Part shown: piece by piece, positions 1-64,000 of the stretch
Position numbering within the stretch: the stretch's first letter is position 1
Layout: every line of letters starts with the position of its first letter
NCBI RefSeq assembly: GCF_001941345.1
Contig: NZ_CP009251.1
Coordinates: 1,302,001-1,366,000, forward strand
DNA: 64,000 bases
Reading direction: 5' to 3'
Source of the DNA: Corynebacterium stationis
Lineage (GTDB): Bacteria > Actinomycetota > Actinomycetes > Mycobacteriales > Mycobacteriaceae
Program-made: the position numbers and the translations under genes
Notes under the pieces: model-generated
Database searches by the model: none
Told to the model about the DNA's origin: nothing
Seen by the model: the letters and a program-made list of their open reading frames with translations, nothing else

Positions 1-567
1 GCAGAGGTACAGGAAGGCCAGTCTGATATCGGTATCAGCACCGAAGGCACCCTGGCAGCTGGTGAAGAAGTTACTTTTAACCTCACCTCGCTTAACTACA
101 CTATGGAAGAAGATCCACAAGCCACCACAGCGACCGTCACCGTGGGCGACGTGCAAGAGACCGCCGATATCGACGCTCAGTGGAATACTGAAGAAGATGT
201 GCAGAAGAATGAATTTGGCCGGGCAAGCGTAACGCTGACCCTGCCAGAAGACATCGAGGCAACCAACCTGGTTACCGTGACCACCGATGCTGGCACCAAG
301 ATTTCTGTGCCGCTGAGCGCCTTGGGCGCCGACGAGGGCGCGGACGACGGCTCCAAGCCTGGCAGCAGCGCACCTGGCACAGGTAAGGGCTCTTCCCAGG
401 GTGCTTCGGCTGCTGTAGGAATCGCTGGAGTATTGGCAGCAATTGCGGGCATCGCCGCGTTCATCGGTTTGAATGGACAGTTTGACCAGTTCATCCCAGC
501 TAACATGCAGCGCGCTCTTGGTGACCTGCGCCGTCAGCTCAACGAGGTTAGCCACATTAAATTCTAG
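1..567 (+). CDS. C-terminal part of a membrane-anchored surface protein (partial)
   Basis: The reading frame is open from base 1 and ends at a TAG, so this is the tail of a larger protein that begins outside the window. The visible 188 residues contain a beta-rich, Thr/Val/Glu-rich segment like an extracellular Ig-type module. A Gly/Ser/Pro linker follows (about residues 118-138), then one hydrophobic helix (about 140-160), then a short tail with basic residues. There is no LPxTG motif, so the protein is probably held by the transmembrane helix rather than by sortase. The function of the missing part cannot be judged. A similar C-terminal layout is seen in corynebacterial secreted nucleases and haem-binding proteins, but nothing here decides between them. 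Confidence 0.7.
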   Translation, partial: AEVQEGQSDIGISTEGTLAAGEEVTFNLTSLNYTMEEDPQATTATVTVGDVQETADIDAQWNTEEDVQKNEFGRASVTLTLPEDIEATNLVTVTTDAGTKISVPLSALGADEGADDGSKPGSSAPGTGKGSSQGASAAVGIAGVLAAIAGIAAFIGLNGQFDQFIPANMQRALGDLRRQLNEVSHIKF

Positions 568-642
568 CCTGACGTCTTAACTAGCGGGCGGTCTTTCTCG
601 ATGTGATGATAAACCGCCTGCTATGCATTACTGAGCCCCAAG

Positions 643-648
643 TAGGGT
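643..648 (+). promoter_or_regulatory. -10 box of a leaderless promoter for the DUF421 gene
   Basis: TAGGGT fits the corynebacterial TAnnnT -10 motif and is followed by exactly 7 nt and then the ATG at 656. No Shine-Dalgarno sequence precedes the ATG. The same geometry occurs before four other genes in this window, so transcription probably starts at the A of the ATG. Confidence 0.55.
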
Positions 649-655
649 AGAAGTT

Positions 656-1240
656 ATGACTTGGATCGATGTGCTCGTAGAACACGCCCAGGACCAAATC
701 TATATCGTTCCTTACCGCATTCCCATAGTTATTTTCTCTGCGGTGGCGATCTATTTTGTGTTCCTGCTGCTGATGAAGATTTTCGGATCACGTGTACTAG
801 CGTCGATGTCGGCATCAGATGCTGTTGTGATCATCATGTTTGGAGCAGTTGCCGGTCGCGTCATTCTAGGCCACCCTCCAACACTTGCCACCGGCATCAT
901 CGGCCTAGCAACCTTGATGGCGATGCAGGCCCTTTTCGGGATTTTGAGAGCAAAGACGGGAATTGGACGCATCCTTGACCGTGAGCCCATCCTATTAATG
1001 TTCGACGGCGTTGTAGTCCGTAATGGTTTGCAAAAATCGCACTTTACCTATGGCGATGTGCGAACGTCGCTTCGTAATGCGGGCATCGGTGCCTTTGCAG
1101 AGGTCCAAGCGATGATCTTGGAACCTTCCGGTGAGGTTTCTATTATCCGTGCGGACGTAAATCTCGATCCGAAGATGTTAGAGGACGTACGTGGCGCGGA
1201 AGAGCTAATTGCGGCACCCAAGCAAGAACCTCGCGCTTGA
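656..1240 (+). CDS. DUF421 (YetF/YcaP-type) inner-membrane protein
   Basis: The 194-residue protein has three hydrophobic segments in its first half (about residues 22-40, 55-70 and 78-95) and a cytoplasmic C-terminal domain containing the family signature around residues 105-150: 'DREPILLMFDGVV', then a region like 'LRNAGI' and 'AEVQAMILEPSGEVSII'. This matches DUF421/YetF proteins, whose exact role is unknown; in Bacillus, members are linked to spore and envelope physiology. It appears monocistronic: a probable leaderless promoter lies just upstream and a strong terminator follows, shared with the convergent gene. Confidence 0.85.
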   Translation: MTWIDVLVEHAQDQIYIVPYRIPIVIFSAVAIYFVFLLLMKIFGSRVLASMSASDAVVIIMFGAVAGRVILGHPPTLATGIIGLATLMAMQALFGILRAKTGIGRILDREPILLMFDGVVVRNGLQKSHFTYGDVRTSLRNAGIGAFAEVQAMILEPSGEVSIIRADVNLDPKMLEDVRGAEELIAAPKQEPRA

Positions 1241-1266
1241 ATTTGAGTGACGACTTATTAAATAAC

Positions 1267-1302
1267 AAAGGCTGCCGGGGAGGTATCCGCGGCAGCCTTT
1301 TT
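1267..1302. terminator. Bidirectional rho-independent terminator
   Basis: GGCTGCCG (1270-1277) pairs with CGGCAGCC (1290-1297), flanked by A's on the left and T's on the right. It lies between the convergent DUF421 gene and the repeat-rich secreted protein and can serve both. Confidence 0.85.
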
Positions 1303-1322
1303 AAAGCAGTCAGAGTTGACTA

Positions 1323-1733
1323 TTAGAGCTTAAATCCGAGGTGCTTGGAAGCGAATGCGAAGAGAGCGCCCAATGCACCGATGACTGCGCTGAATACAGA
1401 GATCCAAGCGCTGATGTTCTCCGGATCAATGTCGGAAGAACCGTTTTTTTCCTTAGGCTTTTCGTTGCCGTCACCGTTGCCTTCGCCGTTGCCGTCACCG
1501 TTGCCTTCGCCGTTGCCTTCGCCGTCGCCTTCGCCGTCGCCTTCGCCGTTGCCATTGTCTTCGGTCGAGTCTGCGTCGTTCTTCGAATCGGGAGAAGAGG
1601 AGCCGCCGAAGATGTCCGAGACGCTGGAGCCGCCGGTGTTGGTTTCTTCAGCGGTGGCAGTGGAGGTGCCTGCGAATGCTACTGCGACTGCGGTTGCGCC
1701 GGCAACAAGTGCCTTGCGGGAGAAAAGCTTCAT
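1323..1733 (-). CDS. Small secreted or membrane protein with Gly-Asn/Asp-Gly-Glu repeats
   Basis: The 136-residue product starts with a clear signal peptide (MKLFSRKALV, hydrophobic core, cleavage expected near TATAEE). A Ser/Asp-rich stretch follows, then about 30 residues of tandem G-N-G-E / G-D-G-E units (about residues 61-92), a Lys/Glu-rich spacer, and a C-terminal hydrophobic helix (about 107-128) ending in KHLGFKL. The upstream sequence on the minus strand contains AAAGGATTTCACT before the ATG, giving a usable ribosome site. I know of no characterised homologue. The layout resembles small corynebacterial envelope proteins in which only the amphipathic C-terminal part is conserved. The repeat makes the protein length likely to vary between strains. 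Confidence 0.75.
   Translation of the reverse strand: MKLFSRKALVAGATAVAVAFAGTSTATAEETNTGGSSVSDIFGGSSSPDSKNDADSTEDNGNGEGDGEGDGEGNGEGNGDGNGEGNGDGNEKPKEKNGSSDIDPENISAWISVFSAVIGALGALFAFASKHLGFKL
1464..1556. repeat. Imperfect 6/12-bp tandem repeat inside the secreted-protein gene
   Basis: On the plus strand the sequence alternates units of the type CCGTTG, CCTTCG, CCGTCA and CCGTCG for about 93 bp without shifting frame. It encodes the Gly-Asn-Gly-Glu / Gly-Asp-Gly-Glu region of the gene at 1323-1733. All units are multiples of 3 bp, so slippage would change length but not frame. Confidence 0.85.
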
Positions 1734-1923
1734 AGTGAAATCCTTTGAAGAGCGATAGGTGTATAGACGCCATGATATTAACCCGATTTTCAGGGTTCTG
1801 CAACAAAACTCAAAGCTTTTTGCATAAATGTGTCATTGCACACACAGGGTGGCCTTAGCTGAAAGAGACTGCTGGTCATGTTGGGGTTTGTGTGACTATT
1901 GTGGTCAAATCTGGGGTCAAATC

Positions 1924-1960
1924 GAAGCTCCGCTGACGTTATGCCAGCGGAGCTTCCTTT
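1924..1960. terminator. Hairpin terminator downstream of the cyclophilin gene
   Basis: A perfect 12-bp stem (GAAGCTCCGCTG at 1924-1935 with its complement at 1945-1956) and a 9-nt loop. The T-rich side is on the plus strand, but the only gene that reads into it is the minus-strand cyclophilin gene ending at 1989. It therefore probably ends that transcript despite the weak T-tract in that direction. Confidence 0.65.
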
Positions 1961-1988
1961 ATTTTCGTTGCGAATATTTCAGTTTTCT

Positions 1989-2840
1989 TTAAGCGACAGA
2001 GGCAGATTCGATACGAACCTCTTCGGCAGGGGCGCCGTCGGCAGCGCCGCCTTCGACCCCCTTTTCAGCGATGCCGTCGAGGGTTGCGAGTCCTTCTTCA
2101 GTCACGTTGCCGAAGTAAGTGTAGTTCGGAGCCAGAGTGGAGTCCGCGTAGTTGAGGAAGAACTGCGAACCATTGGTGTCAGCACCAGCGTTTGCCATGG
2201 CGATAGAACCACGTGGGTAGATGGTCTGAACATTGGTGTCGTCCATCTCATCGGTGGGGTACTCGTTGGCGAACTGGAAGCCAGGACCGCCTGAGCCAGA
2301 ACCGGTTGGGTCACCACACTGCAAGACCGCAAGACCGCCAGTGGTCATGCGGTGGCAGATGGTGTCGTTGTAGTAGCCTTGGTCCACTAAATCGGTAATC
2401 GCGTTGACTGTACAAGGTGCCAGCGCGCGGTCGAGCTCCATAGGGATTTCACCCTGGTTGGTGGTGAAGTTAACGGTGACGGTGCCTTCGGTGGAAATAT
2501 CGTCGCCATTGGGAACGGTGGCGTCGTTGGCAGCTTCGCCGCTTTCGTTGTACTCACACTGGACGGTTGGCTCGAGTGCGGTTTCGCGCTGGCCAGTCAG
2601 TGTGATTTCTGCCTGCTCTTCGGGAGTAGCGCCGTTTTCTTCAGCTTCTTCGGCAACGATGTCTTCCTCGCCGCCTTGGGTTGCGAAGTAGGTGATGCCT
2701 CCGCCGATAACCAAGATGGCCAGTACAGAGGCAATAACTACGCCAAACGGGCGTGCCTTTTCTTTACGGTCGCGAGCTTTAATTTCACGCTCGAGATGAT
2801 TCAGGGCTTCTTCGCCGCGCTTTTTATTACTACTAGTCAC
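1989..2840 (-). CDS. Membrane-anchored cyclophilin-type peptidyl-prolyl isomerase
   Basis: The 283-residue protein has a basic cytoplasmic N-terminus (KKR, EREIKARDRKEKAR), one transmembrane helix at about residues 33-53, an acidic linker, and a C-terminal cyclophilin domain outside the membrane. Cyclophilin features include 'TNQGEIPMELD', 'ICHRMT', 'GDPTGSGSGGPGFQFANE', 'GSIAMANAGADTNGSQFF' and 'YTYFGNV'. It should catalyse proline cis-trans isomerisation in exported proteins. I use the GTG at 2840 because AAGGA lies 7 nt upstream; an in-frame ATG at 2888 has no ribosome site. The gene is divergent from tpx. This cyclophilin lies near hisS in other corynebacteria. Confidence 0.9.
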   Translation of the reverse strand: MTSSNKKRGEEALNHLEREIKARDRKEKARPFGVVIASVLAILVIGGGITYFATQGGEEDIVAEEAEENGATPEEQAEITLTGQRETALEPTVQCEYNESGEAANDATVPNGDDISTEGTVTVNFTTNQGEIPMELDRALAPCTVNAITDLVDQGYYNDTICHRMTTGGLAVLQCGDPTGSGSGGPGFQFANEYPTDEMDDTNVQTIYPRGSIAMANAGADTNGSQFFLNYADSTLAPNYTYFGNVTEEGLATLDGIAEKGVEGGAADGAPAEEVRIESASVA

Positions 2841-3075
2841 CGAGTGGTCCTTATAGTGTTTGAACAGGTCCAATTGACGCAGCCGCACAACGAAAACAAC
2901 CAGCGTTGTGCTGCACAGACATCCAGAGAAGTCATCTGCGTCAAGATTTATGCCCTGATTCTAGCGTGAAGCAAACCCAGGTGCTTTCAACACCCCGGCG
3001 CATCCTTTAGAGGTTTTACTAGTCCATTGGGGGTGAGAGGAAAAATAGTTCATGGCGAGGAAGTAAAAACGGAAG

Positions 3076-3081
3076 TATCGT
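3076..3081 (+). promoter_or_regulatory. -10 box of a leaderless promoter for tpx
   Basis: TATCGT is followed by 7 nt and then the tpx ATG at 3089. No ribosome-binding site lies at usable distance, so the mRNA is probably leaderless. Confidence 0.55.
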
Positions 3082-3088
3082 CGTAGTC

Positions 3089-3586
3089 ATGGCTAATGTA
3101 ACTTTTCAATCCAATCCAGCACAGACCGCAGGCGAGCTTCCAGCAGTAGGCGAAGCTCTTCCAGACTTCACCGTTGTCGGCACGGACCTGTCCGACATCA
3201 CCCCAGCAGACTACGCAGGCAAGCGCCTAGTTCTTTCCCTGTTCCCATCCATCGACACCGGTGTATGCCAGGCACAGGCCCGCAGCTTCAACGAGAAGGC
3301 AAACTCCCTGGACAACACCGTTGTGCTGTCCATCTCTAAGGACCTGCCTTTCGCACTGGACCGTTTCTGCGCAGCAGAGGGTCTGGAAAATGTTGTTGCA
3401 GGCTCAGCTTTCCGTTCTTCCTTCGGTGAGGACTTCGGCGCAACTTTGCAAGATTCACCACTCGCGGGCCTTTTGGCACGTGGTGTCATCGTTACCGATG
3501 CTGACCACAAGGTCGTCTACGCGAAGTTCGTAGACGAGGTCACTGACGAGCCAAACTACGGTGAGGCTTTGGCTGCTCTGCAGTAA
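3089..3586 (+). CDS. tpx: Thiol peroxidase Tpx
   Basis: The 165-residue protein is the usual length for the Tpx subfamily of peroxiredoxins, which reduce hydrogen and alkyl peroxides at the expense of thioredoxin. The peroxidatic cysteine is Cys60 in 'PSIDTGVCQAQ' and the resolving cysteine is Cys94 in 'DRFCAAEG', matching the Cys61/Cys95 pair of the E. coli enzyme. The N-terminal motif 'VGEALPDFTVV' and the C-terminal 'EVTDEPNY' are also typical. The gene stands alone between a probable leaderless promoter and a terminator, divergent from the cyclophilin gene. Confidence 0.96.
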   Translation: MANVTFQSNPAQTAGELPAVGEALPDFTVVGTDLSDITPADYAGKRLVLSLFPSIDTGVCQAQARSFNEKANSLDNTVVLSISKDLPFALDRFCAAEGLENVVAGSAFRSSFGEDFGATLQDSPLAGLLARGVIVTDADHKVVYAKFVDEVTDEPNYGEALAALQ

Positions 3587-3602
3587 AAATTTAACTTCCC
3601 AT

Positions 3603-3642
3603 TCCGGCTATCTCGCATTCCGCGGGGTAGCCGGATTTTCTT
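3603..3642 (+). terminator. Rho-independent terminator after tpx
   Basis: TCCGGCTA (3603-3610) pairs with TAGCCGGA (3628-3635), followed by TTTTCTT. It ends the tpx transcript. Confidence 0.8.
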
Positions 3643-3668
3643 ATTATCGCCAATGCGCAGCAACGCGA

Positions 3669-3674
3669 TATGGT
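3669..3674 (+). promoter_or_regulatory. -10 box of a leaderless promoter for the MBL-fold hydrolase/hisS operon
   Basis: TATGGT is followed by 7 nt and the ATG at 3682. This supports starting the protein at MQILGF rather than at the ATG at 3670, which lies inside the -10 box. Confidence 0.55.
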
Positions 3675-3681
3675 AGTCATC

Positions 3682-4329
3682 ATGCAAATTCTGGGTTTCG
3701 GTGCAGGTCCATACAAAACGAACACGTATATCGTTGAGCACAACAGTCGTGCGTTTGTCGTGGACCCAGGTATGCACACGATGGGTCGCATTATTGAATT
3801 GAGCAGTGAGCACGACTTTGCCATTGAAGCCATCGTGCTCACCCACGGGCATTTGGACCACACTCGTGAAGCTGGTGATTTAGCTAAGCGCTTTGATATC
3901 CCTGCGTATATTCACCCTGCTGATGAATTTATGCTCCACACCGGCGAGGGCGGGTCGCCGCAATCGCAGTTGCTTTTTGATGCCTCCTCGATGCTTCCGA
4001 TTAAAGATATCCGTCATCTACATGATGGGCGGCAGCTGAAACTAATTGATCTGGAATTCGATGTCTATCACTGCCCGGGGCATTCACCAGGATCCACGGT
4101 GATTGTTGCAGAAGATTTCGCGTTAACCGGAGATGTGCTTTTCAAGGGCTCGATTGGTCGTTCTGACTTTGAAAACTCAGATGCAGAAGCCATGGATAAT
4201 TCACTGCGGAAGCTGTTAAAAGTTCTCGATGACAAGTTGACTCTATTGCCTGGGCATGGCCCCACAACCACCATGCGTGCAGAAAGAAAGACCAATGGGT
4301 TTCTTCTACAACTAGGGGAGGTAATCTAG
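3682..4329 (+). CDS. Metallo-beta-lactamase-fold hydrolase (glyoxalase II-like)
   Basis: The 215-residue protein carries the zinc ligands of the MBL fold: 'THGHLDH' (about residues 55-61), His in 'CPGHSPGS', Asp in 'LTGDVLF' and a last His in 'LPGHGPTT'. It belongs to the small YcbL/glyoxalase II-like group, whose members hydrolyse thioesters or have unknown substrates. It lies 5 bp upstream of hisS and is probably cotranscribed with it, as in related corynebacteria. The start at 3682 follows from the leaderless -10 box; an in-frame ATG four codons earlier is less likely. Confidence 0.88.
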
Positions 4330-4334
4330 AACCC

Positions 4335-5618
4335 GTGAGTGATAAAAAGCAGTTTCAAGCCCTGCAGGCACCTAAGGGCGTGCCTGATTACGTTCCGCCG
4401 CAGTCCGCTACTTTTGACGCTGTGCGCACGACCCTCGTGGGACAAGCATATCTTGCGGGTTATTCGCATATTGAGCTGCCGGTGTTTGAAGACACCACGG
4501 TCTTTGCTCGCGGTGTCGGTGAGTCCACCGATGTGGTCTCCAAGGAGATGTACACCTTTGCAGATCGCGGTGAGCGCAACGTCACTTTGCGCCCTGAAGG
4601 CACCGCTGGTGTCATGCGTGCTGTTATCCAGCACAACTTAGACCGCGGTCAGCTGCCAGTAAAACTTGCTTATTATGGCCCATTCTTCCGCTATGAACGC
4701 CCACAGGCAGGCCGCTACCGCCAGCTACAGCAGGTTGGCGTAGAAGCCATTGGCGTCGATGACCCTGCTTTGGATGCCGAGGTCGTAGCTTTGGCAGACC
4801 GCGGTTACCGCGCATTAGGACTTACCGAATTCCGCCTCGAGATGACGTCTTTGGGTTGTGGCAACTGCCGTCCTGCTTACCGGGAGAAGCTGCAGGAATT
4901 CCTATTCAAACTAGACTTGGACGAGGAAACCCGTCACCGCGCGGAGATAAACCCACTGCGCGTTTTAGATGACAAGCGCCCAGATATCCAAGAAGCTACC
5001 GCCGATGCGCCGTTGATGCTCGATCACCTGTGTGAAGAGTGCAGCACGCACTTTGAAACCGTAAAGTCGATGCTCAACGACATGCAGGTGCCTTTTGAAA
5101 TCAACCCGCGCATGGTGCGTGGATTGGATTACTACACCAAGACCACCTTCGAGTTCGTTCACGACGGACTCGGAGCACAGTCGGGCATCGGTGGCGGTGG
5201 CCGCTACGACGGTTTGATGGCGCAGCTGGGCGGCCAGGATCTCTCCGGTATTGGATTTGGTCTCGGCGTTGACCGCACCGTGCTTGCCTTGGAAGCAGAA
5301 GGCAAGACGATCCCAGGCGTGGAAGAACGCGCATCCGTATTCGGCGTTGCTTTGGGTGAAGAAGCCAAGAAAGAAATGGTTCTCATCATCAACAAGCTGC
5401 GCCAGGCCGGCATTAGCTCTGATATGTCTTATGGCGACCGGGGACTCAAGGGAGCGATGAAAGGCGCAGACCGTGCTGGCGCACGTTTTGCGTTGGTACT
5501 GGGCGATCAAGAACTCGCTAACGGCACCGTAGCCTTGAAGGATCTTGCAGCGCACGAGCAAGAAGATGTTGCTTTGGTCGATATCGTTGAGGTCTTGGCT
5601 AAGAAGCTACACGGCTAA
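4335..5618 (+). CDS. hisS: Histidyl-tRNA synthetase
   Basis: The 427-residue class II synthetase charges tRNA-His. Visible motifs are the N-terminal '[10 protein letters not shown]', class II motif 2 with '[12 protein letters not shown]' and '[16 protein letters not shown]', the HisRS signature '[12 protein letters not shown]', 'GGGRYDGL' and motif 3 '[10 protein letters not shown]'. The C-terminal anticodon-binding domain follows. Length is normal. The start is the GTG at 4335, preceded by GGGGAGGT about 11 nt upstream. The gene follows the MBL-fold gene closely and ends at a strong terminator. Confidence 0.97.
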
Positions 5619-5627
5619 GACAGCACA

Positions 5628-5672
5628 AAGGCGCCCTGCTGGTAAATATTTACCCTGCAGAGCGCCCTTTTT
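5628..5672. terminator. Terminator between convergent hisS and sdaA
   Basis: GGCGC-CCTGC pairs with GCAG-A-GCGCC around an inner palindrome, GGTAAATATTTACC, and is followed by CCCTTTTT on the plus strand and preceded by AAAGG. It can act for both convergent genes, more clearly for hisS. Confidence 0.8.
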
Positions 5673-5731
5673 AATGCTGAGTGTTCACTTTAATGTCGAA
5701 TGCTCTTAGTTATATGGAGTGCGTAGCGTGC

Positions 5732-7144
5732 TTAGCACTCCACCTGGGAGACAGATAGTCCCAGGGTCTTAGCCAAGCCACCGATCGAAGTCTCTTTGTA
5801 CTTGGTGAGCATGTCTCGGCCGGTCTCGGCCATTGTCTGCACAGCATTATCGAGAGTGACGTAATGCGTGCCTTCACCCATGCGGGCAAGGCGTGCGGAG
5901 TTAATAGACTTTACTGCGCCAATCGCATTGCGCTCGATGCACGGAATCTGCACCAAGCCGCCGACCGGATCGCAGGTTAGACCGAGATTGTGCTCGAGTG
6001 CTATTTCTGCCGCATTTTCGATCTGCGCTGGGCTCGAGCCTAAAATCTCCGCCAATCCGGCAGCAGCCATTGACGATGCCGAGCCGACTTCTCCTTGGCA
6101 GCCGACCTCAGCGCCAGAGATAGAAGCATTCTGCTTGATGATCATGCCAATAGCGCCAGCGGTGAGCAGAAAACGCCGGGCTGTCTCACGAGTGAAATCG
6201 GGGAGGAAATCACGCGCATAGTGCAAGACCGCGGGAATGATTCCGCAGGCACCGTTAGTTGGAGCAGTGACCACGCGGCCACCGGCAGCATTTTGCTCGT
6301 TGACGGCTAGTGCATAGAGGTTAACCCACTCCATGGCAGAAAAGCCTGACGCAGTATCATCTTGGTGTTCAAGCAATTGACTATAAAGTTGCGGAGCACG
6401 ACGATTAACCTGCAGACCGCCGGGTAAAGTCCCCTTGGTCGCAATGCCATCGGTAACGCACTCGCGCATGACATCCCACACCAGATCTAGGTGCGCGTTG
6501 ACCTTTGCTAGCCCGCCATCTTCACGGTGAATAACTGCTTCATTAGCAGCGACAATTTCCCAGATCGTCATGTCGTACTCATCGCACAACTCGAGGAGCT
6601 GATCACCGGTGCTGAAATCATAGGGGATAGCGTTGTCATTATTTTGTGCAGCCGCCATACCCGCTGGAACTTCGTGGGTGGCTTGCAGCTGTGCATCAAG
6701 CTCTGCACGCGAGAGTACAAATCCGCCGCCCACGGAAAAGTACTCCATGTTGCTAGTGATTTCTGCACCGGTTTCATCCCAGGCGCTAAATATCAAACAG
6801 TTCGGGTGCTCAGGCACCGGCTTGTTGTTGAACGCAATGGAATACTCCACGCTGCCGGCGGGGCCTTCGACTGTGCCTTCAGACGGGATAAAACTGCCGG
6901 CAAGCGGCTTAGCGCCAATAGGTACGGTAAGTGGAGTCCATCCGGCAAGGCCTAAAATAACGGCGCGGTCGGTGGCGTGGCCTTTACCCGTGGCTGAGAG
7001 TGAGCCACGCAGCTCAGTATGTACTTTGGCAGGAGCATGCGGCAAAGATTCCATAAAGGTTTTCGCTGCACGCATGGGGCCAACGGTGTGGGAGGACGAA
7101 GGCCCCACGCCTACTGAAAAGATGTCAATGACGCTAATGGTCAC
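5732..7144 (-). CDS. sdaA: L-serine dehydratase, single-chain iron-sulfur type
   Basis: The 470-residue enzyme converts L-serine to pyruvate and ammonia. It has the N-terminal '[19 protein letters not shown]' of the beta domain and the alpha domain with '[17 protein letters not shown]'. The cysteine pair in '[12 protein letters not shown]', spaced 11 residues, together with the GACG cysteine, can hold the [4Fe-4S] cluster known for this family. I start at the GTG at 7144, because AAGGAG lies 7 nt upstream and the protein then begins just before the family's conserved N-terminus; an upstream ATG at 7240 adds 32 unrelated residues. A probable serine transporter gene lies far away in the window (36.8 kb). 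Confidence 0.95.
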
Positions 7145-7293
7145 GAAATGACTCCTTTCTAAAAAGGGGCTTGAAAAATTAGTATGGGGGAGAAAGAAGC
7201 GCGAATTAGAAAACGAAAAATGCGCGTATCTGTGTGTCATTCTAACGTCAATGACTTAAATTAATCCGACATTGGCCGAAGATAAAAATTCAC

Positions 7294-7337
7294 AGGGCGT
7301 GCGGAGAAAATTCAGCAGAATTTTCTCCGCACGCCCT
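7294..7337 (-). terminator. Strong hairpin terminator after the FMN reductase gene
   Basis: A perfect 19-bp stem (7294-7312 with 7319-7337) and a 6-nt loop. It is followed on the minus strand by a T-rich stretch (TGTGAATTTTTATC). It ends the minus-strand LLM/FMN reductase transcript before sdaA. Confidence 0.85.
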
Positions 7338-7374
7338 TAAAATATAAGCCGGTGAGCTGGGGGATTATTCGGTG

Positions 7375-8031
7375 TTACTTTAGCAAGTCCGACATCGGCA
7401 CAAAATCATCAGTATCAATTCCCACACCAGATTTGCGTTTTCTACCCGAGTTGTGACTGAAGTCTTTAGACAGTCCTTCAACATGGTCAGGATTAGCAAC
7501 AATGAAGTTGGCAAGCTCGCCGGCCGCGCGCGTGATGCGCTGATCAATACGCGCGCCCTCGGGCGTACCAAAGTCTTCCGTGGCCTGAAAGACCCCAGTC
7601 GGCATGACCATCGCGTGCAGGAAGGTCATCAAGGGACGTAGCGCGAAGTCTAAGACCATGCTGTGCCGCGCAGAACCAGCAGTTGCAGCGATGATAGTGG
7701 GCATGTCATTGATGCTTTCGACATCTAAGGAGTCGAAGAACATCTTAAACAGCCCTGAATAGCTACCTTGGAAAATTGGGGAGACCACAATGAGGCCGTC
7801 GGCTGCAGAAAGCGTCTTTTTTGCATCGTCAAGCAATGGAGTCTTGGCAGCCGTATTGACCAAAGCCGATGCTAATTCCTCGGCGTAGTCCCGGGCCTCA
7901 ATGAAATGAACCTCAATGGACTCACCGCGGGAGGTAACGGCACTATCGACCGCAGCAGCAATCTTTTCGCCCAATTGGCGGGTGGATGACGGATTGGACA
8001 ACCCGGCGGTGACAACGGCCAGAGAACGCAT
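7375..8031 (-). CDS. FMN reductase partner of a luciferase-like monooxygenase (CE1759 family)
   Basis: The 218-residue protein has a flavodoxin-like fold: an N-terminal phosphate-loop region 'VVTAGLSNPSSTRQLG', then 'LIVVSPIFQGSYSGLFKMFFD' and 'ATAGSARHS'. This places it with NADPH-dependent FMN reductases, specifically the CE1759 type found beside LLM-class oxidoreductases. Its probable role is to supply reduced FMN to the monooxygenase encoded immediately upstream (8107-9228), with which it forms a minus-strand operon. The C-terminal extension (SGRKRKSGVG...) is basic and not part of the fold. The natural substrate of the pair is not known to me. Confidence 0.87.
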   Translation of the reverse strand: MRSLAVVTAGLSNPSSTRQLGEKIAAAVDSAVTSRGESIEVHFIEARDYAEELASALVNTAAKTPLLDDAKKTLSAADGLIVVSPIFQGSYSGLFKMFFDSLDVESINDMPTIIAATAGSARHSMVLDFALRPLMTFLHAMVMPTGVFQATEDFGTPEGARIDQRITRAAGELANFIVANPDHVEGLSKDFSHNSGRKRKSGVGIDTDDFVPMSDLLK

Positions 8032-8077
8032 TATCTATTCATCTCTTTCTTTGTGCTCAAGCTATAAGTTTATCCAT

Positions 8078-8101
8078 CCTACCTGCGCGAAGGCAGGTGG
8101 G
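8078..8101 (-). other. Intercistronic hairpin between the LLM and FMN reductase genes
   Basis: CCTACCTGC (8078-8086) pairs with GCAGGTGGG (8093-8101), with one G-T pair and a 6-nt loop. On the transcribed minus strand it is not followed by a T-run. It is therefore more likely an mRNA-stabilising or weak attenuating element than a full terminator. Confidence 0.45.
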
Positions 8102-8106
8102 GATTT

Positions 8107-9228
8107 TTAAGACTCTTCGGCAATCTTGCTCGGGGTGACCTGGAAGTGCGGGTTGGCACGGTTGGCCTTCAGTGAAGCGTGTGACGGCGGATCGGAAGGT
8201 ACGTGCTCGGGGCGGCGCGCTTCCATGCGACGACGCAGCTCTGGCACGATCTGGGTGCCGAGGATTTCAATCTGGTTGAGGACAACCTCCAGCGGCAATC
8301 CGGCGTGATCCATTAAGAAGAGCTGGCGCTGGTAGTCGCCTACCCAGTCGGCAAACTGCATGGTGCGTTCAATAACCTGCTCTACGGTGCCCACGGTCAA
8401 TGGGGTGAGCTCGGTAAATTCCTCCAGGCTGGGGCCATGGCCATATACCGGTGCGACATCGAAGTAAGGACGGAACTGCTTCTTAGCTGCTTCTTCCGTT
8501 TCACCGACGAAAATCTGGCCGCCAAGACCGACGATAGCCTGGTCAGCGCGACCGTGTCCATAAGCCTCGAAGCGGTTGCGGTACATGCCCACCATCTGCG
8601 CGACGTGTTCTTTATTCCAGAAAATATTGTTGTGGAAGTAGCCGTCGCCGTAGAAAGCTGCTTGCTCTGCAATCTGTGGGGAGCGGATGGAACCGTGCCA
8701 CACAAAAGGTGGAACATCATCGAGCGGGAATGGGGTAGAGGTATAACCCTGCAGTGGGGTGCGGAACTTTCCTTCCCAGGAAATATTCTTCTCGCGCCAA
8801 AGACGTCGCAGCAGATGGTAATTTTCAATGGAAAGCGGGATACCTTCGCGGATGTCCTTGCCAAACCATGGGTAGACCGGTCCGGTATTACCGCGGCCCA
8901 TCATCAAATCCACGCGGCCGCCGGAAAGGTGCTGCAAAAAGGCAAAGTCTTCAGCAATCTTGAGCGGATCATTGGTGGTAATCAAGGTAGTGGAAGTCGA
9001 CAGAATCAGATTTTCTGTCTGCGCGGCGATATAGCCTAAGTGCGTGGTCGGCGAAGAAGGCACGAAAGGTGGGTTGTGGTGCTCGCCGGTGGCAAAGACA
9101 TCTAGGCCGACTTCCTCTGCCTTGAGCGCAATTTCCGTCATGGAGTTGATGCGCTCATGCTCAGTTGGGGTCTTGCCGGTGGTGGGGTCCTCGGTGACGT
9201 CGCCGATGGTCATGATTCCGAATTGCAT
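8107..9228 (-). CDS. LLM-class flavin-dependent oxidoreductase (CE1758 family)
   Basis: The 373-residue protein is a bacterial luciferase-like TIM-barrel flavoprotein. It has 'FGIMTIGDVTED' at the N-terminus, 'ATGEHHNPPFVPSSP', 'ILSTSTTLITTNDPLKIAEDFA', 'SGGRVDLMMGRGN' and 'FVGETEEAA', the usual LLM motifs. Members use reduced FMN and oxygen to oxidise small organic molecules. The FMN reductase encoded directly downstream probably provides the flavin. The start ATG has GAGGG 8 nt upstream. The name CE1758 comes from the C. efficiens family member; substrate unknown. Confidence 0.9.
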   Translation of the reverse strand: MQFGIMTIGDVTEDPTTGKTPTEHERINSMTEIALKAEEVGLDVFATGEHHNPPFVPSSPTTHLGYIAAQTENLILSTSTTLITTNDPLKIAEDFAFLQHLSGGRVDLMMGRGNTGPVYPWFGKDIREGIPLSIENYHLLRRLWREKNISWEGKFRTPLQGYTSTPFPLDDVPPFVWHGSIRSPQIAEQAAFYGDGYFHNNIFWNKEHVAQMVGMYRNRFEAYGHGRADQAIVGLGGQIFVGETEEAAKKQFRPYFDVAPVYGHGPSLEEFTELTPLTVGTVEQVIERTMQFADWVGDYQRQLFLMDHAGLPLEVVLNQIEILGTQIVPELRRRMEARRPEHVPSDPPSHASLKANRANPHFQVTPSKIAEES

Positions 9229-9300
9229 TGTCGTGCCCTCGCTAAGAATTCGAGAAAGTATTTAACTTCAATGTTTAAGTGTTTCCAGAAAGAAGAATAG

Positions 9301-9310
9301 CACATATGTG
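9301..9310. promoter_or_regulatory. Palindrome CACATATGTG upstream of the LLM/FMN reductase operon
   Basis: A perfect 10-bp palindrome directly followed by the 6-bp palindrome ACATGT, about 75 bp upstream of the LLM start codon. Position and symmetry suggest an operator, but no regulator can be named. Confidence 0.35.
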
Positions 9311-9337
9311 ACATGTCAACAAGCGGGTGTTGGTGCT

Positions 9338-10087
9338 TCACCTTCCGTTTAAGGCCTCAATCAATACTGCGAGGTCAGAAGAGGTAATAATTCTCAATGG
9401 CCGCTCGTTGCGTTTGCCAGTCTCGGTGACGATGGCGGCGTAGGGAAGACGTCCGTTCTTATCTGGGTTGATGAGTGCATCGACAGCTTCTTGCGCCGTG
9501 ATATCTCGCGACAAGAACACGGCATCATCGATCTTTTTGACCATTTCTAAAACGTCGCCGATGGTGCGGGCGTCAAGGACGTTATTGTCAGCGAGATCTT
9601 TTGCCACCCAGCGTGAGATGGTGTTGGTGGTTAATAGTTGGATGAACTTGTGGTCTTCGTAAATCGGTATCTGGGCGAAGCCTTGAAGACGAATCACGCG
9701 CAGTGCTTTGGATACTTCAGACGCGGGCGTTAGCGTCACCACTTCCGTGGATTCCAAGATGGATAAAGCGCGGGGTGGATCCATTAAAATTCCGCGCAGC
9801 ATTTCAATATCTTCTATAACCGCAGGATGTGGCTCGGCTATAGGTTCGCCCTCGTGGTAACGGCCATGAGAAATGGCATTGCGCAGGTTTCCATAGTCTT
9901 TTAAGACTTCTCCTTGCTGGCGTGAGAGCAAGTGTTTATCCACTGCCCGGTCGACCATCCACCAAAAAGAGTCGGAACGTTTGGCATCTAAAGCGATGCG
10001 CAGATGAGTTTCGATGTCATTGAAAGCGGCGAGGAAAGGGATGGCGCGGCTTTGGTAGCTAGAGGCATCACTATTTGAGGACGTCAT
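9338..10087 (-). CDS. HEPN-like domain fused to a pair of CBS domains
   Basis: The 249-residue protein has two parts. Residues 14-100 are helical and contain 'YGNLRNAISHGR', an R-x4-H motif (Arg69, His74) in a setting typical of HEPN and related helical domains. Residues about 105-249 look like two CBS motifs, with 'VVTLTPASEVSKALRVIRLQGFAQIPIYED', 'FLSRDITAQEAVDALIN' and a closing 'LRIITSSDLAVLIEAL'. CBS pairs bind adenine nucleotides, and HEPN domains with R-x4-6-H are often RNases. A nucleotide-gated RNase is an inference only. The gene is monocistronic; TACGCT lies 8 nt before the ATG, so it may be leaderless. Confidence 0.7.
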   Translation of the reverse strand: MTSSNSDASSYQSRAIPFLAAFNDIETHLRIALDAKRSDSFWWMVDRAVDKHLLSRQQGEVLKDYGNLRNAISHGRYHEGEPIAEPHPAVIEDIEMLRGILMDPPRALSILESTEVVTLTPASEVSKALRVIRLQGFAQIPIYEDHKFIQLLTTNTISRWVAKDLADNNVLDARTIGDVLEMVKKIDDAVFLSRDITAQEAVDALINPDKNGRLPYAAIVTETGKRNERPLRIITSSDLAVLIEALNGR

Positions 10088-10192
10088 GCTTTTCTAGCGT
10101 ACCGAGATTGCCCATTTGGACATCGCCAAATTGTGGCCTAAATCCCTGCAGGGTGCGAGTTTTAGGCAGTGCAGGTTCAAGGCGGCGTGGGT

Positions 10193-11092
10193 TTAAGACG
10201 TGTAAACGCCGCGCTCGAGGTAGTCACAGGTTGCCATGGTGCCTTCTCGGTAGCCGGCGAGAAAAGCTTCCTGGCGCTGTTCGGAGGTTCCGTGGGTAAA
10301 GGTATCTGGGCGCACCTCGCCTGAGCTGCGTTCTTGGATATTGTCATCGCCAACCGCGCGTGCAGTCTCGACTGCCGCCGCTACCTGTTCCCGAGTGATT
10401 GGCTCTAAGAGTGCATCCTCACCTTTGTCGGCATAAGAAGCCCAAATGCCCGCGTAGCAGTCGGCCTGCAGCTCGATCTTCACAGCGTTGGATTCTGCAC
10501 CCGGCTCGTTATAGTTCGACAGCCCCAATGTGCCTTCGAGCTGCTGAACATGGTGTCCGAATTCGTGGGCGACGATATACATCTGTGCCAGCGGGCCGTC
10601 AGAGCCGCCAAGGCTTTCTAGCTGTTCGAAGAAAGAGACATCGAAATAGGCAGTTTGATCAGTGGGGCAGTAAAACGGGCCGGTGGCTGCCGAAGCCATA
10701 CCGCAGCCTGACTGCGTGGTCTGCTGGAAGATAACGCGGCCTGGTTCTGTGTATTCAATACCGGCTTGCTGTGGCAAAAGTTCTGCCCAGACATCATCAA
10801 CCGAAATGCCGGTATAGTCCACGCGGCAATCGGCATAAGTATTGCCGTCTTCAAGAGTCTGGCAATGTGCCAAAGGTTCATTGGCATCTTCGCCGCTTTC
10901 AATAGCCGGCTGGGCTTGCTCCTGGCCGCCGACCAACTCGCCCAGCTGCCCCGGGCTTCCACCCAGAAGTAGAAATAATCCCACCAGCAAGAGAGAACCA
11001 AAGCCACCGCCGGCAGCAATCATGCCGCCACGCCCGCCACGACCCGAGGATGCACGGCGGCCTTGCGGAACAGAACCCTTTTTGAATGTCAT
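10193..11092 (-). CDS. Neutral zinc metallopeptidase, YpfJ family
   Basis: The 299-residue protein has a basic Gly/Arg-rich N-terminus, a transmembrane helix at about residues 24-42, a Gln/Glu-rich linker and an extracytoplasmic domain with the zinc motif 'HEFGHHVQ' and the third-ligand region 'ELQADCYAGIWA'. 'FYCPTDQTAYFDVSFFEQL' is also characteristic of the YpfJ/putative neutral zinc metallopeptidase family. Cysteine pairs (LAHCQTL, YADCRVD, SGCGMA, FYCPTD) fit an exported, disulfide-bonded enzyme. I start at the ATG at 11092 (MTFKKGSVPQGRR), where the conserved N-terminus begins; the ATG at 11119 adds nine residues. Confidence 0.9.
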   Translation of the reverse strand: MTFKKGSVPQGRRASSGRGGRGGMIAAGGGFGSLLLVGLFLLLGGSPGQLGELVGGQEQAQPAIESGEDANEPLAHCQTLEDGNTYADCRVDYTGISVDDVWAELLPQQAGIEYTEPGRVIFQQTTQSGCGMASAATGPFYCPTDQTAYFDVSFFEQLESLGGSDGPLAQMYIVAHEFGHHVQQLEGTLGLSNYNEPGAESNAVKIELQADCYAGIWASYADKGEDALLEPITREQVAAAVETARAVGDDNIQERSSGEVRPDTFTHGTSEQRQEAFLAGYREGTMATCDYLERGVYTS

Positions 11093-11200
11093 GCACTGAT
11101 CATGCCATAGCCAAGACAAGAAAATGGGTGGAGAGTAGAAAATTTCCGATAACCGCGCAACGCCCTTGATGCAGAATACGGAATATTTAGATGACTAAGA

Positions 11201-11229
11201 TTGACCCCTTTAGAGAAGGGCGCGATAAA
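11201..11229 (+). promoter_or_regulatory. Sigma-70-type promoter for aspS
   Basis: TTGACC (11201-11206) and GATAAA (11224-11229) are separated by 17 bp, close to the housekeeping consensus. The implied leader before the aspS GTG is about 100 nt. Confidence 0.5.
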
Positions 11230-11339
11230 GACGAGTAGACTTGGGCCGTTCATGTCTTCTTCCTCCTTGTCGCGCGCGCTGTCTACGCAAGGCGATGGTC
11301 GAAGAAGTGGCTGCAAACTTGAAAGGAATGAACACAAAC

Positions 11340-13163
11340 GTGTTGCGTACACACCTAGCGGGCGAACTCCGCAAAGAGCTAACCGGAGAAACCGTCACCT
11401 TAACCGGTTGGGTTTCCCGACGTCGTGACCACGGCGGCGTTATCTTCATTGACCTGCGCGACCGTTCCGGTCTCGCACAGGCTGTCTTCCGCGAGTCTGA
11501 GGTTGCTGAGCAAGCTCACGAACTGCGCTCGGAATTCGTCGTGAAGGTAACCGGCGTTGTTGAAGCTCGCCCAGAAGGTTCAGAGAACCCAAACCTGGCA
11601 TCTGGCGAGATTGAACTTAACGTCACCGAGCTCGAGGTGTTGAATAAGTCTGCAGCACTGCCATTCCAAATCGATGACCCATCGTCTTCCGGTGAAGTAG
11701 GCGAAGAAGCACGTCTTCGCTACCGCTACCTAGATTTGCGTCGCAAGACCCAAGGCGACGCACTGCGTCTGCGCTCGGCTGCTAACCGCGCTGCTCGCCG
11801 CGTTCTGGACCGCCACGAGTTTACCGAGATTGAAACCCCAACTCTGACCCGCTCTACGCCAGAGGGCGCGCGTGACTTCCTGGTCCCAGCACGTCTGAAG
11901 CCAGGTTCCTGGTACGCACTGCCGCAGTCCCCACAGCTGTTCAAGCAGTTGCTGATGGTTGCTGGCATGGAGCGTTACTACCAGTTGGCACGTTGCTACC
12001 GCGACGAAGACTTCCGTGCAGACCGCCAGCCAGAATTTACTCAGCTGGACGTTGAGATGTCCTTCGTTGACCAAGAAGACGTCATCGCCTTGGGCGAAGA
12101 GATCATTGCTGAGCTGTGGAAGCTTATCGGATACGAGATCACCACTCCGATCCCACGCATGACCTACGCGGATGCCATGAAGTACTACGGCACCGATAAG
12201 CCAGACCTGCGCTTTGATATCAAGCTCGTAGAGTGCACCGACTTCTTCAAGGACACCACCTTCCGCGTATTCCAGAACGAATACGTCGGCGCGGTCGTCA
12301 TGGAAGGTGGCGCATCTCAGCCACGTCGCCAGTTCGACGCTTGGCAGGAATGGGCAAAGCAGCGCGGCGCTAAGGGTCTTGCTTACATCACAGTTGCCGA
12401 AGATGGAACCTTGGGTGGCCCAGTTGCGAAGAACATTACCGCCGCTGAGCGCGAAGGCATTGCAGAGCACGTCGGCGCTAAGCCTGGCGATGCGATCTTC
12501 TTCGCTGCTGGTGATACGAAGTCTTCCCGTGCACTGTTAGGTGCTGCACGTGGAGAGATCGCTCGCAAGAACGACCTCATCAAGGAAGGCGACTGGGCAT
12601 TTACCTGGGTTGTTGACGCTCCAATGTTTGAGCCAGCAGCTGAGGCCACCGCATCCGGTGACGTTGCTTTGGGTAACTCCTCATGGACCGCTGTGCACCA
12701 CGCCTTTACCTCTCCTAAGCCAGAGTGGATGGATTCTTTTGATGAGAATCCAGGTGAGGCTACGGCTTACGCTTATGACATTGTCTGCAACGGCAATGAA
12801 ATCGGCGGCGGCTCCATCCGTATCCACAACGCTGATGTGCAAAAGCGCGTCTTCAACGTCATGGGTATCGGCGAAGAAGAAGCACAGGAGAAGTTCGGCT
12901 TCCTCTTGGATGCCTTCCAGTACGGTGCGCCACCACACGGCGGCATCGCTTTAGGCTGGGACCGTATCGTCTCGCTGCTCGGCGGCTTCGACTCCATCCG
13001 CGACGTCATCGCATTCCCGAAGTCCGGTGGCGGAGTAGACCCACTCACCGATGCGCCAGCACCAATTCCTGCGCAGCAGCGTAAGGAAACTGGCGTTGAT
13101 TTCAAGCCAGAAAAAGCTAAGGCACAGGCAGACGCTAAGCCTGCTGACCAGGCTGAAGCTTAA
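11340..13163 (+). CDS. aspS: Aspartyl-tRNA synthetase
   Basis: The 607-residue protein is a bacterial-type class II AspRS: N-terminal OB-fold anticodon domain ('[25 protein letters not shown]'), catalytic core with '[23 protein letters not shown]', '[22 protein letters not shown]', motif 2 '[18 protein letters not shown]', the GAD insertion, and motif 3 '[10 protein letters not shown]'. Corynebacteria lack AsnRS, so by family knowledge this enzyme probably also charges tRNA-Asn for GatCAB. I prefer the GTG at 11340: GAAAGGA lies 12 nt upstream and the protein then begins VLRTHLAG like its relatives. The ATG at 11328 directly abuts that ribosome site. Confidence 0.96.
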
Positions 13164-13171
13164 TACGAATT

Positions 13172-13208
13172 CTCCCGCGCATATCGATAAAAGACCTGTG
13201 TGCGGGAG
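13172..13208 (+). terminator. Weak hairpin terminator after aspS
   Basis: CTCCCGC pairs with GCGGGAG across a 22-nt loop, with no T-tract. It probably only partly ends the aspS transcript. Confidence 0.45.
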
Positions 13209-13291
13209 CAGAAGCTAGTAAATGGAACCACTAGTTTCTGCCGCGAAAACTCTTCCGTGGTATTTGTGGTTCCAGACTCAAGGAGAAGACC

Positions 13292-14518
13292 GTGAACCTA
13301 GAACAACAACAAGTCGTCGACATCGCTCAAGACTTGCTGTCGCGGCGGTTTGGCGGTCAACAAAAGCTCTCCGAAGTAGAAGAACTCTCTGGTTCTGGCC
13401 ATGCAGTCGTCCTGCGCGCACGGGTTGCATCCTCACCATTTCTGCAACAGCGCACGGTAGTGCTTAAGCACAACCCGCCAACGGGGCAGGCTTTGGATGA
13501 TGTGGCCTTCATCAGTGAGGTAGTGGCGTATCAATTCACCACCTCGCTATCCGAAGACACCAGGCCAGGACCCGTGCTTTTAGCGCACGATATTGATGAG
13601 CGTATTTTGGTGCTCACTGACTTAGGCGACTCCAATACTTTGTCGGATACCTTGGCAAAAGCTGATGATGAAGAGCGTCTGCAAGTAATCCGCGCACTTG
13701 GCACGGAGTTGGGGCAGATGCATGCCGATACTGCTGGCCGCGAGCCTGACTTCGAAGCGCTTGCTAACCGTGTAATCCGCAATCAACCGGATATCATCAA
13801 CTATCAATTGCGTGCGGAAGCATTGCACAATTCGATTTATCTCGGCTTGGAAATTCTCCAGCGCGCAGGACTGACCCCGCCGGAGGCTGTTTCTAGCTAC
13901 GCGAACGCGTCCGCTGCGACACTGCTAAGCGGTAACGAGCGAGCATTTACTCCTTTCGACTTGTCGCCAGACAACATTATTGTTTCCCAGAAGATTTCCT
14001 TCTTGGATTATGAATGGGCAGGCTTTAGAAACGTTGGCTTTGACGTGGCGTGCGTTATTGCAGGCTTCCCACAGTTCCTGTTCGCTCGCCCGATCTCAGA
14101 TGAAGAAGGAGATGTCTTCATCCATGCGTGGGCTCGCGAGGTAGTAGAAACTTGGCCACGCTTTGGCGAAAGTGAAGAACTTAACCGCTTGATTGTGCGT
14201 TCACTCATTGGATGGGCACTTTCCAGCGTTGCCACCATGTACGCCGGTGGTGTGGAAGAGCTAGCAGCATTTTCTTCTGAAGACCGCGAGATCGATGACG
14301 TTTTTGCTAATTCCCTATTGCGCGGAAGCAACCAGGCTCCCTTTAGCGACGATGAGCTTTTGATTCGCCGCGACCTTTATGAGACATTCGAATCGCTCCA
14401 CAGGTTTGCAGGACGTCGCGGACGTGGCTCTTATGCTGAGGAATATAAGTCCATTGAGGAATTTAGCCAGCAGGTTGCCGACCGGCTGCGGGAGCCACGC
14501 CCGATCAATTATCGCTAG
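13292..14518 (+). CDS. Aminoglycoside-phosphotransferase-fold kinase of unknown substrate
   Basis: The 408-residue protein has an APH/choline-kinase-like fold: an N-lobe with 'VVLKHN' supplying the ATP-binding lysine, and a C-lobe catalytic loop 'TPFDLSPDNIIV' followed by 'FLDYEWAGFRNVGFDVA'. The usual H-x-D-x4-N loop appears as F-D-L-S-P-D-N, so the aspartate and asparagine are kept but the histidine is not. The metal aspartate is present in LDYE. Activity is therefore likely, but the substrate is unknown; resistance should not be assumed. A GTG start with AAGGAG 7 nt upstream is convincing. The gene occupies a conserved place between aspS and rarA in corynebacteria. Confidence 0.7.
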   Translation: MNLEQQQVVDIAQDLLSRRFGGQQKLSEVEELSGSGHAVVLRARVASSPFLQQRTVVLKHNPPTGQALDDVAFISEVVAYQFTTSLSEDTRPGPVLLAHDIDERILVLTDLGDSNTLSDTLAKADDEERLQVIRALGTELGQMHADTAGREPDFEALANRVIRNQPDIINYQLRAEALHNSIYLGLEILQRAGLTPPEAVSSYANASAATLLSGNERAFTPFDLSPDNIIVSQKISFLDYEWAGFRNVGFDVACVIAGFPQFLFARPISDEEGDVFIHAWAREVVETWPRFGESEELNRLIVRSLIGWALSSVATMYAGGVEELAAFSSEDREIDDVFANSLLRGSNQAPFSDDELLIRRDLYETFESLHRFAGRRGRGSYAEEYKSIEEFSQQVADRLREPRPINYR

Positions 14519-14603
14519 CCTAGGCATCTCCTTGGCCGCCTCACTGGGGCTATCCAAGAGACTGTTCAAGGCTTAGGGCTTTTCAAATGGTGAGAAGGTA
14601 GTC

Positions 14604-16046
14604 ATGACCCAAGATTCGTTATTTCCAACCGGTCCGTCTGCCGAATCGGAAGGGGATTCTGCTTCAGGCATAGCTGGACGTGGTGGGGCGATGTTTGCTG
14701 CGCACACGGGTTCTCCATTGGCTGCTCGCATGCGTCCGCAGCACCTGGATGAAGTCTTAGGCCAAGACCATCTTCTGGCACCGGGAAAGCCATTGCGCCG
14801 GTTAGTAGAAGGCTCTGGTGAAGCCTCAGTCATTTTGTACGGACCTCCCGGCACCGGCAAAACCACGATTGCCTCTCTGATCGCTGCAACTATGGGACAG
14901 AATTTCGTTGGCTTGTCCGCGCTCGACTCCGGGGTCAAACAAGTTCGAGAAGTAATCACCCACGCCCGCCAAGAGGCTATCCGCGGGGTACGCACAGTAC
15001 TTTTCATCGACGAGGTACACCGCTTTTCCAAAACTCAGCAGGATGCGTTGCTCGCGGCTGTTGAAAACCGCACGGTACTCCTGGTGGCAGCAACCACGGA
15101 AAACCCGTCTTTCTCGGTGGTTTCGCCGTTGCTTTCTCGCTCACTGTTGTTGCAGCTAAACTCCCTGGAACCTGCCGACATTGCGAAGTTAATCGATCGC
15201 GCTATCGAGTCACACCGCGGACTGCAAGGTCGCATCAAGATAACAGATGAAGCCAAAGAGCAGTTGACGATGCTCGCCGGTGGCGATGCACGCAGAGTGT
15301 TGACCTATCTCGAAGCAGCTGCCGAAACCGCTGAGGACGTGTACTCAAAAACCACTGAAAGTGAGTCGGACGGGGAAGGCGCTGCACAGCCGGTTTTAAC
15401 CACGGAGGTGCTCAACGCCAGCGTAAACCGCGCAGTGGTGCGCTATGACCGTGACGGCGATCAGCATTACGACGTGGTGTCAGCTTTTATTAAATCCATT
15501 CGTGGATCAGACGTGGATGCTGCCTTGCACTACCTAGCGCGCATGATCGAGGCAGGGGAGGACCCACGGTTTATCGCGAGGCGCTTGATCGTGCACGCTT
15601 CTGAAGACATTGGCATGGCAGATCCCACAGCACTGCCTACCGCGGTGGCAGCAGCTGAAGCCGCGCAATTGATCGGTCTTCCGGAAGCCCGCATCCCGCT
15701 GGCACAGGCGGTTATCCACTTAGCTACTGCACCGAAATCCAACTCGGTGATGCAAGCTATTGCAGCGGCACAAGAAGATATCGCCCGCGGCAAGATTGGG
15801 CATGTGCCGCCGCATTTGCGCGATGGACATTATGAAGGTGCAAAGCGTTTGGGAAGTGCAGTCGGATATAAATTTCCACACGATGATCCACGCGGTGTCG
15901 TCGCCCAGCAATATCTGCCGCAGGAACTGGCGGATGCCCGGTACTACCAACCCACCAACCACGGTGCGGAGAAGCGAATTTATGAATATCTCCCACGGTT
16001 GCGCGGGATCGTGCGGGATGAGAAAAACGCCGGCGGAAGTAAATAA
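14604..16046 (+). CDS. rarA: Replication-associated recombination protein RarA (MgsA)
   Basis: The 480-residue AAA+ ATPase resembles clamp loaders and acts at stalled replication forks. It has '[16 protein letters not shown]', Walker A 'GPPGTGKTT', Walker B 'LFIDEVHRF', sensor 1 '[11 protein letters not shown]' and the C-terminal tetramerisation region with '[23 protein letters not shown]'-type sequence and 'GYKFPHD'. A Ser/Asp-rich insertion around residues 250-265 is not conserved. The N-terminal 25 residues are a variable extension. The gene follows the APH-fold kinase by 85 bp and precedes alaS. Confidence 0.94.
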
Positions 16047-16122
16047 AATCTCGAGTTAGAGAAATTCCTGCCCCGTATTCCGAACCAACGCCCAAGACGG
16101 GTAAAGTCTTGTGGTGTTGAGT

Positions 16123-16154
16123 CCGCGCTTTAACAAGGTATTGCCCAAGCGCGG
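16123..16154 (+). terminator. Hairpin between rarA and alaS
   Basis: CCGCGCTT (16123-16130) pairs with AAGCGCGG (16147-16154), followed by CAAAAAG rather than T's. It may terminate rarA inefficiently or be part of the alaS leader. Confidence 0.4.
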
Positions 16155-16230
16155 CAAAAAGATTTAGCCCAGTAGTAGTTATTATGGCTTGTGATTTTAA
16201 CTACCGATAGATGCAAAAGGACACTGCACA

Positions 16231-18906
16231 GTGAAGACTCATGAGATTCGCGAACGGTTTACGCAACACTTCGTCAATAGCGGACATGAAGCGGTACCGA
16301 GCGCCTCATTGATTCTGGACGACCCGAACCTGCTGTTCGTCAACGCTGGCATGGTTCCGTTCAAGCCCTACTTCTTAGGTCAGCAAAACCCGCCATTTCC
16401 TAATGGCTTGGCCACCTCGATCCAAAAGTGCGTCCGCACCTTGGACATTGAAGAAGTAGGCATTACTACCCGTCACAACACTTTCTTCCAGATGGCAGGC
16501 AACTTCTCCTTTGGCCAGTACTTCAAAGAGGGTGCAATCGAAAATGCATGGGCACTGCTTACCAACTCCGTCGACGAAGGCGGCTTTGGCTTAGACCCTG
16601 ATCGCTTGTGGGTTACCGTCTACCTCAACGATGACGAGGCAGCAAAAATCTGGAACGAAAAGATTGGCGTTCCTAAGGAACGTATTCAGCGCATGGGCAT
16701 GGAAGACAACTATTGGTCCATGGGCGTGCCTGGCCCTTGTGGTCCATGTTCTGAGATCTACTACGACCGCGGCCCGGAATACGGCGTCGAGGGCGGCCCA
16801 GAAGCCGATGACAACCGCTACATGGAAATCTGGAACCTCGTGTTCATGCAGAACATCCGTGGTGAAGGCAACGGCAAGGGAGACTTTGAACTACTTGGTG
16901 AGCTGCCGAAGAAAAACATTGATACCGGCCTCGGCATCGAGCGCGTAGCTTGTATTCTGCAGGGCGTAGACAATGTCTATGAGACTGACCTTTTGGCACC
17001 GGTTATCGCTGAGGCTGAAAAGGTCACCGGCGCTACCTATGAAGATCCAGAAGATGAGCGCATCAATGATGTGCGTTTCCGCGTGATTGCTGACCACTCG
17101 CGCACCGCGATGATGCTGATTTTGGATGGTGTAACGCCATCTAATGAAGGTCGCGGTTACATCCTGCGCCGTTTGGTACGCCGCATTATCCGTTCAGCAC
17201 GTCTGTTGGGTGCGCAGGCAGAAGTTCTTGAGCGTTTCATGAACACCATCATGGACACCATGGAACTGTCCTACCCAGAGATCGCGCAAAACCGCGAGCG
17301 TATCCTGCGCGTTGCCCTGAACGAAGAAAAGTCCTTCCTCAAGACCTTGGAGTCCGGCACGCACCGCTTCGATGAGGTCGCAGCGGCTGCCAAGACTGAA
17401 GGTAAGACCGTGGTGCGGGGCCAGGAAGCTTTCGAGTTGCACGATACTTATGGTTTCCCCATCGACTTGACTTTGGAAATGGCTGCAGAGGCTGGCCTAG
17501 AAGTTGATATGGATTCCTTTAACGCTGCGATGACCGAGCAACGTGAGCGCGCGAAGGCAGATAACCGTGCAAAGAAGCACGGGCATGCGGATGAGTCGCT
17601 ATACCGTGAGTGGGTTGATAATCAGCCAACTGTCTTTACCGGTTATGAAGAGCTTGCTTCAGACGCAAAGGTTATCGGCCTTGTGCGCGATGGTGAGAAA
17701 GTCACCTCAGCTGGTGCAGGCGAGCAAGTCGAAGTCATCTTGGACCACAGCCCGCTGTACGCGGAATCAGGTGGACAGATGGCAGACCGCGGTCGCATCT
17801 TTACCGGTGATACCGTTCTGAATGTTCAAGACGTGCAGAAGATCGGTAAGAAACTGTGGGTGCACAAGGCAACCGTTGCATCGGGTGGTCTAGATTTGGG
17901 CTCCCAGGTCACCGCTGAGGTTGATCAGAAGTGGCGTCACGGCGCAACACAGGCGCACACTGCAACCCACCTCATTCACGCAGCTTTGCGTGAGGTTCTA
18001 GGTCCAACAGCTGTGCAGGCAGGTTCTTTGAACCGTCCAGGTTACTTGCGCTTTGACTTCAACTTCACCGAACAGCTGTCTGATGCACAGCTGGAAGAGA
18101 TTGCATTGATTGCTAACCAGGCAGTGGATGCGGACTTTGCCGTCAACACCATTGAGACTTCGTTGGAAGAAGCCAAGGCAATGGGTGCGATGGCACTCTT
18201 TGGTGAAAACTACGGTCACGATGTGCGCGTGGTTGAAATTGGTGGACCATTTTCCATTGAGCTCTGCGGTGGTACGCACGTCAGCCACTCATCGCAGATT
18301 GGCCCAATATCTGTATTGGGTGAGTCTTCCGTGGGCTCTGGTGCACGTCGTATTGAGGCTTACTCGGGTATGGATGCTTTCCGTTATTACTCTAAGGAAG
18401 CAGCGCTTATCGATGCTGTCTCGAAGGACCTCAAGGTTCCTTCCGATGACCTACCAGGCCGTATTGCTTCGCTGACAGAGAAGCTCAAGCAGGCTGAAAA
18501 GGAAATCGCCAAGCTGCACCAGGCACAACTGCAGGCTAAGTCTGCTGAGTTTGTAGCTCAGGCACAGGACATCAATGGATTTAAGGTGCTTACCTTGAAC
18601 CTGCCTAATGGTGTTGCGGCTAATGACCTGCGTACCTTAGCTACTGATTTGCGTAACCGTTTGAGCAATGACGACGCGATTGTCGTCTTGGCTTCCGAAA
18701 ATGATGGCAAGCTGCCGTTTATTGCTGCGGCAACCAAGTCGGCTGTAGCGCGCGGCGTGAAGTCCGGCGATGTAGTCAAGCTCTTTGGTGGCTACGTTGA
18801 TGGTCGCGGTGGCGGCAAGCCAGATATGGCGCAGGGTGCTGGCAGCAATGCTGGTGGCATCGAGCAGGGCTTTGCTGCTGTCCGCGATTTTGCAGAAACT
18901 CTTTAA
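16231..18906 (+). CDS. alaS: Alanyl-tRNA synthetase
   Basis: The 891-residue enzyme charges tRNA-Ala and edits mischarged Ser/Gly. Seen in order are the catalytic domain ('[13 protein letters not shown]', 'RTLDIEEVG', '[18 protein letters not shown]', '[12 protein letters not shown]'), the tRNA-recognition domain, the editing domain with zinc ligands '[12 protein letters not shown]' and 'CGGTHVS', and the C-Ala domain ending in '[14 protein letters not shown]'. Length is normal. The GTG start has AAAGGA 9 nt upstream. It is followed 18 bp later by ruvX, so the two are probably cotranscribed. Confidence 0.97.
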
Positions 18907-18924
18907 GTCCAGGCGTAATTAAAC

Positions 18925-19452
18925 ATGGCAAAAGTTTCCCCAGACACTCCCGGAGTAGACGACCCAGGCCTTGGGCGTCGGCTCGGTTTAGATGTTGGCA
19001 CGGTGCGCATTGGCGTGGCGGTCTCTGACCGCGATGCACGTCTTGCCACACCAGTTGCGACCGTGCCTCGGGAAACCGGGTTAAAAGACCCTGATAAGGG
19101 TGACATCGATAGGCTGCTGTCTATCATTGCCGAATACGGCATCGTGGAAATCGTTGTCGGTCTACCACGTGACCTCCAAGGCAATGGCTCTGCGAGTGTC
19201 AAGCACGCCAAAGAGATCGCCTTTCGTTTGAAGCGCCGTTTGAATAAGCCTTTTGCTACAGATCCCACGCCCCCTTCTCCGGCACCTGTGGTGCGCATGG
19301 GGGATGAGCGCCTTACCACCGTCGTCGCAACTACCGCATTGCGCGCATCGGGGGTAAGCGATAAGAAGGGACGCTTCGTCATCGACCAGGCTGCTGCAGT
19401 AGAGATTTTGCAGTCCTGGCTCGACGGACGTGCAGCTGCTTTAGGCGGCTAA
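18925..19452 (+). CDS. ruvX: Holliday-junction resolvase-like protein RuvX (YqgF)
   Basis: The 175-residue protein has the RNase H-like YqgF fold with the catalytic Asp in '[17 protein letters not shown]', '[20 protein letters not shown]' and the distal '[14 protein letters not shown]'. Family members are proposed to act in pre-16S rRNA 5'-end maturation or recombination. It carries a slightly extended N-terminus and an extra Pro-rich loop ([12 protein letters not shown]). It sits between alaS and mltG, the usual actinobacterial order. Confidence 0.92.
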
Positions 19453-19634
19453 ACTAGCTTGAATATAACGTGCTGGGGGCAAAGATATCTCAAAAAGGTA
19501 ACGATCTATCGGTATGCCTGCTCGCTTAACTAACACGGAGCGACTAATGTGGTGGCGTTAATACTTGTAGATGGCAACATTGTGACGCTTTCGGGCATTC
19601 GCAATGAAAACGACCCCAAGGAGCCGAAACCTTC

Positions 19635-20852
19635 GTGAGCCACAAAGAACCTCGACTGGCCAAGTCCGGCAAGTCAGCTAATCCCGCCAGGTCAATGGCC
19701 CCCGTCCATGTAAAGCGTCGTCAGCGTGGACTAGCGGTATTGATCGCTTCTTTCGTGTTGATTATCGGTGCCGTAGTGTACATCGCCATGCGCGTGCTTA
19801 GCGGCAGTGGCGGGGAATCTGAAGGCAATGACTACCAGGGCGAGGGCAACGGCTCAGTAGAGCTCGTGCAAATCCCTGAAGGCTCTTCTATTTCTGAGCT
19901 TGGCCCCGAGCTGGAAGAACGCGACATTGTTAAATCCAATGCCGCGTTCCAAGCCGCAGCAGCGAGCAACACCAATGCAGGCAATATTCAGCCGGGCTTT
20001 TACCGCTTGCAGGGTCAGATGAGCGGCAATGCGGCAGTGGAGGCACTGCTCAATGAAGAAAACCGCGTGGACATGCTGGCCGTCCACGGTGGTTCAACCT
20101 TGATGGACATTAACGTCTTAGGCGGCGATACTCGCTACGGCATTTACTCACTGATTGAGGTCGTAACCTGTAATGATGGCCAATGCGTTAATAAGCAAGA
20201 GCTAGAAGACACGGCAGCTTCCGTTGATCCTGCAGAGTTGGGCGCACCGGAGTGGGCACTTGAGGATATTCGTGCTCGCGGAAACGATCCGAAGCGTATC
20301 GAGGGCCTGATTGCACCGGGTGAATACGTCTTGGACCCAAATATGAACGCCCAGGAGATCTTGACCGATCTCATTACCCGTTCCACCAAGCGGTATAACG
20401 AGACAGGCATTGAAGAGCGTGCCCGCGCCATCGGCATTACTCCGTATGAGCTATTGACGTCTGCTTCTTTGGTAGAACGTGAAGCTCCAGCTGGAGAGTT
20501 CGATAAGGTTGCTCGCGTTATTCTCAACCGCCTTGATGAGCCGATGCGCTTAGAGTTCGACTCGACGGTCAACTACGGCTTGGAAGATGTGGAGTTGGCT
20601 ACAACTGACGAGGACCGCGGGAAAGTTACCCCGTGGAATACCTACGCGATGGATGGCTTGCCAGAGACCCCGATTGCTTCTCCATCTGAAGAAGCAATCC
20701 AAGCCATGGAAAACCCAGCGGAAGGTCAGTGGCTCTTCTTCGTGACTATCGACGATCAGGGCACCACGGTCTTTACCGATACCTTCGAAGAGCATCTGGA
20801 ACAAGTAGATCGCGCCATCGAATCTGGCATCTTGGATACCCAACGTCAGTAG
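19635..20852 (+). CDS. mltG: Endolytic murein transglycosylase MltG
   Basis: The 405-residue protein has a basic cytoplasmic N-terminus, one transmembrane helix (about residues 34-54), an acidic linker, a LysM-like region ('VQIPEGSSISELGPELEERDIV') and the YceG domain with the catalytic glutamate in 'LTSASLVEREA', then 'FDSTVNYGL', 'TPWNTYAMDGLPETPIASP' and 'LFFVTIDDQGTTVF'. It should cut nascent glycan strands at the cytoplasmic membrane and so set glycan length. The start is a GTG at 19635 with AAGGAG 11 nt upstream. A terminator follows. Confidence 0.94.
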   Translation: MSHKEPRLAKSGKSANPARSMAPVHVKRRQRGLAVLIASFVLIIGAVVYIAMRVLSGSGGESEGNDYQGEGNGSVELVQIPEGSSISELGPELEERDIVKSNAAFQAAAASNTNAGNIQPGFYRLQGQMSGNAAVEALLNEENRVDMLAVHGGSTLMDINVLGGDTRYGIYSLIEVVTCNDGQCVNKQELEDTAASVDPAELGAPEWALEDIRARGNDPKRIEGLIAPGEYVLDPNMNAQEILTDLITRSTKRYNETGIEERARAIGITPYELLTSASLVEREAPAGEFDKVARVILNRLDEPMRLEFDSTVNYGLEDVELATTDEDRGKVTPWNTYAMDGLPETPIASPSEEAIQAMENPAEGQWLFFVTIDDQGTTVFTDTFEEHLEQVDRAIESGILDTQRQ

Positions 20853-20857
20853 ACTAA

Positions 20858-20894
20858 ACAATGCGTGCTGTTTATCATCGCGCATTGTCTTTTT
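20858..20894 (+). terminator. Rho-independent terminator after mltG
   Basis: ACAATGCG (20858-20865) pairs with CGCATTGT (20881-20888), followed by CTTTTTC. Confidence 0.8.
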
Positions 20895-20972
20895 CCCTAA
20901 TTACTTCCTATTACCTTCTCGGCGTTTCAGCGAAAGTTTCCGGCGCCGGCACACAAGGAGCTTTGAGAGTAT

Positions 20973-21833
20973 ATGCCACGCGCAGCGGTCTTAGGCCAGC
21001 CCATTGCCCATTCCATGTCCCCAATCTTGCATACCGCGGGCTATAAGGCGTTGGGCCTTGATGATTGGTCATATACCCGGATTGAGGCGAATGCCGAGAC
21101 ACTACCGGGCATCGTGAGCGGATCAGAAGAAGACTACCGCGGCTTTTCGGTGACCATGCCGGGTAAATTCGCAGCATTTTCTCTAGCATGTGAAATTACC
21201 GACCGCGCGCGACTGATGGGCTCTGCCAATACCTTGGTGCGTATTGAAGGCGGCTGGCGCGCAGATAATACCGACACCGAAGGCGTTGAAGGGGCGTTGA
21301 CCGAGCTGCTTGGCCGTGCTGATAACTTGCGGGTGCGTGATTCTTCAACCACGCAACAAAGGGCATTGCTCATTGGCTCTGGCGGAACCGCACGCCCAGC
21401 TCTGTGGGCGCTGGCGCAGCGTGGTATTAAGAACATTGATCTCTTAAACCGCACTGACCGCCGCAGTGAGCTGCAACATCTGACGGAATCTCTTGGTCAA
21501 AATATTACGCCGGTGACCTATTCCGATGACATCGAAAAGATTGCGCAGCGCGCAGAAGTTATTATCTCCACGGTGCCATCACCCGCGCTAGAAGGTCATG
21601 AAGAGACGCTGGCGCACGCTCCAATCTTGGACGTTATCTACGACCCATGGCCAACTCCGCTCACCGTGCACGCGGCTTCCGATGGCTACCCGACAGTCGG
21701 CGGGCATCGCATGCTGGCTTATCAAGCGTTTAGTCAATTTGAGCAGTTCACTGGCCAGGAAGCGCCACGCGAAGCCATGTTTGAAGCTTTGAAGGTTTAC
21801 ATGCGTGACAAGAACGTCAACCGCCTGTACTAA
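20973..21833 (+). CDS. aroE: Shikimate dehydrogenase
   Basis: The 286-residue enzyme reduces 3-dehydroshikimate to shikimate with NADPH. It shows 'AVLGQPIAHSMSPILHTAGY', the catalytic lysine in 'GFSVTMPGK', the catalytic aspartate in 'ADNTDTEG', the nucleotide-binding 'LLIGSGGTARPALWALAQ' with 'NRTDRR' for NADP, and the C-terminal 'GGHRMLAYQAFSQFEQFTG'. It is the first gene of a shikimate cluster that continues with aroC, aroK, aroB and aroQ, with a small prepilin peptidase gene between aroE and aroC. Confidence 0.95.
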   Translation: MPRAAVLGQPIAHSMSPILHTAGYKALGLDDWSYTRIEANAETLPGIVSGSEEDYRGFSVTMPGKFAAFSLACEITDRARLMGSANTLVRIEGGWRADNTDTEGVEGALTELLGRADNLRVRDSSTTQQRALLIGSGGTARPALWALAQRGIKNIDLLNRTDRRSELQHLTESLGQNITPVTYSDDIEKIAQRAEVIISTVPSPALEGHEETLAHAPILDVIYDPWPTPLTVHAASDGYPTVGGHRMLAYQAFSQFEQFTGQEAPREAMFEALKVYMRDKNVNRLY

Positions 21834-21904
21834 GTAAAACGCCGGTACGCTGAGATGTAGACGTCTTATGACCGGAAGTGAAGCATACTTGGGGGAGTGT
21901 GTTG

Positions 21905-22369
21905 ATGCAGAATTTAATAGCACAGGCTGTGCCCATCGTGGGGCTCGGGGGCGCAGCTGTGTGGGCAGTAGCGCTAATAATTTATGATGTTCGGCAGCGC
22001 CGCTTGCCGGACTTTCTCACTTTGCCGGCAGCAGCCTTGGCACTTGGGTGGATTGGATTTACCCTGCAGTGGCATGCGCTGTGGGGGCTTTTATGGTCAG
22101 CTCTTTATTTGTTGCTGGCCCTAGCCAGCAACGGACAGGGCATGGGTGGGGGCGACATAAAGCTGGCGGTGTCGCTCGGGGTTGTCATGGTGAAGCACTC
22201 TGGAGTCTTTGCACTTTTGGTAGCAATCGGGCTGACAGCGGTGATAGCGCTGATATGGGGCCTGATTTTGCGGGGGAGAGCTAGGCAGCGCGGCATTGAT
22301 CGTGCAGATCCACCCAACGGGCCAGCCATGCTTTTTGCGACTGCGATAGTAGTTTTTACACCTTGGTAG
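21905..22369 (+). CDS. Small A24-family prepilin peptidase
   Basis: The roughly 154-residue polytopic membrane protein carries both catalytic aspartate motifs of type IV prepilin peptidases: Asp in 'YDVRQRRLPD' and Asp in 'GMGGGDIKLA'. It lacks the N-terminal methyltransferase domain and its zinc cysteines, as expected for the short actinobacterial form. I start at the ATG at 21905 because GGGGGAG precedes it at 8 nt. Its position inside the aro cluster is conserved in corynebacteria and mycobacteria. No pilin genes are visible in this window, so its substrate is elsewhere. Confidence 0.85.
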   Translation: MQNLIAQAVPIVGLGGAAVWAVALIIYDVRQRRLPDFLTLPAAALALGWIGFTLQWHALWGLLWSALYLLLALASNGQGMGGGDIKLAVSLGVVMVKHSGVFALLVAIGLTAVIALIWGLILRGRARQRGIDRADPPNGPAMLFATAIVVFTPW

Positions 22370-22424
22370 GGGGAGTGCTGAATCAAACGGGGAGCCAAAT
22401 GGTTCATTAAGGTTTGCCACATGT

Positions 22425-22430
22425 GATAAT
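22425..22430 (+). promoter_or_regulatory. -10 box of a leaderless promoter for aroC
   Basis: GATAAT is followed by 7 nt and the aroC ATG at 22438. It supports starting AroC at [12 protein letters not shown] and gives aroCKBQ its own promoter. Confidence 0.55.
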
Positions 22431-22437
22431 GGTTTGC

Positions 22438-23652
22438 ATGCTTCGTTGGACTACTGCAGGAGAATCCCACGGCCAGGCGCTCATCGCGATGCTTGAGCAC
22501 ATGCCGGCCGGGGTACCCGTTGACCGTGATGAAATTTCATTCCAGCTTGCTCGTCGTCGCCTTGGCTATGGCCGCGGTGCACGCATGAAGTTTGAAGCTG
22601 ATGAACTAACTTTGCTCACTGGCATTCGGCATGGATATACCTTGGGCAGCCCAATCTCCATCATGATTGGTAACACTGAGTGGCCAAAGTGGACCACGAT
22701 CATGTCCGCAGAAAAGCTGGACATGGAAGATCCAGAAAACGTCAAGGCCATGGAATCGGGCCGTGGCGCACCACTTACCCGCCCGCGCCCAGGTCATGCG
22801 GACTTTGCCGGCATGATTAAGTACGGACACTCCGAAGCGCGCCCAATTTTGGAGCGTTCTTCGGCACGTGAGACCGCAGCGCGTGTTGCAGCGGCAACCG
22901 TGGCACGTAGCTTCCTGCGTGAAACCCTTGGCGTCGAGGTGCTTTCACACGTGATTTCCATTGGACCTTCTGAAAAGTACGAAGGCCCAGCACCGAGTTT
23001 TGATGACCTTAGTGCGATTGATGAATCTCCAGTGCGCTCTTTTGACAAGGCCGCTGAAGAATCCATGATTTCAGAGATTGAAAAAGCGAAGAAGCAAGGC
23101 GATACCCTCGGCGGCATCGTTGAGGTTGTTGTCGATGGCCTTCCGATCGGCCTAGGCTCGCACATCTCCGGTGATGACCGCTTGGATGCGCAACTGGCTG
23201 CGGCACTGATGGGCATCCAGGCCATCAAGGGTGTGGAAGTTGGCGATGGCTTTGAAGAAGCTCGCCGCCCAGGCTCACAGGCCCACGATGAAATGGTGCG
23301 CACTGAAGACGGCGTTGACCGTCTCACTAACCGCGCTGGCGGCCTAGAAGGCGGCATGACCAATGGTCAGCAGCTGCGCGTGCGCGCTGCCATGAAGCCA
23401 ATTTCCACCGTGCCACGCGCGCTGAAGACCGTGGATATGGCGACCGGTAAGGCAGCAACTGGTATCCACCAACGCTCTGATGTGTGTGCTGTTCCTGCTG
23501 CCGGTGTCGTAGCCGAGGCCATGGTGGCTTTGGTGCTGGCACGCGCGGTCCTAGATAAATTCGGTGGCGATAGCGTCGAGGAAACCAAGCGTAATATCGC
23601 TGCTTACCAAGAATACGTCGCACAGCGTTTGGCTTTTGACCAGGAAAATTAA
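22438..23652 (+). CDS. aroC: Chorismate synthase
   Basis: The 404-residue enzyme makes chorismate from EPSP with reduced FMN. Signature sequences are '[24 protein letters not shown]', '[15 protein letters not shown]', '[12 protein letters not shown]', '[13 protein letters not shown]', '[25 protein letters not shown]' and '[17 protein letters not shown]'. The in-frame ATG at 22414 adds eight residues not found in the family, so the start at 22438 is preferred. aroK begins 2 bp after its stop. Confidence 0.97.
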
Positions 23653-23654
23653 TC

Positions 23655-24206
23655 ATGACTCTTCCCAATATCCCGCCGCAGCCGACTGCGGTTACTCGCC
23701 CCCGCGTGGTCTTGGTCGGCCCGCCTGGTGCTGGCAAATCCACCATCGGCAGGCGCTTATCCCGTGCCCTCAACGTTGGTTTAGTGGACTCTGACCAGCT
23801 AATTGAAGAAGCAGAAGGTAAGTCTTGCGGCGAAGTATTCTCCGATCTCGGTGAACCCAAATTCCGCGAGATTGAGGCCGAGCACGTTGCTGAAGCTTTG
23901 GCATCAGATGGCGTAGTTTCCCTTGGTGGTGGTGCCGTGTTGACGGAAACGACCCGCCAGCTTCTAGAAAACCACACCGTGGTGCTTGTCGATGTCTCCG
24001 CGGAAGAAGGCGCACGCCGCACCGCGCGGGAATCTACTCGTCCGGTACTCGCAGCGGATGATCCCGTGGAGCACTACCGCGAACTCATTGAAGCGCGCAA
24101 GCAGTTTTACCGCGAGGTAGCCAATTTCCGCGCCCGTACTGATGGCCGCAGCCCGCAGCAAGTAGTTGGGGACATCCTGGGATTCCTCGACACCGTTTGT
24201 TTATAA
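23655..24206 (+). CDS. aroK: Shikimate kinase
   Basis: The 183-residue P-loop kinase phosphorylates shikimate. It has Walker A 'VGPPGAGKSTIGRRLSRAL', the shikimate-binding 'DSDQLIEE', 'FREIEAEHVAEAL', 'VSLGGGAVL' and the lid with 'RPVLAADDP'. It lies 2 bp after aroC and before aroB and is surely cotranscribed with them. A 15-residue N-terminal extension precedes the fold. Confidence 0.95.
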   Translation: MTLPNIPPQPTAVTRPRVVLVGPPGAGKSTIGRRLSRALNVGLVDSDQLIEEAEGKSCGEVFSDLGEPKFREIEAEHVAEALASDGVVSLGGGAVLTETTRQLLENHTVVLVDVSAEEGARRTARESTRPVLAADDPVEHYRELIEARKQFYREVANFRARTDGRSPQQVVGDILGFLDTVCL

Positions 24207-24264
24207 ACACTTTGTTCAATCACCTGCTTAAATCCTTGCGTGAAAGCGCAGAAAGGCAATGACA

Positions 24265-25335
24265 GTGACCACAATCGCCGTGAATGGACCAGCTCCCTAC
24301 GAGGTGGTCATTGACCAAGGCCTGGATGCGCGCATCGCAGAGCACGCGAAGGCAACAGGTGCCGACAAAGTTATGGTTGTGCACCAGCCCAGCATCGCTG
24401 CGCCGGCGGCGCAGTTGGCCGAGCATTTGCAGGCCGAAGGCTTGCAGGTCGTCGTGGAAGAAGTACCTGATGCCGAGGCAGGCAAGCAAGTTGCTAACCC
24501 GATTAAGTTGTGGGATCGCCTGGGTGAGGAGAATTTCTCCCGCACCGATGCAATCGTGGGACTTGGCGGTGGAGCAGTAACCGATATGGCCGGTTTCGTT
24601 GCCGCGACTTGGATGCGCGGCATCAAGGTCATCCAGGTTCCTACCACCTTGTTAGCGATGGTAGACGCAGCAGTCGGCGGCAAGACAGGAATCAATACCG
24701 CGGCGGGTAAAAATCTCGTCGGCGCCTTCCATGAGCCCTCCGCCGTGTTTATCGACTTAGAGCGCCTGCGCACTTTACCTGCCGATGAAATCATTGCCGG
24801 CTCGGCTGAAATCATCAAGACGGGCTTTATCCATGACCCGGTCATCATTGAACGTTATGAGCAAGACCCTGCAGCGTGTTTGGATCCAGACGGATTCCTG
24901 CCAGAGCTGATCGCGCGCTCCGTAGCGGTTAAGGCCAAGGTCGTTGGTGAAGACCTGAAGGAAGCCGGTCTGCGGGAGACGCTGAACTACGGTCATACTT
25001 TCGGCCACGCGGTGGAGTTGCGGGAGAACTACTCCTGGCGCCACGGCAAGGCAGTGGCAGTGGGCTTGATGTTCATCGCACACTTGTCACAAGCTCGCGG
25101 GCTTATCGATGCCTCCCTGGTTGCCCAACATGAGCGTATCCTTCACAGTATTGGCCTGCCTACAACTTATGAGCCTGGTCATTTCGACGAGCTGTACCAG
25201 GCCATGACGCGCGATAAGAAAAACCGTCACGGCACCATCCGGTTTGTGGCCTTGACTGGTGTGGGGAGCACGACGCGCCTGGAAGGCCCGAGCATCGATG
25301 AGCTTCGCGCCGCCTACGACGCGATTTCTCAGTAG
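24265..25335 (+). CDS. aroB: 3-dehydroquinate synthase
   Basis: The 356-residue enzyme converts DAHP to 3-dehydroquinate using NAD and a divalent metal. It contains '[25 protein letters not shown]' (cut here: motif [11 protein letters not shown]), '[21 protein letters not shown]', '[10 protein letters not shown]', 'GSAEIIKTG' and the metal histidines in '[11 protein letters not shown]' and '[10 protein letters not shown]'. I prefer the GTG at 24265, which has GAAAGG at 8 nt; the ATG at 24259 is only 2 nt from that site. It sits between aroK and aroQ. Confidence 0.95.
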
Positions 25336-25373
25336 CAACCACTGTAGTAACGACAAAGAAGGAAGATTTCCAC

Positions 25374-25823
25374 ATGAAGATTGTTGTAGTCAACGGACCA
25401 AACTTGAACCGCTTGGGCAAGCGTCAGCCGGAAATCTACGGCACTACTACTTTGGCCGATATTGAAAAACTCGTGCGCGCTCACGCAGACAAGGCAGGCG
25501 TGGAATTGGATTTTGTGCAGTCCAACCACGAAGGCGTACTGCTTGATGCTGTGCACGCGGCTGCCGATGACAACGCCGCCGTCATCATCAACCCTGGCGC
25601 CTTTACTCACACGTCGGTAGCTTTACGCGACGCGTTGGCCGAAATTGCCGACGGCCAAGGTTATGTGGAAGTACACATCTCTAACGTGCACGCGCGTGAG
25701 CCTTTCCGCCGGCACTCCTACCTTTCCGATAAAGCCCGCGGCGTTATCGCTGGTTTGGGTGTGTATGGCTACGTTGCAGCCTTGGGATTTTTCACCCAAG
25801 ATCTCACCCCAAAGGATGCTTAG
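25374..25823 (+). CDS. aroQ: Type II 3-dehydroquinate dehydratase
   Basis: The 149-residue protein has the typical length of the dodecameric type II enzyme that dehydrates 3-dehydroquinate. Motifs are '[16 protein letters not shown]' with the catalytic tyrosine, '[13 protein letters not shown]', '[17 protein letters not shown]', '[17 protein letters not shown]' and 'GLGVYGY'. AAGGAAG precedes the ATG. It is the last gene of the aro cluster before pepQ. Confidence 0.96.
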
Positions 25824-25931
25824 GCAGCTAAGCTACAGAAGTATTCGACGCTAATTAAAAATTCATCAGCCTGAGGTGTTTTGCAGGACTAAGAAAGCCT
25901 CGGGCGTGAGAGAAAAGGATAGATAGTAATT

Positions 25932-27023
25932 ATGGGTTTGGCAGATACTCGCTTTAGCAATCGCCGCCGGGCATTGGCTGCTACGTTGGCAGCGCAGCGC
26001 ATCGATGCAATTTTAGTTACTGACTTGACCCATATGCGCTATCTAACCGGCTTTTCCGGATCCAATGGTGCCTTGCTCTTGCGCAAGGATCTCTCTGCTG
26101 TCGTGACTACCGATGGCCGCTACACCACTCAGATTGCTGAAGAAGTCCCTGATATCAAGGCAACCATTCAGCGTCGCGTGGGACCGAATCTTTTGGAAGG
26201 CCTGGAAGGTCCACAACGCGTGGGCTTCGAAGCGGCCTATGTTTCCGTTGAGGAATTTAAAAAGTTGGAAGAGGCCTGCCCGGAAGATATTACGTTGGTG
26301 CCTGTTTCCGGTGTGATTGAAAAGCAGCGTGAGAAAAAGGATTACTACGAGCTCCAGCGCCTCGAAGAGATTGCTTTATTGGCCAATAATGCCCTCGAAG
26401 ACTTACTGGAGGCAGGGGAGCTGGCTATTGGCCGCACCGAACGTCAAGTTGCAGCGGATCTGGAATACCGCATGCGCAAGGCTGGTGCTGAGCGCGTCAG
26501 CTTTGACACCATCGTCGCTTCCGGTCCTAATTCCGCGAAACCACACCACGGTGCTGAAGACCGCGTGATTGCTAATGGTGATTTGGTCACCATCGATTTC
26601 GGTGCGCACTTGCATGGGTTTAACTCCGATATGACCCGCACCTTCGTAGCAGGCGAGGTCACGGACTTTGCCAAGGAAATCTACGACGTTGTCTTAGAAG
26701 CACAGCTCGCCGGCGTAGCAGCAGCTCGTCCGGGAACCGCTCTTTACGATGTGGATCGCGCGTGCCGCTCCATTATCGAAGATGCTGGCTTTGGTGAATA
26801 CTTCGTGCACTCCACAGGCCACGGCATTGGTCTTCACGTGCATGAAGGGCCTTCAGCAGCGGTAACCGGTAAGGGTTATTTGGAAGAGAACATGACGCTC
26901 ACCATCGAACCGGGTATTTATGTCCCCGGTAAAGGCGGCGTCCGCATCGAAGACACCCTGATTATTACTTCTGGGGCGCCGAAGATTATTACCCCGATGT
27001 CCAAAGAATTGCGGATCATTTAG
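25932..27023 (+). CDS. pepQ: M24-family Xaa-Pro peptidase
   Basis: The 363-residue protein has a creatinase-like N-domain and the pita-bread metallopeptidase domain. All five metal ligands are visible: Asp in 'VTIDFGAH', Asp in 'SDMTRTF', His in 'HSTGHGIGLHVHEGP', Glu in 'TIEPGIY' and Glu in 'VRIEDTL'. It should cleave X-Pro bonds in the cytoplasm. The arrangement aroQ-pepQ-efp-nusB is conserved in actinobacteria. The ribosome site AAAGGAT precedes the ATG by about 11 nt. Confidence 0.92.
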   Translation: MGLADTRFSNRRRALAATLAAQRIDAILVTDLTHMRYLTGFSGSNGALLLRKDLSAVVTTDGRYTTQIAEEVPDIKATIQRRVGPNLLEGLEGPQRVGFEAAYVSVEEFKKLEEACPEDITLVPVSGVIEKQREKKDYYELQRLEEIALLANNALEDLLEAGELAIGRTERQVAADLEYRMRKAGAERVSFDTIVASGPNSAKPHHGAEDRVIANGDLVTIDFGAHLHGFNSDMTRTFVAGEVTDFAKEIYDVVLEAQLAGVAAARPGTALYDVDRACRSIIEDAGFGEYFVHSTGHGIGLHVHEGPSAAVTGKGYLEENMTLTIEPGIYVPGKGGVRIEDTLIITSGAPKIITPMSKELRII

Positions 27024-27147
27024 TAACGATGAGGACTATGTTGCACGGTTGCTAAAATGACCTTGTTTTAGTCCAGTAACGTGTGGACACCGCAGTGTAG
27101 TAGGATAGTAGACCGTACTTTTACACGAACCATCACAGGAGAATCTC

Positions 27148-27711
27148 GTGGCAGACACCAGCGACTTCAAGAATGGACTTGTTCTCAAAATTGATAACAA
27201 GCTTCAGCAGATTATCGAGTTTCAGCACGTTAAGCCGGGCAAGGGCCCAGCTTTCGTACGCAGCAAGCTCAAGGATGTTGTTACCGGCAAGGTAACCGAC
27301 AAGACTTGGAGTGCCGGCACCAAGGTTGAGACCGCTACGGTTGACCGTCGCGATATGACTTACCTGTACAACGATGGCACCAGCTATGTTGTTATGGACG
27401 ACACCAACTACGAGCAGGTTGAGTTGCCTGCTGACAAGTTCGGTAACGCAGCGAAGTTCCTGCAGGAAAACATGCGTGTACAGGTTTCCTTCTACGAAGG
27501 TGATGCACTTTTCGCAGAGCTTCCTATTTCCGTAGAGCTGAAAATTGAGCACACCGAACCGGGTCTGCAGGGTGACCGTTCTTCCGGTGGCACCAAGCCA
27601 GCAACTTTGGAAACCGGAGCTGAGATCCAAGTTCCTTTGTTCATCGAAATCGGCAACGTCGTCCGGATTGATACCCGCACTGGCGAGTACCAGTCCCGTG
27701 TGAGCAACTAG
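27148..27711 (+). CDS. efp: Elongation factor P
   Basis: The 187-residue protein shows the three-domain EF-P layout: the N-terminal KOW-like domain with the loop '[14 protein letters not shown]', then '[19 protein letters not shown]', and the C-terminal OB domain with '[22 protein letters not shown]'. It relieves ribosome stalling at polyproline. AGGAGAA stands 5-6 nt before the start (GTG). nusB follows after 2 bp. Confidence 0.97.
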
Positions 27712-27713
27712 TC

Positions 27714-28316
27714 GTGGCTGAAGAACGTATCAATGACGGGTCTGGTTCTGATAAGGAACCAAACCCACATGTTCTGGACGCAAAGCCTGAGTCTCACCGT
27801 GTGCCTAAGCAGCGCCGTCATGGTGCTCGTTACCGCGCGCGTCGTCGTGCTGCCGACATTATGTACGAGGCAGAAAATCGCGACGTCGACCCCGTAGCTA
27901 TCGTCGAAGACCGCGTGAAGTTGGCTCGTGAAGACGAGCACGGTGTCGCACCTGTTGCTGAATACACCAAGGTGCTAGTCGCCGGCGTTGCTGAAGAATT
28001 GGACACAATCGATGCGACCATCGAGCGCTTCTTGGCGCAGGACTGGGAGCTGTACCGCATCCCGGCTGTCGATCGTGCAATTATGCGCGTTGCAGTGTGG
28101 GAATTGCTGTTCAACTCGGATGAGATTGACCTGGCTACGGCAGTAACCGAAGGCGTGGAGCTCGCCAGCGAGTACTCGACCGATGCAGCAGCACCGTACA
28201 TCAACGCAGTGCTTGACGATGTTGCGCATTCCCGCTCCGAGGATAACCCGATGAATATCGAGGCTGAAGAGCCAGAGGCTTCTGAGCAGGAGAGCATTGA
28301 CTCTGAGTCTGAGTAG
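27714..28316 (+). CDS. nusB: Transcription antitermination factor NusB
   Basis: The 200-residue protein contains the all-helical NusB domain: '[21 protein letters not shown]', '[38 protein letters not shown]' (core ending W-E-L-L) and '[33 protein letters not shown]'. Both ends carry extra charged tails: a hydrophilic N-terminus and an acidic Ser/Glu-rich C-terminus of about 30 residues, usual in corynebacteria. It acts in rRNA antitermination with NusE. The GTG start is 2 bp after the efp stop. Confidence 0.95.
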
Positions 28317-28342
28317 TAGTCGCACCGCTTGACCTTGAAGAT

Positions 28343-28387
28343 TTCGCCCTGCCCATAAACCTTTCTTAGGAAAATGGGCAGGGCGAA
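28343..28387 (+). terminator. Terminator after nusB
   Basis: A 14-bp perfect stem (28343-28356 with 28374-28387) closes a 17-nt loop. It ends the pepQ-efp-nusB region. Confidence 0.75.
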
Positions 28388-28414
28388 GGCGTTTCCTTAA
28401 GTAAGGTGGGTAAG

Positions 28415-29269
28415 ATGAGTAAATTCAAAGTTAAAGATGCCCGCAAGTTGCGTGTTTCCACGCCCTTTAATTTCGATGATTCTGACCCGAGGGCCACACC
28501 CGGTTTTGACGGCAACGCCAAGGCCTTAAAGAAGCAGGCAAAGCGCTTTGATGAGGAATTAAGTGACCTGCAGGAGCTGCTTTTTGCGAATGCTCGTGCG
28601 CTTGGAAAAGACGCGCCATCCATCTTGGTTGTGCTGCAGGGCATGGATACCTCGGGCAAGGGCGGCGCAGTAAAATCTGTCTTTTCGGTCTTTGACCCGC
28701 AAGGAACTACGACCTTGAGTTTCGGCAAGCCTACTGACGAAGAGCTCAAGCACGACTTTTTGTGGCGCATCCGCAAACACGATCCTCTGCCTGGCCAAGT
28801 CGTGGCTTTTGACCGTTCTCATTATGAAGACGTGGTGACACAACGGGTGCACAGCTGGGTCGATGAAGCAGAGATCGACCGGCGGTTTGAAGCTATCCGG
28901 GAGTATGAAAAAGAACTTGCCGATGCCAATGTTCGTATCCTCAAGATCTTTTTGCACATCTCGAAAGAGTTCCAAACCGAAAATCTCCTAGAGCGCGTCG
29001 AAAATCCAAAGAAGCACTGGAAATATGACGATGGGGACGTTACTGAGCGCGGCTTTTGGCATGAGTATTCGCAGGCTTATGCCGATGCCATCAATCGTAC
29101 TGACGCAGATCACGCGCCGTGGTATGTCCTGCCTTCAGATAGCAAGCCTTATGCCCGCATGGCGTTGAAATTCCTGATCCTGGATGAGCTTCGCAAGATG
29201 GAGCTGGATTGGCCAGAGGCAGATTTTGACCCCGAAGTTGAGCGCCAGCGGATTCTCGACTCCGAATAG
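28415..29269 (+). CDS. ppk2: PPK2-family polyphosphate kinase/phosphotransferase
   Basis: The 284-residue P-loop protein transfers phosphate between polyphosphate and nucleotides. Walker A is 'GMDTSGKGG' at residues 76-84, the second motif is 'VVAFDRSHYEDVV', and lid residues lie in 'ISKEFQTENLLERVENPKKHWKYDD'. The sequence resembles the PPK2-related polyphosphate:nucleotide phosphotransferases, so whether it prefers AMP, ADP or GDP cannot be told. I choose the ATG at 28415, with AAGGTGGG just upstream, over a GTG three codons earlier. The gene stands alone between terminators. Confidence 0.88.
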   Translation: MSKFKVKDARKLRVSTPFNFDDSDPRATPGFDGNAKALKKQAKRFDEELSDLQELLFANARALGKDAPSILVVLQGMDTSGKGGAVKSVFSVFDPQGTTTLSFGKPTDEELKHDFLWRIRKHDPLPGQVVAFDRSHYEDVVTQRVHSWVDEAEIDRRFEAIREYEKELADANVRILKIFLHISKEFQTENLLERVENPKKHWKYDDGDVTERGFWHEYSQAYADAINRTDADHAPWYVLPSDSKPYARMALKFLILDELRKMELDWPEADFDPEVERQRILDSE

Positions 29270-29308
29270 CAACCTCAACGTGCACCTTAAAAACGTGCAC
29301 ATTAATAG

Positions 29309-29347
29309 GCGCCCATCCCTGCATCACATGACGAGGGTGGGCGCTTT
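29309..29347. terminator. Terminator after ppk2
   Basis: GCGCCCA plus CCCT pairs with AGGG plus TGGGCGC around one bulged base; TTTATA follows on the plus strand. Confidence 0.7.
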
Positions 29348-29355
29348 ATACATTG

Positions 29356-29375
29356 GCACTAGTCAAACCTAGTGC
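29356..29375 (-). terminator. Small hairpin at the end of the YbjN-like operon
   Basis: GCACTAG (29356-29362) pairs with CTAGTGC (29369-29375) and touches the stop codon of the minus-strand gene. With the neighbouring ppk2 hairpin it separates the two convergent transcripts. Confidence 0.5.
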
Positions 29376-29878
29376 TAGTTGGAACCGGTTTCTTCTTGGG
29401 CGGTTTCAGAACCGAGCTTCGCCATCTCTTCGGCAGCTGCTACGAGTGCGTCCTGGGCGGCCAAGACACCATCGACGGCGACCTTGAGTGACTGCTTCAG
29501 CTGCTCATCGTTAAGCCCTGCCAAGTGGGTAAATTCGCGCTCCGTACGAACGATGAGTTGGTCTTCGTGTTCGGTGATGACCGCGCGTGCGCCGAAAGAG
29601 ACGGTGTTGATCTGGCCTGCAGCCAAGAACAGGCCAGCATCGGCATTAGCAAAGGAAGCATCAGTGCCAACATCGGCGCGGACGATGACCACGGATGGGA
29701 GCAAAGCGAACATGATGTTCAGGCCGTTGAGGTTAGCCATCGCAACGGCGTCGGCGCCTTGTGCTTTTTCCAACTTGATATCGAAAGAATCCATGGCTTC
29801 GATGATGCGGTCGATGTCAACGGCAGGAAGCGCGTTATCAACCGAGGTTTCGGATGCAGAGTTTTGTGGATTAGTCAT
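29375..29878 (-). CDS. YbjN-like protein, second gene of a pair
   Basis: The 167-residue acidic cytoplasmic protein begins with a Ser/Asn-rich stretch, followed by a domain with 'DIDRIIEAMDSFDIKLEKA', 'MFALLPSVVIVRADV' and 'LFLAAGQINTVSFGARAVI', fitting the YbjN/type III chaperone-like fold. The C-terminal third is helical and Ala/Glu-rich. No enzymatic motif is visible. It overlaps the upstream related gene by 8 bp, so the two are translationally coupled. Their role is unknown; YbjN proteins in other bacteria affect motility and stress responses. Confidence 0.72.
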   Translation of the reverse strand: MTNPQNSASETSVDNALPAVDIDRIIEAMDSFDIKLEKAQGADAVAMANLNGLNIMFALLPSVVIVRADVGTDASFANADAGLFLAAGQINTVSFGARAVITEHEDQLIVRTEREFTHLAGLNDEQLKQSLKVAVDGVLAAQDALVAAAEEMAKLGSETAQEETGSN

Positions 29879-30368
29879 GGTTGTGCTCGCTTTCCCAGGT
29901 CACAAGGTCAGGGTGCTTCTGTTCGATCCATTCAAAGGAACCCAAGATGGCATCAATGGTGGTCATGACGAACGCATCAAGCTGGTTGCGCGATACGCCA
30001 GCGCCAACATGTAGCTCACGGAATGCGGAGACCGCGAGTTCCTCGGCGCTGCTGTCGAAAAAGCGCAAAGTAGGTGCAAAGTTGTCTTGGTTCCACTGAT
30101 TGGTCAGCATGAGAACCTGTGGGCCCTGGGCGGTAGGAAACGCGCCACGCCACAGTGAGTCAATAACTAAAGTGTTATCGCGGATTTGCATGGCGATGGC
30201 TGCGTTAGAAAAGCCTGTGCGCAGGATGGTACCGGGGTCTCCGTCGGGAGTTTCTACATTCTCCAGGCGGTAGACTAATTGCTTGTCGTCAAAGATTTCT
30301 GCCACTCGGTCAAGCGTTAGATCTTCAACTGGTGTATCCGGAACGATGGTAGGTTCTTCGGAGCTCAC
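29871..30368 (-). CDS. YbjN-like protein, first gene of a pair
   Basis: The 165-residue protein has a short acidic N-terminus and a YbjN-type domain: 'LTLDRVAEIFDDKQLVYRLE', 'IAMQIRDNTLVIDSLWRG' and 'LRFFDSSAEELAVSAFRELHVGAGVSRNQLDAFV'. The last part, with a helix leading into 'TIDAILGSFEWIEQ', is typical of actinobacterial YbjN proteins. It starts at a GTG with AAGGA 8 nt upstream and overlaps the downstream paralogue-like gene by 8 bp. Adjacent pairs of this kind occur in other actinobacteria and may form a heterodimer; that is inference. Confidence 0.75.
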   Translation of the reverse strand: MSSEEPTIVPDTPVEDLTLDRVAEIFDDKQLVYRLENVETPDGDPGTILRTGFSNAAIAMQIRDNTLVIDSLWRGAFPTAQGPQVLMLTNQWNQDNFAPTLRFFDSSAEELAVSAFRELHVGAGVSRNQLDAFVMTTIDAILGSFEWIEQKHPDLVTWESEHNHD

Positions 30369-30409
30369 TTGATCAGTCCTTAAGATAAGCGTTGTGTATG
30401 TTTTTCGTC

Positions 30410-31216
30410 TTATCCAGCATAACGGCTTAAAACAAATGCGTCCGTTCGGTAGGGGATTTTTACCTCCGTCCCAGGTTGAAAGCCCATATGCTCATAGAGG
30501 TACCAGTTAAGGTTGCCGGTCATGCGTTGTCGGGTCTTCTCATTTGCGCGCAGCCAATAAGACCGCGAGTGCATCAAGGTATGCAATTGCTCGGCTTTTA
30601 ACGTCTGCTGCCAAAAGTCGTGGTGCACTTCAGAAATAACTAAGGGCTGGTGCACTTCTGGTTTAAAGTCAGGACGCTGAACATCGCCGGAATGCATGAT
30701 GCGGGTCAGCCGCAGCACCCATGGGTCCGCGTGGACATCAATGGTGTTCCAGACTAATACTGCTTTACCACCAGGGGTTAAGACGCGGTGAAGCTCTAGG
30801 CAGGTGGCCTGCGCATCAACCCAGTGCCATGCCTGTGCACAAAATACTGCATCGATGGATCCTGAAGCCACTGCTAAATCCTCAGCGGTGCCACGCCAAC
30901 AGCTAATGCCGTGGGATTGTAAAACACGCACCATATCGGGGGATGGATCGCAGGCGACAACTAAGTCATGCGGCAAACTAAGGGTAAGCTTACCGGTTCC
31001 AGCACCGATATCGAGTGCCCGCTTACCTGATGCTAGCTTGCCGATGAAGCTGGGGTACTCAGGTCGGATTTCATCATAAAGATCAGCTCCAGCATGAAAT
31101 GCCTTCGCCAATGTTTCTTTATGCTGCGCGGTTGCAAACCTGGGGTTTTGCTTGCGCGAGGGAGGCCGGTAGCTGGGATAGTGTTCTGGGCTAGGCTGAA
31201 GAGGTTGATGCATCAT
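30410..31216 (-). CDS. Class I SAM-dependent methyltransferase
   Basis: The 268-residue protein has a Rossmann methyltransferase core: motif I 'ALDIGAGTGKL', the acidic 'VVACDPSPDMV', 'GTAEDLAVASGSIDAVFCAQAWHWVD' and 'HRVLTPGGKAVLVWN'. This is the UbiE/type-11 small-molecule group; the substrate cannot be inferred. The first 30 residues are Pro/Ser-rich and variable. Two adjacent ATG codons (31216 and 31213) are possible starts. It is divergent from the ABC exporter genes, with only 39 bp between them, so the promoters overlap. Confidence 0.85.
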   Translation of the reverse strand: MMHQPLQPSPEHYPSYRPPSRKQNPRFATAQHKETLAKAFHAGADLYDEIRPEYPSFIGKLASGKRALDIGAGTGKLTLSLPHDLVVACDPSPDMVRVLQSHGISCWRGTAEDLAVASGSIDAVFCAQAWHWVDAQATCLELHRVLTPGGKAVLVWNTIDVHADPWVLRLTRIMHSGDVQRPDFKPEVHQPLVISEVHHDFWQQTLKAEQLHTLMHSRSYWLRANEKTRQRMTGNLNWYLYEHMGFQPGTEVKIPYRTDAFVLSRYAG

Positions 31217-31255
31217 ATTATTTTTTAAGATTTCGATAGTGGGTGAGGTGTTTTA

Positions 31256-32692
31256 GTGTCTGCTCTTCCACAGGCAAACGATCCGCGGTGGCTTTTAAAA
31301 ACCATATTTTCCCGCAAAGAACGTACCATTCCCGCAGCAATTCTAATTTCTTTAACTTTTGTCTGTAATGGCTTGACCCCAGTTGTCGTGGGCCAGGCTA
31401 TCGACCGGGCAATTGCTGTGGGAAGCATATCCACGTTGTGGGTGTGGGTGGTTATATTACTCGGGATATTTATTGTCAACGCCGCGGCCGGCTGGTTTGG
31501 GCGGGCACTATTTCAACGTGCAGGTCTAGAAATCGGGCATGTGTTGCGTATGACGGTCACAGACCGCATTTCTCACCCCAAGGGCATGGCAGGCAAGCAG
31601 CGCACCGCAGGTGAGTTGTTGGCGATTGCCTCCTCAGATACGCAGCGTGTGGCAGATGCCGTAATAATGACGGTCTTTCCCTTCGCAGAGATCACATCCA
31701 TTATCTATGTTGCCGCTATGGTCTCCAGCGTCAATCTTCCCCTAGGTTTGGGTGTGCTGCTTGGCGGGCCTGTGGTCGTGATGATTTCTCTGAAGTCGGC
31801 TACTCCGCTGCGCAAACGCTCCGGGGCGCGTCAGCGAGCTTTGGCAGCTGCCTCAGCCACGGCGACCGATGTCGTGCAAGGGCTTCGAATCCTCAAAGGC
31901 CTGGGCGCGGTGGATACCGTGCGTTCGCGTTATGAGGTGGTCTCAGACAAGGCTTATGAAAAGACAGTTGCGGCTAATGGGGCGCAGGCGCGCCTGAATG
32001 CTGTGACGGAAACCGCTGGGGCTTTCTACGTCATCATCGTCGGTGTCGTCTCCGGTGTCATGGCACTGGCTGAGATGATGACAGTCGGGGAGCTCATCAC
32101 GGTGGTTGGCTTGACGCAATTTATCATCACCCCGATGACGATGCTGGGTAAGAATATTGCATCGCGGTGGGCAACCGCGCAAGCCTCCGGACGGCGTATT
32201 CAAGAGCTTTTGCTTGCCGACGCCTCCTTTAGCACCTCCTATCCGTCCCTACCCGCTCTGCGTCCTGGAATCACCGTGGTCTCGGAAATGCCGCCTGCGG
32301 AATTAGTCAATATGCCGCGGGAGAAATACCTGGTGGCACCTCATGATGCCGATATTTTTGAAGGCACCGTGTTGGACAATGTTCACCCGGACCGCGAGCG
32401 GGCTATGTGGGCGCTAGAGATAGCCGCAGCGGAAGATATTCCGGGAGGTTTTGACCGCGAGGTCGGTGAAAACGGCGGCCATCTATCCGGTGGTCAGCGC
32501 CAGCGTGTGGCGCTGGCGCGCGCTATTGCTGCCGATGCCGAGATTCTGATTCTGCAAGATCCCACCACGGCGGTGGACTCCGTTACTGAGCAGACCATCG
32601 CCGAGCGAGTCGCAGCAGCGCGCGCGGACAAGCCGACCATCGTCTATACCAATGCGCCTGCCTGGCAGGCCGTAGAAGTAGGAGCGAAGTAG
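31256..32692 (+). CDS. ABC exporter half-transporter with a truncated, degenerate ATPase domain
   Basis: The 478-residue protein has a full six-helix exporter membrane domain (about residues 20-310), but its nucleotide-binding domain is only about 140 residues. The strand region and Walker A loop are absent: after 'LLLADASFSTSYPSLP' the sequence moves directly to a Q-loop-like 'VAPHDADIFEGTVLDNV', where the glutamine is histidine. The signature 'LSGGQRQRVALARA' (from residue 410) and the D-loop 'TTAVDS' are intact. Walker B reads 'ILILQDPT' (Gln434, Asp435 in place of Asp-Glu) and the switch histidine is missing ('VYTNAP'). It cannot hydrolyse ATP alone and must pair with the next gene, 2 bp downstream. 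The cargo is unknown. Confidence 0.88.
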   Translation: MSALPQANDPRWLLKTIFSRKERTIPAAILISLTFVCNGLTPVVVGQAIDRAIAVGSISTLWVWVVILLGIFIVNAAAGWFGRALFQRAGLEIGHVLRMTVTDRISHPKGMAGKQRTAGELLAIASSDTQRVADAVIMTVFPFAEITSIIYVAAMVSSVNLPLGLGVLLGGPVVVMISLKSATPLRKRSGARQRALAAASATATDVVQGLRILKGLGAVDTVRSRYEVVSDKAYEKTVAANGAQARLNAVTETAGAFYVIIVGVVSGVMALAEMMTVGELITVVGLTQFIITPMTMLGKNIASRWATAQASGRRIQELLLADASFSTSYPSLPALRPGITVVSEMPPAELVNMPREKYLVAPHDADIFEGTVLDNVHPDRERAMWALEIAAAEDIPGGFDREVGENGGHLSGGQRQRVALARAIAADAEILILQDPTTAVDSVTEQTIAERVAAARADKPTIVYTNAPAWQAVEVGAK

Positions 32693-32694
32693 AT

Positions 32695-34443
32695 ATGAGT
32701 ATGCGTTTTCCTACCGCTACCTGGCCCCAAACCCGCAAGGTCTTAAGCAGGCACTTGCGGGAAGTGCCAAAGGCAACTCAGCAGTTTCTTTTCGCTATTG
32801 TGCTGCTTGCTCTTGGCGCGGTGGCCAATATCTGGATTCCAATCCAGCTCGGCCGTATCGTCGATGTGGTCATTTCAGCTAGTAGCACTAGTTTGCTGAG
32901 GATTACGGCAGAGCTAGTTATCGCAGCATTTGCTGCCGCTGCTTTTTCTGCTTGGGGCTTTTTCGTGCTCTCGCGATTGACGGAGCGCGTAATCGCTAAT
33001 TTGCGTGAAGACATGGTGGGTACGGCCTTGGGGCTGCCAGTCCACCGCGTGGAAGATGCTGGCTCCGGCGATTTAGTATCCCGGTCCACCGATGATGTTG
33101 CGGAGCTATCGGCGGCAGTGACTGAGACCGTCCCGATTTTGGCAAACTCCGGTTTTGCAATCATCACCACCGCCATCGCCCTCGTTACTCTGGACTGGCA
33201 ATTCTTGCTCGTCATTGTCGCTGCTGCTCCCATTTATGTCATTGCCGCGCGACGGTATCTGCGTGTTGCCCCTGGACGCTACGCCGCCGAGCGAGCATCG
33301 ATGGCTGATCGTGCACGCCGGGTGCTTGAAGCTATCCGTGGACGCGCCACCGTGCGTGCTTTTGGCATGGAAAAATCCATGCATGACCGAATCCATACTG
33401 CTTCCTGGGACGTAGTCGAGCATGGTTACTCAGCCCGAAAGACCATGCTTATTCTGCAGCTGTGGATGACCTCGGTGGAGTTTGTCATGCTGGGGGCTGG
33501 GTTGCTGGTGGGTTATCTCACTGTGCAATCAGGTGCTATGACCGTAGGTGCCGTGACCGGCGCGATGCTCATGCTGATTCGTCTGCGGGGACCACTGATG
33601 GGTCTGATGCGCGTGCTGGATACGATCCAATCGGGCTATGCCTCCTTGGCGCGCATCGCCGGCGTGGTGGTCAATCCACCGCAGCCCACCAAGCCAGCTG
33701 GTGCTCCGCCAAAAGAAGGCCACGTGGAAGTCCACGATGTCTCATTTTCCTATGGCCAAGGCTGGGCAGTAGAAGATGTCTCACTAAGCATTGACCCTGG
33801 GAAAACCGTTGCCGTCGTCGGTGCCTCCGGCGCGGGCAAAACCACCGTCGCGGCTTTGCTCGCCGGTCTGCGGGTGCCAGATTCAGGAACCGTGAAAGTC
33901 GATGGGGTAGAAGTAACCTCTTTGTCGGATTCAGAACGCGTTGCCCGCTTAGCGATGGTCTCTCAAGAAGTCCACGTCTTTTCCGGCACCCTGCGCGAGG
34001 ACTTAAGCCTGGCGCAACCAGAAGCCACCGATGACGAGATGATCGCAGTCCTCGACCGCGTTAACGCGGACTGGTTCCATCAGTTGGCGGATGGCCTCGA
34101 TACCGTAGTCGGCGCTCAAGGCCTGCAATTGGAACCGGTTGCCGCACAGCAGTTAGCACTTGCACGTGTGATGTTGTTAAATCCACGCGTGGTCGTCATG
34201 GACGAAGCCACCGCCGAGGCAGGTTCACAAGGTGCGCAATCGTTGCAGGATGCAGCGGAGGAATTGGCCAAAGACCGTGCCGCACTGGTGGTCGCACACA
34301 GGTTGGATCAGGCATCGCGTGCCGATGAAATTTTAGTGATGGACAACGGACGCGTCGTAGAGCGGGGAACCCATGCGCAGTTGTTAGAATTTGATGGCCG
34401 TTACCAGCAGCTTTGGACGGCTTGGCAGCGTGGTAGACAATAG
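32695..34443 (+). CDS. ABC exporter half-transporter with catalytic Walker motifs but no signature motif
   Basis: The 582-residue protein has a complete exporter membrane domain and a full-length ATPase domain. Intact are the A-loop tyrosine ('SFSYGQG'), Walker A 'GASGAGKTT' (376-384), the Q-loop 'MVSQEVHVFSGT', Walker B 'VVVMDEAT' (Asp503, Glu504) and the switch His535 in 'VVAHRLDQ'. The signature is lost: 'GLQLEPVAAQQLALAR' stands where LSGGQ is expected (about 479-483), and the D-loop is 'TAEAGS'. These losses are the exact complement of the partner encoded 2 bp upstream, so the heterodimer keeps one working ATP site. The substrate cannot be inferred. Confidence 0.9.
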   Translation: MSMRFPTATWPQTRKVLSRHLREVPKATQQFLFAIVLLALGAVANIWIPIQLGRIVDVVISASSTSLLRITAELVIAAFAAAAFSAWGFFVLSRLTERVIANLREDMVGTALGLPVHRVEDAGSGDLVSRSTDDVAELSAAVTETVPILANSGFAIITTAIALVTLDWQFLLVIVAAAPIYVIAARRYLRVAPGRYAAERASMADRARRVLEAIRGRATVRAFGMEKSMHDRIHTASWDVVEHGYSARKTMLILQLWMTSVEFVMLGAGLLVGYLTVQSGAMTVGAVTGAMLMLIRLRGPLMGLMRVLDTIQSGYASLARIAGVVVNPPQPTKPAGAPPKEGHVEVHDVSFSYGQGWAVEDVSLSIDPGKTVAVVGASGAGKTTVAALLAGLRVPDSGTVKVDGVEVTSLSDSERVARLAMVSQEVHVFSGTLREDLSLAQPEATDDEMIAVLDRVNADWFHQLADGLDTVVGAQGLQLEPVAAQQLALARVMLLNPRVVVMDEATAEAGSQGAQSLQDAAEELAKDRAALVVAHRLDQASRADEILVMDNGRVVERGTHAQLLEFDGRYQQLWTAWQRGRQ

Positions 34444-34497
34444 GGGCTGACAAAGTCATCAAAGTGATACGCAGATCATCAATAATGAGGAGTTCAG

Positions 34498-35565
34498 GTG
34501 CACACAACCAGCCATTTCGGGCGTGCTGCAGCTAAAAAGATCACCCTTGTTTTGTCTGCGGTAGTGCTGACTGCGACCTTGGCCTCATGCTCGGAGGTGT
34601 CATCGCGTGGTGAAACCTCCTCGCTTTCAGGTGAGAGCTCGACGGCTGTTAGCAGCGAATCGGAAGCAAACCCTGGCACTTATGACTTGGGACTTCCTAC
34701 CTCTGCGCCTTTAGCAGGGCCTGAGCCAGGCTCTTCACAAACCATCAATCTTGCCTCGGGCCGGAAATTTATCCTGCATGTGCCCAGCTCTTATCAACCG
34801 GGCAAGAAGTGGCCAGTCGTGCTGGCTTTCCATGGTTGGAAAGAAACCGCTGAGATGATGCAGCGTTATACGGAATTAGATGCTGCCGATGCCATCGTGG
34901 CTTATCCCGCGGGTGAAGACCGTGCGTGGGCACCAGCTCCTTATGCCAAAACCACCGGTGCAGAAGATACCCAGTTTGTCCGCGATATCGTGGATTCGCT
35001 CCGTGCCACTTACGCAGTCGATGATGAACGCATCTATGCCACTGGCATGTCCAATGGCGGCGGATTTGCTGCCTACCTTGGCTGCCAGATGCCGGATGTT
35101 TTCAAATCTGTAGCGACAGTCTCAGCTGCGTATTACCAGGCTATTCACGCCTCCTGTAAGGGTGAACCAGTCGGCCGGCTCGATATGCACGGCACGTTGG
35201 ACCCAGTCGTGGATTACTACGGCGGAACCCGCCACAAGGAACGCTATGTTTCAGTTCCTGAAGTAGTTTCCATGGATGCCCAGCGCAACCGCTGCGAAGG
35301 CAATCTCAACACTGAGCGCCTGGCTAATAATGCGCTCTTGGTGCAGTGGGAGCAATGTCAGTATCCGGTTCAACACATCCGCATCGGTGGCGGCAAACAT
35401 GTCTGGCCCGGTGGCAACTATGACGATGCCAGCGATGTAGGCTTTGGCTTTGCCACCGATAAGGTCTTGGACTTCTTTTCCATCCCAGGACGTCCCGCTG
35501 GTATGGAAGAAGCCCGCACCGTGGAAACCGGAACTATGGAAGATGAAGACTTTAGCGCTAGCTAA
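34498..35565 (+). CDS. Lipoprotein esterase of the PHB-depolymerase/LpqC type
   Basis: The 355-residue precursor has a lipoprotein signal peptide with lipobox 'TLASC' (Cys31), a Ser/Glu-rich linker, and an alpha/beta-hydrolase domain. Visible are the oxyanion region 'LAFHGWKE', the nucleophile serine in 'ATGMSNGGGFAAY', the acid in 'HGTLDPVV' and the histidine in 'GGGKHVWPGG'. This matches polyhydroxybutyrate depolymerase/feruloyl esterase-like lipoproteins; the natural ester is not known. The start is a GTG with GAGGAG about 6 nt upstream. It follows the exporter genes and its last 8 bp overlap the convergent methyltransferase gene. Confidence 0.85.
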   Translation: MHTTSHFGRAAAKKITLVLSAVVLTATLASCSEVSSRGETSSLSGESSTAVSSESEANPGTYDLGLPTSAPLAGPEPGSSQTINLASGRKFILHVPSSYQPGKKWPVVLAFHGWKETAEMMQRYTELDAADAIVAYPAGEDRAWAPAPYAKTTGAEDTQFVRDIVDSLRATYAVDDERIYATGMSNGGGFAAYLGCQMPDVFKSVATVSAAYYQAIHASCKGEPVGRLDMHGTLDPVVDYYGGTRHKERYVSVPEVVSMDAQRNRCEGNLNTERLANNALLVQWEQCQYPVQHIRIGGGKHVWPGGNYDDASDVGFGFATDKVLDFFSIPGRPAGMEEARTVETGTMEDEDFSAS

Positions 35566-36781
35566 GCTCGATTCTTTGTGCCTGCAGTCCAGCAGCGTGC
35601 ATGCGCGCCCAGCAAATATCGGCGATGGTTTCAAAACCCGCCCGGTGCGCCGCGCTACTTTTTGCGGTCGGCTCTGGCAATTGCATCAGCTGTACTGTCC
35701 GGGTGCCGCCGTCAGCCTCATTGAGCTCAGCTACCGCCTGCGCAGTCGTGCCTGAACCCGCGAAGAAATCTAAGACCTTGGCATCTTTGGGCCCGCCAAT
35801 ATCAACAAGATATTTAATCAAGCGAACTGGCTTGGGAAAATCAAAGATGCCCGAAATCCCCAATGCAGATTCGGCATCGCGGCGTCCAGAGCGCGTTACC
35901 CCAAAGCGTTCGCCGTCTAAAATACTGCGCGGGCGCGCACCTTGCTTCTGATAGTTTTTCGTATACACAAAGCCGCGGCGAAAGACCAGGTCTTCGTAGT
36001 TCTCGGCAACTTTTTCTTTGCTCCAGCGCCAGCGTGCAACCTGCGTTTGCCCGGCTGGTTGATGCGGGAGATACTCTTGACCCTCGGCATCGTGGATAGC
36101 AAAATCCAGTGAGGGGACATAGCCCAAGGTTTTAGAATCCAAACGCACCAGGGAGTAAGCGCCTTTGTCATCGTGAAAGTTGTATTTGGTGGTGGTATGG
36201 CCTTGTGGATCTGTGTTGAAGCCGGGGGATTCGGCCGAGCGGGCATAGGCCAGAACATATTCGTGTTCGGTGATGGCGAAACGGGAATCGTTTTTACCCG
36301 TGCCGCCTTTCTTCCAGATGAATTGGTTGGCGAAATTCGCTTGGCCAAAAAGCTCATCGGCAAGCATGCGAAGGTGAGCTACTTCGTCTTCACCAATGGA
36401 GATAAAAATATGGCCAGTCGGAGCGAGCAACTGCCAAGCGAGTATCAGCCGAGGCGTCATCATCGACAGCCACTGTGCATGCCATTGGCCGTGATCCGTC
36501 GAACGGTGTTCACGGCGGTTACGGTAATTATCGCGGTATAAAAAGTCCCGGCCGGTGTTATAAGGCGGGTCGATATAGATAACGTCAACGCTGGCAGGCG
36601 AGTGCGCGGCCAGAGATTTTAAGGCGTCGAGGTTGTCACCCGCGTATAAAATATTTCCGTCGGGGTGAGAGAGATCTGTTTGGGTTGGCGAAGCCTTGCT
36701 CGCCGAAGCCTTGGCAGGAAGAGATGCCTGTTTCAAGGCATCTTCTTTACCTGGCCAAAATAGCCCAAAGCTAGATGTCAC
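35558..36781 (-). CDS. Orphan site-specific DNA methyltransferase, type III Mod-like (beta class)
   Basis: The 407-residue protein has the amino-methyltransferase motif IV 'VDVIYIDPPYNTG' before motif I 'VLDFFAGSGTTAQAVAEL', the order of beta-class N6-adenine/N4-cytosine enzymes. The central region 'FIWKKGGTGKNDSRFAITEHEYVLAYARS' is typical of Mod subunits of type III systems and their solitary relatives. It is shorter than most Mod proteins, consistent with a small target-recognition region. No restriction subunit is nearby. Its ATG overlaps the stop of the upstream transporter gene (ATGA overlap), so its translation is coupled to that of the transporter. The target sequence cannot be predicted. 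Confidence 0.85.
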   Translation of the reverse strand: MTSSFGLFWPGKEDALKQASLPAKASASKASPTQTDLSHPDGNILYAGDNLDALKSLAAHSPASVDVIYIDPPYNTGRDFLYRDNYRNRREHRSTDHGQWHAQWLSMMTPRLILAWQLLAPTGHIFISIGEDEVAHLRMLADELFGQANFANQFIWKKGGTGKNDSRFAITEHEYVLAYARSAESPGFNTDPQGHTTTKYNFHDDKGAYSLVRLDSKTLGYVPSLDFAIHDAEGQEYLPHQPAGQTQVARWRWSKEKVAENYEDLVFRRGFVYTKNYQKQGARPRSILDGERFGVTRSGRRDAESALGISGIFDFPKPVRLIKYLVDIGGPKDAKVLDFFAGSGTTAQAVAELNEADGGTRTVQLMQLPEPTAKSSAAHRAGFETIADICWARMHAAGLQAQRIELS

Positions 36782-38028
36782 AAAAATAGTCCTACGATTG
36801 CGGCGGAAATGGTGGCGATGCCCGTGAAAACGACGAATGCAGCAGTCCAGTGATTGCGGAAACGATTAAGCGCTGGGACTTTATACATCGCATACATCGG
36901 CATGATGTACAAGATCATAGCAATGAATGGTCCACCGATGGATTCAATGAGCGCCAAAATCGAGGGATTCGCAATCGCTGCGGCCCATGCGGTTAAGAAG
37001 ATGAAAACATTGACAGCCACGGTCAACGTGGTCATCGACAGCTTGTTGCTAATACTAGGGACAAATTTCTTGACGATGAAACGTGCGCCCTCTGCAGCGC
37101 CGAGGGCATGGCCAAAGTAGGAGGAGACAATGGCAAGGATGGCCACGATAGGAGATAGCAATGCCATGATTGGCACGCCGGTGGTGTTAGCGATATAAGA
37201 CATCACGGGAATGTTTTGCTCACGTGCTTGCGCAAGACCGTCACCGCCGACTGCCAGAGCACATGACCACACGAAGAACATGGTGAAAATCGTGAGCAAG
37301 ATGCCGGTGATGCCGAGAACCTTCGACGCATTCTTCTCCGCGCCCTTGCCCCAGGTGCGTTGCATTGCCAGGGTGAACTGCGAGATAGCCGGGGAGTGGT
37401 TGAAGGAAAAGACTAGCACCGGCAAAATCATGACGACTGCCCAGATCCCGGAGGTAGTGCCTTCCGTTTCATAGAAGCTGGAAAAGTCCCACTGTGGCAC
37501 GAGATAGAAGGAGACCGCCGCGAGGAAGACGATGAGTGGATAGACGATAATCTGCGTAACAATCAGCATCAAACGCTGGCCGTATGCAAAGACTAAGGTC
37601 ATGCCTCCGACAAGCAACAGTGACAGCAGCCAGCGCGGAATCGAAGGCCCGCCAAGCTGATTGACGATGAAGCTATCGACGGTGTTGGTAATGGAGACAC
37701 CGTAGATTAAGACGATGGGGTAGATCGCTAGGAAGTACAGCACAGAAATGACCGCGCCGGCGCCCTGGCCGAAATAACTGGTTACCACCCCAGTGATGTC
37801 CACGCCGGGCTTTGGCGACGCGCTCATCATGCGTGAGAGTGCGCGGTGCGAAAGAAATGTCATCGGACCGATGAGCACGGTGGCAATCAGCAATGGCCAA
37901 AATCCGAAACCGCCAGCGTTGATCGGCAGGAACAAGATACCTGCACCCACGGCGGTACCGAAGAGGGATATTATCCAGTTGGTGTTTATGGCCTTGGGAT
38001 GGTGCGGCGGGGTTTCGGTTTGCGTCAT
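36778..38028 (-). CDS. Serine/threonine-type amino acid transporter (HAAAP family, SdaC-like)
   Basis: The 416-residue protein has about eleven hydrophobic segments. The first contains 'ISLFGTAVGAGILFLPINAGGFGFWP', the signature of the HAAAP/STP family that includes E. coli SdaC and TdcC; 'SFNHSPAISQF' is also typical. It probably imports serine or threonine with protons. AAGGAG lies 10 nt before the ATG. The downstream orphan methyltransferase overlaps it by 4 bp. Serine dehydratase, the usual metabolic partner, is encoded 30 kb away at 5.7-7.1 kb. Confidence 0.88.
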   Translation of the reverse strand: MTQTETPPHHPKAINTNWIISLFGTAVGAGILFLPINAGGFGFWPLLIATVLIGPMTFLSHRALSRMMSASPKPGVDITGVVTSYFGQGAGAVISVLYFLAIYPIVLIYGVSITNTVDSFIVNQLGGPSIPRWLLSLLLVGGMTLVFAYGQRLMLIVTQIIVYPLIVFLAAVSFYLVPQWDFSSFYETEGTTSGIWAVVMILPVLVFSFNHSPAISQFTLAMQRTWGKGAEKNASKVLGITGILLTIFTMFFVWSCALAVGGDGLAQAREQNIPVMSYIANTTGVPIMALLSPIVAILAIVSSYFGHALGAAEGARFIVKKFVPSISNKLSMTTLTVAVNVFIFLTAWAAAIANPSILALIESIGGPFIAMILYIMPMYAMYKVPALNRFRNHWTAAFVVFTGIATISAAIVGLFL

Positions 38029-38465
38029 GCGGGTGGGACTCCTTGAAGCTTTCTTTCACATCGTGCTTAAAATCCAGCAGCCGAGGACTTATCAACGACC
38101 ACAGCCGGTGAGAAAGAACCAACCACAGTGAAGATCGGTCATATATTTTAGAAAGATTTCATCGAAATAAATTCGTGATAACCGGCCACTAAATGTGATT
38201 ATTCGACCCTAACACCGCCCGACGCAAATCCTCGGCATCGATCCACGGCAATGAGCGTTTTTTCGGGGGTAAATTCAGCACGCATAAGAGGCAAGGGATG
38301 CGGGTCACAAAGTGGTTAAGAGTGTGTCAGTTAGGTAATTTTGCGCGAATTTTCAGAAGATTTTCATGGCGAGATTCTCCGGATGTGTTTATCGTGGGGA
38401 ATTGCACGACCTGATGAAGTAATAATTCGACGACAAAGCATTTTGTATTAAGGAGTGTTTCAACA
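38029..38465. promoter_or_regulatory. 437-bp divergent intergenic region between the transporter and the antitoxin-like gene
   Basis: No convincing gene is present. On the minus strand an AT-rich stretch around 38140-38151 (CATATATTTTA on plus) could hold the -10 element for the transporter operon. On the plus strand the stretch just before 38466 is AT-rich and includes AAGGAG about 10 nt before the ATG of the antitoxin-like gene. I found no clear GlxR or DtxR site. Confidence 0.4.
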
Positions 38466-38648
38466 ATGGGTATTTTTGACGAGGCAAAGAACAAGGCATC
38501 TGAGACTGCTAAGGACGGCAAGCTCGACGAGCACTTGGACAAGGGAGAAGGCTTCGCCAAGGACAAGGTCGGCGAAGAACACGCGGACAAGGTTGATACC
38601 GCACGCGACAAGATCGACGATACACTTGGCTCCAACGACGACAAGTAG
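38466..38648 (+). CDS. Small MT0933-type antitoxin-like protein
   Basis: The 60-residue, very hydrophilic protein alternates Lys, Asp, Glu and Ala: 'MGIFDEAKNKASETAKDGK', then 'GEGFAKDKVGEEHADKVDTARDKIDD'. This resembles the MT0933/Rv0909-like antitoxin family and, more loosely, CsbD-type stress proteins. In M. tuberculosis the family member is paired with an SRPBCC-fold toxin (Rv0910); no such gene is adjacent here. The ribosome site AAGGAG is strong, and a terminator follows. A stress-related role is as likely as an antitoxin role. Confidence 0.72.
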   Translation: MGIFDEAKNKASETAKDGKLDEHLDKGEGFAKDKVGEEHADKVDTARDKIDDTLGSNDDK

Positions 38649-38707
38649 CGAAGAAATCAGCTACCACATGGATAAGCGTTAAGAACTACGTTCATCCATA
38701 CCAATAG

Positions 38708-38752
38708 AAAATACCTTGCTCACCGGCTTAATCCGTGTGAGCGAGGTATTTT
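38708..38752. terminator. Bidirectional terminator between the antitoxin-like gene and tRNA-Pro
   Basis: AAATACCTTGCTCAC (from 38709) pairs with GTGAGCGAGGTATTT (to 38751), with one mismatch, and has A's on one side and T's on the other. It can end both convergent transcripts. Confidence 0.85.
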
Positions 38753-38755
38753 CTG

Positions 38756-38829
38756 TCGGACTAACAGGATTTGAACCTGCGACCCCTACACCCCCAGTGT
38801 AGTGCGCTACCAAGCTGCGCCATAGTCCG
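38756..38829 (-). tRNA. tRNA-Pro (anticodon GGG)
   Basis: On the minus strand the acceptor arms CGGACTA and TAGTCCG pair fully, followed by discriminator A; CCA is not encoded. The D-loop contains AGCTTGGTAGCGC, the anticodon stem is CTACA/TGTAG with loop CTGGGGG, giving anticodon GGG, and the T-loop is GTTCAAATC. All invariant positions are present. It reads CCC and CCU proline codons. Confidence 0.95.
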
Positions 38830-38901
38830 CCGTTGGTTTAAAATAAACCAACGACTTAGAGATTACATGATTGGCATTTCGAAGGGAAAATAACCCCCGG
38901 T

Positions 38902-39336
38902 TTAGCTGATATCACCGGTGGAATAGACCCATTCACGTGGGAAACCATCGCGTAGCTGCATGCGGTGAAAAGTTGAACGCTCCCGCTGAGAACCTGAGGT
39001 GGTGCCTTTGTAATAAGCGTCAAATTCGACGATGCCGGTGTCATCGAGAGGCGAGCCCGCGACCGTGTCGACAATGTCCAAGCGATAGAAACGAACGCCG
39101 TGTTCTGCGGCAAAAATTTCCTCGAAGTCAAGCGAATCTGGGCGCGTTGCTGGATCCCAGGTGCGCAGCAAGTATGCTTCGTCACCGGTAACAAAAGCGC
39201 TAAAACGTGAACGCATGAGAGTTTCCGCCGTAGGCGCGGGGGTGCCATCGTGGTATTTCTTGCAGCATTCGCCAAAGGTTAAGCCGGTGCCGCACGGGCA
39301 GCGCACATCGGCGGGTAAAGGGTTAAGAATGTCCAT
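38902..39336 (-). CDS. YchJ-family protein with SEC-C zinc motif
   Basis: The 144-residue protein begins with a SEC-C-like motif, 'CPCGTGLTFGECCKKYHDG', whose cysteines probably bind zinc. 'APTAETLMRSRFSAFVTGDEAYLLRTW' follows, then an NTF2-like domain with 'GIVEFDAYYK' and 'ERSTFHRMQ'. This matches the YchJ/UPF0225 family of unknown function. I start at the ATG at 39336, 4 bp after the stop of the upstream hydrolase-OsmC gene; the longer frame to 39432 lies inside that gene. The two genes form an operon. Confidence 0.9.
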   Translation of the reverse strand: MDILNPLPADVRCPCGTGLTFGECCKKYHDGTPAPTAETLMRSRFSAFVTGDEAYLLRTWDPATRPDSLDFEEIFAAEHGVRFYRLDIVDTVAGSPLDDTGIVEFDAYYKGTTSGSQRERSTFHRMQLRDGFPREWVYSTGDIS

Positions 39337-39340
39337 GGGC

Positions 39341-40492
39341 TTAAAACACATCCACGATATGAGCAGAAGAAACCAACGAAACAATCTCTGCGTCTTTGCC
39401 AGCAGCCAGCAGCGTGGCTTTCTCCGTAGCACTTAATGTGCCGACCAATTCAATGCGGCGTTCAAAGGTGGCTTCGTGAATGTGGGTGACGGTGACATTG
39501 ACATCGTCAAGCGACATGCCCTTTGCTGCTTCCTTAACAGCCTGTGCTGTGCCAGCGGCCAAAGCGGACATCAAAAGTCCTTCGGCTGTGTGCCCGCGCC
39601 CGCGACCGCCGTCGGACTTGGTGCGATCCGTAGAGATGGAGCGATCATTGTTGCGCACCACCACGCCGAATTTGGTGCCATTAGCCAAATGCGAGACCGC
39701 AGCGCCAGGGCCTACTTCTTCCGGAATGTAATCCGGTTCTAGGTATTGCTCCGCCCAGGCGCCAATAAGGTCGGCCGCACGCTGCGCGGCACCTTGGCGG
39801 GTGAGTAGGTGATCGGCCTTGTCGAGTGCAACCAAAGACTTTGGGTAGCGGGTCACGCGGAAGATGGTCTGGGCATTTTCAATCCCAACGGTCTGATCAA
39901 TTGGAGAGTGCACCAGCATCAACGGCTTGCGCATCCCGCGCAGGTAATCCTCGGGGTTGGTATCAGCAAGGTCCTCTAAGAACTTTCGGGAAATGGTGAG
40001 GCGCCGTCCGCCCAGCACAACTTCGACAGCGCCATATTCGTCGACCGCGCTGATTTTATCGGCGTAGTGCAGCACCGAGTGTGCAGGATCAAAAGGTGCG
40101 CCGATGGTCGCCACGGCGTTAATCGAATCGATCAATCCGGCCGCCGCGAGTGCCGCCGCACCGCCGAGAGAGTGACCAATGAGCAGTTGCGGCGCATTGT
40201 ATTCGGTACTCAGCCAGTTCGCTGCTGCCTGAATGTCAGCGACGTTGTCACTAAATGAGGTATCGGCAAAGTCACCCTCTGACTGGCCCAAGCCTGGAAA
40301 ATCAAAGCGCAAGCACGCAATTCCAAACTCGGTCAACTGCTTGCTGACGCGTGCTGCACCTGGGGTGTGGCGGTGGCCGGCGAAGCAGTGCGCGAAGATT
40401 GCGTACGCTTTAGGCGGAGAATCAGGAAAATCGATGGTGCCGGCGATACGGTGGCCGGCCGCAGACGAAAACGTGACATTCGCGGATTGCAT
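39341..40492 (-). CDS. Alpha/beta hydrolase fused to a cysteine-less OsmC domain
   Basis: The 383-residue protein joins two domains. Residues 1-245 are an alpha/beta hydrolase with the oxyanion region 'FAHCFAGHRHTPGAARV', nucleophile 'LIGHSLGGAAAL', acid region 'LVHSPIDQTVG' and histidine in 'LDKADHLL'. Residues about 270-383 resemble OsmC, with 'GRGHTAEGLLMSALAAGTAQAVKEAA'-type sequence. In normal OsmC this segment reads ALGACT; here it is ALAAGT, and the second conserved cysteine is also absent (residues KDAEIV). Peroxidase activity of the second domain is therefore not expected. A probable leaderless promoter lies just upstream, divergent from secA2. Confidence 0.85.
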   Translation of the reverse strand: MQSANVTFSSAAGHRIAGTIDFPDSPPKAYAIFAHCFAGHRHTPGAARVSKQLTEFGIACLRFDFPGLGQSEGDFADTSFSDNVADIQAAANWLSTEYNAPQLLIGHSLGGAAALAAAGLIDSINAVATIGAPFDPAHSVLHYADKISAVDEYGAVEVVLGGRRLTISRKFLEDLADTNPEDYLRGMRKPLMLVHSPIDQTVGIENAQTIFRVTRYPKSLVALDKADHLLTRQGAAQRAADLIGAWAEQYLEPDYIPEEVGPGAAVSHLANGTKFGVVVRNNDRSISTDRTKSDGGRGRGHTAEGLLMSALAAGTAQAVKEAAKGMSLDDVNVTVTHIHEATFERRIELVGTLSATEKATLLAAGKDAEIVSLVSSAHIVDVF

Positions 40493-40499
40493 GATTTAT

Positions 40500-40505
40500 A
40501 GAATA
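40500..40505 (-). promoter_or_regulatory. -10 box of a leaderless promoter for the hydrolase-OsmC gene
   Basis: Read on the minus strand, TATTCT is followed by 7 nt and the ATG at 40492, with no ribosome-binding site. Confidence 0.55.
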
Positions 40506-40591
40506 ACGGGCTGGGTTCTTGTGGGGTTAGCTTGCCCTACTAGAGTCAATAGAAATCACACATACCGCTTTAGGGAGATGGAATAACACTC

Positions 40592-42883
40592 ATGGCAGCA
40601 TTCAATTGGTTTTGGAAGGCAATGGGCTCATCGTCCGAGCGTAACAATAAAAAATCTAAGTCCATTGTGACCGATTCTGAAGGCTTGGTAGAGCAGCTTT
40701 CGCTTCTTGATGACGCAGAGCTTGCCGCCCGTGCACGCGTATGCGCTGCGGGGGGAGTGTTAGAAGATAAGTCAACTTTCTTAGCTTGTTTGGCGGTGGC
40801 TGCGCAGCGCAAGCTGGGGCTTAAGCCTTATCACGTGCAGTCGCAAGCGGTGCTGCGCCTATTAGAAGGCGACGTTATTCAAATGGCCACGGGTGAGGGT
40901 AAGACTTTGGTCGGCGCGATGGCCGCGACAGGCTTTGCTTTGACCGGCAAGCGCGTGCACGTGGTGACGGTCAATAATTACCTGGCCAGCCGCGATGCTG
41001 AATGGATGCGGCCGCTGGTTGAAACTTTTGGGCTTAGCGTTGCCAGCGTGACCGAAAAGCTTTCGGCTGATGAGCGCCGGAGTGCCTATCGCAGCGATAT
41101 TATTTATGCCCCCGTTAACGAATTAGGCTTTGATGTCTTGCGCGATAACCAGATTACCGCGCGTGAGCAGGCGGTTCAGACCCCGGCGGATGTAGCGCTG
41201 GTGGATGAGGCGGACTCAGTGCTTGTCGATGAAGCCCTGGTGCCTTTAGTCTTAGCCGGCTCGCGCAAGGGGGATGCGCCTACCGGGCAGATTACCGATG
41301 TGGTCTCTAGGCTGCGGGAAAATATTGATTATCACATCAGCCAAGATGGACGCACGGTTGCGCTTTCCGATGCAGGCGCGCACCGTGTTGAAAAAGAACT
41401 CGGTATTGATTCTTTGTATTCGGAAGAAAACATCGGCAATGTGCTGGTGAAAGTCAACCTGGCGCTGCACGCTAAGGCGCTGCTGATTCGCGATATTCAC
41501 TACATCGTCAGTGGTGGCGAGTTGCAGCTTATCGATGCGTCCAAAGGCCGCGTCGCCGACCTGCAACGCTGGCCAGATGGGCTGCAGACCGCTGTCGAAG
41601 CAAAGGAGGGCCTAGAAGTATCTGAAGGCGGGCGCATTCTAGATACGATTACTTTGCAGGAATTGATGCGGCGTTATCCCACCGTATGCGGCATGACCGG
41701 CACTGCGGTCGAGGCAACCGACCAACTGCGCCAATTCTATGACCTGCACGTCTCTGTCATTGAGCGCAACAAGCCTTTGCAGCGCTTCGATGAACAAGAC
41801 CGCGTCTATGCCACCTTGGCGGAGAAAAACCACGCCATCGTTCAAGAAATCCAGACCTTACACGCGACGGGCCAACCGGTACTTGTGGGTACCCAAGACG
41901 TTGCTGAGTCGGAGGATTTAGCAGAAGTGCTCGGTGAGCTGGGCATTACCGTCAATGTGCTCAATGCGAAAAACGATGAGGAAGAAGCACGCATCATTGC
42001 CGAAGCCGGCGATGAGGGCCGTGTGACGGTGTCAACGCAGATGGCTGGTCGCGGCACCGATATCAAACTCGGCGGCGCCGATGGCCGTGACCGCGAGACA
42101 GTAGTTGCAAGCGGTGGACTAGCCGTTATCGGCACGTCCAAGCACCGCACTGCACGCCTAGATAACCAGCTGCGTGGCCGTTCTGGGCGCCAAGGTGACC
42201 CGGGGTTGTCGATGTTTTTCGTTTCCTTGGAAGATGACGTGGTCGCCCAAGGCGGAGAAGATGACTCTTTGGTCATTAAACCAGCACCAGATGGGCGCCT
42301 TGATGCCAAACGTGTCTATGACTTTATTAGCCACTGCCAGCGCGTGACAGAGGGGCAGTTGCTCGAGATCCATGCCCAGACTTGGAAATATAATCAGTTG
42401 CTGGCGGATCAGCGGGTGATCATCGACAAGCGGCGTGCGAACCTGCTCGATACCGACCAAGCCTGGCAGGAGCTCACTGCACGAGCTCCTGAACGTGCCG
42501 CAGAGCTTGCCGATGTCTCCACGGACGCGAAAATCACCGCTGCGCGTGAAATTATGCTTTTCCATCTCGATATGGCGTGGGCGGACCACCTGGAAATGAT
42601 GGATGATGTTCGTGAATCTATTCACTTGCGGGCAATTGCGAGGGAGACCCCCATTGATGAGTACCACCGCATTGCCGTGAGGGAATTTAAAGAGCTTGCC
42701 CAACGTGCCGTGGATGAAGCAGTGGAGACTTTCACCACTGTCGAAATCGATGAAGCCGGTGCTCACATGGATGATTCCGGTCTTGCGCGCCCATCGGCAA
42801 CCTGGACTTATATGGTCTCCGATAACCCGCTAGCTGGGTCTGGCAACTCGGTCATCGGGGGGATTGGTAATCTGTTTAGATAG
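40592..42883 (+). CDS. secA2: Accessory Sec translocase ATPase SecA2
   Basis: The 763-residue protein is a SecA-type DEAD motor. It has Walker A 'QMATGEGKT', 'NNYLASRDAEWM', the DEAD-like 'VALVDEADSVLVDEA', 'GMTGTAVE', 'QMAGRGTDIKLGG' and 'QLRGRSGRQGDPG'. It is shorter than housekeeping SecA and lacks the C-terminal zinc/SecB-binding tail, as expected for actinobacterial SecA2. It should drive export of a small subset of proteins through SecYEG. The position directly upstream of odhI matches corynebacterial order. It is transcribed divergently from the hydrolase-OsmC gene. Confidence 0.94.
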   Translation: MAAFNWFWKAMGSSSERNNKKSKSIVTDSEGLVEQLSLLDDAELAARARVCAAGGVLEDKSTFLACLAVAAQRKLGLKPYHVQSQAVLRLLEGDVIQMATGEGKTLVGAMAATGFALTGKRVHVVTVNNYLASRDAEWMRPLVETFGLSVASVTEKLSADERRSAYRSDIIYAPVNELGFDVLRDNQITAREQAVQTPADVALVDEADSVLVDEALVPLVLAGSRKGDAPTGQITDVVSRLRENIDYHISQDGRTVALSDAGAHRVEKELGIDSLYSEENIGNVLVKVNLALHAKALLIRDIHYIVSGGELQLIDASKGRVADLQRWPDGLQTAVEAKEGLEVSEGGRILDTITLQELMRRYPTVCGMTGTAVEATDQLRQFYDLHVSVIERNKPLQRFDEQDRVYATLAEKNHAIVQEIQTLHATGQPVLVGTQDVAESEDLAEVLGELGITVNVLNAKNDEEEARIIAEAGDEGRVTVSTQMAGRGTDIKLGGADGRDRETVVASGGLAVIGTSKHRTARLDNQLRGRSGRQGDPGLSMFFVSLEDDVVAQGGEDDSLVIKPAPDGRLDAKRVYDFISHCQRVTEGQLLEIHAQTWKYNQLLADQRVIIDKRRANLLDTDQAWQELTARAPERAAELADVSTDAKITAAREIMLFHLDMAWADHLEMMDDVRESIHLRAIARETPIDEYHRIAVREFKELAQRAVDEAVETFTTVEIDEAGAHMDDSGLARPSATWTYMVSDNPLAGSGNSVIGGIGNLFR

Positions 42884-42984
42884 CGAAAACACCAGCGGCT
42901 GCCCGCAGCGTGCGAGAAAGTCGCTATTATGAAATTAGTAAAGAAATACCGTCTACTTTGCCCACTCAAACGGAGGTAAACATC

Positions 42985-43419
42985 ATGGCCGAGAACAATG
43001 GCACTCCAGAACCACAGGTTGAAACCACTTCGGTTTTCCGCGCGGACCTGCTCAAAGAAATGGAGAACTCTGCTGCTACGAGCACCGATGCCTCCACTGC
43101 AGGCGCAGATAATCTGCCTGAGGGCCAGGCCCTGCTCGTTGTAAAACGTGGGCCGAATGCGGGTGCACGCTTCTTGCTTGACCAGCCAACCACTACCGCT
43201 GGCCGCCACCCAGAAGCGGACATCTTCCTTGATGATGTCACGGTCTCTCGCCGCCACGCTGAATTCCGTATCGATGGTGACAAGTTCGAGGTCGTCGATG
43301 TTGGATCTCTCAACGGCACCTACGTTAACCGCGAGCCACGCAACTCCCAGGAACTAGAAGTTGGAGATGAGATTCAGATCGGTAAATTCCGACTAGTCTT
43401 CATCGCTAATAAGAAGTAG
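42985..43419 (+). CDS. odhI: OdhI, FHA-domain inhibitor of 2-oxoglutarate dehydrogenase
   Basis: The 144-residue protein is almost identical in layout to C. glutamicum OdhI and mycobacterial GarA. The N-terminus has the PknG phosphorylation site 'VETTSVFRADLL' (Thr14, Thr15). The FHA domain follows with 'TTAGRHPEADIFLDDVTVSRRHAEFR' (core GRHPEAD and VSRRH) and 'DVGSLNGTYVN'. Unphosphorylated OdhI binds and inhibits the E1 component of 2-oxoglutarate dehydrogenase, directing carbon to glutamate. I start at 42985, where ACGGAGGT stands 7 nt upstream. A terminator follows. Confidence 0.97.
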   Translation: MAENNGTPEPQVETTSVFRADLLKEMENSAATSTDASTAGADNLPEGQALLVVKRGPNAGARFLLDQPTTTAGRHPEADIFLDDVTVSRRHAEFRIDGDKFEVVDVGSLNGTYVNREPRNSQELEVGDEIQIGKFRLVFIANKK

Positions 43420-43437
43420 AATTCTAGTTCTTAAACA

Positions 43438-43466
43438 AAACAGTCTCTTTTTGTGAGAGACTGTTT
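43438..43466 (+). terminator. Terminator after odhI
   Basis: A perfect 11-bp stem, AAACAGTCTCT (43438-43448) with AGAGACTGTTT (43456-43466), and a 7-nt loop. Confidence 0.8.
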
Positions 43467-43584
43467 ATTAGTAAATAACATGACTGTGGTTTACCCGCAG
43501 CCAACTCGGTGCATTCGCAGTGAGCTGGGGGCGGGGCAGGCCAGGCGAGAGCTATAAAATCTTTCCGGAGAGAATAACAACATC

Positions 43585-44322
43585 GTGAGTGCAGCGAAGC
43601 AACAGGCAGCGGCGGTTAACCCCGTTCCGAAGACACCAAAGAAAAAGACCATGTCCATCGGCGTGGTTTTGGAAAATCTGCAGCAGCAGTTTCCTGATGT
43701 CACCGTGTCTAAAATCCGCTTCTTGGAATCAGAGAAGCTGATTGCTCCGTCGCGCACTGCCTCAGGCTATCGCCGATTCACCGAAGATGATGTGGAGCGT
43801 CTGCGCTACATTCTGACCCAGCAGCGTGACAACTACACGCCACTGAAGGTTATCCGTGAGCAACTCGACGCCATGGATTCTGGTCAGGTCACCGCGATTG
43901 TCGGTGCGGGGAAGACCTCTACGTTGGTTTCTGCGGATAAATTCCGTGCACCTGTTATCACCCGTTTGACTGGTGAGGATGTGGCGGAGCAGGCTGGTAG
44001 CACCGAGGCAACAGTCATGGCCTTGGTAAAAATCGGCCTAATCCATCCGGATTCTTCAGGATTTTTCACCGCTGACGATGTCTCGGTTGTTTCTTCGGCA
44101 GAAGCGCTGAAGGCTTTCGGTTTCGATGAGCGTCGCTTGAAGTCTTTGCGCAATAACGCTCGCCGTCAGGCGGACCTGATTTCTCAGGTAGTAACGCCTG
44201 TGGCTACTTCGAAGTCTGACACTGCGCGCCAGCAAGCAGAGGAAATGTCTTCACAGATGGCCGCGCTGGTTGTCTCGCTGCACGCGACTTTGGTCAAAAC
44301 TGACCTGCGCAACGAATTTTAG
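43585..44322 (+). CDS. ftsR: MerR-family regulator FtsR
   Basis: The 245-residue protein has an N-terminal MerR winged helix ('MSIGVVLENLQQQFPDVTVSKIRFLESEKL', with 'SGYRRFTEDDVERLRYI') and a C-terminal region with a second helix-turn-helix-like segment ('RLTGEDVAEQAGSTEATVMALVKIGLI'). This is the FtsR/Rv1828 type that regulates ftsZ in C. glutamicum. The start is a GTG preceded by AGAGAATAACAAC; the N-terminal 20 residues are basic and variable. Its place between odhI and the DUF151 gene is conserved. Confidence 0.92.
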   Translation: MSAAKQQAAAVNPVPKTPKKKTMSIGVVLENLQQQFPDVTVSKIRFLESEKLIAPSRTASGYRRFTEDDVERLRYILTQQRDNYTPLKVIREQLDAMDSGQVTAIVGAGKTSTLVSADKFRAPVITRLTGEDVAEQAGSTEATVMALVKIGLIHPDSSGFFTADDVSVVSSAEALKAFGFDERRLKSLRNNARRQADLISQVVTPVATSKSDTARQQAEEMSSQMAALVVSLHATLVKTDLRNEF

Positions 44323-44343
44323 AGCAGCCCACGGGCTATCAAC

Positions 44344-44389
44344 ACCACCCTTTTTCGCTGCATTAGCTGCGTGAAAATATTAGGGTGGT
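44344..44389 (+). terminator. Possible terminator after ftsR
   Basis: ACCACCC (44344-44350) pairs with GGGTGGT (44383-44389) across a long loop, followed by TTCAT. Weak. Confidence 0.45.
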
Positions 44390-44423
44390 TTCATACTTTA
44401 AGACAAAGTTGTACTAGAAAGCG

Positions 44424-45101
44424 ATGACCATGAATGCGGTGAAACTAGAGTTCCTCGGCGTGCACATGATGGAGCCCGAAGACTTCTTATGTGCTTTGTT
44501 GGCGCACCCAGCTTCTCAAAAGATTGTCCCCGTGTGGATGTCTTTAGCCGACGGCGCGCGCTTAAGCTCGCGTGCTGATGGCTTTAGCCCGTCGCGTCCA
44601 GACACCCATGACCTGCTTCTAGATTTACTAGAAGACCAGGGCGGGGTCATTAGTATCGTGATCAATAATGTTCACGAGGGGGCTTTTTATGTCGAGGTCA
44701 CCACGGGCGCAGAAAATACGCTGGACGCGCGGCTTTCCGATGCCCTGATCTTGTCCATGCACTTTAATGTCCCAGTGACTATGGATGAGGAGATCTTGAA
44801 TAAGTCCGGCATCTACGTCACCGAAGATGATCTGGATCAATACTTTGATATCGATTACTCGGAGACTTCTTTCATTCTGGGGCACACCTCGCGACCAGTA
44901 AGTAGCGATCCGGATTCCACTTCCGCCTCTGGTGATGCGCAGGCCGATGCTGACTTTAGCCAGCTGATGCAATCCATGGGCTTGAGTGAAGACGAGCTGC
45001 GCCTCGATGAAGAATCGGGAGATGAAGCATCGGAGGATGAGCCATCCGGGGATGACCTATCGGGGGATGAAGACGGGGAAAGCTCCGACGATAAGGAGTA
45101 A
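44424..45101 (+). CDS. Bifunctional nuclease family protein (DUF151) with acidic tail
   Basis: The 225-residue protein has a DUF151/BFN domain in its first 140 residues: 'KLEFLGVHMM', 'DTHDLLLDLLEDQGGVISIVINNVHEGAFYVEV' and 'LDARLSDALILSMHFNVPVTMDEEIL', the typical blocks. Homologues have been reported as RNase/DNase, though the corynebacterial role is unproven. The last 55 residues form a very acidic Ser/Asp/Glu repeat tail (SGDEA, SEDEP, SGDDL, SGDED). ATG codons at 44424 and 44430 are both possible. The gene corresponds to Rv1829, between the two MerR genes. Confidence 0.88.
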   Translation: MTMNAVKLEFLGVHMMEPEDFLCALLAHPASQKIVPVWMSLADGARLSSRADGFSPSRPDTHDLLLDLLEDQGGVISIVINNVHEGAFYVEVTTGAENTLDARLSDALILSMHFNVPVTMDEEILNKSGIYVTEDDLDQYFDIDYSETSFILGHTSRPVSSDPDSTSASGDAQADADFSQLMQSMGLSEDELRLDEESGDEASEDEPSGDDLSGDEDGESSDDKE

Positions 45102-45179
45102 AACCCGCTTTGGCCAGCACCTTTACGCCACTTGGGGGTAGTGGTGGGGGTGTTGGGGCTGCGAATTTTAAGAAAAGAA

Positions 45180-45193
45180 TGACACGCGTGTCA
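45180..45193. promoter_or_regulatory. 14-bp perfect palindrome upstream of the second MerR gene
   Basis: TGACACGCGTGTCA is fully self-complementary and lies about 150 bp before the GTG of the MerR gene at 45344. A MerR or other dimeric regulator could bind it; autoregulation is plausible but unproven. Confidence 0.4.
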
Positions 45194-45343
45194 CTAATGA
45201 TGGATTCAAGATCTGCAGGGTCTAAGGTTTAAGTAGAGATTGAGACTTTGCAGCATCGGCGAAGTCCCCAGGGTTGACGTTTGGCAATCCATGGCAAATA
45301 ATGAACCTATAGCTTTTGAGCTAAACATCATTGGAGTAATTAC

Positions 45344-45961
45344 GTGTCTAAGAACGAAGAAGTCCTGATCACTGGCGACAGCAGCCACATCGAAAAAGCT
45401 GCGCAAGAAGTTACCAAGGAAACCACCGAGCCTTATCAGGAATCCCTTTTTGATGTAGGCCCTGATGAGCAGGTTGGCTACCGCGTTCCTATCGCGTGCC
45501 AAGTTGCGGGCATTACCTACCGCCAGCTGGACTACTGGGCACGCACCAACCTGGTTAACCCTTCGATCCGCACCGCGCGCGGCTCCGGCTCGCAGCGCCT
45601 TTACTCCTTCCGCGACGTGCTCGTGTTGAAGATCGTCAAGCGCTTGCTGGACACCGGCATTTCTTTGCAGAATATCCGCTTGGCAGTAGATTCCCTGCGC
45701 GACTTGGGCGTTAATGAAATCTCCGAGCTGACCCTAGTCTCCGATGGCACCACCGTTTATGAGTGCCGTTCCAATGATGAAGTTATTGACTTGCTGGCTG
45801 GTGGCCAGGGCGTATTCGGTATTGCCATTCCAGGTATCATGAAGGAACTCTCCGGCACCATTTCTTCCTTCCCATCAGAGCGCGTTGACTTTGATGAGGG
45901 TGAGGCAACCGTCGTCGGAATTGACGAGCTTGCACAGCTGCGCGAGCGCAAGACTTCCTAA
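45344..45961 (+). CDS. MerR-family regulator, Rv1830 (ResR/McdR) type
   Basis: The 205-residue protein has an acidic N-terminus and a MerR DNA-binding domain with 'GYRVPIACQVAGITYRQLDYWARTNLVNPS', 'SGSQRLYSFRDVLVLKIVKRLLDTGISLQNIRLAVDSL', and a C-terminal domain with 'VYECRSNDEVIDLLAGGQGVFGIAIPGI'. This is the ResR/McdR type that controls growth and division genes in mycobacteria. The GTG start has GGAG about 7 nt upstream. It closes the conserved odhI-ftsR-DUF151-merR block and is followed by a strong terminator. Confidence 0.9.
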   Translation: MSKNEEVLITGDSSHIEKAAQEVTKETTEPYQESLFDVGPDEQVGYRVPIACQVAGITYRQLDYWARTNLVNPSIRTARGSGSQRLYSFRDVLVLKIVKRLLDTGISLQNIRLAVDSLRDLGVNEISELTLVSDGTTVYECRSNDEVIDLLAGGQGVFGIAIPGIMKELSGTISSFPSERVDFDEGEATVVGIDELAQLRERKTS

Positions 45962-46001
45962 AGCATAGTTAAAGCTGAGATAGAACTCTTAGACAAAGAT
46001 T

Positions 46002-46041
46002 AATCCGCTGGCTTCGCAGATGAGGAAGCCAGCGGATTTTC
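46002..46041. terminator. Bidirectional terminator after the MerR gene
   Basis: A perfect 14-bp stem (46002-46015 with 46024-46037) and an 8-nt loop, followed by TTTCG. It separates the MerR gene from the convergent 1128-residue orphan and marks the boundary between the core block and the accessory region. Confidence 0.85.
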
Positions 46042-46060
46042 GTATATCCGGCGCTAGCTA

Positions 46061-49000
46061 CTATGTAGCTGAGATGCTGCCGTGGGCGCGGACTAGCTGG
46101 CGAGCTTCTTCCATAACGAGGTAATAGGTCGTCAAGGTAGGAGCGAGCTGCGCAATATCCGCCCACGCCTTCAAGTGCTCAGACTTGATTGGGGTGAAGA
46201 ACTTCGCGATGCCCTTTTGTTCCGCCGCAGCCGCGCGCGATACATGTGCCGCCGCCACGGTGATATAAGGTCCCCAAGCCCACCAGTTCTTCTGACGCTG
46301 GCCGTAGGTCGCTCCGAATTTGCGCAGCAGCACGAGGTGGCGGCGCACATCGTCGCCGACCATGTTGGCCTCTTGCTCGAAAAGTTCCTGGCGCAGTTCC
46401 ACAAGGCCTTCGATGTCCTCGAACTTACGGCGGTGGCGCAGCAGCTCAAACCAGCCGTGGCGCAACGCCTTCGCGTCGACGATGCCGCGGTCACCAGCGA
46501 TATCGTTGAGCGCCTCAACTGCCTCGGAAAGTGCATTGGCCTGCGCAGCGGTGACGACTTCTTTCATGATTTGCTGGGTATCACGCAGTGGGGAGAGCAC
46601 CAAAGAAGTAGGCTCAGCGGTCTTTGGCGGCAAGGTTGCGGGCACGGAGCCATCGATAAGTCCGGTGAGGTAGTCGCCGCCATTGAGCTGGATAAATGCC
46701 AGCGCGTTTTCGCGGGCTTCGCCGGTGAGGTTGCCATCGATAAGCTCATTAAGCAGCTCTAGGGCATAAACCCACGCGGTGGCGCGGAAGTCGACCATGC
46801 GCTCACCGTTGGAATGGAAGTCGAAATTCGCAAGACCGTGGTAGATGGTCAGCGCCGGCTGGTCACCAACGCGCACATTCGAGCGGCCCAAAGACTCCAA
46901 CATGTGACGCGGGTCCGAGTTAACGGTCCGACGCACCGCAGCGCGCAGCGGGGAAAGCAGCGGGTCATCGACGTTGCGCAGTGCATAAAGGTGACGCCAC
47001 AGCGCCGGTTGCAAAGGCTTTTCGATGCGCTCTTTCTCATTACTCTTCGACAACTGCCATGACAGCTGCGCGCCATCGGCGGTGTCAAAATGGCCTTCTT
47101 GGTTGACCACGATGGCGCTAAAGGTCGGGCGATTAGGCGCCTTAGCGATGAAACCAGGATAAGATTCCACGATGTCGAGAACCAGCGGGCCGGCGTCCTG
47201 GAGTTCTTCTGGCACGGTGCAGCTGAGACCTGCGTCAAAGGCAACGCTCCAGGGTTCAATGTCTGGGCGGGTAGCTGGCCATAAAAAGCCCGCTAGGTCC
47301 TTGTCGCTGGAGTAGCCAGAAATCCGCAGGCTATCTCCGACAATGTTAGCGGTGATCTCTGGAACGGTTTCCGTAAAGCGCGCGGTCGTAGCGATGACAA
47401 CATCCGGGGTCGCGTGCGCGGCATAAGCCTTTTCATATTCGGCTACGGATTCATAAGGCTTGGTCTTCCCGGCAGAATCGAGCTCTTCCCAGGTCTCTGC
47501 CGCATTTTTAGGGTGCCAAGCCAAGGTCGCCAGGATGGATGCATGCGCCGACTTAAACGCCGCACGGATAGACGCATTGGTGGTGGTGAAAATCGCTCCG
47601 CCACGCTTGCGCTTGAGCTGAATGACCTTGACCTTGCGCGAGATCTCGTGTGTTAGTAGCAGGGAAGCAGTGCCACCGATGGCCCCGGGGAAGTGAATAC
47701 GGAACTCACCATTTTTCGACAGTGAGTCCAAAGCGATGGTGTTGGGGAAGTAGTCCCAATCAGGCTGCTCGCCACGCTGATCGACGGAGTACGCCAGCGC
47801 CTTCGGCACGACGACAACATCAAGGTGATAATCAGCGGGGTTGGAGATCACAAAGGAAGTGGAGCGTTCATCGCGGTCGATGGGTTGCGCGCGCTCAAAG
47901 GGGATATCGATGTACTTCTCAGAAGTAATCCGGGGTGCGAAATATGCTTTGGTGTAGGCATTAGCGTCACCGGTTTGGTCAGGGTGGCGAAAGTTTGCGC
48001 CCGAGTCGCCGGTATAAGACACGCGAAGGTTAAAGCCTTCGGCCATGTTGTAGGTGCGGCGCTCGACTAATTCGCCGTTGCGCAAAACGTCAATGTCGTA
48101 GTGGCCGATCCAGGCGTCTTCAAAGACATCGTCGAAAAGTGGGAAAGGCTTGCCTTCGTGCTGGTCAAGCTCAATCTTCTCTTCTACCAATTCGCGCTCT
48201 GGCAGCTCTTCGTAGGCATAAGCTTCAGCGGTGGTGTCGGTGTAGTACAGCTCCACGGTCCACTCAGCGCCATCGTGCTTAGGCAGCGCAAGCTTTGGAG
48301 ACGTGGTATACAGCGGCTTGCCGTCGACGCCTTGGGCATCGCTGATGCGTCCGGCAGCGTCGAACCAGCGAGGCGCATAAAGATTGCCAATGTGTACTTG
48401 CTTGACGGTGTGGGCCTTCGAGGTGGAGTTTGCGGCGCCGTAACTCATCAACAGCACGTTGGTGATATCAAGCTCGCGGAATTCAAAGAGCGACCACTCG
48501 GGCCAGGAGCTAAATTTCAGTTCATCCGTAGGCACAGCGGTTCGAGTTGGGAAGGTTTCTTCCGGAGCGTCAGAAGCGACCGGGGTTTCAGAAACTTCCT
48601 CGCTGTCGAGCTCAGCGGCTTCAACGGGTTCTGCAGACTCTACAGGCCCTGTTGTTTCGGCTGGCTCCACAACATCCGCGGGCAGCTGGAACTTCGTGCC
48701 CGTCGGGGCCAAAATCAGTGCCGTGGAGGTGGTGATGCGGTTTTGGTCCTGGGCGCGCTGCAGATCTGGGTTAAAGACCACGGCCGGGAAGCTGGAGTCA
48801 ATAACCGGCAGGCGAAGCTTTTCGCCGGTCGCGGAATTGGTCACGGTGATGCGCGCGGTGGGCTGGACGATGCTCACCCGCTGGCATTGCGGGCGGCCGT
48901 CCTCATCAAGGGAGGCGGGGATGCGGAAGCTGTCAAAGCCGGCATCGATTAGCCACTCGATATTTTCATCATCGCTGGGCATGATGGCGGGCAGGATCAG

Positions 49001-49447
49001 GTAAAGCTTGCCAGTATCCGGTTCCAACATCAGATGCGGTTGCTCCGGCAAGGCTGGGGCCACCGCGACAGGAGAAGCCTCAGCCGGAGCAAGCTCAGCC
49101 ACAGCGCTGATAACGTCCTTGTTCTTGCAGCCCAACTGGTCCGCCAATACTGCTTTCAGCGTGGTCTTATTGCGGGAATGCTCAGCGCCATTAAAGCGGG
49201 CGATGGCAGACACGGTGGGGTAGGCAGATAGCACTTCTGCCACAGATTCCTGTGCTGATACTGCCGCGGTTAGGCCGTGGCCCAGCTCGGTTGAGCACCA
49301 GTCAAGCTGCGCCTGGGTGAGCTGCAGCTTGTCAGCTGCGGCAAGTGCCTTTTCAGCCGCAGCCAAGCGCTGCTGGGTATCAGGATGCCGCTGGGCGGCC
49401 TCGATAAAGTTGGCAGTGGATGAAACTAAAACCTGTGAAGTAGACAA
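46061..49447 (-). CDS. Large protein of unknown function (1128 residues)
   Basis: I do not recognise this family. The protein has no signal peptide or transmembrane segment and should be cytoplasmic. Residues 1-110 are helical; about 130-260 and 320-600 look beta-rich, with many short strands and aromatic residues. They are separated by an acidic Pro/Glu/Ala linker (about 262-310). Residues 600-760 again look like a beta-sandwich. The last 300 residues are helical, with 'SLGRSNVRVGD', 'FDFHSNGERMVDFRATAWVY' and 'WFELLRHRRKFEDIEGL'. No P-loop, nuclease or protease motif is visible. The start is a TTG with GATTAT 6 nt upstream, possibly leaderless. Codon use resembles its neighbours. It stands alone between a terminator and a tandem minus-strand gene. 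Confidence 0.8.
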   Translation of the reverse strand: MSTSQVLVSSTANFIEAAQRHPDTQQRLAAAEKALAAADKLQLTQAQLDWCSTELGHGLTAAVSAQESVAEVLSAYPTVSAIARFNGAEHSRNKTTLKAVLADQLGCKNKDVISAVAELAPAEASPVAVAPALPEQPHLMLEPDTGKLYLILPAIMPSDDENIEWLIDAGFDSFRIPASLDEDGRPQCQRVSIVQPTARITVTNSATGEKLRLPVIDSSFPAVVFNPDLQRAQDQNRITTSTALILAPTGTKFQLPADVVEPAETTGPVESAEPVEAAELDSEEVSETPVASDAPEETFPTRTAVPTDELKFSSWPEWSLFEFRELDITNVLLMSYGAANSTSKAHTVKQVHIGNLYAPRWFDAAGRISDAQGVDGKPLYTTSPKLALPKHDGAEWTVELYYTDTTAEAYAYEELPERELVEEKIELDQHEGKPFPLFDDVFEDAWIGHYDIDVLRNGELVERRTYNMAEGFNLRVSYTGDSGANFRHPDQTGDANAYTKAYFAPRITSEKYIDIPFERAQPIDRDERSTSFVISNPADYHLDVVVVPKALAYSVDQRGEQPDWDYFPNTIALDSLSKNGEFRIHFPGAIGGTASLLLTHEISRKVKVIQLKRKRGGAIFTTTNASIRAAFKSAHASILATLAWHPKNAAETWEELDSAGKTKPYESVAEYEKAYAAHATPDVVIATTARFTETVPEITANIVGDSLRISGYSSDKDLAGFLWPATRPDIEPWSVAFDAGLSCTVPEELQDAGPLVLDIVESYPGFIAKAPNRPTFSAIVVNQEGHFDTADGAQLSWQLSKSNEKERIEKPLQPALWRHLYALRNVDDPLLSPLRAAVRRTVNSDPRHMLESLGRSNVRVGDQPALTIYHGLANFDFHSNGERMVDFRATAWVYALELLNELIDGNLTGEARENALAFIQLNGGDYLTGLIDGSVPATLPPKTAEPTSLVLSPLRDTQQIMKEVVTAAQANALSEAVEALNDIAGDRGIVDAKALRHGWFELLRHRRKFEDIEGLVELRQELFEQEANMVGDDVRRHLVLLRKFGATYGQRQKNWWAWGPYITVAAAHVSRAAAAEQKGIAKFFTPIKSEHLKAWADIAQLAPTLTTYYLVMEEARQLVRAHGSISAT

Positions 49448-49578
49448 AAACCTATAATCCTGAAGTAGAACGCATTGATTTTGAGCTCTGATCTGCGTGC
49501 CCGATGTGCAGATACTGCTGAGAGTTTAACTATTTTGCCATACTTCGGCACCAAAACCGATACGTGCTGTTCGCGGCT

Positions 49579-51612
49579 TTAAATTTTTACACCCACTGTC
49601 ACAAGCAGGCTGCGCGCCACCTTATCGGTTTCCTGCAGCATGAGAGGATTCGTCCCTGGCATTGGCGAAATTGTGGTGTCTGGCCACTGCGAATAGGTCG
49701 GGATTCCCGCAACGTGCAGGCGCGGATCTTTTGATCCATCTGAGTGGATGGTGCGACGTGTTTCATCGTCGGTGGCAGGGGAGCCGGTCTCATTCCCGCC
49801 TTCGATAAATGGGGTGACGCGGTTGGCAATAGACAACTCGAGGCTGTCGCCGGGGTGGCGGACATCGGGCTGGTGCATCCAGGCATCGATAAGCACTGGC
49901 GAATGCACGGCACGGGAGCCTGAAGTCATGACGAATTCCTGTTGGCTGCTGGCCGGCGGGGTCTTAATCGTCACGGAGGTGCGGTCGCCGACGAAGGTGA
50001 CCAGGCCGGCATCGACTAAGGCGAGCAATTGACGGGTGCGGAATAGTGGTGGGCCAGAGCCAACCATCTGTCCCAAAGTCATAAATTCCTTGTAGGCACC
50101 CGTGCGGGTTTCCCAGATGAAGCGGCCATTGGAACCCAAAATGGAGGCTGGTTTGCGGGCTGCAGAAATAGCCCATAGGCCGGATTTCAGTGGGGAGTTG
50201 CGCGCGGCGACGGCTTCGCGGATATCGCGATCAAGGCGGCTCGCAATCCGCGTGGTCAGCTCGCGGGTAGTGAAATCAGCAACCCCGACGCCCTTCTTCG
50301 ATAGTGGTGCGATCCAGTCAGTGAGCTCGAAAGGCTCCGTGGTCAGATCCTGCAGCGCAGCGCCCAGGGCAGCAGGCAGGGCGCTGGCGTCATTGCTGTT
50401 GGAAGGTACGGCAACGGACTCGATGACTGAAAGAACCTCTTCTAAGGTCGCGGTGAGAGATTCAGGGCGCACGCGGTGCAAGGTGGTGTAGTACTCGGTG
50501 TAGGCATCGCGCACAATCGCCGGCCACACCTCGGCTCCGAAGTCGATGGATTGCTCTGGGGCGTCCTGATACGCGGCGATAACTTCCTTCAAACGCGCAA
50601 GGTTCGCCTTGGGTGGCAGGGAGTGATATTCCGATTTAGGCAGGTAAGGGTAGCCGCGGCCGGAGCCGACATAAAAGTGCGGTTCATTTCCGGAAGGGAC
50701 ATAGCTCAGCCCGGCGCGCGCGGAGTGATCAGGGATGAATTCGCCGCCGCGGTCGATGGTCAACAGTGCCATGACATCGAAAAAGCCCATGCCCAGCCCG
50801 CGCACCAGTACGTCGGCGCCAGCGGGGACGACGGAGAGGTCCTGTTCAATGGGGTTATTAGGCCGAATCCAGGTCAGCCCGGAGTTGGCAAAGATTTCTT
50901 CTTCGGCATTGGCTGCAGGCTGTGTCCATCCAGAGGCCAGCACGGTAGCGTGCGCTTCGACGGTCTCACCGGTAGAGAGCTCAATGAGGTCCGCGTCTTC
51001 TGCTGAACGAATGTTCAGCGCGCGGGCACGGTGGTTAATCACTTCAACACCGTCAGGTAGTTGCGCCAGGGCAACCTCTAGTGCCCAGCGCAGGTAGGCG
51101 CCGTAGAGGGCGCGCGAAGGGTTGGATTCGGGCACCGTCGCAGCGATCTCCGCCGCGAATTCCTTTGCGATGGAAGGATGCGGCGGGAAGGCATCGAAAA
51201 GCTCTTGCTTTGGCTTGTCGATGCCCTCGCGCTCCCCACGCAACAGCTGAATCCATTCGTACTGGATGGGCCCTTCCAAAACGGGCGCGCCGACGGTGGA
51301 GCCGGGCTCGGTAAAGAGCGTGACGGCCCCTGCGAGGGTATTCATGCACAAAGTGTGGGTTTGCTCCGTGTCCCAGATGCGCCCGGCGCCGTGCTGCGCG
51401 TCGTCAATCAAGTGAATCGTGAACTGGGCGCTGTCACCGACTGCGGCACCCGACCTGCCGAGATAAGCGGCGATTCTTTCGATAATGGAGATCCCGCGGG
51501 GTCCTGCACCCACAATGGCGATCGAGGCGTGCGGGGAAGTGGCAGTGGAGGTGGTGCCTCGAGTGGGGGTAGAAGACATGGATTTAATCGCCCGGCTTTC
51601 TTTCGATTTCAT
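49579..51612 (-). CDS. FAD/NAD(P)-binding protein (NAD_binding_9 type)
   Basis: The 677-residue protein begins, after a Ser/Thr-rich leader, with the dinucleotide fold 'IAIVGAGPRGISIIERI' and 'HLIDDAQHGAGRIWDTEQT', and continues with 'TLCMNTLAGAVTLF' and 'ATVLASGWTQP'. A second nucleotide-binding segment may lie at 'VLVRGLGMGFFDVMALL'. This fits the FAD-NAD(P)-binding family related to flavin monooxygenases of unknown substrate. The C-terminal part has 'GTNPLMLQETDKVAR'. The ATG at 51612 lacks a clear ribosome site; an alternative ATG is at 51579. It is divergent from the peptide-type ABC importer and shares the McbR-like operator with it. Confidence 0.82.
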   Translation of the reverse strand: MKSKESRAIKSMSSTPTRGTTSTATSPHASIAIVGAGPRGISIIERIAAYLGRSGAAVGDSAQFTIHLIDDAQHGAGRIWDTEQTHTLCMNTLAGAVTLFTEPGSTVGAPVLEGPIQYEWIQLLRGEREGIDKPKQELFDAFPPHPSIAKEFAAEIAATVPESNPSRALYGAYLRWALEVALAQLPDGVEVINHRARALNIRSAEDADLIELSTGETVEAHATVLASGWTQPAANAEEEIFANSGLTWIRPNNPIEQDLSVVPAGADVLVRGLGMGFFDVMALLTIDRGGEFIPDHSARAGLSYVPSGNEPHFYVGSGRGYPYLPKSEYHSLPPKANLARLKEVIAAYQDAPEQSIDFGAEVWPAIVRDAYTEYYTTLHRVRPESLTATLEEVLSVIESVAVPSNSNDASALPAALGAALQDLTTEPFELTDWIAPLSKKGVGVADFTTRELTTRIASRLDRDIREAVAARNSPLKSGLWAISAARKPASILGSNGRFIWETRTGAYKEFMTLGQMVGSGPPLFRTRQLLALVDAGLVTFVGDRTSVTIKTPPASSQQEFVMTSGSRAVHSPVLIDAWMHQPDVRHPGDSLELSIANRVTPFIEGGNETGSPATDDETRRTIHSDGSKDPRLHVAGIPTYSQWPDTTISPMPGTNPLMLQETDKVARSLLVTVGVKI

Positions 51613-51638
51613 TGGTGAAGTGCTAATTTGAAATTTAA

Positions 51639-51654
51639 TAGACAGTGTAGTCTA
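51639..51654. promoter_or_regulatory. Perfect McbR-type operator (TAGAC-N6-GTCTA)
   Basis: TAGAC, six bases AGTGTA, then GTCTA exactly match the operator published for McbR, the TetR-type master regulator of sulfur and methionine/cysteine metabolism in C. glutamicum. The box lies 27 bp upstream of the FAD-protein ATG and about 97 bp upstream of the ABC importer start, so it could control both. A partial copy, AGACAGTCTAG, follows at 51663-51673. I found no other full match in the window. Confidence 0.7.
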
Positions 51655-51750
51655 CCTAAATGAGACAGTCTAGTTTGCTATCTGTTAGGTTTTATTCATT
51701 GAATAATATCAACTCATCAAATTTAGCTATTGGAAAGTGAAGCGAATCAA

Positions 51751-53430
51751 GTGAAACGCCACAAGAGCTTGAAAAATGCTCGTAGCCTGCGCGTTTTGAG
51801 TGTGCTGCTGGCAACCTCCATGGTGGCCGCGTGCACGACAAACGCAGAGAGCGAAGAGGGGAGCGTCGACGAGCAGGCCGGCATCGAAGCCAACGAGATT
51901 ACTTACCTCGAACCGCAATTCTTCCGCACCCTGTACCCGCCAGCAGCAGGGTTTTACCCCAATGGCGCGGTAGTAAATCAGATTACTGACCGCCTGTTGT
52001 ACCAGGACCCGGAAACCTTGGAGCTATCCCCGTGGATCGCGACGGACCTGCCGGAGATCAATGAGGATGCGACTGAATTTACTTTCGATATCCGCACCGA
52101 TGTCAGCTACTCGGACGGCACGCCGCTCACGGCTGAAAATGTCGTGCGCAATATTGACCTTTACGGCCAGGGCGATGATGAGCGACTACTCAATGTTTCT
52201 GAGCAGATCTCCAACTATGAGCGCGGGGAAGTCATTGATGAAGACACCGTGAAGTTCTACTTCTCCGAGCCTTCGCCGGGCTTTGAGCAGGCGGTTTCGT
52301 CCTTTAACGCCGGCCTGTTGGCGGATTCCACCTTGGAGTTGGACAACGAGGGCTTTGGCCCTGGCAACGCTGAGGCGATTATCGGCTCTGGCCCCTTCGT
52401 CATTGATGGCGAAAAGCTCGGCACTGACCTGCACCTGTCCGCGCGCGAGGACTATGACTGGGCGCCGCCCGCGCACGAGCATCAAGGCCGCGCACAGCTC
52501 GATGGCATTAATTATGTACTCGCAGCTGAAGAGTCCATGCGTACCGGCGCGATTACGTCCAACCAAGTACAAATCGTGCGTCAGGTATCTGCTCCGCAGG
52601 AATCGCACTTAGAAGATGCTGACATCAACGTGATTTCGCATGGCACCAACGGCATGAATAACCAGCTGGCATTCCGCTTTAATGTCTGGCCATTTAACGA
52701 CAAGGCCGTACGCGAGGCGGTTATCCACGGCGTGGACCGCGAGCAGATTATTCACGTGCTTTTCTCCGAGTCTTATCCGCTAGCGACTTCCACGATGGCC
52801 AAAAATGCCCGTGGTTACAAGGATCAAAGCGCAGCTTATGACTTTGATCCCGAGCTGTCTAAGCAGCTTCTCGATGACGCCGGGTGGGAACCAAGTGCCG
52901 ATGGCATCCGCGTCAAAGATGGCAAGCGCTTGAGTATTACTGCCAAGCTGGCGATGCCGCAGCCGCGTTCGCGAGAGGTCATCACCATGATTCAGGAGCA
53001 GCTGCGCGGCATTGGCATCGAGTTGCACCTCAATTCCGGTGACCAAGCCACCCAGGACTCCGATTCCAAGGATCCAAATAAGATTCAGCTGGACCACACG
53101 ATGGTCGGACGGGCGGACTATGACGTGATTAAGTCGCACTATTCCGTCGATAACCGCGACTCTTTCATCAACCAGGATGAGGACGGCAACGTATTGGACC
53201 AGCACTTAGAGGACCTGCTGAGTGATGTGGTCGCTACCGCCGATGACGAAGGCCGCGCAGAAGCCACCGCCGCCGTGCAGGATTACGTCACTGAGCAGGC
53301 TTATGCCTTGCCGCTTTTCGAGGAACCCGTCGTCTACGCGGTGCAGCCGTACCTCAAGGGCTTTGCACCGGAGGCGATTGGCCGCCCCAGCTTCTACGGC
53401 GCGTGGATCGACCACAAGGAGGTCAAGTAA
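51751..53430 (+). CDS. ABC importer substrate-binding lipoprotein, family 5 (peptide/nickel type)
   Basis: The protein has a lipoprotein signal peptide (KRHKSLKNARSLR, hydrophobic core, lipobox VAAC; Cys28 when started at the GTG at 51751). The family 5 fold follows: 'EPQFFRTLYPP', 'NQITDRLLYQDPETLELSPWIATDLPE', 'FDIRTDVSYSDGTPLTAENVV', 'DKAVREAVIHGVDREQIIHVLF' and 'ITMIQEQLRGIGIELHL'. It resembles the KPN_01854-type binding proteins that occur with CMD-domain and flavin enzymes. A longer frame from a TTG at 51730 is less likely. It is followed without a gap by the first permease gene. Confidence 0.9.
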   Translation: MKRHKSLKNARSLRVLSVLLATSMVAACTTNAESEEGSVDEQAGIEANEITYLEPQFFRTLYPPAAGFYPNGAVVNQITDRLLYQDPETLELSPWIATDLPEINEDATEFTFDIRTDVSYSDGTPLTAENVVRNIDLYGQGDDERLLNVSEQISNYERGEVIDEDTVKFYFSEPSPGFEQAVSSFNAGLLADSTLELDNEGFGPGNAEAIIGSGPFVIDGEKLGTDLHLSAREDYDWAPPAHEHQGRAQLDGINYVLAAEESMRTGAITSNQVQIVRQVSAPQESHLEDADINVISHGTNGMNNQLAFRFNVWPFNDKAVREAVIHGVDREQIIHVLFSESYPLATSTMAKNARGYKDQSAAYDFDPELSKQLLDDAGWEPSADGIRVKDGKRLSITAKLAMPQPRSREVITMIQEQLRGIGIELHLNSGDQATQDSDSKDPNKIQLDHTMVGRADYDVIKSHYSVDNRDSFINQDEDGNVLDQHLEDLLSDVVATADDEGRAEATAAVQDYVTEQAYALPLFEEPVVYAVQPYLKGFAPEAIGRPSFYGAWIDHKEVK

Positions 53431-54369
53431 ATGACTAGCTCGGCTCTGGCTCGTCGCATCGGGCAATCCATCCTGATGCTCTTTATAACATTCACTGTCG
53501 CATTTTTCCTTCTCTCAGCGCTGCCTTCCGATGGTGTGATGGCGCGCTACGGCGCTCCCGCGTTGGGGCTTTCCCAGGCGGAGATCGCTGGTATTAGGGA
53601 AGAGATGGGCATCGACAAGCCAATCTTGGTGCAATTTATTACCACCTTAGGAGGCTTTCTCACTGGTAACTTTGGTACCTCTGTGCAAACTGGCACTGCC
53701 GTATCGACGATGGTCGCTGAAAACCTCCCGCACACCCTAACGCTTGCAACCACCTCGGTAGGTCTCGCCGTCATTATCGCCTTGATTGTTGCCTACCTGG
53801 CGACGGTGCCGGGCCTGGGCTTTATCGGAACCTTCTTCCGCAGCCTGCCATCGCTGCTGGTCTCACTCCCAGGCTTTTGGCTCGCGATTTTGCTCCTGCA
53901 ATTCTTCTCCTTCCGCCTGGGTTGGGTCTCGGCCATCAACCCTGGTGCGATTGAAGGCCTCATCCTGCCTACGCTGACCTTGGTGGTGCCCATGGCCGCG
54001 CCGCTGATCCAAGTGCTCATTCGCTCTATCGATGAGGTCAACCAACTGTCCTTTGTGCAGGTGGTACGAGCCAAGGGCGCATCGGAAGCCTGGATCTTTT
54101 GGCGCAATGTGCTGCGCAATGCCATCTTGCCGGCGCTGACGATGGTCGGCCTGCTCTTCGGCGAGCTCGTCGGCGGCGCAGTCGTGACCGAAACCGTCTT
54201 CGGCCGCGCAGGCCTGGGCAATATGACGGTGCAAGCTGTCTCCAACCGCGACACCCCAGTGCTTTTGGCAGTGGTGGTCATCGCCGCAACCGCGTACATC
54301 ATCATCAACCTGATCGTGGACTTGCTATACCCAGTCCTTGACGTGCGCTTGCGCAGGAAGGTTAAGTAA
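53431..54369 (+). CDS. ABC importer permease, DppB/OppB type
   Basis: The 312-residue membrane protein has six hydrophobic segments and the DppB-type layout: an N-terminal helix, 'GIDKPILVQFITTLGGFLTGNFG' with the conserved periplasmic start, and the cytoplasmic EAA loop 'FVQVVRAKGASEAWIFWRNVLRNAILPALT' (EAA core V-R-A-K-G). 'GAVVTETVFGRAGLGNM' is also standard. It starts directly after the binding-protein stop and ends where the second permease begins, showing tight cotranslation. Confidence 0.93.
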   Translation: MTSSALARRIGQSILMLFITFTVAFFLLSALPSDGVMARYGAPALGLSQAEIAGIREEMGIDKPILVQFITTLGGFLTGNFGTSVQTGTAVSTMVAENLPHTLTLATTSVGLAVIIALIVAYLATVPGLGFIGTFFRSLPSLLVSLPGFWLAILLLQFFSFRLGWVSAINPGAIEGLILPTLTLVVPMAAPLIQVLIRSIDEVNQLSFVQVVRAKGASEAWIFWRNVLRNAILPALTMVGLLFGELVGGAVVTETVFGRAGLGNMTVQAVSNRDTPVLLAVVVIAATAYIIINLIVDLLYPVLDVRLRRKVK

Positions 54370-55236
54370 ATGACTAATCAGACATCAATCCCACAGCACG
54401 AGCAATCACGTCTGCAGTCGACCAGCAAACGCCACAAGGGACGCAACCCGTGGCTAACCCCGGGCTCTGTCATCGCGAGCATCATTTTGGTCATCGCCTT
54501 TGCCTGGGCGCTGTTTCCGAGCCTATTTACCAGCCTTGACGCCTATGCCGGCACCGATGTGGCCCTGCAAGCACCAAGCAGCGCGCACTGGCTGGGCACC
54601 GACGCCGTGGGCCGCGATGTTTATGCCCGCATCATCTACGGCGCGCAACAATCCCTCTTCGGCGCCCTGATTGCCGTGGCCGTGGGCCTAGTGCTGGGCA
54701 CTTTGCTGGGACTTATTGCCGGCACCCGCGGCGGCTGGGTCGATGCCGTTATCATGCGGCTTGTCGATGTCCTGCTGTCCATCCCTGGCATTCTGCTTTC
54801 CCTTTCGATCATCATCATCTTGGGCTTTGGTTCCACCAACGCTGCCTTTGCCGTTGGTATGACCTCGGTTGCTACCTTTGCGCGCCTAGCGCGCTCGCAG
54901 GTGATGAGCGTGGCGAAAGCGGACTTTATTGAAGCCGCTTATGGCTCTGGCGCCTCCGGCACACAAGTACTGTTTAAGCACGTCCTGCCGAACTCTTTGA
55001 CCCCGGTCATTGCGCTGGCCACCCTGCAATTCGGTAGTGCCATCCTGCAGCTCGCCATCTTGGGCTTTTTGGGCTACGGTGCACCACCTCCAATCCCGGA
55101 GTGGGGCTTGATTATCGCCGATGGCCGCGACTTCGTCGCCACCGCCTGGTGGGTTGTCACCTTCCCAGGTCTTGCGATTATCGCGGTAGTCATGGCTGCC
55201 AACCACCTGTCTCACAACATCCACACGGAGGCTTAA
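54370..55236 (+). CDS. ABC importer permease, DppC/OppC type
   Basis: The 288-residue protein has a basic N-terminus, a first transmembrane helix (about 33-53), 'HWLGTDAVGRDVYARIIYGAQQSL' typical of DppC, and the EAA loop 'DFIEAAYGSGASGTQVLFKHVLPNSLTPV' (core E-A-A). 'GYGAPPPIPEWGLIIADGRD' is the conserved C-terminal block. It pairs with the preceding permease to form the channel. The ATPase gene follows after 6 bp. Confidence 0.93.
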   Translation: MTNQTSIPQHEQSRLQSTSKRHKGRNPWLTPGSVIASIILVIAFAWALFPSLFTSLDAYAGTDVALQAPSSAHWLGTDAVGRDVYARIIYGAQQSLFGALIAVAVGLVLGTLLGLIAGTRGGWVDAVIMRLVDVLLSIPGILLSLSIIIILGFGSTNAAFAVGMTSVATFARLARSQVMSVAKADFIEAAYGSGASGTQVLFKHVLPNSLTPVIALATLQFGSAILQLAILGFLGYGAPPPIPEWGLIIADGRDFVATAWWVVTFPGLAIIAVVMAANHLSHNIHTEA

Positions 55237-55242
55237 AGGACC

Positions 55243-56886
55243 ATGTCTCAAGCATTGCTTCATATTGACAACCTGGCGGTTAGCTACCACACCCGCCGCG
55301 GAGATGTCGCTGCAGTATCAGGTGTGAGCCTAGAAGTTCATCCAGGTGAGATTACTGCGATCGTCGGCGAGTCCGGCTCCGGTAAATCCACAACAGCGAT
55401 GGCCGCCATTGGCCTTTTGCCGCGCAGCGCCAGCGTGGATACCGGCGAGGTGCACTTCAAAGGCCGCGATATCACCAATTTGTCTAATTCACAGTGGCGT
55501 CAGCTTCGTGGGCAGCAGATTGCGCTGATTCCGCAGGACCCGAACAACTCCCTAAACCCGGTCAAAACCATTGGCGCTTCCGTGGAAGAAGCCATGGTAA
55601 TTCACCGCCATGGCACGGCTGCAGAACGCAAGCGCCGCGCGATTGAACTGTTGGAAACCGTCGGCATTGACGACCCGCAGCGCCGGTATGGCCAATATCC
55701 GCATGAGCTTTCCGGTGGCATGAAGCAGCGCGTGCTCATTGCTGCAGCGTTGTCTTTAGAGCCCGAGCTGATCATCGCCGATGAGCCGACTTCGGCGCTC
55801 GATGTCACCGTGCAAAAGGTCATTTTGGACCTGCTGGACCGCATGCGCGAAGAGCTAGGCCTAGGCATCTTATTTATTACCCACGACCTCGCGGTGGCCG
55901 GCGATCGCGCCGACCGCATCGTGGTGATGGAAAAGGGCCAAGTCCGCGAAGAGGGATTGGCCGCTAACGTGCTCACCGATCCCCAGGACGACTACTCCAA
56001 GCGCTTGCTTGCCGATGCTCCGTCGCTCGCCACCGCACAAATCCACCGCCAAGCGGCTCCAGCACTGAGTACTTTGACCGAGGAGGCTGCCGGAGCAGGC
56101 AGCCAGCCTTTGGTAAAGGTAGAAGGCCTGAGTAAAAAGTACGGGGATTTCACTGCCGTGCAGGATATCTCCTTTGAGGTGCGCCCCGGTTCCACCCACG
56201 CGCTAGTCGGGGAGTCCGGTTCCGGTAAGACCACCACCGGCCGCATGATCTCCTTATTCGAGACCCCGACAGCAGGCTCAATCACGGTGGATGGGGTCGA
56301 TATCCTGGCTGCTAACGCTGCCGAGCGTAAAGAACTGCGTAGCAATATCCAGCTGGTCTATCAGAACCCATACTCGTCACTAGACCCGCGCATGCGTATT
56401 GGCGATATCATTGCCGAGCCTTTCCGCAACTTCACCCGCGCTTCCAAATCCAAAGCCCAGGCGCGCGCCAAGGAGTACTTGGAATTAGTTTCCTTGGATG
56501 CTGATATGTACGCGCGCCGCCCCCGTGAGCTATCCGGTGGGCAGCGCCAACGTGTAGCCATTGCCCGCGCGCTCATCGTAGAGCCCGAGCTGGTCATTTT
56601 AGACGAGGCAGTCTCGGCCCTCGACGTTACCGTGCAAGCCCAGATCATCCGCCTTTTGGATAAGCTGCAGAAAGACTTGAGCTTGACGTACATTTTCATC
56701 TCGCATGACCTTGCGGTGGTGCGCCAGATTTCCGATACCGTGAGCGTTTTGCGCCGCGGTGAACAAGTCGAGCAAGGCATTACTGAAGAGGTCTTCCGTG
56801 CGCCGCAGTCAGAATTTACCCGCAACCTCATCGGGGCTATTCCCGGGCAGCGCTACCGCGCAGGCGACCTGAACTTAGGGCTTTAA
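55243..56886 (+). CDS. ABC importer ATPase with two fused nucleotide-binding domains (DppD-DppF type)
   Basis: The 547-residue protein carries two complete ATPase domains. The first has Walker A 'VGESGSGKSTT', signature 'LSGGMKQRV' and Walker B 'LIIADEPTSALD'. The second has Walker A 'VGESGSGKTT', signature 'LSGGQRQRV' and Walker B 'LVILDEAVSALD'. Both show the switch histidine in 'FITHDLAV' and 'FISHDLAV'. It powers the importer formed with the preceding three genes. The CMD-domain gene begins 30 bp later and belongs to the same operon. Confidence 0.94.
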   Translation: MSQALLHIDNLAVSYHTRRGDVAAVSGVSLEVHPGEITAIVGESGSGKSTTAMAAIGLLPRSASVDTGEVHFKGRDITNLSNSQWRQLRGQQIALIPQDPNNSLNPVKTIGASVEEAMVIHRHGTAAERKRRAIELLETVGIDDPQRRYGQYPHELSGGMKQRVLIAAALSLEPELIIADEPTSALDVTVQKVILDLLDRMREELGLGILFITHDLAVAGDRADRIVVMEKGQVREEGLAANVLTDPQDDYSKRLLADAPSLATAQIHRQAAPALSTLTEEAAGAGSQPLVKVEGLSKKYGDFTAVQDISFEVRPGSTHALVGESGSGKTTTGRMISLFETPTAGSITVDGVDILAANAAERKELRSNIQLVYQNPYSSLDPRMRIGDIIAEPFRNFTRASKSKAQARAKEYLELVSLDADMYARRPRELSGGQRQRVAIARALIVEPELVILDEAVSALDVTVQAQIIRLLDKLQKDLSLTYIFISHDLAVVRQISDTVSVLRRGEQVEQGITEEVFRAPQSEFTRNLIGAIPGQRYRAGDLNLGL

Positions 56887-56915
56887 GATAGGGCTTGAGA
56901 AAGAACGAGGAGATT

Positions 56916-58136
56916 ATGACCGATATTATTAATCAACTAGCTGGCCTTGACGGAACGGAGTTCGTCGCGCTGCGTGAGCGTCGCTCTGATGCTGTCACGA
57001 ACGCGCAGATTAGCTTCCAAGCACTGCTGGAGCCAGAAAATCCTGGCGAATTCACCTACGCAGAACGCTACGCTGTCGCAGCTTTCATCACCGGCATTTC
57101 ACAGGCAGACCGCGCAGCGCAGTTCTACCTCGACCTGCTTGCCGATGAATCCGATGACGCACTTGTCGCTACCGTCCAAGGAGCCATCGCTGCCGGGACC
57201 ACGACTGGCCCTTTCCACGACGGTAACTTCACTGTCTTCGACGCAAGTTCCGCGCTCGGCCCACGACTGGCAGCTGCCTTCGATTTTGCGCACCTTCTGA
57301 CCTTCCATCCAAAAGACGCCAGCCCCGCTGCGGTTGGACATCTGGATGTCGCTGGCTGGTCCGCCGATGAGATTGTCTCCCTGAGCCAGTTGATTTCCTT
57401 CCTCGCGTTTCAACAGCGCGTTGTTCACGGCATGCAAGTCTTGGCAGGCGCCGCGCCGCAGTTGGTGTCGCCACAAGCCTCCCAGGAGCATGCTTCTCAG
57501 GCCGTGGCTAACCCCAGCTGGGAAGCAACCGAGAATATCTTGATTCCCGAGGTAGTAAAGCCTGCGAAGTTCGTCAATCACTCACTCGGCTGGGAGCCCT
57601 GGGTGCCAGCGATGGCCAAGGCAGACCTCACCGACGAGCACATCGACGCCCTTATCAAGCCGGAGCGTGCGGACATGCCTTACTTCCGTTTGCTGGCTCG
57701 TGACCCGCAGGCTCTCAAGGCACGCACCTTGACCGACCTCGATATTTTCTACAACACCGAGGGCGGACTCGCCCGGGCCGAGCGTGAATTAGCTGCTACC
57801 GTGGCCTCCCGCTTCAACGGCTGCGAATACTGCGCCTCAGTGCACCAGGCGCGAGCCAAGGAAGAAGGCGGTGATGCCGCAGCCATCGATCGCTTGTTGG
57901 ACGAAGGCATTACCGTCGAGCTCGGTTCTTCGCTGTGGTCTGCCATTCGCGATGCAGCGGTAGCGCTAACCGCGACCCCGTTCGCATTCAACGATGAGAA
58001 CGTCACCGCACTGCGCGAGGCCGGTCTTGATGACCTGAGCATCATCGACGTCATCAATTCCTCCGCATTTTTCAACTGGGCCAACCGCTTAATGCTGACC
58101 TTGGGCGAACCAAACGTTCCCAAGCGCTTTCGCTAA
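56916..58136 (+). CDS. Fusion of two carboxymuconolactone-decarboxylase-like (AhpD-type) domains
   Basis: The 406-residue protein combines two domains that are separate proteins in many bacteria. The N-terminal half ('QLAGLDGTEFVALRERRSDAV', 'TYAERYAVAAFITGISQ') resembles the Avi_7170-type CMD protein and has no CxxC. The C-terminal half ('VNHSLGWEPWVPAMAK', 'RAERELAATVASRFNGCEYC', 'SVHQARAKEEGGD') resembles the Avi_7169-type alkylhydroperoxidase-like protein and keeps the redox pair Cys303-x2-Cys306. I start at the ATG at 56916 with GAGGAG 4 nt upstream. It is the last gene of the ABC importer operon. Its substrate is unknown; thiol peroxidase or oxidoreductase activity is likely for the second half. 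Confidence 0.85.
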   Translation: MTDIINQLAGLDGTEFVALRERRSDAVTNAQISFQALLEPENPGEFTYAERYAVAAFITGISQADRAAQFYLDLLADESDDALVATVQGAIAAGTTTGPFHDGNFTVFDASSALGPRLAAAFDFAHLLTFHPKDASPAAVGHLDVAGWSADEIVSLSQLISFLAFQQRVVHGMQVLAGAAPQLVSPQASQEHASQAVANPSWEATENILIPEVVKPAKFVNHSLGWEPWVPAMAKADLTDEHIDALIKPERADMPYFRLLARDPQALKARTLTDLDIFYNTEGGLARAERELAATVASRFNGCEYCASVHQARAKEEGGDAAAIDRLLDEGITVELGSSLWSAIRDAAVALTATPFAFNDENVTALREAGLDDLSIIDVINSSAFFNWANRLMLTLGEPNVPKRFR

Positions 58137-58170
58137 ACCGGCTTTAAACACTCAGTGAAATTAAGCAAAC

Positions 58171-58228
58171 AACCACTAGCAAGACCCCATACGCCTTCGG
58201 AAATCTCCGGTAGGCAAGGGTGGGTCTT
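58171..58228. terminator. Large bidirectional terminator with 17-bp stem
   Basis: Positions 58171-58187 pair perfectly with 58212-58228; the 24-nt loop itself contains an inner stem (GCCT and CGGA with their complements). It lies between the convergent CMD gene and the HNH gene. Confidence 0.85.
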
Positions 58229-58244
58229 GCTAGTGGTTAGTTCT

Positions 58245-59891
58245 TTATGCGGGAGCAAATAGATCCGGTTGAACGGTTCCATCATCGTCATCGCCTGGGG
58301 GCGGAGGACTTTCGGTCGGTGGGCCTTGAGTCTTGAGCTTATGATGCGCTGACTGTTGTGCAGCGACGGAATCATTGAACCTCAATCCATCTTCATGAGG
58401 ATACTGAGTTCCGGCCCGCTCGGTATCGGGACATCGGGCAGCATGTGCCATATTGTGACGGAAATCCTGCGCATCATTGTTATCGCCATGATGCCTACGA
58501 CACCGCAGTGTGAGATTTTTCAGGTCAGTTACCCCTTGATAGCTCCACGCAACGATATGGTGAACGTCGCAATTCATGGCAGAAACTTCACAGCCATCGT
58601 GCGAGCACACCATCTCCGAAGCTATCAGCGCCAGCTTTTGCGCTAGCGTTGCGCTTCGCTTGCTACGTCCTAGCGCCAGAGGCTGAAAGTCAGTGTCATC
58701 CATGATGCACAGGTAGTCACTTCCCGCGGCTCCGAGCCGGATAAGGTCCAGCGGGGTGAGATAAATTCCCGTATCGGTTGGCAGCAAGGTGTCAGGGGAG
58801 AGGTTTTCCAATTCCTGACGCGTTGCCGACACTACGATGGAGGACAGGCCAGAATTCGGGTTTCGGCTAGTCATAAAGTTAGAGCACAACTGCGTGAGCT
58901 GGTCCGCACGGCGCTGGGGCAAGCTGCGAGTATCGTCGAAACCGGTTTCTTCTCTATCGAAGCCAGGCCGCGCAGCCGGTGACATCGCTTTGGCGAAAAT
59001 GGCTGCTGATACTGGGTCTAGCTTGCCGCGGATAGAAACCATGCCTTCAGCATCAGGTTCTGAGATGTGCAATTCGCGCTTAGCTAGTTGCGCGGTATGG
59101 TCACGCTCACCATTGGGCATAACGGCGTTGGCATTGGCCTGACGGATAGCCCTGCGCAGCCACGTCTTGAGCTGGGATTTTGAAAGCTCGCGCGCCTTGT
59201 CAATTGCCATCGAGCGCAATTCGTGACGGCCGGGTTTGGCGTAGCGATCTAGCTGCTTGAGTTCAAAGTCAATCATCCGCAGCACATCGGCCGGAATTGA
59301 ACCGGTGCCAATCTTGTCGCGATTTCGCGCTTTGGCTTCATTTTCACGCTCAGCACGCTCTTGAGCTTCACGCTCACGCTCGGCCCGTTGACGAGCCTCT
59401 CGTTCCTCACGTGCTTTTCGCTCGGCTTCTTTAGCCTTTTCTTCCGCATCGTTGGAGTCAGCGGAGTGATCATCGGCAGGCAAATCTTCAGGATTTGACT
59501 CTGGCTCCGGAGTGGGTGGTGGGCCAAGGTCAGGCTCGACATCCTTGCCAAACAGTGATTCTGCATTGCGGAGCCTGTCCATTGCTTCGCCATAAGACAG
59601 GTTCATCCTTTTGATGAAGTATTCAGTAGCGTGAGCAGAAGAGACAAGGCGCCCCGCATCATCACGCTGAGCCAGGAAAGCGAATGCGGCATCCACAAAG
59701 GTCTTCTTGCCGAAAGCTTCCTCGAGGTCTTCCATCAACAGGTAGATGTCGTGGAACTTGAGTGTTTCCACCGAATGCGTGGCGGCTTGCAAGTTGGTTA
59801 AACCGGAAGAGATATGTGCGATAGATTCGCGAATAATCCCCCGTGCAATCTGCGGATCTTGATTTTGTGATGTGGGGTTGTAGCCAGCCAT
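58245..59891 (-). CDS. DUF222/HNH endonuclease-domain protein
   Basis: The 548-residue protein has an N-terminal DUF222-like helical region and a long charged coiled coil of Glu/Arg/Ala (about 150-195). A middle domain follows ('MIDFELKQLDRYAKPG', 'SIRGKLDPVSAAIFAKAM'), then a C-terminal HNH motif: 'CSHDGCEVSAMNCDVHHIVAW', then 'NLTLRCRRHHGDNN'. This is the actinobacterial DUF222-HNH (13E12-repeat-like) family, often present in several copies; its role is unknown. The start at 59891 has GGAGG 8 nt upstream; a TTG at 59912 overlaps that site. Confidence 0.9.
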   Translation of the reverse strand: MAGYNPTSQNQDPQIARGIIRESIAHISSGLTNLQAATHSVETLKFHDIYLLMEDLEEAFGKKTFVDAAFAFLAQRDDAGRLVSSAHATEYFIKRMNLSYGEAMDRLRNAESLFGKDVEPDLGPPPTPEPESNPEDLPADDHSADSNDAEEKAKEAERKAREEREARQRAEREREAQERAERENEAKARNRDKIGTGSIPADVLRMIDFELKQLDRYAKPGRHELRSMAIDKARELSKSQLKTWLRRAIRQANANAVMPNGERDHTAQLAKRELHISEPDAEGMVSIRGKLDPVSAAIFAKAMSPAARPGFDREETGFDDTRSLPQRRADQLTQLCSNFMTSRNPNSGLSSIVVSATRQELENLSPDTLLPTDTGIYLTPLDLIRLGAAGSDYLCIMDDTDFQPLALGRSKRSATLAQKLALIASEMVCSHDGCEVSAMNCDVHHIVAWSYQGVTDLKNLTLRCRRHHGDNNDAQDFRHNMAHAARCPDTERAGTQYPHEDGLRFNDSVAAQQSAHHKLKTQGPPTESPPPPGDDDDGTVQPDLFAPA

Positions 59892-60082
59892 GTCATCTAC
59901 CTCCTTTCCCAAGCTAGATGGGCTTTTATTACCTAGTGAATATTGCGTGCTTCTGCCTGAAATCCTAGCAACCTCACCCGAGCTTGTCGCGACTATGTTC
60001 GAAATCGATCGCGAAGCAAACCATTACTTAAAGCTTGAAATACACTCTTGCGAACTGGCCAAATCAACTTCCTCAGCGCATA

Positions 60083-60117
60083 AAAAGAGGGCCTTAACTC
60101 GCGTGAGTTAAAGCCCT
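60083..60117 (-). terminator. Terminator after the vWA-like gene
   Basis: On the minus strand AGGGC-TTTAACTC pairs with GAGTTAA-GGCCCT around a 4-nt loop, and CTTTTTATG follows. Confidence 0.8.
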
Positions 60118-60142
60118 AAACCTCCCTAAAACGGGGGTATTA

Positions 60143-60994
60143 TTACGCTCCGGCGGCAGCCCTTAAAGCGTCAGCAACCGCACGTGAGTCGGTGCCATCA
60201 ACGGAGGTAAATTCTGTAGCAACATCTTCCACAGCTGCATCCGGAGCACCTGGGCCAACGTGAACAACGGACAGCTCAACGTTGTTGCCGGCTGCTTGTG
60301 CGAAAGCGTCGGCAAAAGCGGCATCGTCCATGGCGGTGACGGTGCCGGTAGTAACGAGCAAGACGCGAACAGGGCCGTTGATATCAGCAGCGCGGTCGGC
60401 GGCGACATCAGCCGCAGCAATCACTGCTGGACGCGTCTGCGGTTCGCCACCGGTGCCGAAGGCTTGGATGGTATTAGCTGCCTCGTCACCGTTTCCAAAG
60501 CCCAAGTTATCGCGGTAACCCACCGTCACACCAGGGTTAAGTGGGGAAGAGTAGTTCCACAAGGCCACAGCCTTGTTCGCACCAGACAGGGCACGTGCGG
60601 TATTAGCCAAAGCGCCAGAGACCGGATCAAATTGACCCGCCATGGCATTGGAAGTATCGAGCAGGATTAAGGTATCAGCAGCATCAGCAGAAGGTGCAGG
60701 CGCAGGAGCCTCTGAGGTTTCGGGCTCCTCAGACGGGGTTTCTTCTTCTGAATTCTCCTCCGTGGAAGCGTCATCAACGGAAGTTTCAGCTGAAGTATCT
60801 TCCGAGGTGGCTTCATCTGAAGATGTCTCCTGGGCAGTGCTTTCTTGATCCGCGGCGTTATTTACATCGTCGCCGTTGTCGTTTCCGAGCCAGAAGTACA
60901 ACAGCGCGATAATCGCCACGATGACGACGATGGCCACAGCAATGACCCAGCCAGCGGGCTTGTAGTTCTCTTGTCCATTTGAGTGCCGAGCCAT
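60143..60994 (-). CDS. Membrane-anchored von Willebrand A-like protein
   Basis: The 283-residue protein has a short cytoplasmic N-terminus, one transmembrane helix (about residues 15-36), a long acidic Ser/Thr/Glu linker (about 38-105) and a vWA-like external domain. The metal-ion site region reads 'LILLDTSNAMAGQF', a near match to DxSxS, followed by 'VRVLLVTTGTVTAMDDAAFADAF' and 'ELSVVHVGPG'. The second serine of the metal site is replaced by alanine, so metal binding may be weak. The gene is monocistronic between its own terminator and a gene starting upstream; function unknown. Confidence 0.8.
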   Translation of the reverse strand: MARHSNGQENYKPAGWVIAVAIVVIVAIIALLYFWLGNDNGDDVNNAADQESTAQETSSDEATSEDTSAETSVDDASTEENSEEETPSEEPETSEAPAPAPSADAADTLILLDTSNAMAGQFDPVSGALANTARALSGANKAVALWNYSSPLNPGVTVGYRDNLGFGNGDEAANTIQAFGTGGEPQTRPAVIAAADVAADRAADINGPVRVLLVTTGTVTAMDDAAFADAFAQAAGNNVELSVVHVGPGAPDAAVEDVATEFTSVDGTDSRAVADALRAAAGA

Positions 60995-61014
60995 TCTGCA
61001 GTGCCTTTCATTTC

Positions 61015-61890
61015 CTACGCCACAGTATTATCGGAACTTAGATTAGCGCGTTTAGCTTCCTCAATGAGTGCGACAAGCCGACTGCGCATCGGCTTTGCGC
61101 GGTCTGCCAGGGCGCGTTGGCGCCGCACATATTCAGCCTTACCTTCGGTAGTTTCAATCGCAACTACCGAAAACCCTAGCTCACGGCAGTCGTAGGGGGA
61201 AGCCTCCATGTCTAGAATGCGCGCATCGACAGCTAGTTCTAGCGCGTCTAGAAAAAGCTCGCCAGGCACTAAGGGGCCCATCTTCCATGCCCATTTGTAC
61301 AAGTCCATTGTGGCGTGCACACAGCCAGCTTGTTCGACGCGAACTTGGTCTTCGCGGTGCAAGACTGTGAGGTTCAAGGGGCGCGCGGGTGGGGTAAAGA
61401 AGCGGAAAGCATCATAATGGGAGCAACGAATGCGGTGGGTTTCCACCACTTCATCGGTCCCAGCTTGACCCAGTCGCAGCGGTAAATCGTGGCGAGCATC
61501 CCCAGACTTATACAACATCGCCCACTCGTGCAGCCCGAAACATTCAAATCGGGAAGGATTCGCAGCAGAGTTCTCCATCAGCGTGCGGATGTGTTCCATC
61601 GAGTCGCCGCGACGCGCCCAGAAGGCCGGGATATCCAGCGCAACCCCATTGTCATCGACAACGTAGTCGCGCCAGGTGGCATGCGGTGCTTCAACCGCTC
61701 CTAGCAGCTTAACTCCGACGCCGGGATGCCATTGCCGCAGGTGCTTGGGGCGCACAGGGTAGTAGTTGAATAAAAAGTCGTACACGGGGTGCTTTTCACC
61801 GGGATGCCGATAAGCAGCAAGCAACTCATCCGCGCGGTGTTGGTGCGCCTGCATGCGCGCACCCCATTCGGAAGGGTCGAGGAAAATCAT
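61015..61890 (-). CDS. Conserved actinobacterial protein, often labelled 3-methyladenine DNA glycosylase
   Basis: The 291-residue protein has conserved blocks 'EKHPVYDFLFNYYPVRPKHLRQWHPG', 'CFGLHEWAMLYKSG', 'THRIRCSHYDAFRFFTPPARPLN' and 'GCVHATMDLYKWAWKMGPL'. It belongs to a family commonly annotated as 3-methyladenine DNA glycosylase in actinobacteria, but I see no helix-hairpin-helix motif, so that name is doubtful. It begins 2 bp after the stop of the DEAD-box helicase gene and is probably translated with it. Confidence 0.72.
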   Translation of the reverse strand: MIFLDPSEWGARMQAHQHRADELLAAYRHPGEKHPVYDFLFNYYPVRPKHLRQWHPGVGVKLLGAVEAPHATWRDYVVDDNGVALDIPAFWARRGDSMEHIRTLMENSAANPSRFECFGLHEWAMLYKSGDARHDLPLRLGQAGTDEVVETHRIRCSHYDAFRFFTPPARPLNLTVLHREDQVRVEQAGCVHATMDLYKWAWKMGPLVPGELFLDALELAVDARILDMEASPYDCRELGFSVVAIETTEGKAEYVRRQRALADRAKPMRSRLVALIEEAKRANLSSDNTVA

Positions 61891-61892
61891 AT

Positions 61893-63257
61893 TTATTGTG
61901 AGCGACGTCGGGAGTTGGTAGAGCGGGAAGGCTTATTGCTTGTCGATGCACCCCTGCCGCGCTTTTGACCGTTTCGCGAGGACGAGCTGCGCTTGTTGGC
62001 TTGAGTCTGTCTGGTCTGCTTATTCGGCGCTGCCGGCTTTTTAGCAGGCTGCGCCCCGGGTTCAGGAACTGGAATTCCAGTAGCCGCTTGGGCTCCGGTG
62101 ATTTGTGCCAGGGTGCGGTTATACGCGGGGCTGGCGTCGGTGGAGATATCGACGGTTTGAGCATCCACGCCAGCTTTATCGATGAGTTTTGCTACTTCAT
62201 CGCGTTGTTCATTCATTACCAAGGTGACAACGGTGCCTGATTCGCCGGCGCGCGCGGTCCGTCCCGCGCGGTGCAAATACGCCTTGTGTTCGGCAGGCGG
62301 ATCGACGTGGACAACCAAGGACACATCGTGCACGTCGATGCCACGGGCGGCAATATCGGTGGCAACCAGTACGGATACGCTGCCATCGGCGAATCCCTGC
62401 AAAGTGGTGCTGCGAGTGTTTTGTCCCTTATCGCCGTGCAGACCCATAGCGGAAATGCCAGCGCGTCGAAGCTTTTTCGCTTGTCGGTCCACGCCGTGCT
62501 TAGTGCGCATGAACATGATGGTCTTGCCATCGCGAGCACCGATGCGGATGACTACCTTATTGCGATCCTCGCGCTCGCCGACATAAAAGAGATAGTGCTT
62601 CATTGTATCGACCGCAGCTTGAACAGGCGCGGTGGAATGCGTGACGGGGTTATGCATGAAGCGGTCAACTAACTTGTTGACATCGCCATCCAAGGTGGCA
62701 GAAAACAGCAGGCGCTGCGCATCACGTGGGGTGAGGTCTAAAAGCTTCTTGACCTGCGGCAAGAAGCCCATATCTGCCATTTGGTCGGCTTCATCGAGGG
62801 CGGTGAGGCGAACATCGGAAAGCGAAAGCTTCTTCTGATTGACCAGGTCCTGTGCGCGGCCAGGAGTGGCCACCAAAATATCCACCGGGCGCGCCAGCTG
62901 GCGAATATGATGGTTGATGTTGACGCCACCGACCACCGCGAGAACGCGCAGTCCCATGGAGTTGGCAGGTTCATCGAGGCGTTCTTGAATCTGGATGGCC
63001 AATTCGCGCGTCGGTGCGAGAATCAAGGCGCGGGGGCGAGCTGGCTTGGATGCTCCGGAGCCGGCGAGGCGGGCAATGATCGGCAAACCAAAGGTAAAAG
63101 TCTTGCCAGAACCAGTGGGTCCGCGGCCGAGGATGTCCTTTCCGGCTAAGGCATCAGGAAGCGCCGCCTCCTGGATGGGAAACGGCGAGGTGATCCCTTG
63201 CTTTGAAAGGACGGAAACAATGGGTCGGGGCAAGCCGAGATCGGCAAAAGTAGTCAT
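61893..63257 (-). CDS. DEAD-box RNA helicase
   Basis: The 454-residue protein has all core motifs: 'GITSPFPIQEAALPDALAGKD' (Q motif), Walker A 'GPTGSGKTF', 'PTRELAIQI', 'DEADQMADMGF', 'SATLDG', 'ATDIAARGIDV' and 'HRAGRTAR'. In place of the D-E-A-D signature it has D-E-A-D in 'LDEADQM', so activity is expected. The C-terminal 75 residues are basic and rich in Ser, Arg, Lys and Pro, typical of RNA-binding tails. TAAACT lies 8 nt before the ATG, suggesting a leaderless mRNA. Confidence 0.93.
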   Translation of the reverse strand: MTTFADLGLPRPIVSVLSKQGITSPFPIQEAALPDALAGKDILGRGPTGSGKTFTFGLPIIARLAGSGASKPARPRALILAPTRELAIQIQERLDEPANSMGLRVLAVVGGVNINHHIRQLARPVDILVATPGRAQDLVNQKKLSLSDVRLTALDEADQMADMGFLPQVKKLLDLTPRDAQRLLFSATLDGDVNKLVDRFMHNPVTHSTAPVQAAVDTMKHYLFYVGEREDRNKVVIRIGARDGKTIMFMRTKHGVDRQAKKLRRAGISAMGLHGDKGQNTRSTTLQGFADGSVSVLVATDIAARGIDVHDVSLVVHVDPPAEHKAYLHRAGRTARAGESGTVVTLVMNEQRDEVAKLIDKAGVDAQTVDISTDASPAYNRTLAQITGAQAATGIPVPEPGAQPAKKPAAPNKQTRQTQANKRSSSSRNGQKRGRGASTSNKPSRSTNSRRRSQ

Positions 63258-63292
63258 TGCCCATCAGTTTAGCCGCCGGTATTGCTTAAAAG

Positions 63293-64000
63293 TTAATTCA
63301 TCTGGGTAAGTGAGCGGTCCGCAGACCACTCGATGTGGAAAGTGCCTTCCTTATCGACGCGCTTGAAGGTGTGCGCACCGAAGAAATCACGCTGTCCCTG
63401 GACCAGAGCGGCTGGCAGGCGCTGTGCACGCAGGGAATCGTAGTAGGAGAGCGAGGACGCAAATACAGGTGCTGGCAAACCTAGTTGGGTAGCGGCGATG
63501 ACAACGCGACGCCATGGATCGATGAGATCGGAAAGCTCACCCTTGAAGTAAGGATCCAAAATCAAAGCCGGCAGCTGCGGATTGGTGTCATAAGCTTCGC
63601 GAATACGATCCAGGAATTTCGCACGGATGATGCAGCCGCCGCGCCAAATGGTCGCGAGATCGCGTGGGTCAACATCCCAGTTGTGCTCGTCAGAACCAGC
63701 CTTGATGAGGTCAAAGCCCTGGGAGTAAGCAATCAGCTTGGAAGCATAAAGTGCGCGGCGGACGTCTTCGACAAAGTCCTCGCGGGTAGTACCCAGCGCA
63801 TCGAAATCAACAGCGGAACCTGCTGGTAATTCGCCTTCCTGCGCAGCCTGGCGCTGGTTAGCAGAAGAAGACAAAGCACGCGCAAAGACAGCTTCAACGA
63901 TTGCGGTGATCGGGATACCGAATTCTAGACCGCTAATGCCCGTCCATCGGCCGGTGCCTTTTTGGCCCGCAGCGTCTAAGATGACATCGACAAGCGGCTT
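63293..64000 (-). CDS. gnd: 6-phosphogluconate dehydrogenase, decarboxylating (partial, C-terminal part)
   Basis: The frame is open to the window edge; the N-terminal part lies beyond 64000. The visible 235 residues belong to the helical C-terminal domain: 'DAAGQKGTGRWTGI', 'GIPITAIVEAVFAR', 'ASKLIAYSQGFDLI', 'LATIWRGGCIIRAKFLDRI', 'LPAALVQGQRDFFGAHTF' and 'RVDKEGTFHIEWS'. The enzyme oxidatively decarboxylates 6-phosphogluconate to ribulose 5-phosphate in the pentose phosphate pathway. It lies 35 bp upstream of the DEAD-box gene on the same strand. Confidence 0.96.
   Translation of the reverse strand, partial: KPLVDVILDAAGQKGTGRWTGISGLEFGIPITAIVEAVFARALSSSANQRQAAQEGELPAGSAVDFDALGTTREDFVEDVRRALYASKLIAYSQGFDLIKAGSDEHNWDVDPRDLATIWRGGCIIRAKFLDRIREAYDTNPQLPALILDPYFKGELSDLIDPWRRVVIAATQLGLPAPVFASSLSYYDSLRAQRLPAALVQGQRDFFGAHTFKRVDKEGTFHIEWSADRSLTQMN

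What the first reader, a model, noticed from the sequence alone, without database searches (positions are those of the whole stretch)
31256..34443. Two-gene ABC exporter in which each half has lost what the other keeps
The first half-transporter lacks Walker A altogether, has Gln434-Asp435 instead of Walker B Asp-Glu and has no switch histidine, but keeps LSGGQ and the D-loop. The second keeps the A-loop, Walker A, Q-loop, Walker B (Asp503-Glu504) and His535, but its LSGGQ has become LEPVA and its D-loop TAEAGS. The heterodimer therefore has one complete composite ATP site and one with no functional motif left. Asymmetric exporters are known, but they normally keep a recognisable Walker A in the degenerate half; here about 60 residues of that ATPase domain appear to be deleted. 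This would be a natural minimal one-site exporter.
Basis: partly seen in the sequence, partly recalled or inferred. Interest (0 to 1): 0.72.

Follow-up and report, generated by a model that had tools for sequence, protein, structure and literature searches.

The report
Drug-pump family with one ATP site
Two neighbouring Corynebacterium genes encode the two halves of a membrane pump in which one half has lost the ATP-holding part of its engine and the other half has lost the matching clamp, so the pair should run on a single ATP; the same arrangement is shared by a large family in actinobacteria.

Summary
ORF1 (478 aa) and ORF2 (582 aa) are intact adjacent half-exporters. ORF1 has no Walker A, lacks a net 55 residues of the ATPase domain relative to ORF2 and about 35 more at its C-terminus, but keeps LSGGQ and the D-loop. 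ORF2 keeps A-loop, Walker A, Q, Walker B and His, but has lost LSGGQ and the D-loop Asp. It is no error or pseudogene: the 18 relatives aligned share the gap and the remnant is under purifying selection. Across Actinomycetota, 0 of 162 ORF1-type halves read have a P-loop; 158 of 159 ORF2-type halves do. Conventional asymmetric exporters of the phylum keep it in both halves (31 of 31 placed in the tree). In that tree Walker A was lost once; the segment was deleted later, how often (1-3 times) is unresolved. The C. striatum exporter TetAB/TexAB has the same anatomy and is reported to confer resistance, so such pairs can work. One-ATP operation is inferred, not measured. The open-access searches made turned up no description of this anatomy. 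New variant of a known kind: heterodimeric ABC exporters.

The parts
31256..32692 (+). ORF1 (A half), 478 aa: exporter transmembrane domain plus a cut-down ATPase domain without Walker A
31352..32137 (+). ORF1 transmembrane domain, residues 33-294 (PF00664)
32195..32335 (+). ORF1 shortened segment, residues 314-360 (46 residues before V360; 101 at the same columns in ORF2): P-loop and neighbouring strands and helix deleted, one strand (338-342) kept
32483..32497 (+). ORF1 signature LSGGQ 410-414, kept
32555..32560 (+). ORF1 Gln434-Asp435 at the Walker B Asp-Glu position
32564..32587 (+). ORF1 D-loop TTAVDSVT 437-444, Asp441 kept
32651..32653 (+). ORF1 position 466, where the switch His should be (Asn); the protein ends 12 residues later
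32695..34443 (+). ORF2 (B half), 582 aa: complete half-exporter with intact nucleotide-binding motifs but no signature motif
33745..33756 (+). ORF2 A-loop FSYG 351-354
33820..33846 (+). ORF2 Walker A GASGAGKTT 376-384
33964..33966 (+). ORF2 Q-loop Gln424
34123..34167 (+). ORF2 altered C-loop LQLEPVAAQQLALAR 477-491 (LSGGQ lost)
34201..34206 (+). ORF2 Walker B Asp503-Glu504
34210..34227 (+). ORF2 altered D-loop TAEAGS 506-511, conserved in most of the family
34297..34299 (+). ORF2 switch His535
34498..35565 (+). downstream esterase of the PHB-depolymerase type, same strand, 54 bases after ORF2, found beside the pair in 34 of 67 loci; possible operon partner
30410..31216 (-). divergent SAM methyltransferase, found beside the pair in 38 of 67 loci

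Best explanation
ORF1 and ORF2 form a heterodimeric ABC exporter with one working ATP site. Shown by sequence: the working site is built from ORF2's A-loop, Walker A, Q-loop, Walker B and His, closed by ORF1's LSGGQ; the opposite site has lost its P-loop (deleted), Mg-binding Asp, switch His, signature and opposing D-loop Asp. Inferred: ATP binding at the single site closes the NBD dimer and flips the transmembrane domains, hydrolysis reopens it, and the dead site acts as a nucleotide-free protein-protein hinge. Order of losses read from the trees: a conventional asymmetric exporter (Walker A in both halves, mostly Asp-Asp at Walker B of the A half, mildly altered signature in the B half) lost the P-loop and switch His of the A half and the signature glycines of the B half in one ancestor of the family in Actinomycetota; the B-half D-loop then changed to TAEAGS in most lines; in the window's branch the A-half C-terminus was lost; finally the useless P-loop segment was deleted. 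The substrate is probably a small secreted molecule such as a siderophore, antibiotic or drug (inferred from relatives; unknown for this locus).
Against: No biochemistry: that the second site binds no nucleotide is inferred from missing motifs. No heterodimer model could be made here, so the composite sites were not seen in a structure. Walker B decay is not complete across the family: 11 of 160 A halves keep its Asp and 4 of them (L160, L174, L185, L191) still read Asp-Glu, and one early clade keeps a D-loop Asp in the B half. In TetAB(60), a conventional pump, removing Walker A from either half abolished resistance (passages), so loss is not tolerated in every background. TetB of pTP10 also lacks part of its transmembrane/A-loop region, so it is an imperfect functional precedent. 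The fourth relative whose neighbours were read has no biosynthetic cluster. The substrate and even the direction of transport of the window pair are unknown; exporter-fold siderophore importers (IrtAB, YbtPQ; role recalled) exist.
Confidence: 0.82

Rival explanations
1. Sequencing error, frameshift or decaying pseudogene in ORF1.
For: An ATPase domain without Walker A looks broken at first sight; a few relatives are indeed damaged (G100 with two in-frame stops; L092).
Against: The same gap is in the 18 relatives aligned with ORF1 and in the window-family loci; dN/dS is 0.03-0.05 in the remnant; SGG[QE] is kept in 160 of 162 A halves.
Confidence: 0.01
2. A conventional asymmetric exporter: the degenerate site still holds ATP as a hinge (as reviewed for degenerate-site exporters), through residues not recognised as Walker A.
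For: The family descends from such exporters; the review PMC7756269 argues that ATP at the degenerate site serves as a hinge (section 27); a few A halves keep Walker B Asp-Glu (4 of 160).
Against: In ORF1 the P-loop and its flanking strands and helix are deleted, the Walker B Asp and His are gone, and the partner's signature and D-loop are lost too; the Lys column holds no Lys in 84 rows.
Confidence: 0.1
3. ORF1 is mainly a regulatory or structural partner and ORF2 does the transport alone as a homodimer.
For: ORF2 has every motif needed to bind ATP.
Against: ORF2 has no signature motif, so a homodimer would have no complete site; SGGQ is invariant over 75 aligned A halves, and A and B lie side by side in 58 of 60 loci and 66 of 67 (L084 is a contig end).
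Confidence: 0.04
4. The pair imports rather than exports (like exporter-fold siderophore importers IrtAB or YbtPQ; their import role is recalled).
For: Fold neighbours of the models include IrtAB and YbtPQ; two relatives sit in siderophore clusters.
Against: No siderophore-interacting domain on either protein; one relative sits in a streptothricin-like antibiotic cluster, and the characterised relative TetAB is described as an exporter.
Confidence: 0.1

Closest known systems
TetAB / TexAB of Corynebacterium striatum plasmid pTP10 (NCBIfam NF000506 / NF000103)
   Same: Adjacent A-B pair; TetA lacks Walker A and has the shortened segment and C-terminus; TetB has Walker A, a lost signature (IPPEVEQQ) and D-loop TAEAGS. 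Reported as a heterodimeric tetracycline exporter (passages).
   Different: ORF1 is far below the TetA model's cut-off (148.7 of 1025 bits) and 32% identical; TetA keeps Asp-Asp at Walker B; the substrate of the window pair is unknown; TetB has a further internal gap.
Conventional heterodimeric exporters with a degenerate site (TM287/288, TmrAB, BmrCD, MsRv1273c/72c)
   Same: Fold, two half-transporters, one consensus and one degenerate composite site.
   Different: In the conventional actinobacterial pairs read here both halves keep Walker A, and in MsRv1273c/72c ATP is seen bound at the degenerate site through Walker A (passages of PMC12038006). Here Walker A is absent.
Pdr5 and human ABCG5/G8 (degenerate sites with altered Walker A)
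   Same: Walker A of one site is changed; in Pdr5 all motifs of that site are (passages and section 7 of PMC7756269).
   Different: Only point changes in Walker A (Lys to Cys or Arg); no deletion.
Human ABCB5-beta isoform
   Same: Carries an NBD lacking A-loop and Walker A (passages of PMC11391348).
   Different: An isoform of one gene, with that NBD placed before the transmembrane domain; not a conserved gene pair.

Membership tests
Heterodimeric type IV ABC exporters with one degenerate site | Two adjacent half-transporters, each TMD + NBD | tested here: met
   (PF00664 + PF00005 in both)
Heterodimeric type IV ABC exporters with one degenerate site | One complete consensus composite site (Walker A/B, Q, H of one half with LSGGQ of the other) | tested here: met
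   (by sequence)
Heterodimeric type IV ABC exporters with one degenerate site | Degenerate site keeps Walker A and can bind ATP | tested here: not met
   ORF1 has no P-loop; 0 of 162 A halves have one; conventional controls 31 of 31 keep it
Heterodimeric type IV ABC exporters with one degenerate site | ATP-driven transport | not testable with these tools
   needs biochemistry
TetAB (NF000506/NF000103) equivalog | Score above the curated cut-off | tested here: not met
   148.7 against 1025 bits and 241.4 against 999
TetAB (NF000506/NF000103) equivalog | Same site anatomy (A half without Walker A, B half without signature, D-loop TAEAGS) | tested here: met
Walker-A-less actinobacterial exporter pairs (clade defined here) | A half falls in the single P-loop-less clade, B half in the matching clade | tested here: met
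IrtAB-type exporter-fold siderophore importers | Siderophore-interacting domain on one half (recalled) | tested here: not met
   only ABC_membrane and ABC_tran in ORF1; the other Pfam hits of ORF2 are weak matches below cut-off
Pseudogene | Broken frame or relaxed selection | tested here: not met

The most novel reading that the evidence does not exclude
A phylum-wide family of ABC exporters that run on a single ATP per cycle: the second nucleotide, held in known asymmetric exporters as a hinge, was given up once, and its binding site was then physically deleted in corynebacteria and some relatives, leaving a nucleotide-free protein hinge. This would be a natural counterexample to the view that the degenerate site must keep ATP.
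Probability: 0.6. Interest if true: 0.82.

Novelty: new variant of a known kind. Interest (0 to 1): 0.7.

Why it matters
Why asymmetric ABC exporters keep a second ATP that they do not usefully hydrolyse is an open question; [quoted passage not shown] This family has diverged in just that way, stepwise, and stayed under selection. It makes the question directly testable: natural pumps with the second site eroded or deleted can be compared with close conventional cousins. It also suggests that a listed resistance pump (TetAB) works by this one-site mode.

Tried and rejected
Natural fusion of the two halves: L087 looked like one 1414-residue frame, but the middle is a run of N in the assembly, so it is no fusion; the other long frames were not examined as fusions.

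Independent deletions: the free tree needs two origins of the deletion (starred branches), but the AU test does not reject a single deletion clade (p 0.48, lnL difference 1.63; its first run, did not finish). I therefore do not claim convergence.

Substrate from neighbours: in the window genus a methyltransferase and an esterase are conserved beside the pair (38 and 34 of 67 loci), but these two are no siderophore or antibiotic genes; seven neighbour proteins from four other loci (L060, L065, L077, L082) matched unrelated families or none. No substrate assigned.

Phage origin: no match in the phage collection.

Literature: the listings of searches, and passages of seven papers, showed no description of an ABC exporter family whose halves lack Walker A; subscription papers (among them the 1999 TetAB paper, of which only the title was seen in a reference list) are not in the library.

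Rows dropped or left out: L102 (below the score threshold for an A half); L172 and L087 from the A tree, whose rows from the window family are a selection; L217 and L219 from the joint tree, as single long frames (both with a P-loop); L216 gave only one half. The joint tree uses halves that I chose to span the groups, and the conventional pairs were picked from adjacent hits below the family's scores, not drawn at random; two of them (L213, L214 = same places as L211, L212) had been seen to keep a P-loop before. The 162 A halves cover L001-L101, L133-L192 and the window, include near-duplicates (147 distinct), and leave out L193-L212 and L231-L232, read apart. In one search, 12 of 125 first 'DEA' matches lie outside the D-loop and were not counted as D-loops; 16 B halves hold 'SGG' near the end, none at the signature.
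Full report
What is there. ORF1 (31256-32692, GTG start, 478 aa) and ORF2 (32695-34443, 582 aa) are intact, on the same strand and two bases apart. The genome is a Corynebacterium; the nearest record is Corynebacterium sp. J010B-136 (ORF1 98% identical). ORF1 has the exporter transmembrane domain (PF00664, 33-294) and only the second half of the ABC ATPase profile (354-437 = profile positions 57-136 of 137); ORF2 has both domains complete.

The anatomy. At the alignment columns between the last transmembrane helix and the Q-loop, ORF1 has 46 residues against 101 in ORF2. In the alignment one strand of ORF1 (PGITVV) remains where ORF2 reads PGKTVAVV, and the chain then runs on to the Q-loop region (APH in place of SQE), so the P-loop and the parts that follow are gone. 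It keeps LSGGQ and the D-loop Asp; Walker B reads Gln-Asp and the switch His is absent. ORF2 keeps its nucleotide-binding motifs, but its signature reads LEPVAAQQ and its D-loop TAEAGS.

Not an error. The 18 relatives aligned with ORF1 show the same gap (the 20th row is ORF2 itself). By my count of the listing, 63 of 151 Corynebacterium genomes (the window's own included) carry a one-piece match of at least 51% identity spanning 460 or more residues (one of them, G100, with two in-frame stops); three more (G027, G095, G092) carry it in pieces or in part and one (G082) at 44%; the others have only weaker matches. Nei-Gojobori dN/dS of the ORF1 ATPase remnant is 0.053, 0.047 and 0.029 against L002, L003 and L033, similar to its transmembrane part (0.064, 0.067, 0.022); the shortened spacer is looser (0.110, 0.105, 0.254). 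Synonymous differences are near saturation in the first two pairs, so those ratios are rough; against L004 and L007 they are saturated for the remnant.

How wide it goes. Of 162 A halves (147 distinct) none has G.{4}GK[ST], and 160 keep SGG[QE]; the two exceptions are a contig end (L084) and a broken gene (L092). Of 159 B halves 158 keep the P-loop (the exception is again L092); the only SGG[QE] match among B halves lies upstream of the protein start. Of the 160 A halves, 160 keep the D-loop Asp, none has His in the switch window, and the Walker B Asp position is Gln 58, His 35, Ser 14, Asp 11, Val 11, Ala 10 and others; four (L160, L174, L185, L191) still read Asp-Glu. So Walker A and the His are lost throughout, Walker B in most. 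Of 125 distinct complete B halves the D-loop reads TAEAGS in 85 and a near variant in 17; in 11 it keeps the usual Asp (TSLIDP, TSLLDP and the like); in 12 the simple pattern matched elsewhere. A and B lie side by side, A first, in 58 of 60 loci; L171 and L172 gave no B half within the stretch.

Control. Conventional exporter pairs from the same phylum, fetched, keep Walker A in both halves: 15 of 15 A-type and 16 of 16 B-type halves placed in the tree. Of the A halves 13 have Asp-Asp at Walker B and two (L223, L225) Asp-Glu; all have LSGGQ. The B halves have a mild signature change (LSAGERQ and the like) and a D-loop with its Asp. So the losses described here are not what every asymmetric exporter shows. 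The pairs were picked from adjacent hits, not at random.

History. In a joint tree with the segment columns left out, the 29 Walker-A-less A halves form one clade (SH-aLRT 100) inside the conventional A halves, and 19 partner-type B halves one clade (100) beside the conventional B halves; one loss of Walker A suffices (quick method, no bootstrap). Within it, a clade that branches first (L180, L181, L185, L188, L189) has partners that still carry an Asp in the D-loop, so the D-loop change probably came after the Walker A loss. L032, L133 and L100, which still have the segment, already have short C-termini (13, 25 and 8 residues) and join the window and TetA deletion rows (99), which suggests that in this branch the C-terminus went before the segment. 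The free tree puts the L173/L175/L176/L177 deletion apart from these, but a single deletion clade is not rejected (p-AU 0.48).

Function. The working site should be ORF2's nucleotide motifs closed by ORF1's LSGGQ; the opposite site of this pair has no recognisable nucleotide-binding element left. A pump with one ATP per cycle follows by inference, not by measurement. That such pairs can work is suggested by TetAB of C. striatum pTP10, which has the same losses except Asp-Asp at Walker B; [quoted passage not shown] glutamicum (passages; the 1999 paper itself not seen). By contrast, deleting Walker A from either half of the conventional TetAB(60) abolished resistance (passages of PMC5138185). 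Of four relatives on plasmids whose neighbours were read, two stand in catechol siderophore clusters (Tsukamurella, Rhodococcus), one in a cluster with capreomycidine synthase and lysine 2,3-aminomutase, as for streptothricin (S. globosus; the streptothricin reading is recalled knowledge), and one (Pseudonocardia) has no such neighbours. The window pair itself has only a methyltransferase and an esterase as conserved neighbours, so its substrate is open.

Novelty. The fold, the heterodimer and the idea of one dead site are known. What appears undescribed is that a large lineage has given up nucleotide binding at the dead site and, in corynebacteria and some relatives, removed the structure for it. 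This rests on paper searches in an open-access library only.

Noticed in passing
G000 C1:2791400-2796200 (L173) and C1:124600-129500 (L174): The window's own genome carries two more such pairs, one of a separate group (A half in a 491-residue frame) and one TetAB-like with a B half in a 611-residue frame: three Walker-A-less exporters in one genome.
   Followed up: partly
L031 4369-5955 (TetB of pTP10): By eye, TetB is missing roughly 75 residues between the last transmembrane helices and the P-loop compared with other B halves; described only.
   Followed up: no
L204, L205, L209: Upstream of the A half lies a third ABC-exporter frame with intact Walker A, DEA and AHRL, so these loci seem to hold three ABC genes in a row.
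   Followed up: no
window 34498-35565 and 30410-31216: An esterase of the PHB-depolymerase type and a SAM methyltransferase flank the pair in about half of the loci (34 and 38 of 67); a link to the pump's substrate is possible.
   Followed up: partly
window 55237-56883: A tandem-domain dipeptide/oligopeptide-type ABC ATPase (two ABC_tran stretches; best NCBIfam hit YejF, below its cut-off); unrelated to the finding.
   Followed up: no
L092 (Rhodococcus sp. JCM 9791); G100 C1:1042232-1043683; L087; L084: Damaged or cut copies: broken frames in L092, two in-frame stops in G100, an N run inside the pair in L087, a contig end in L084.
   Followed up: no
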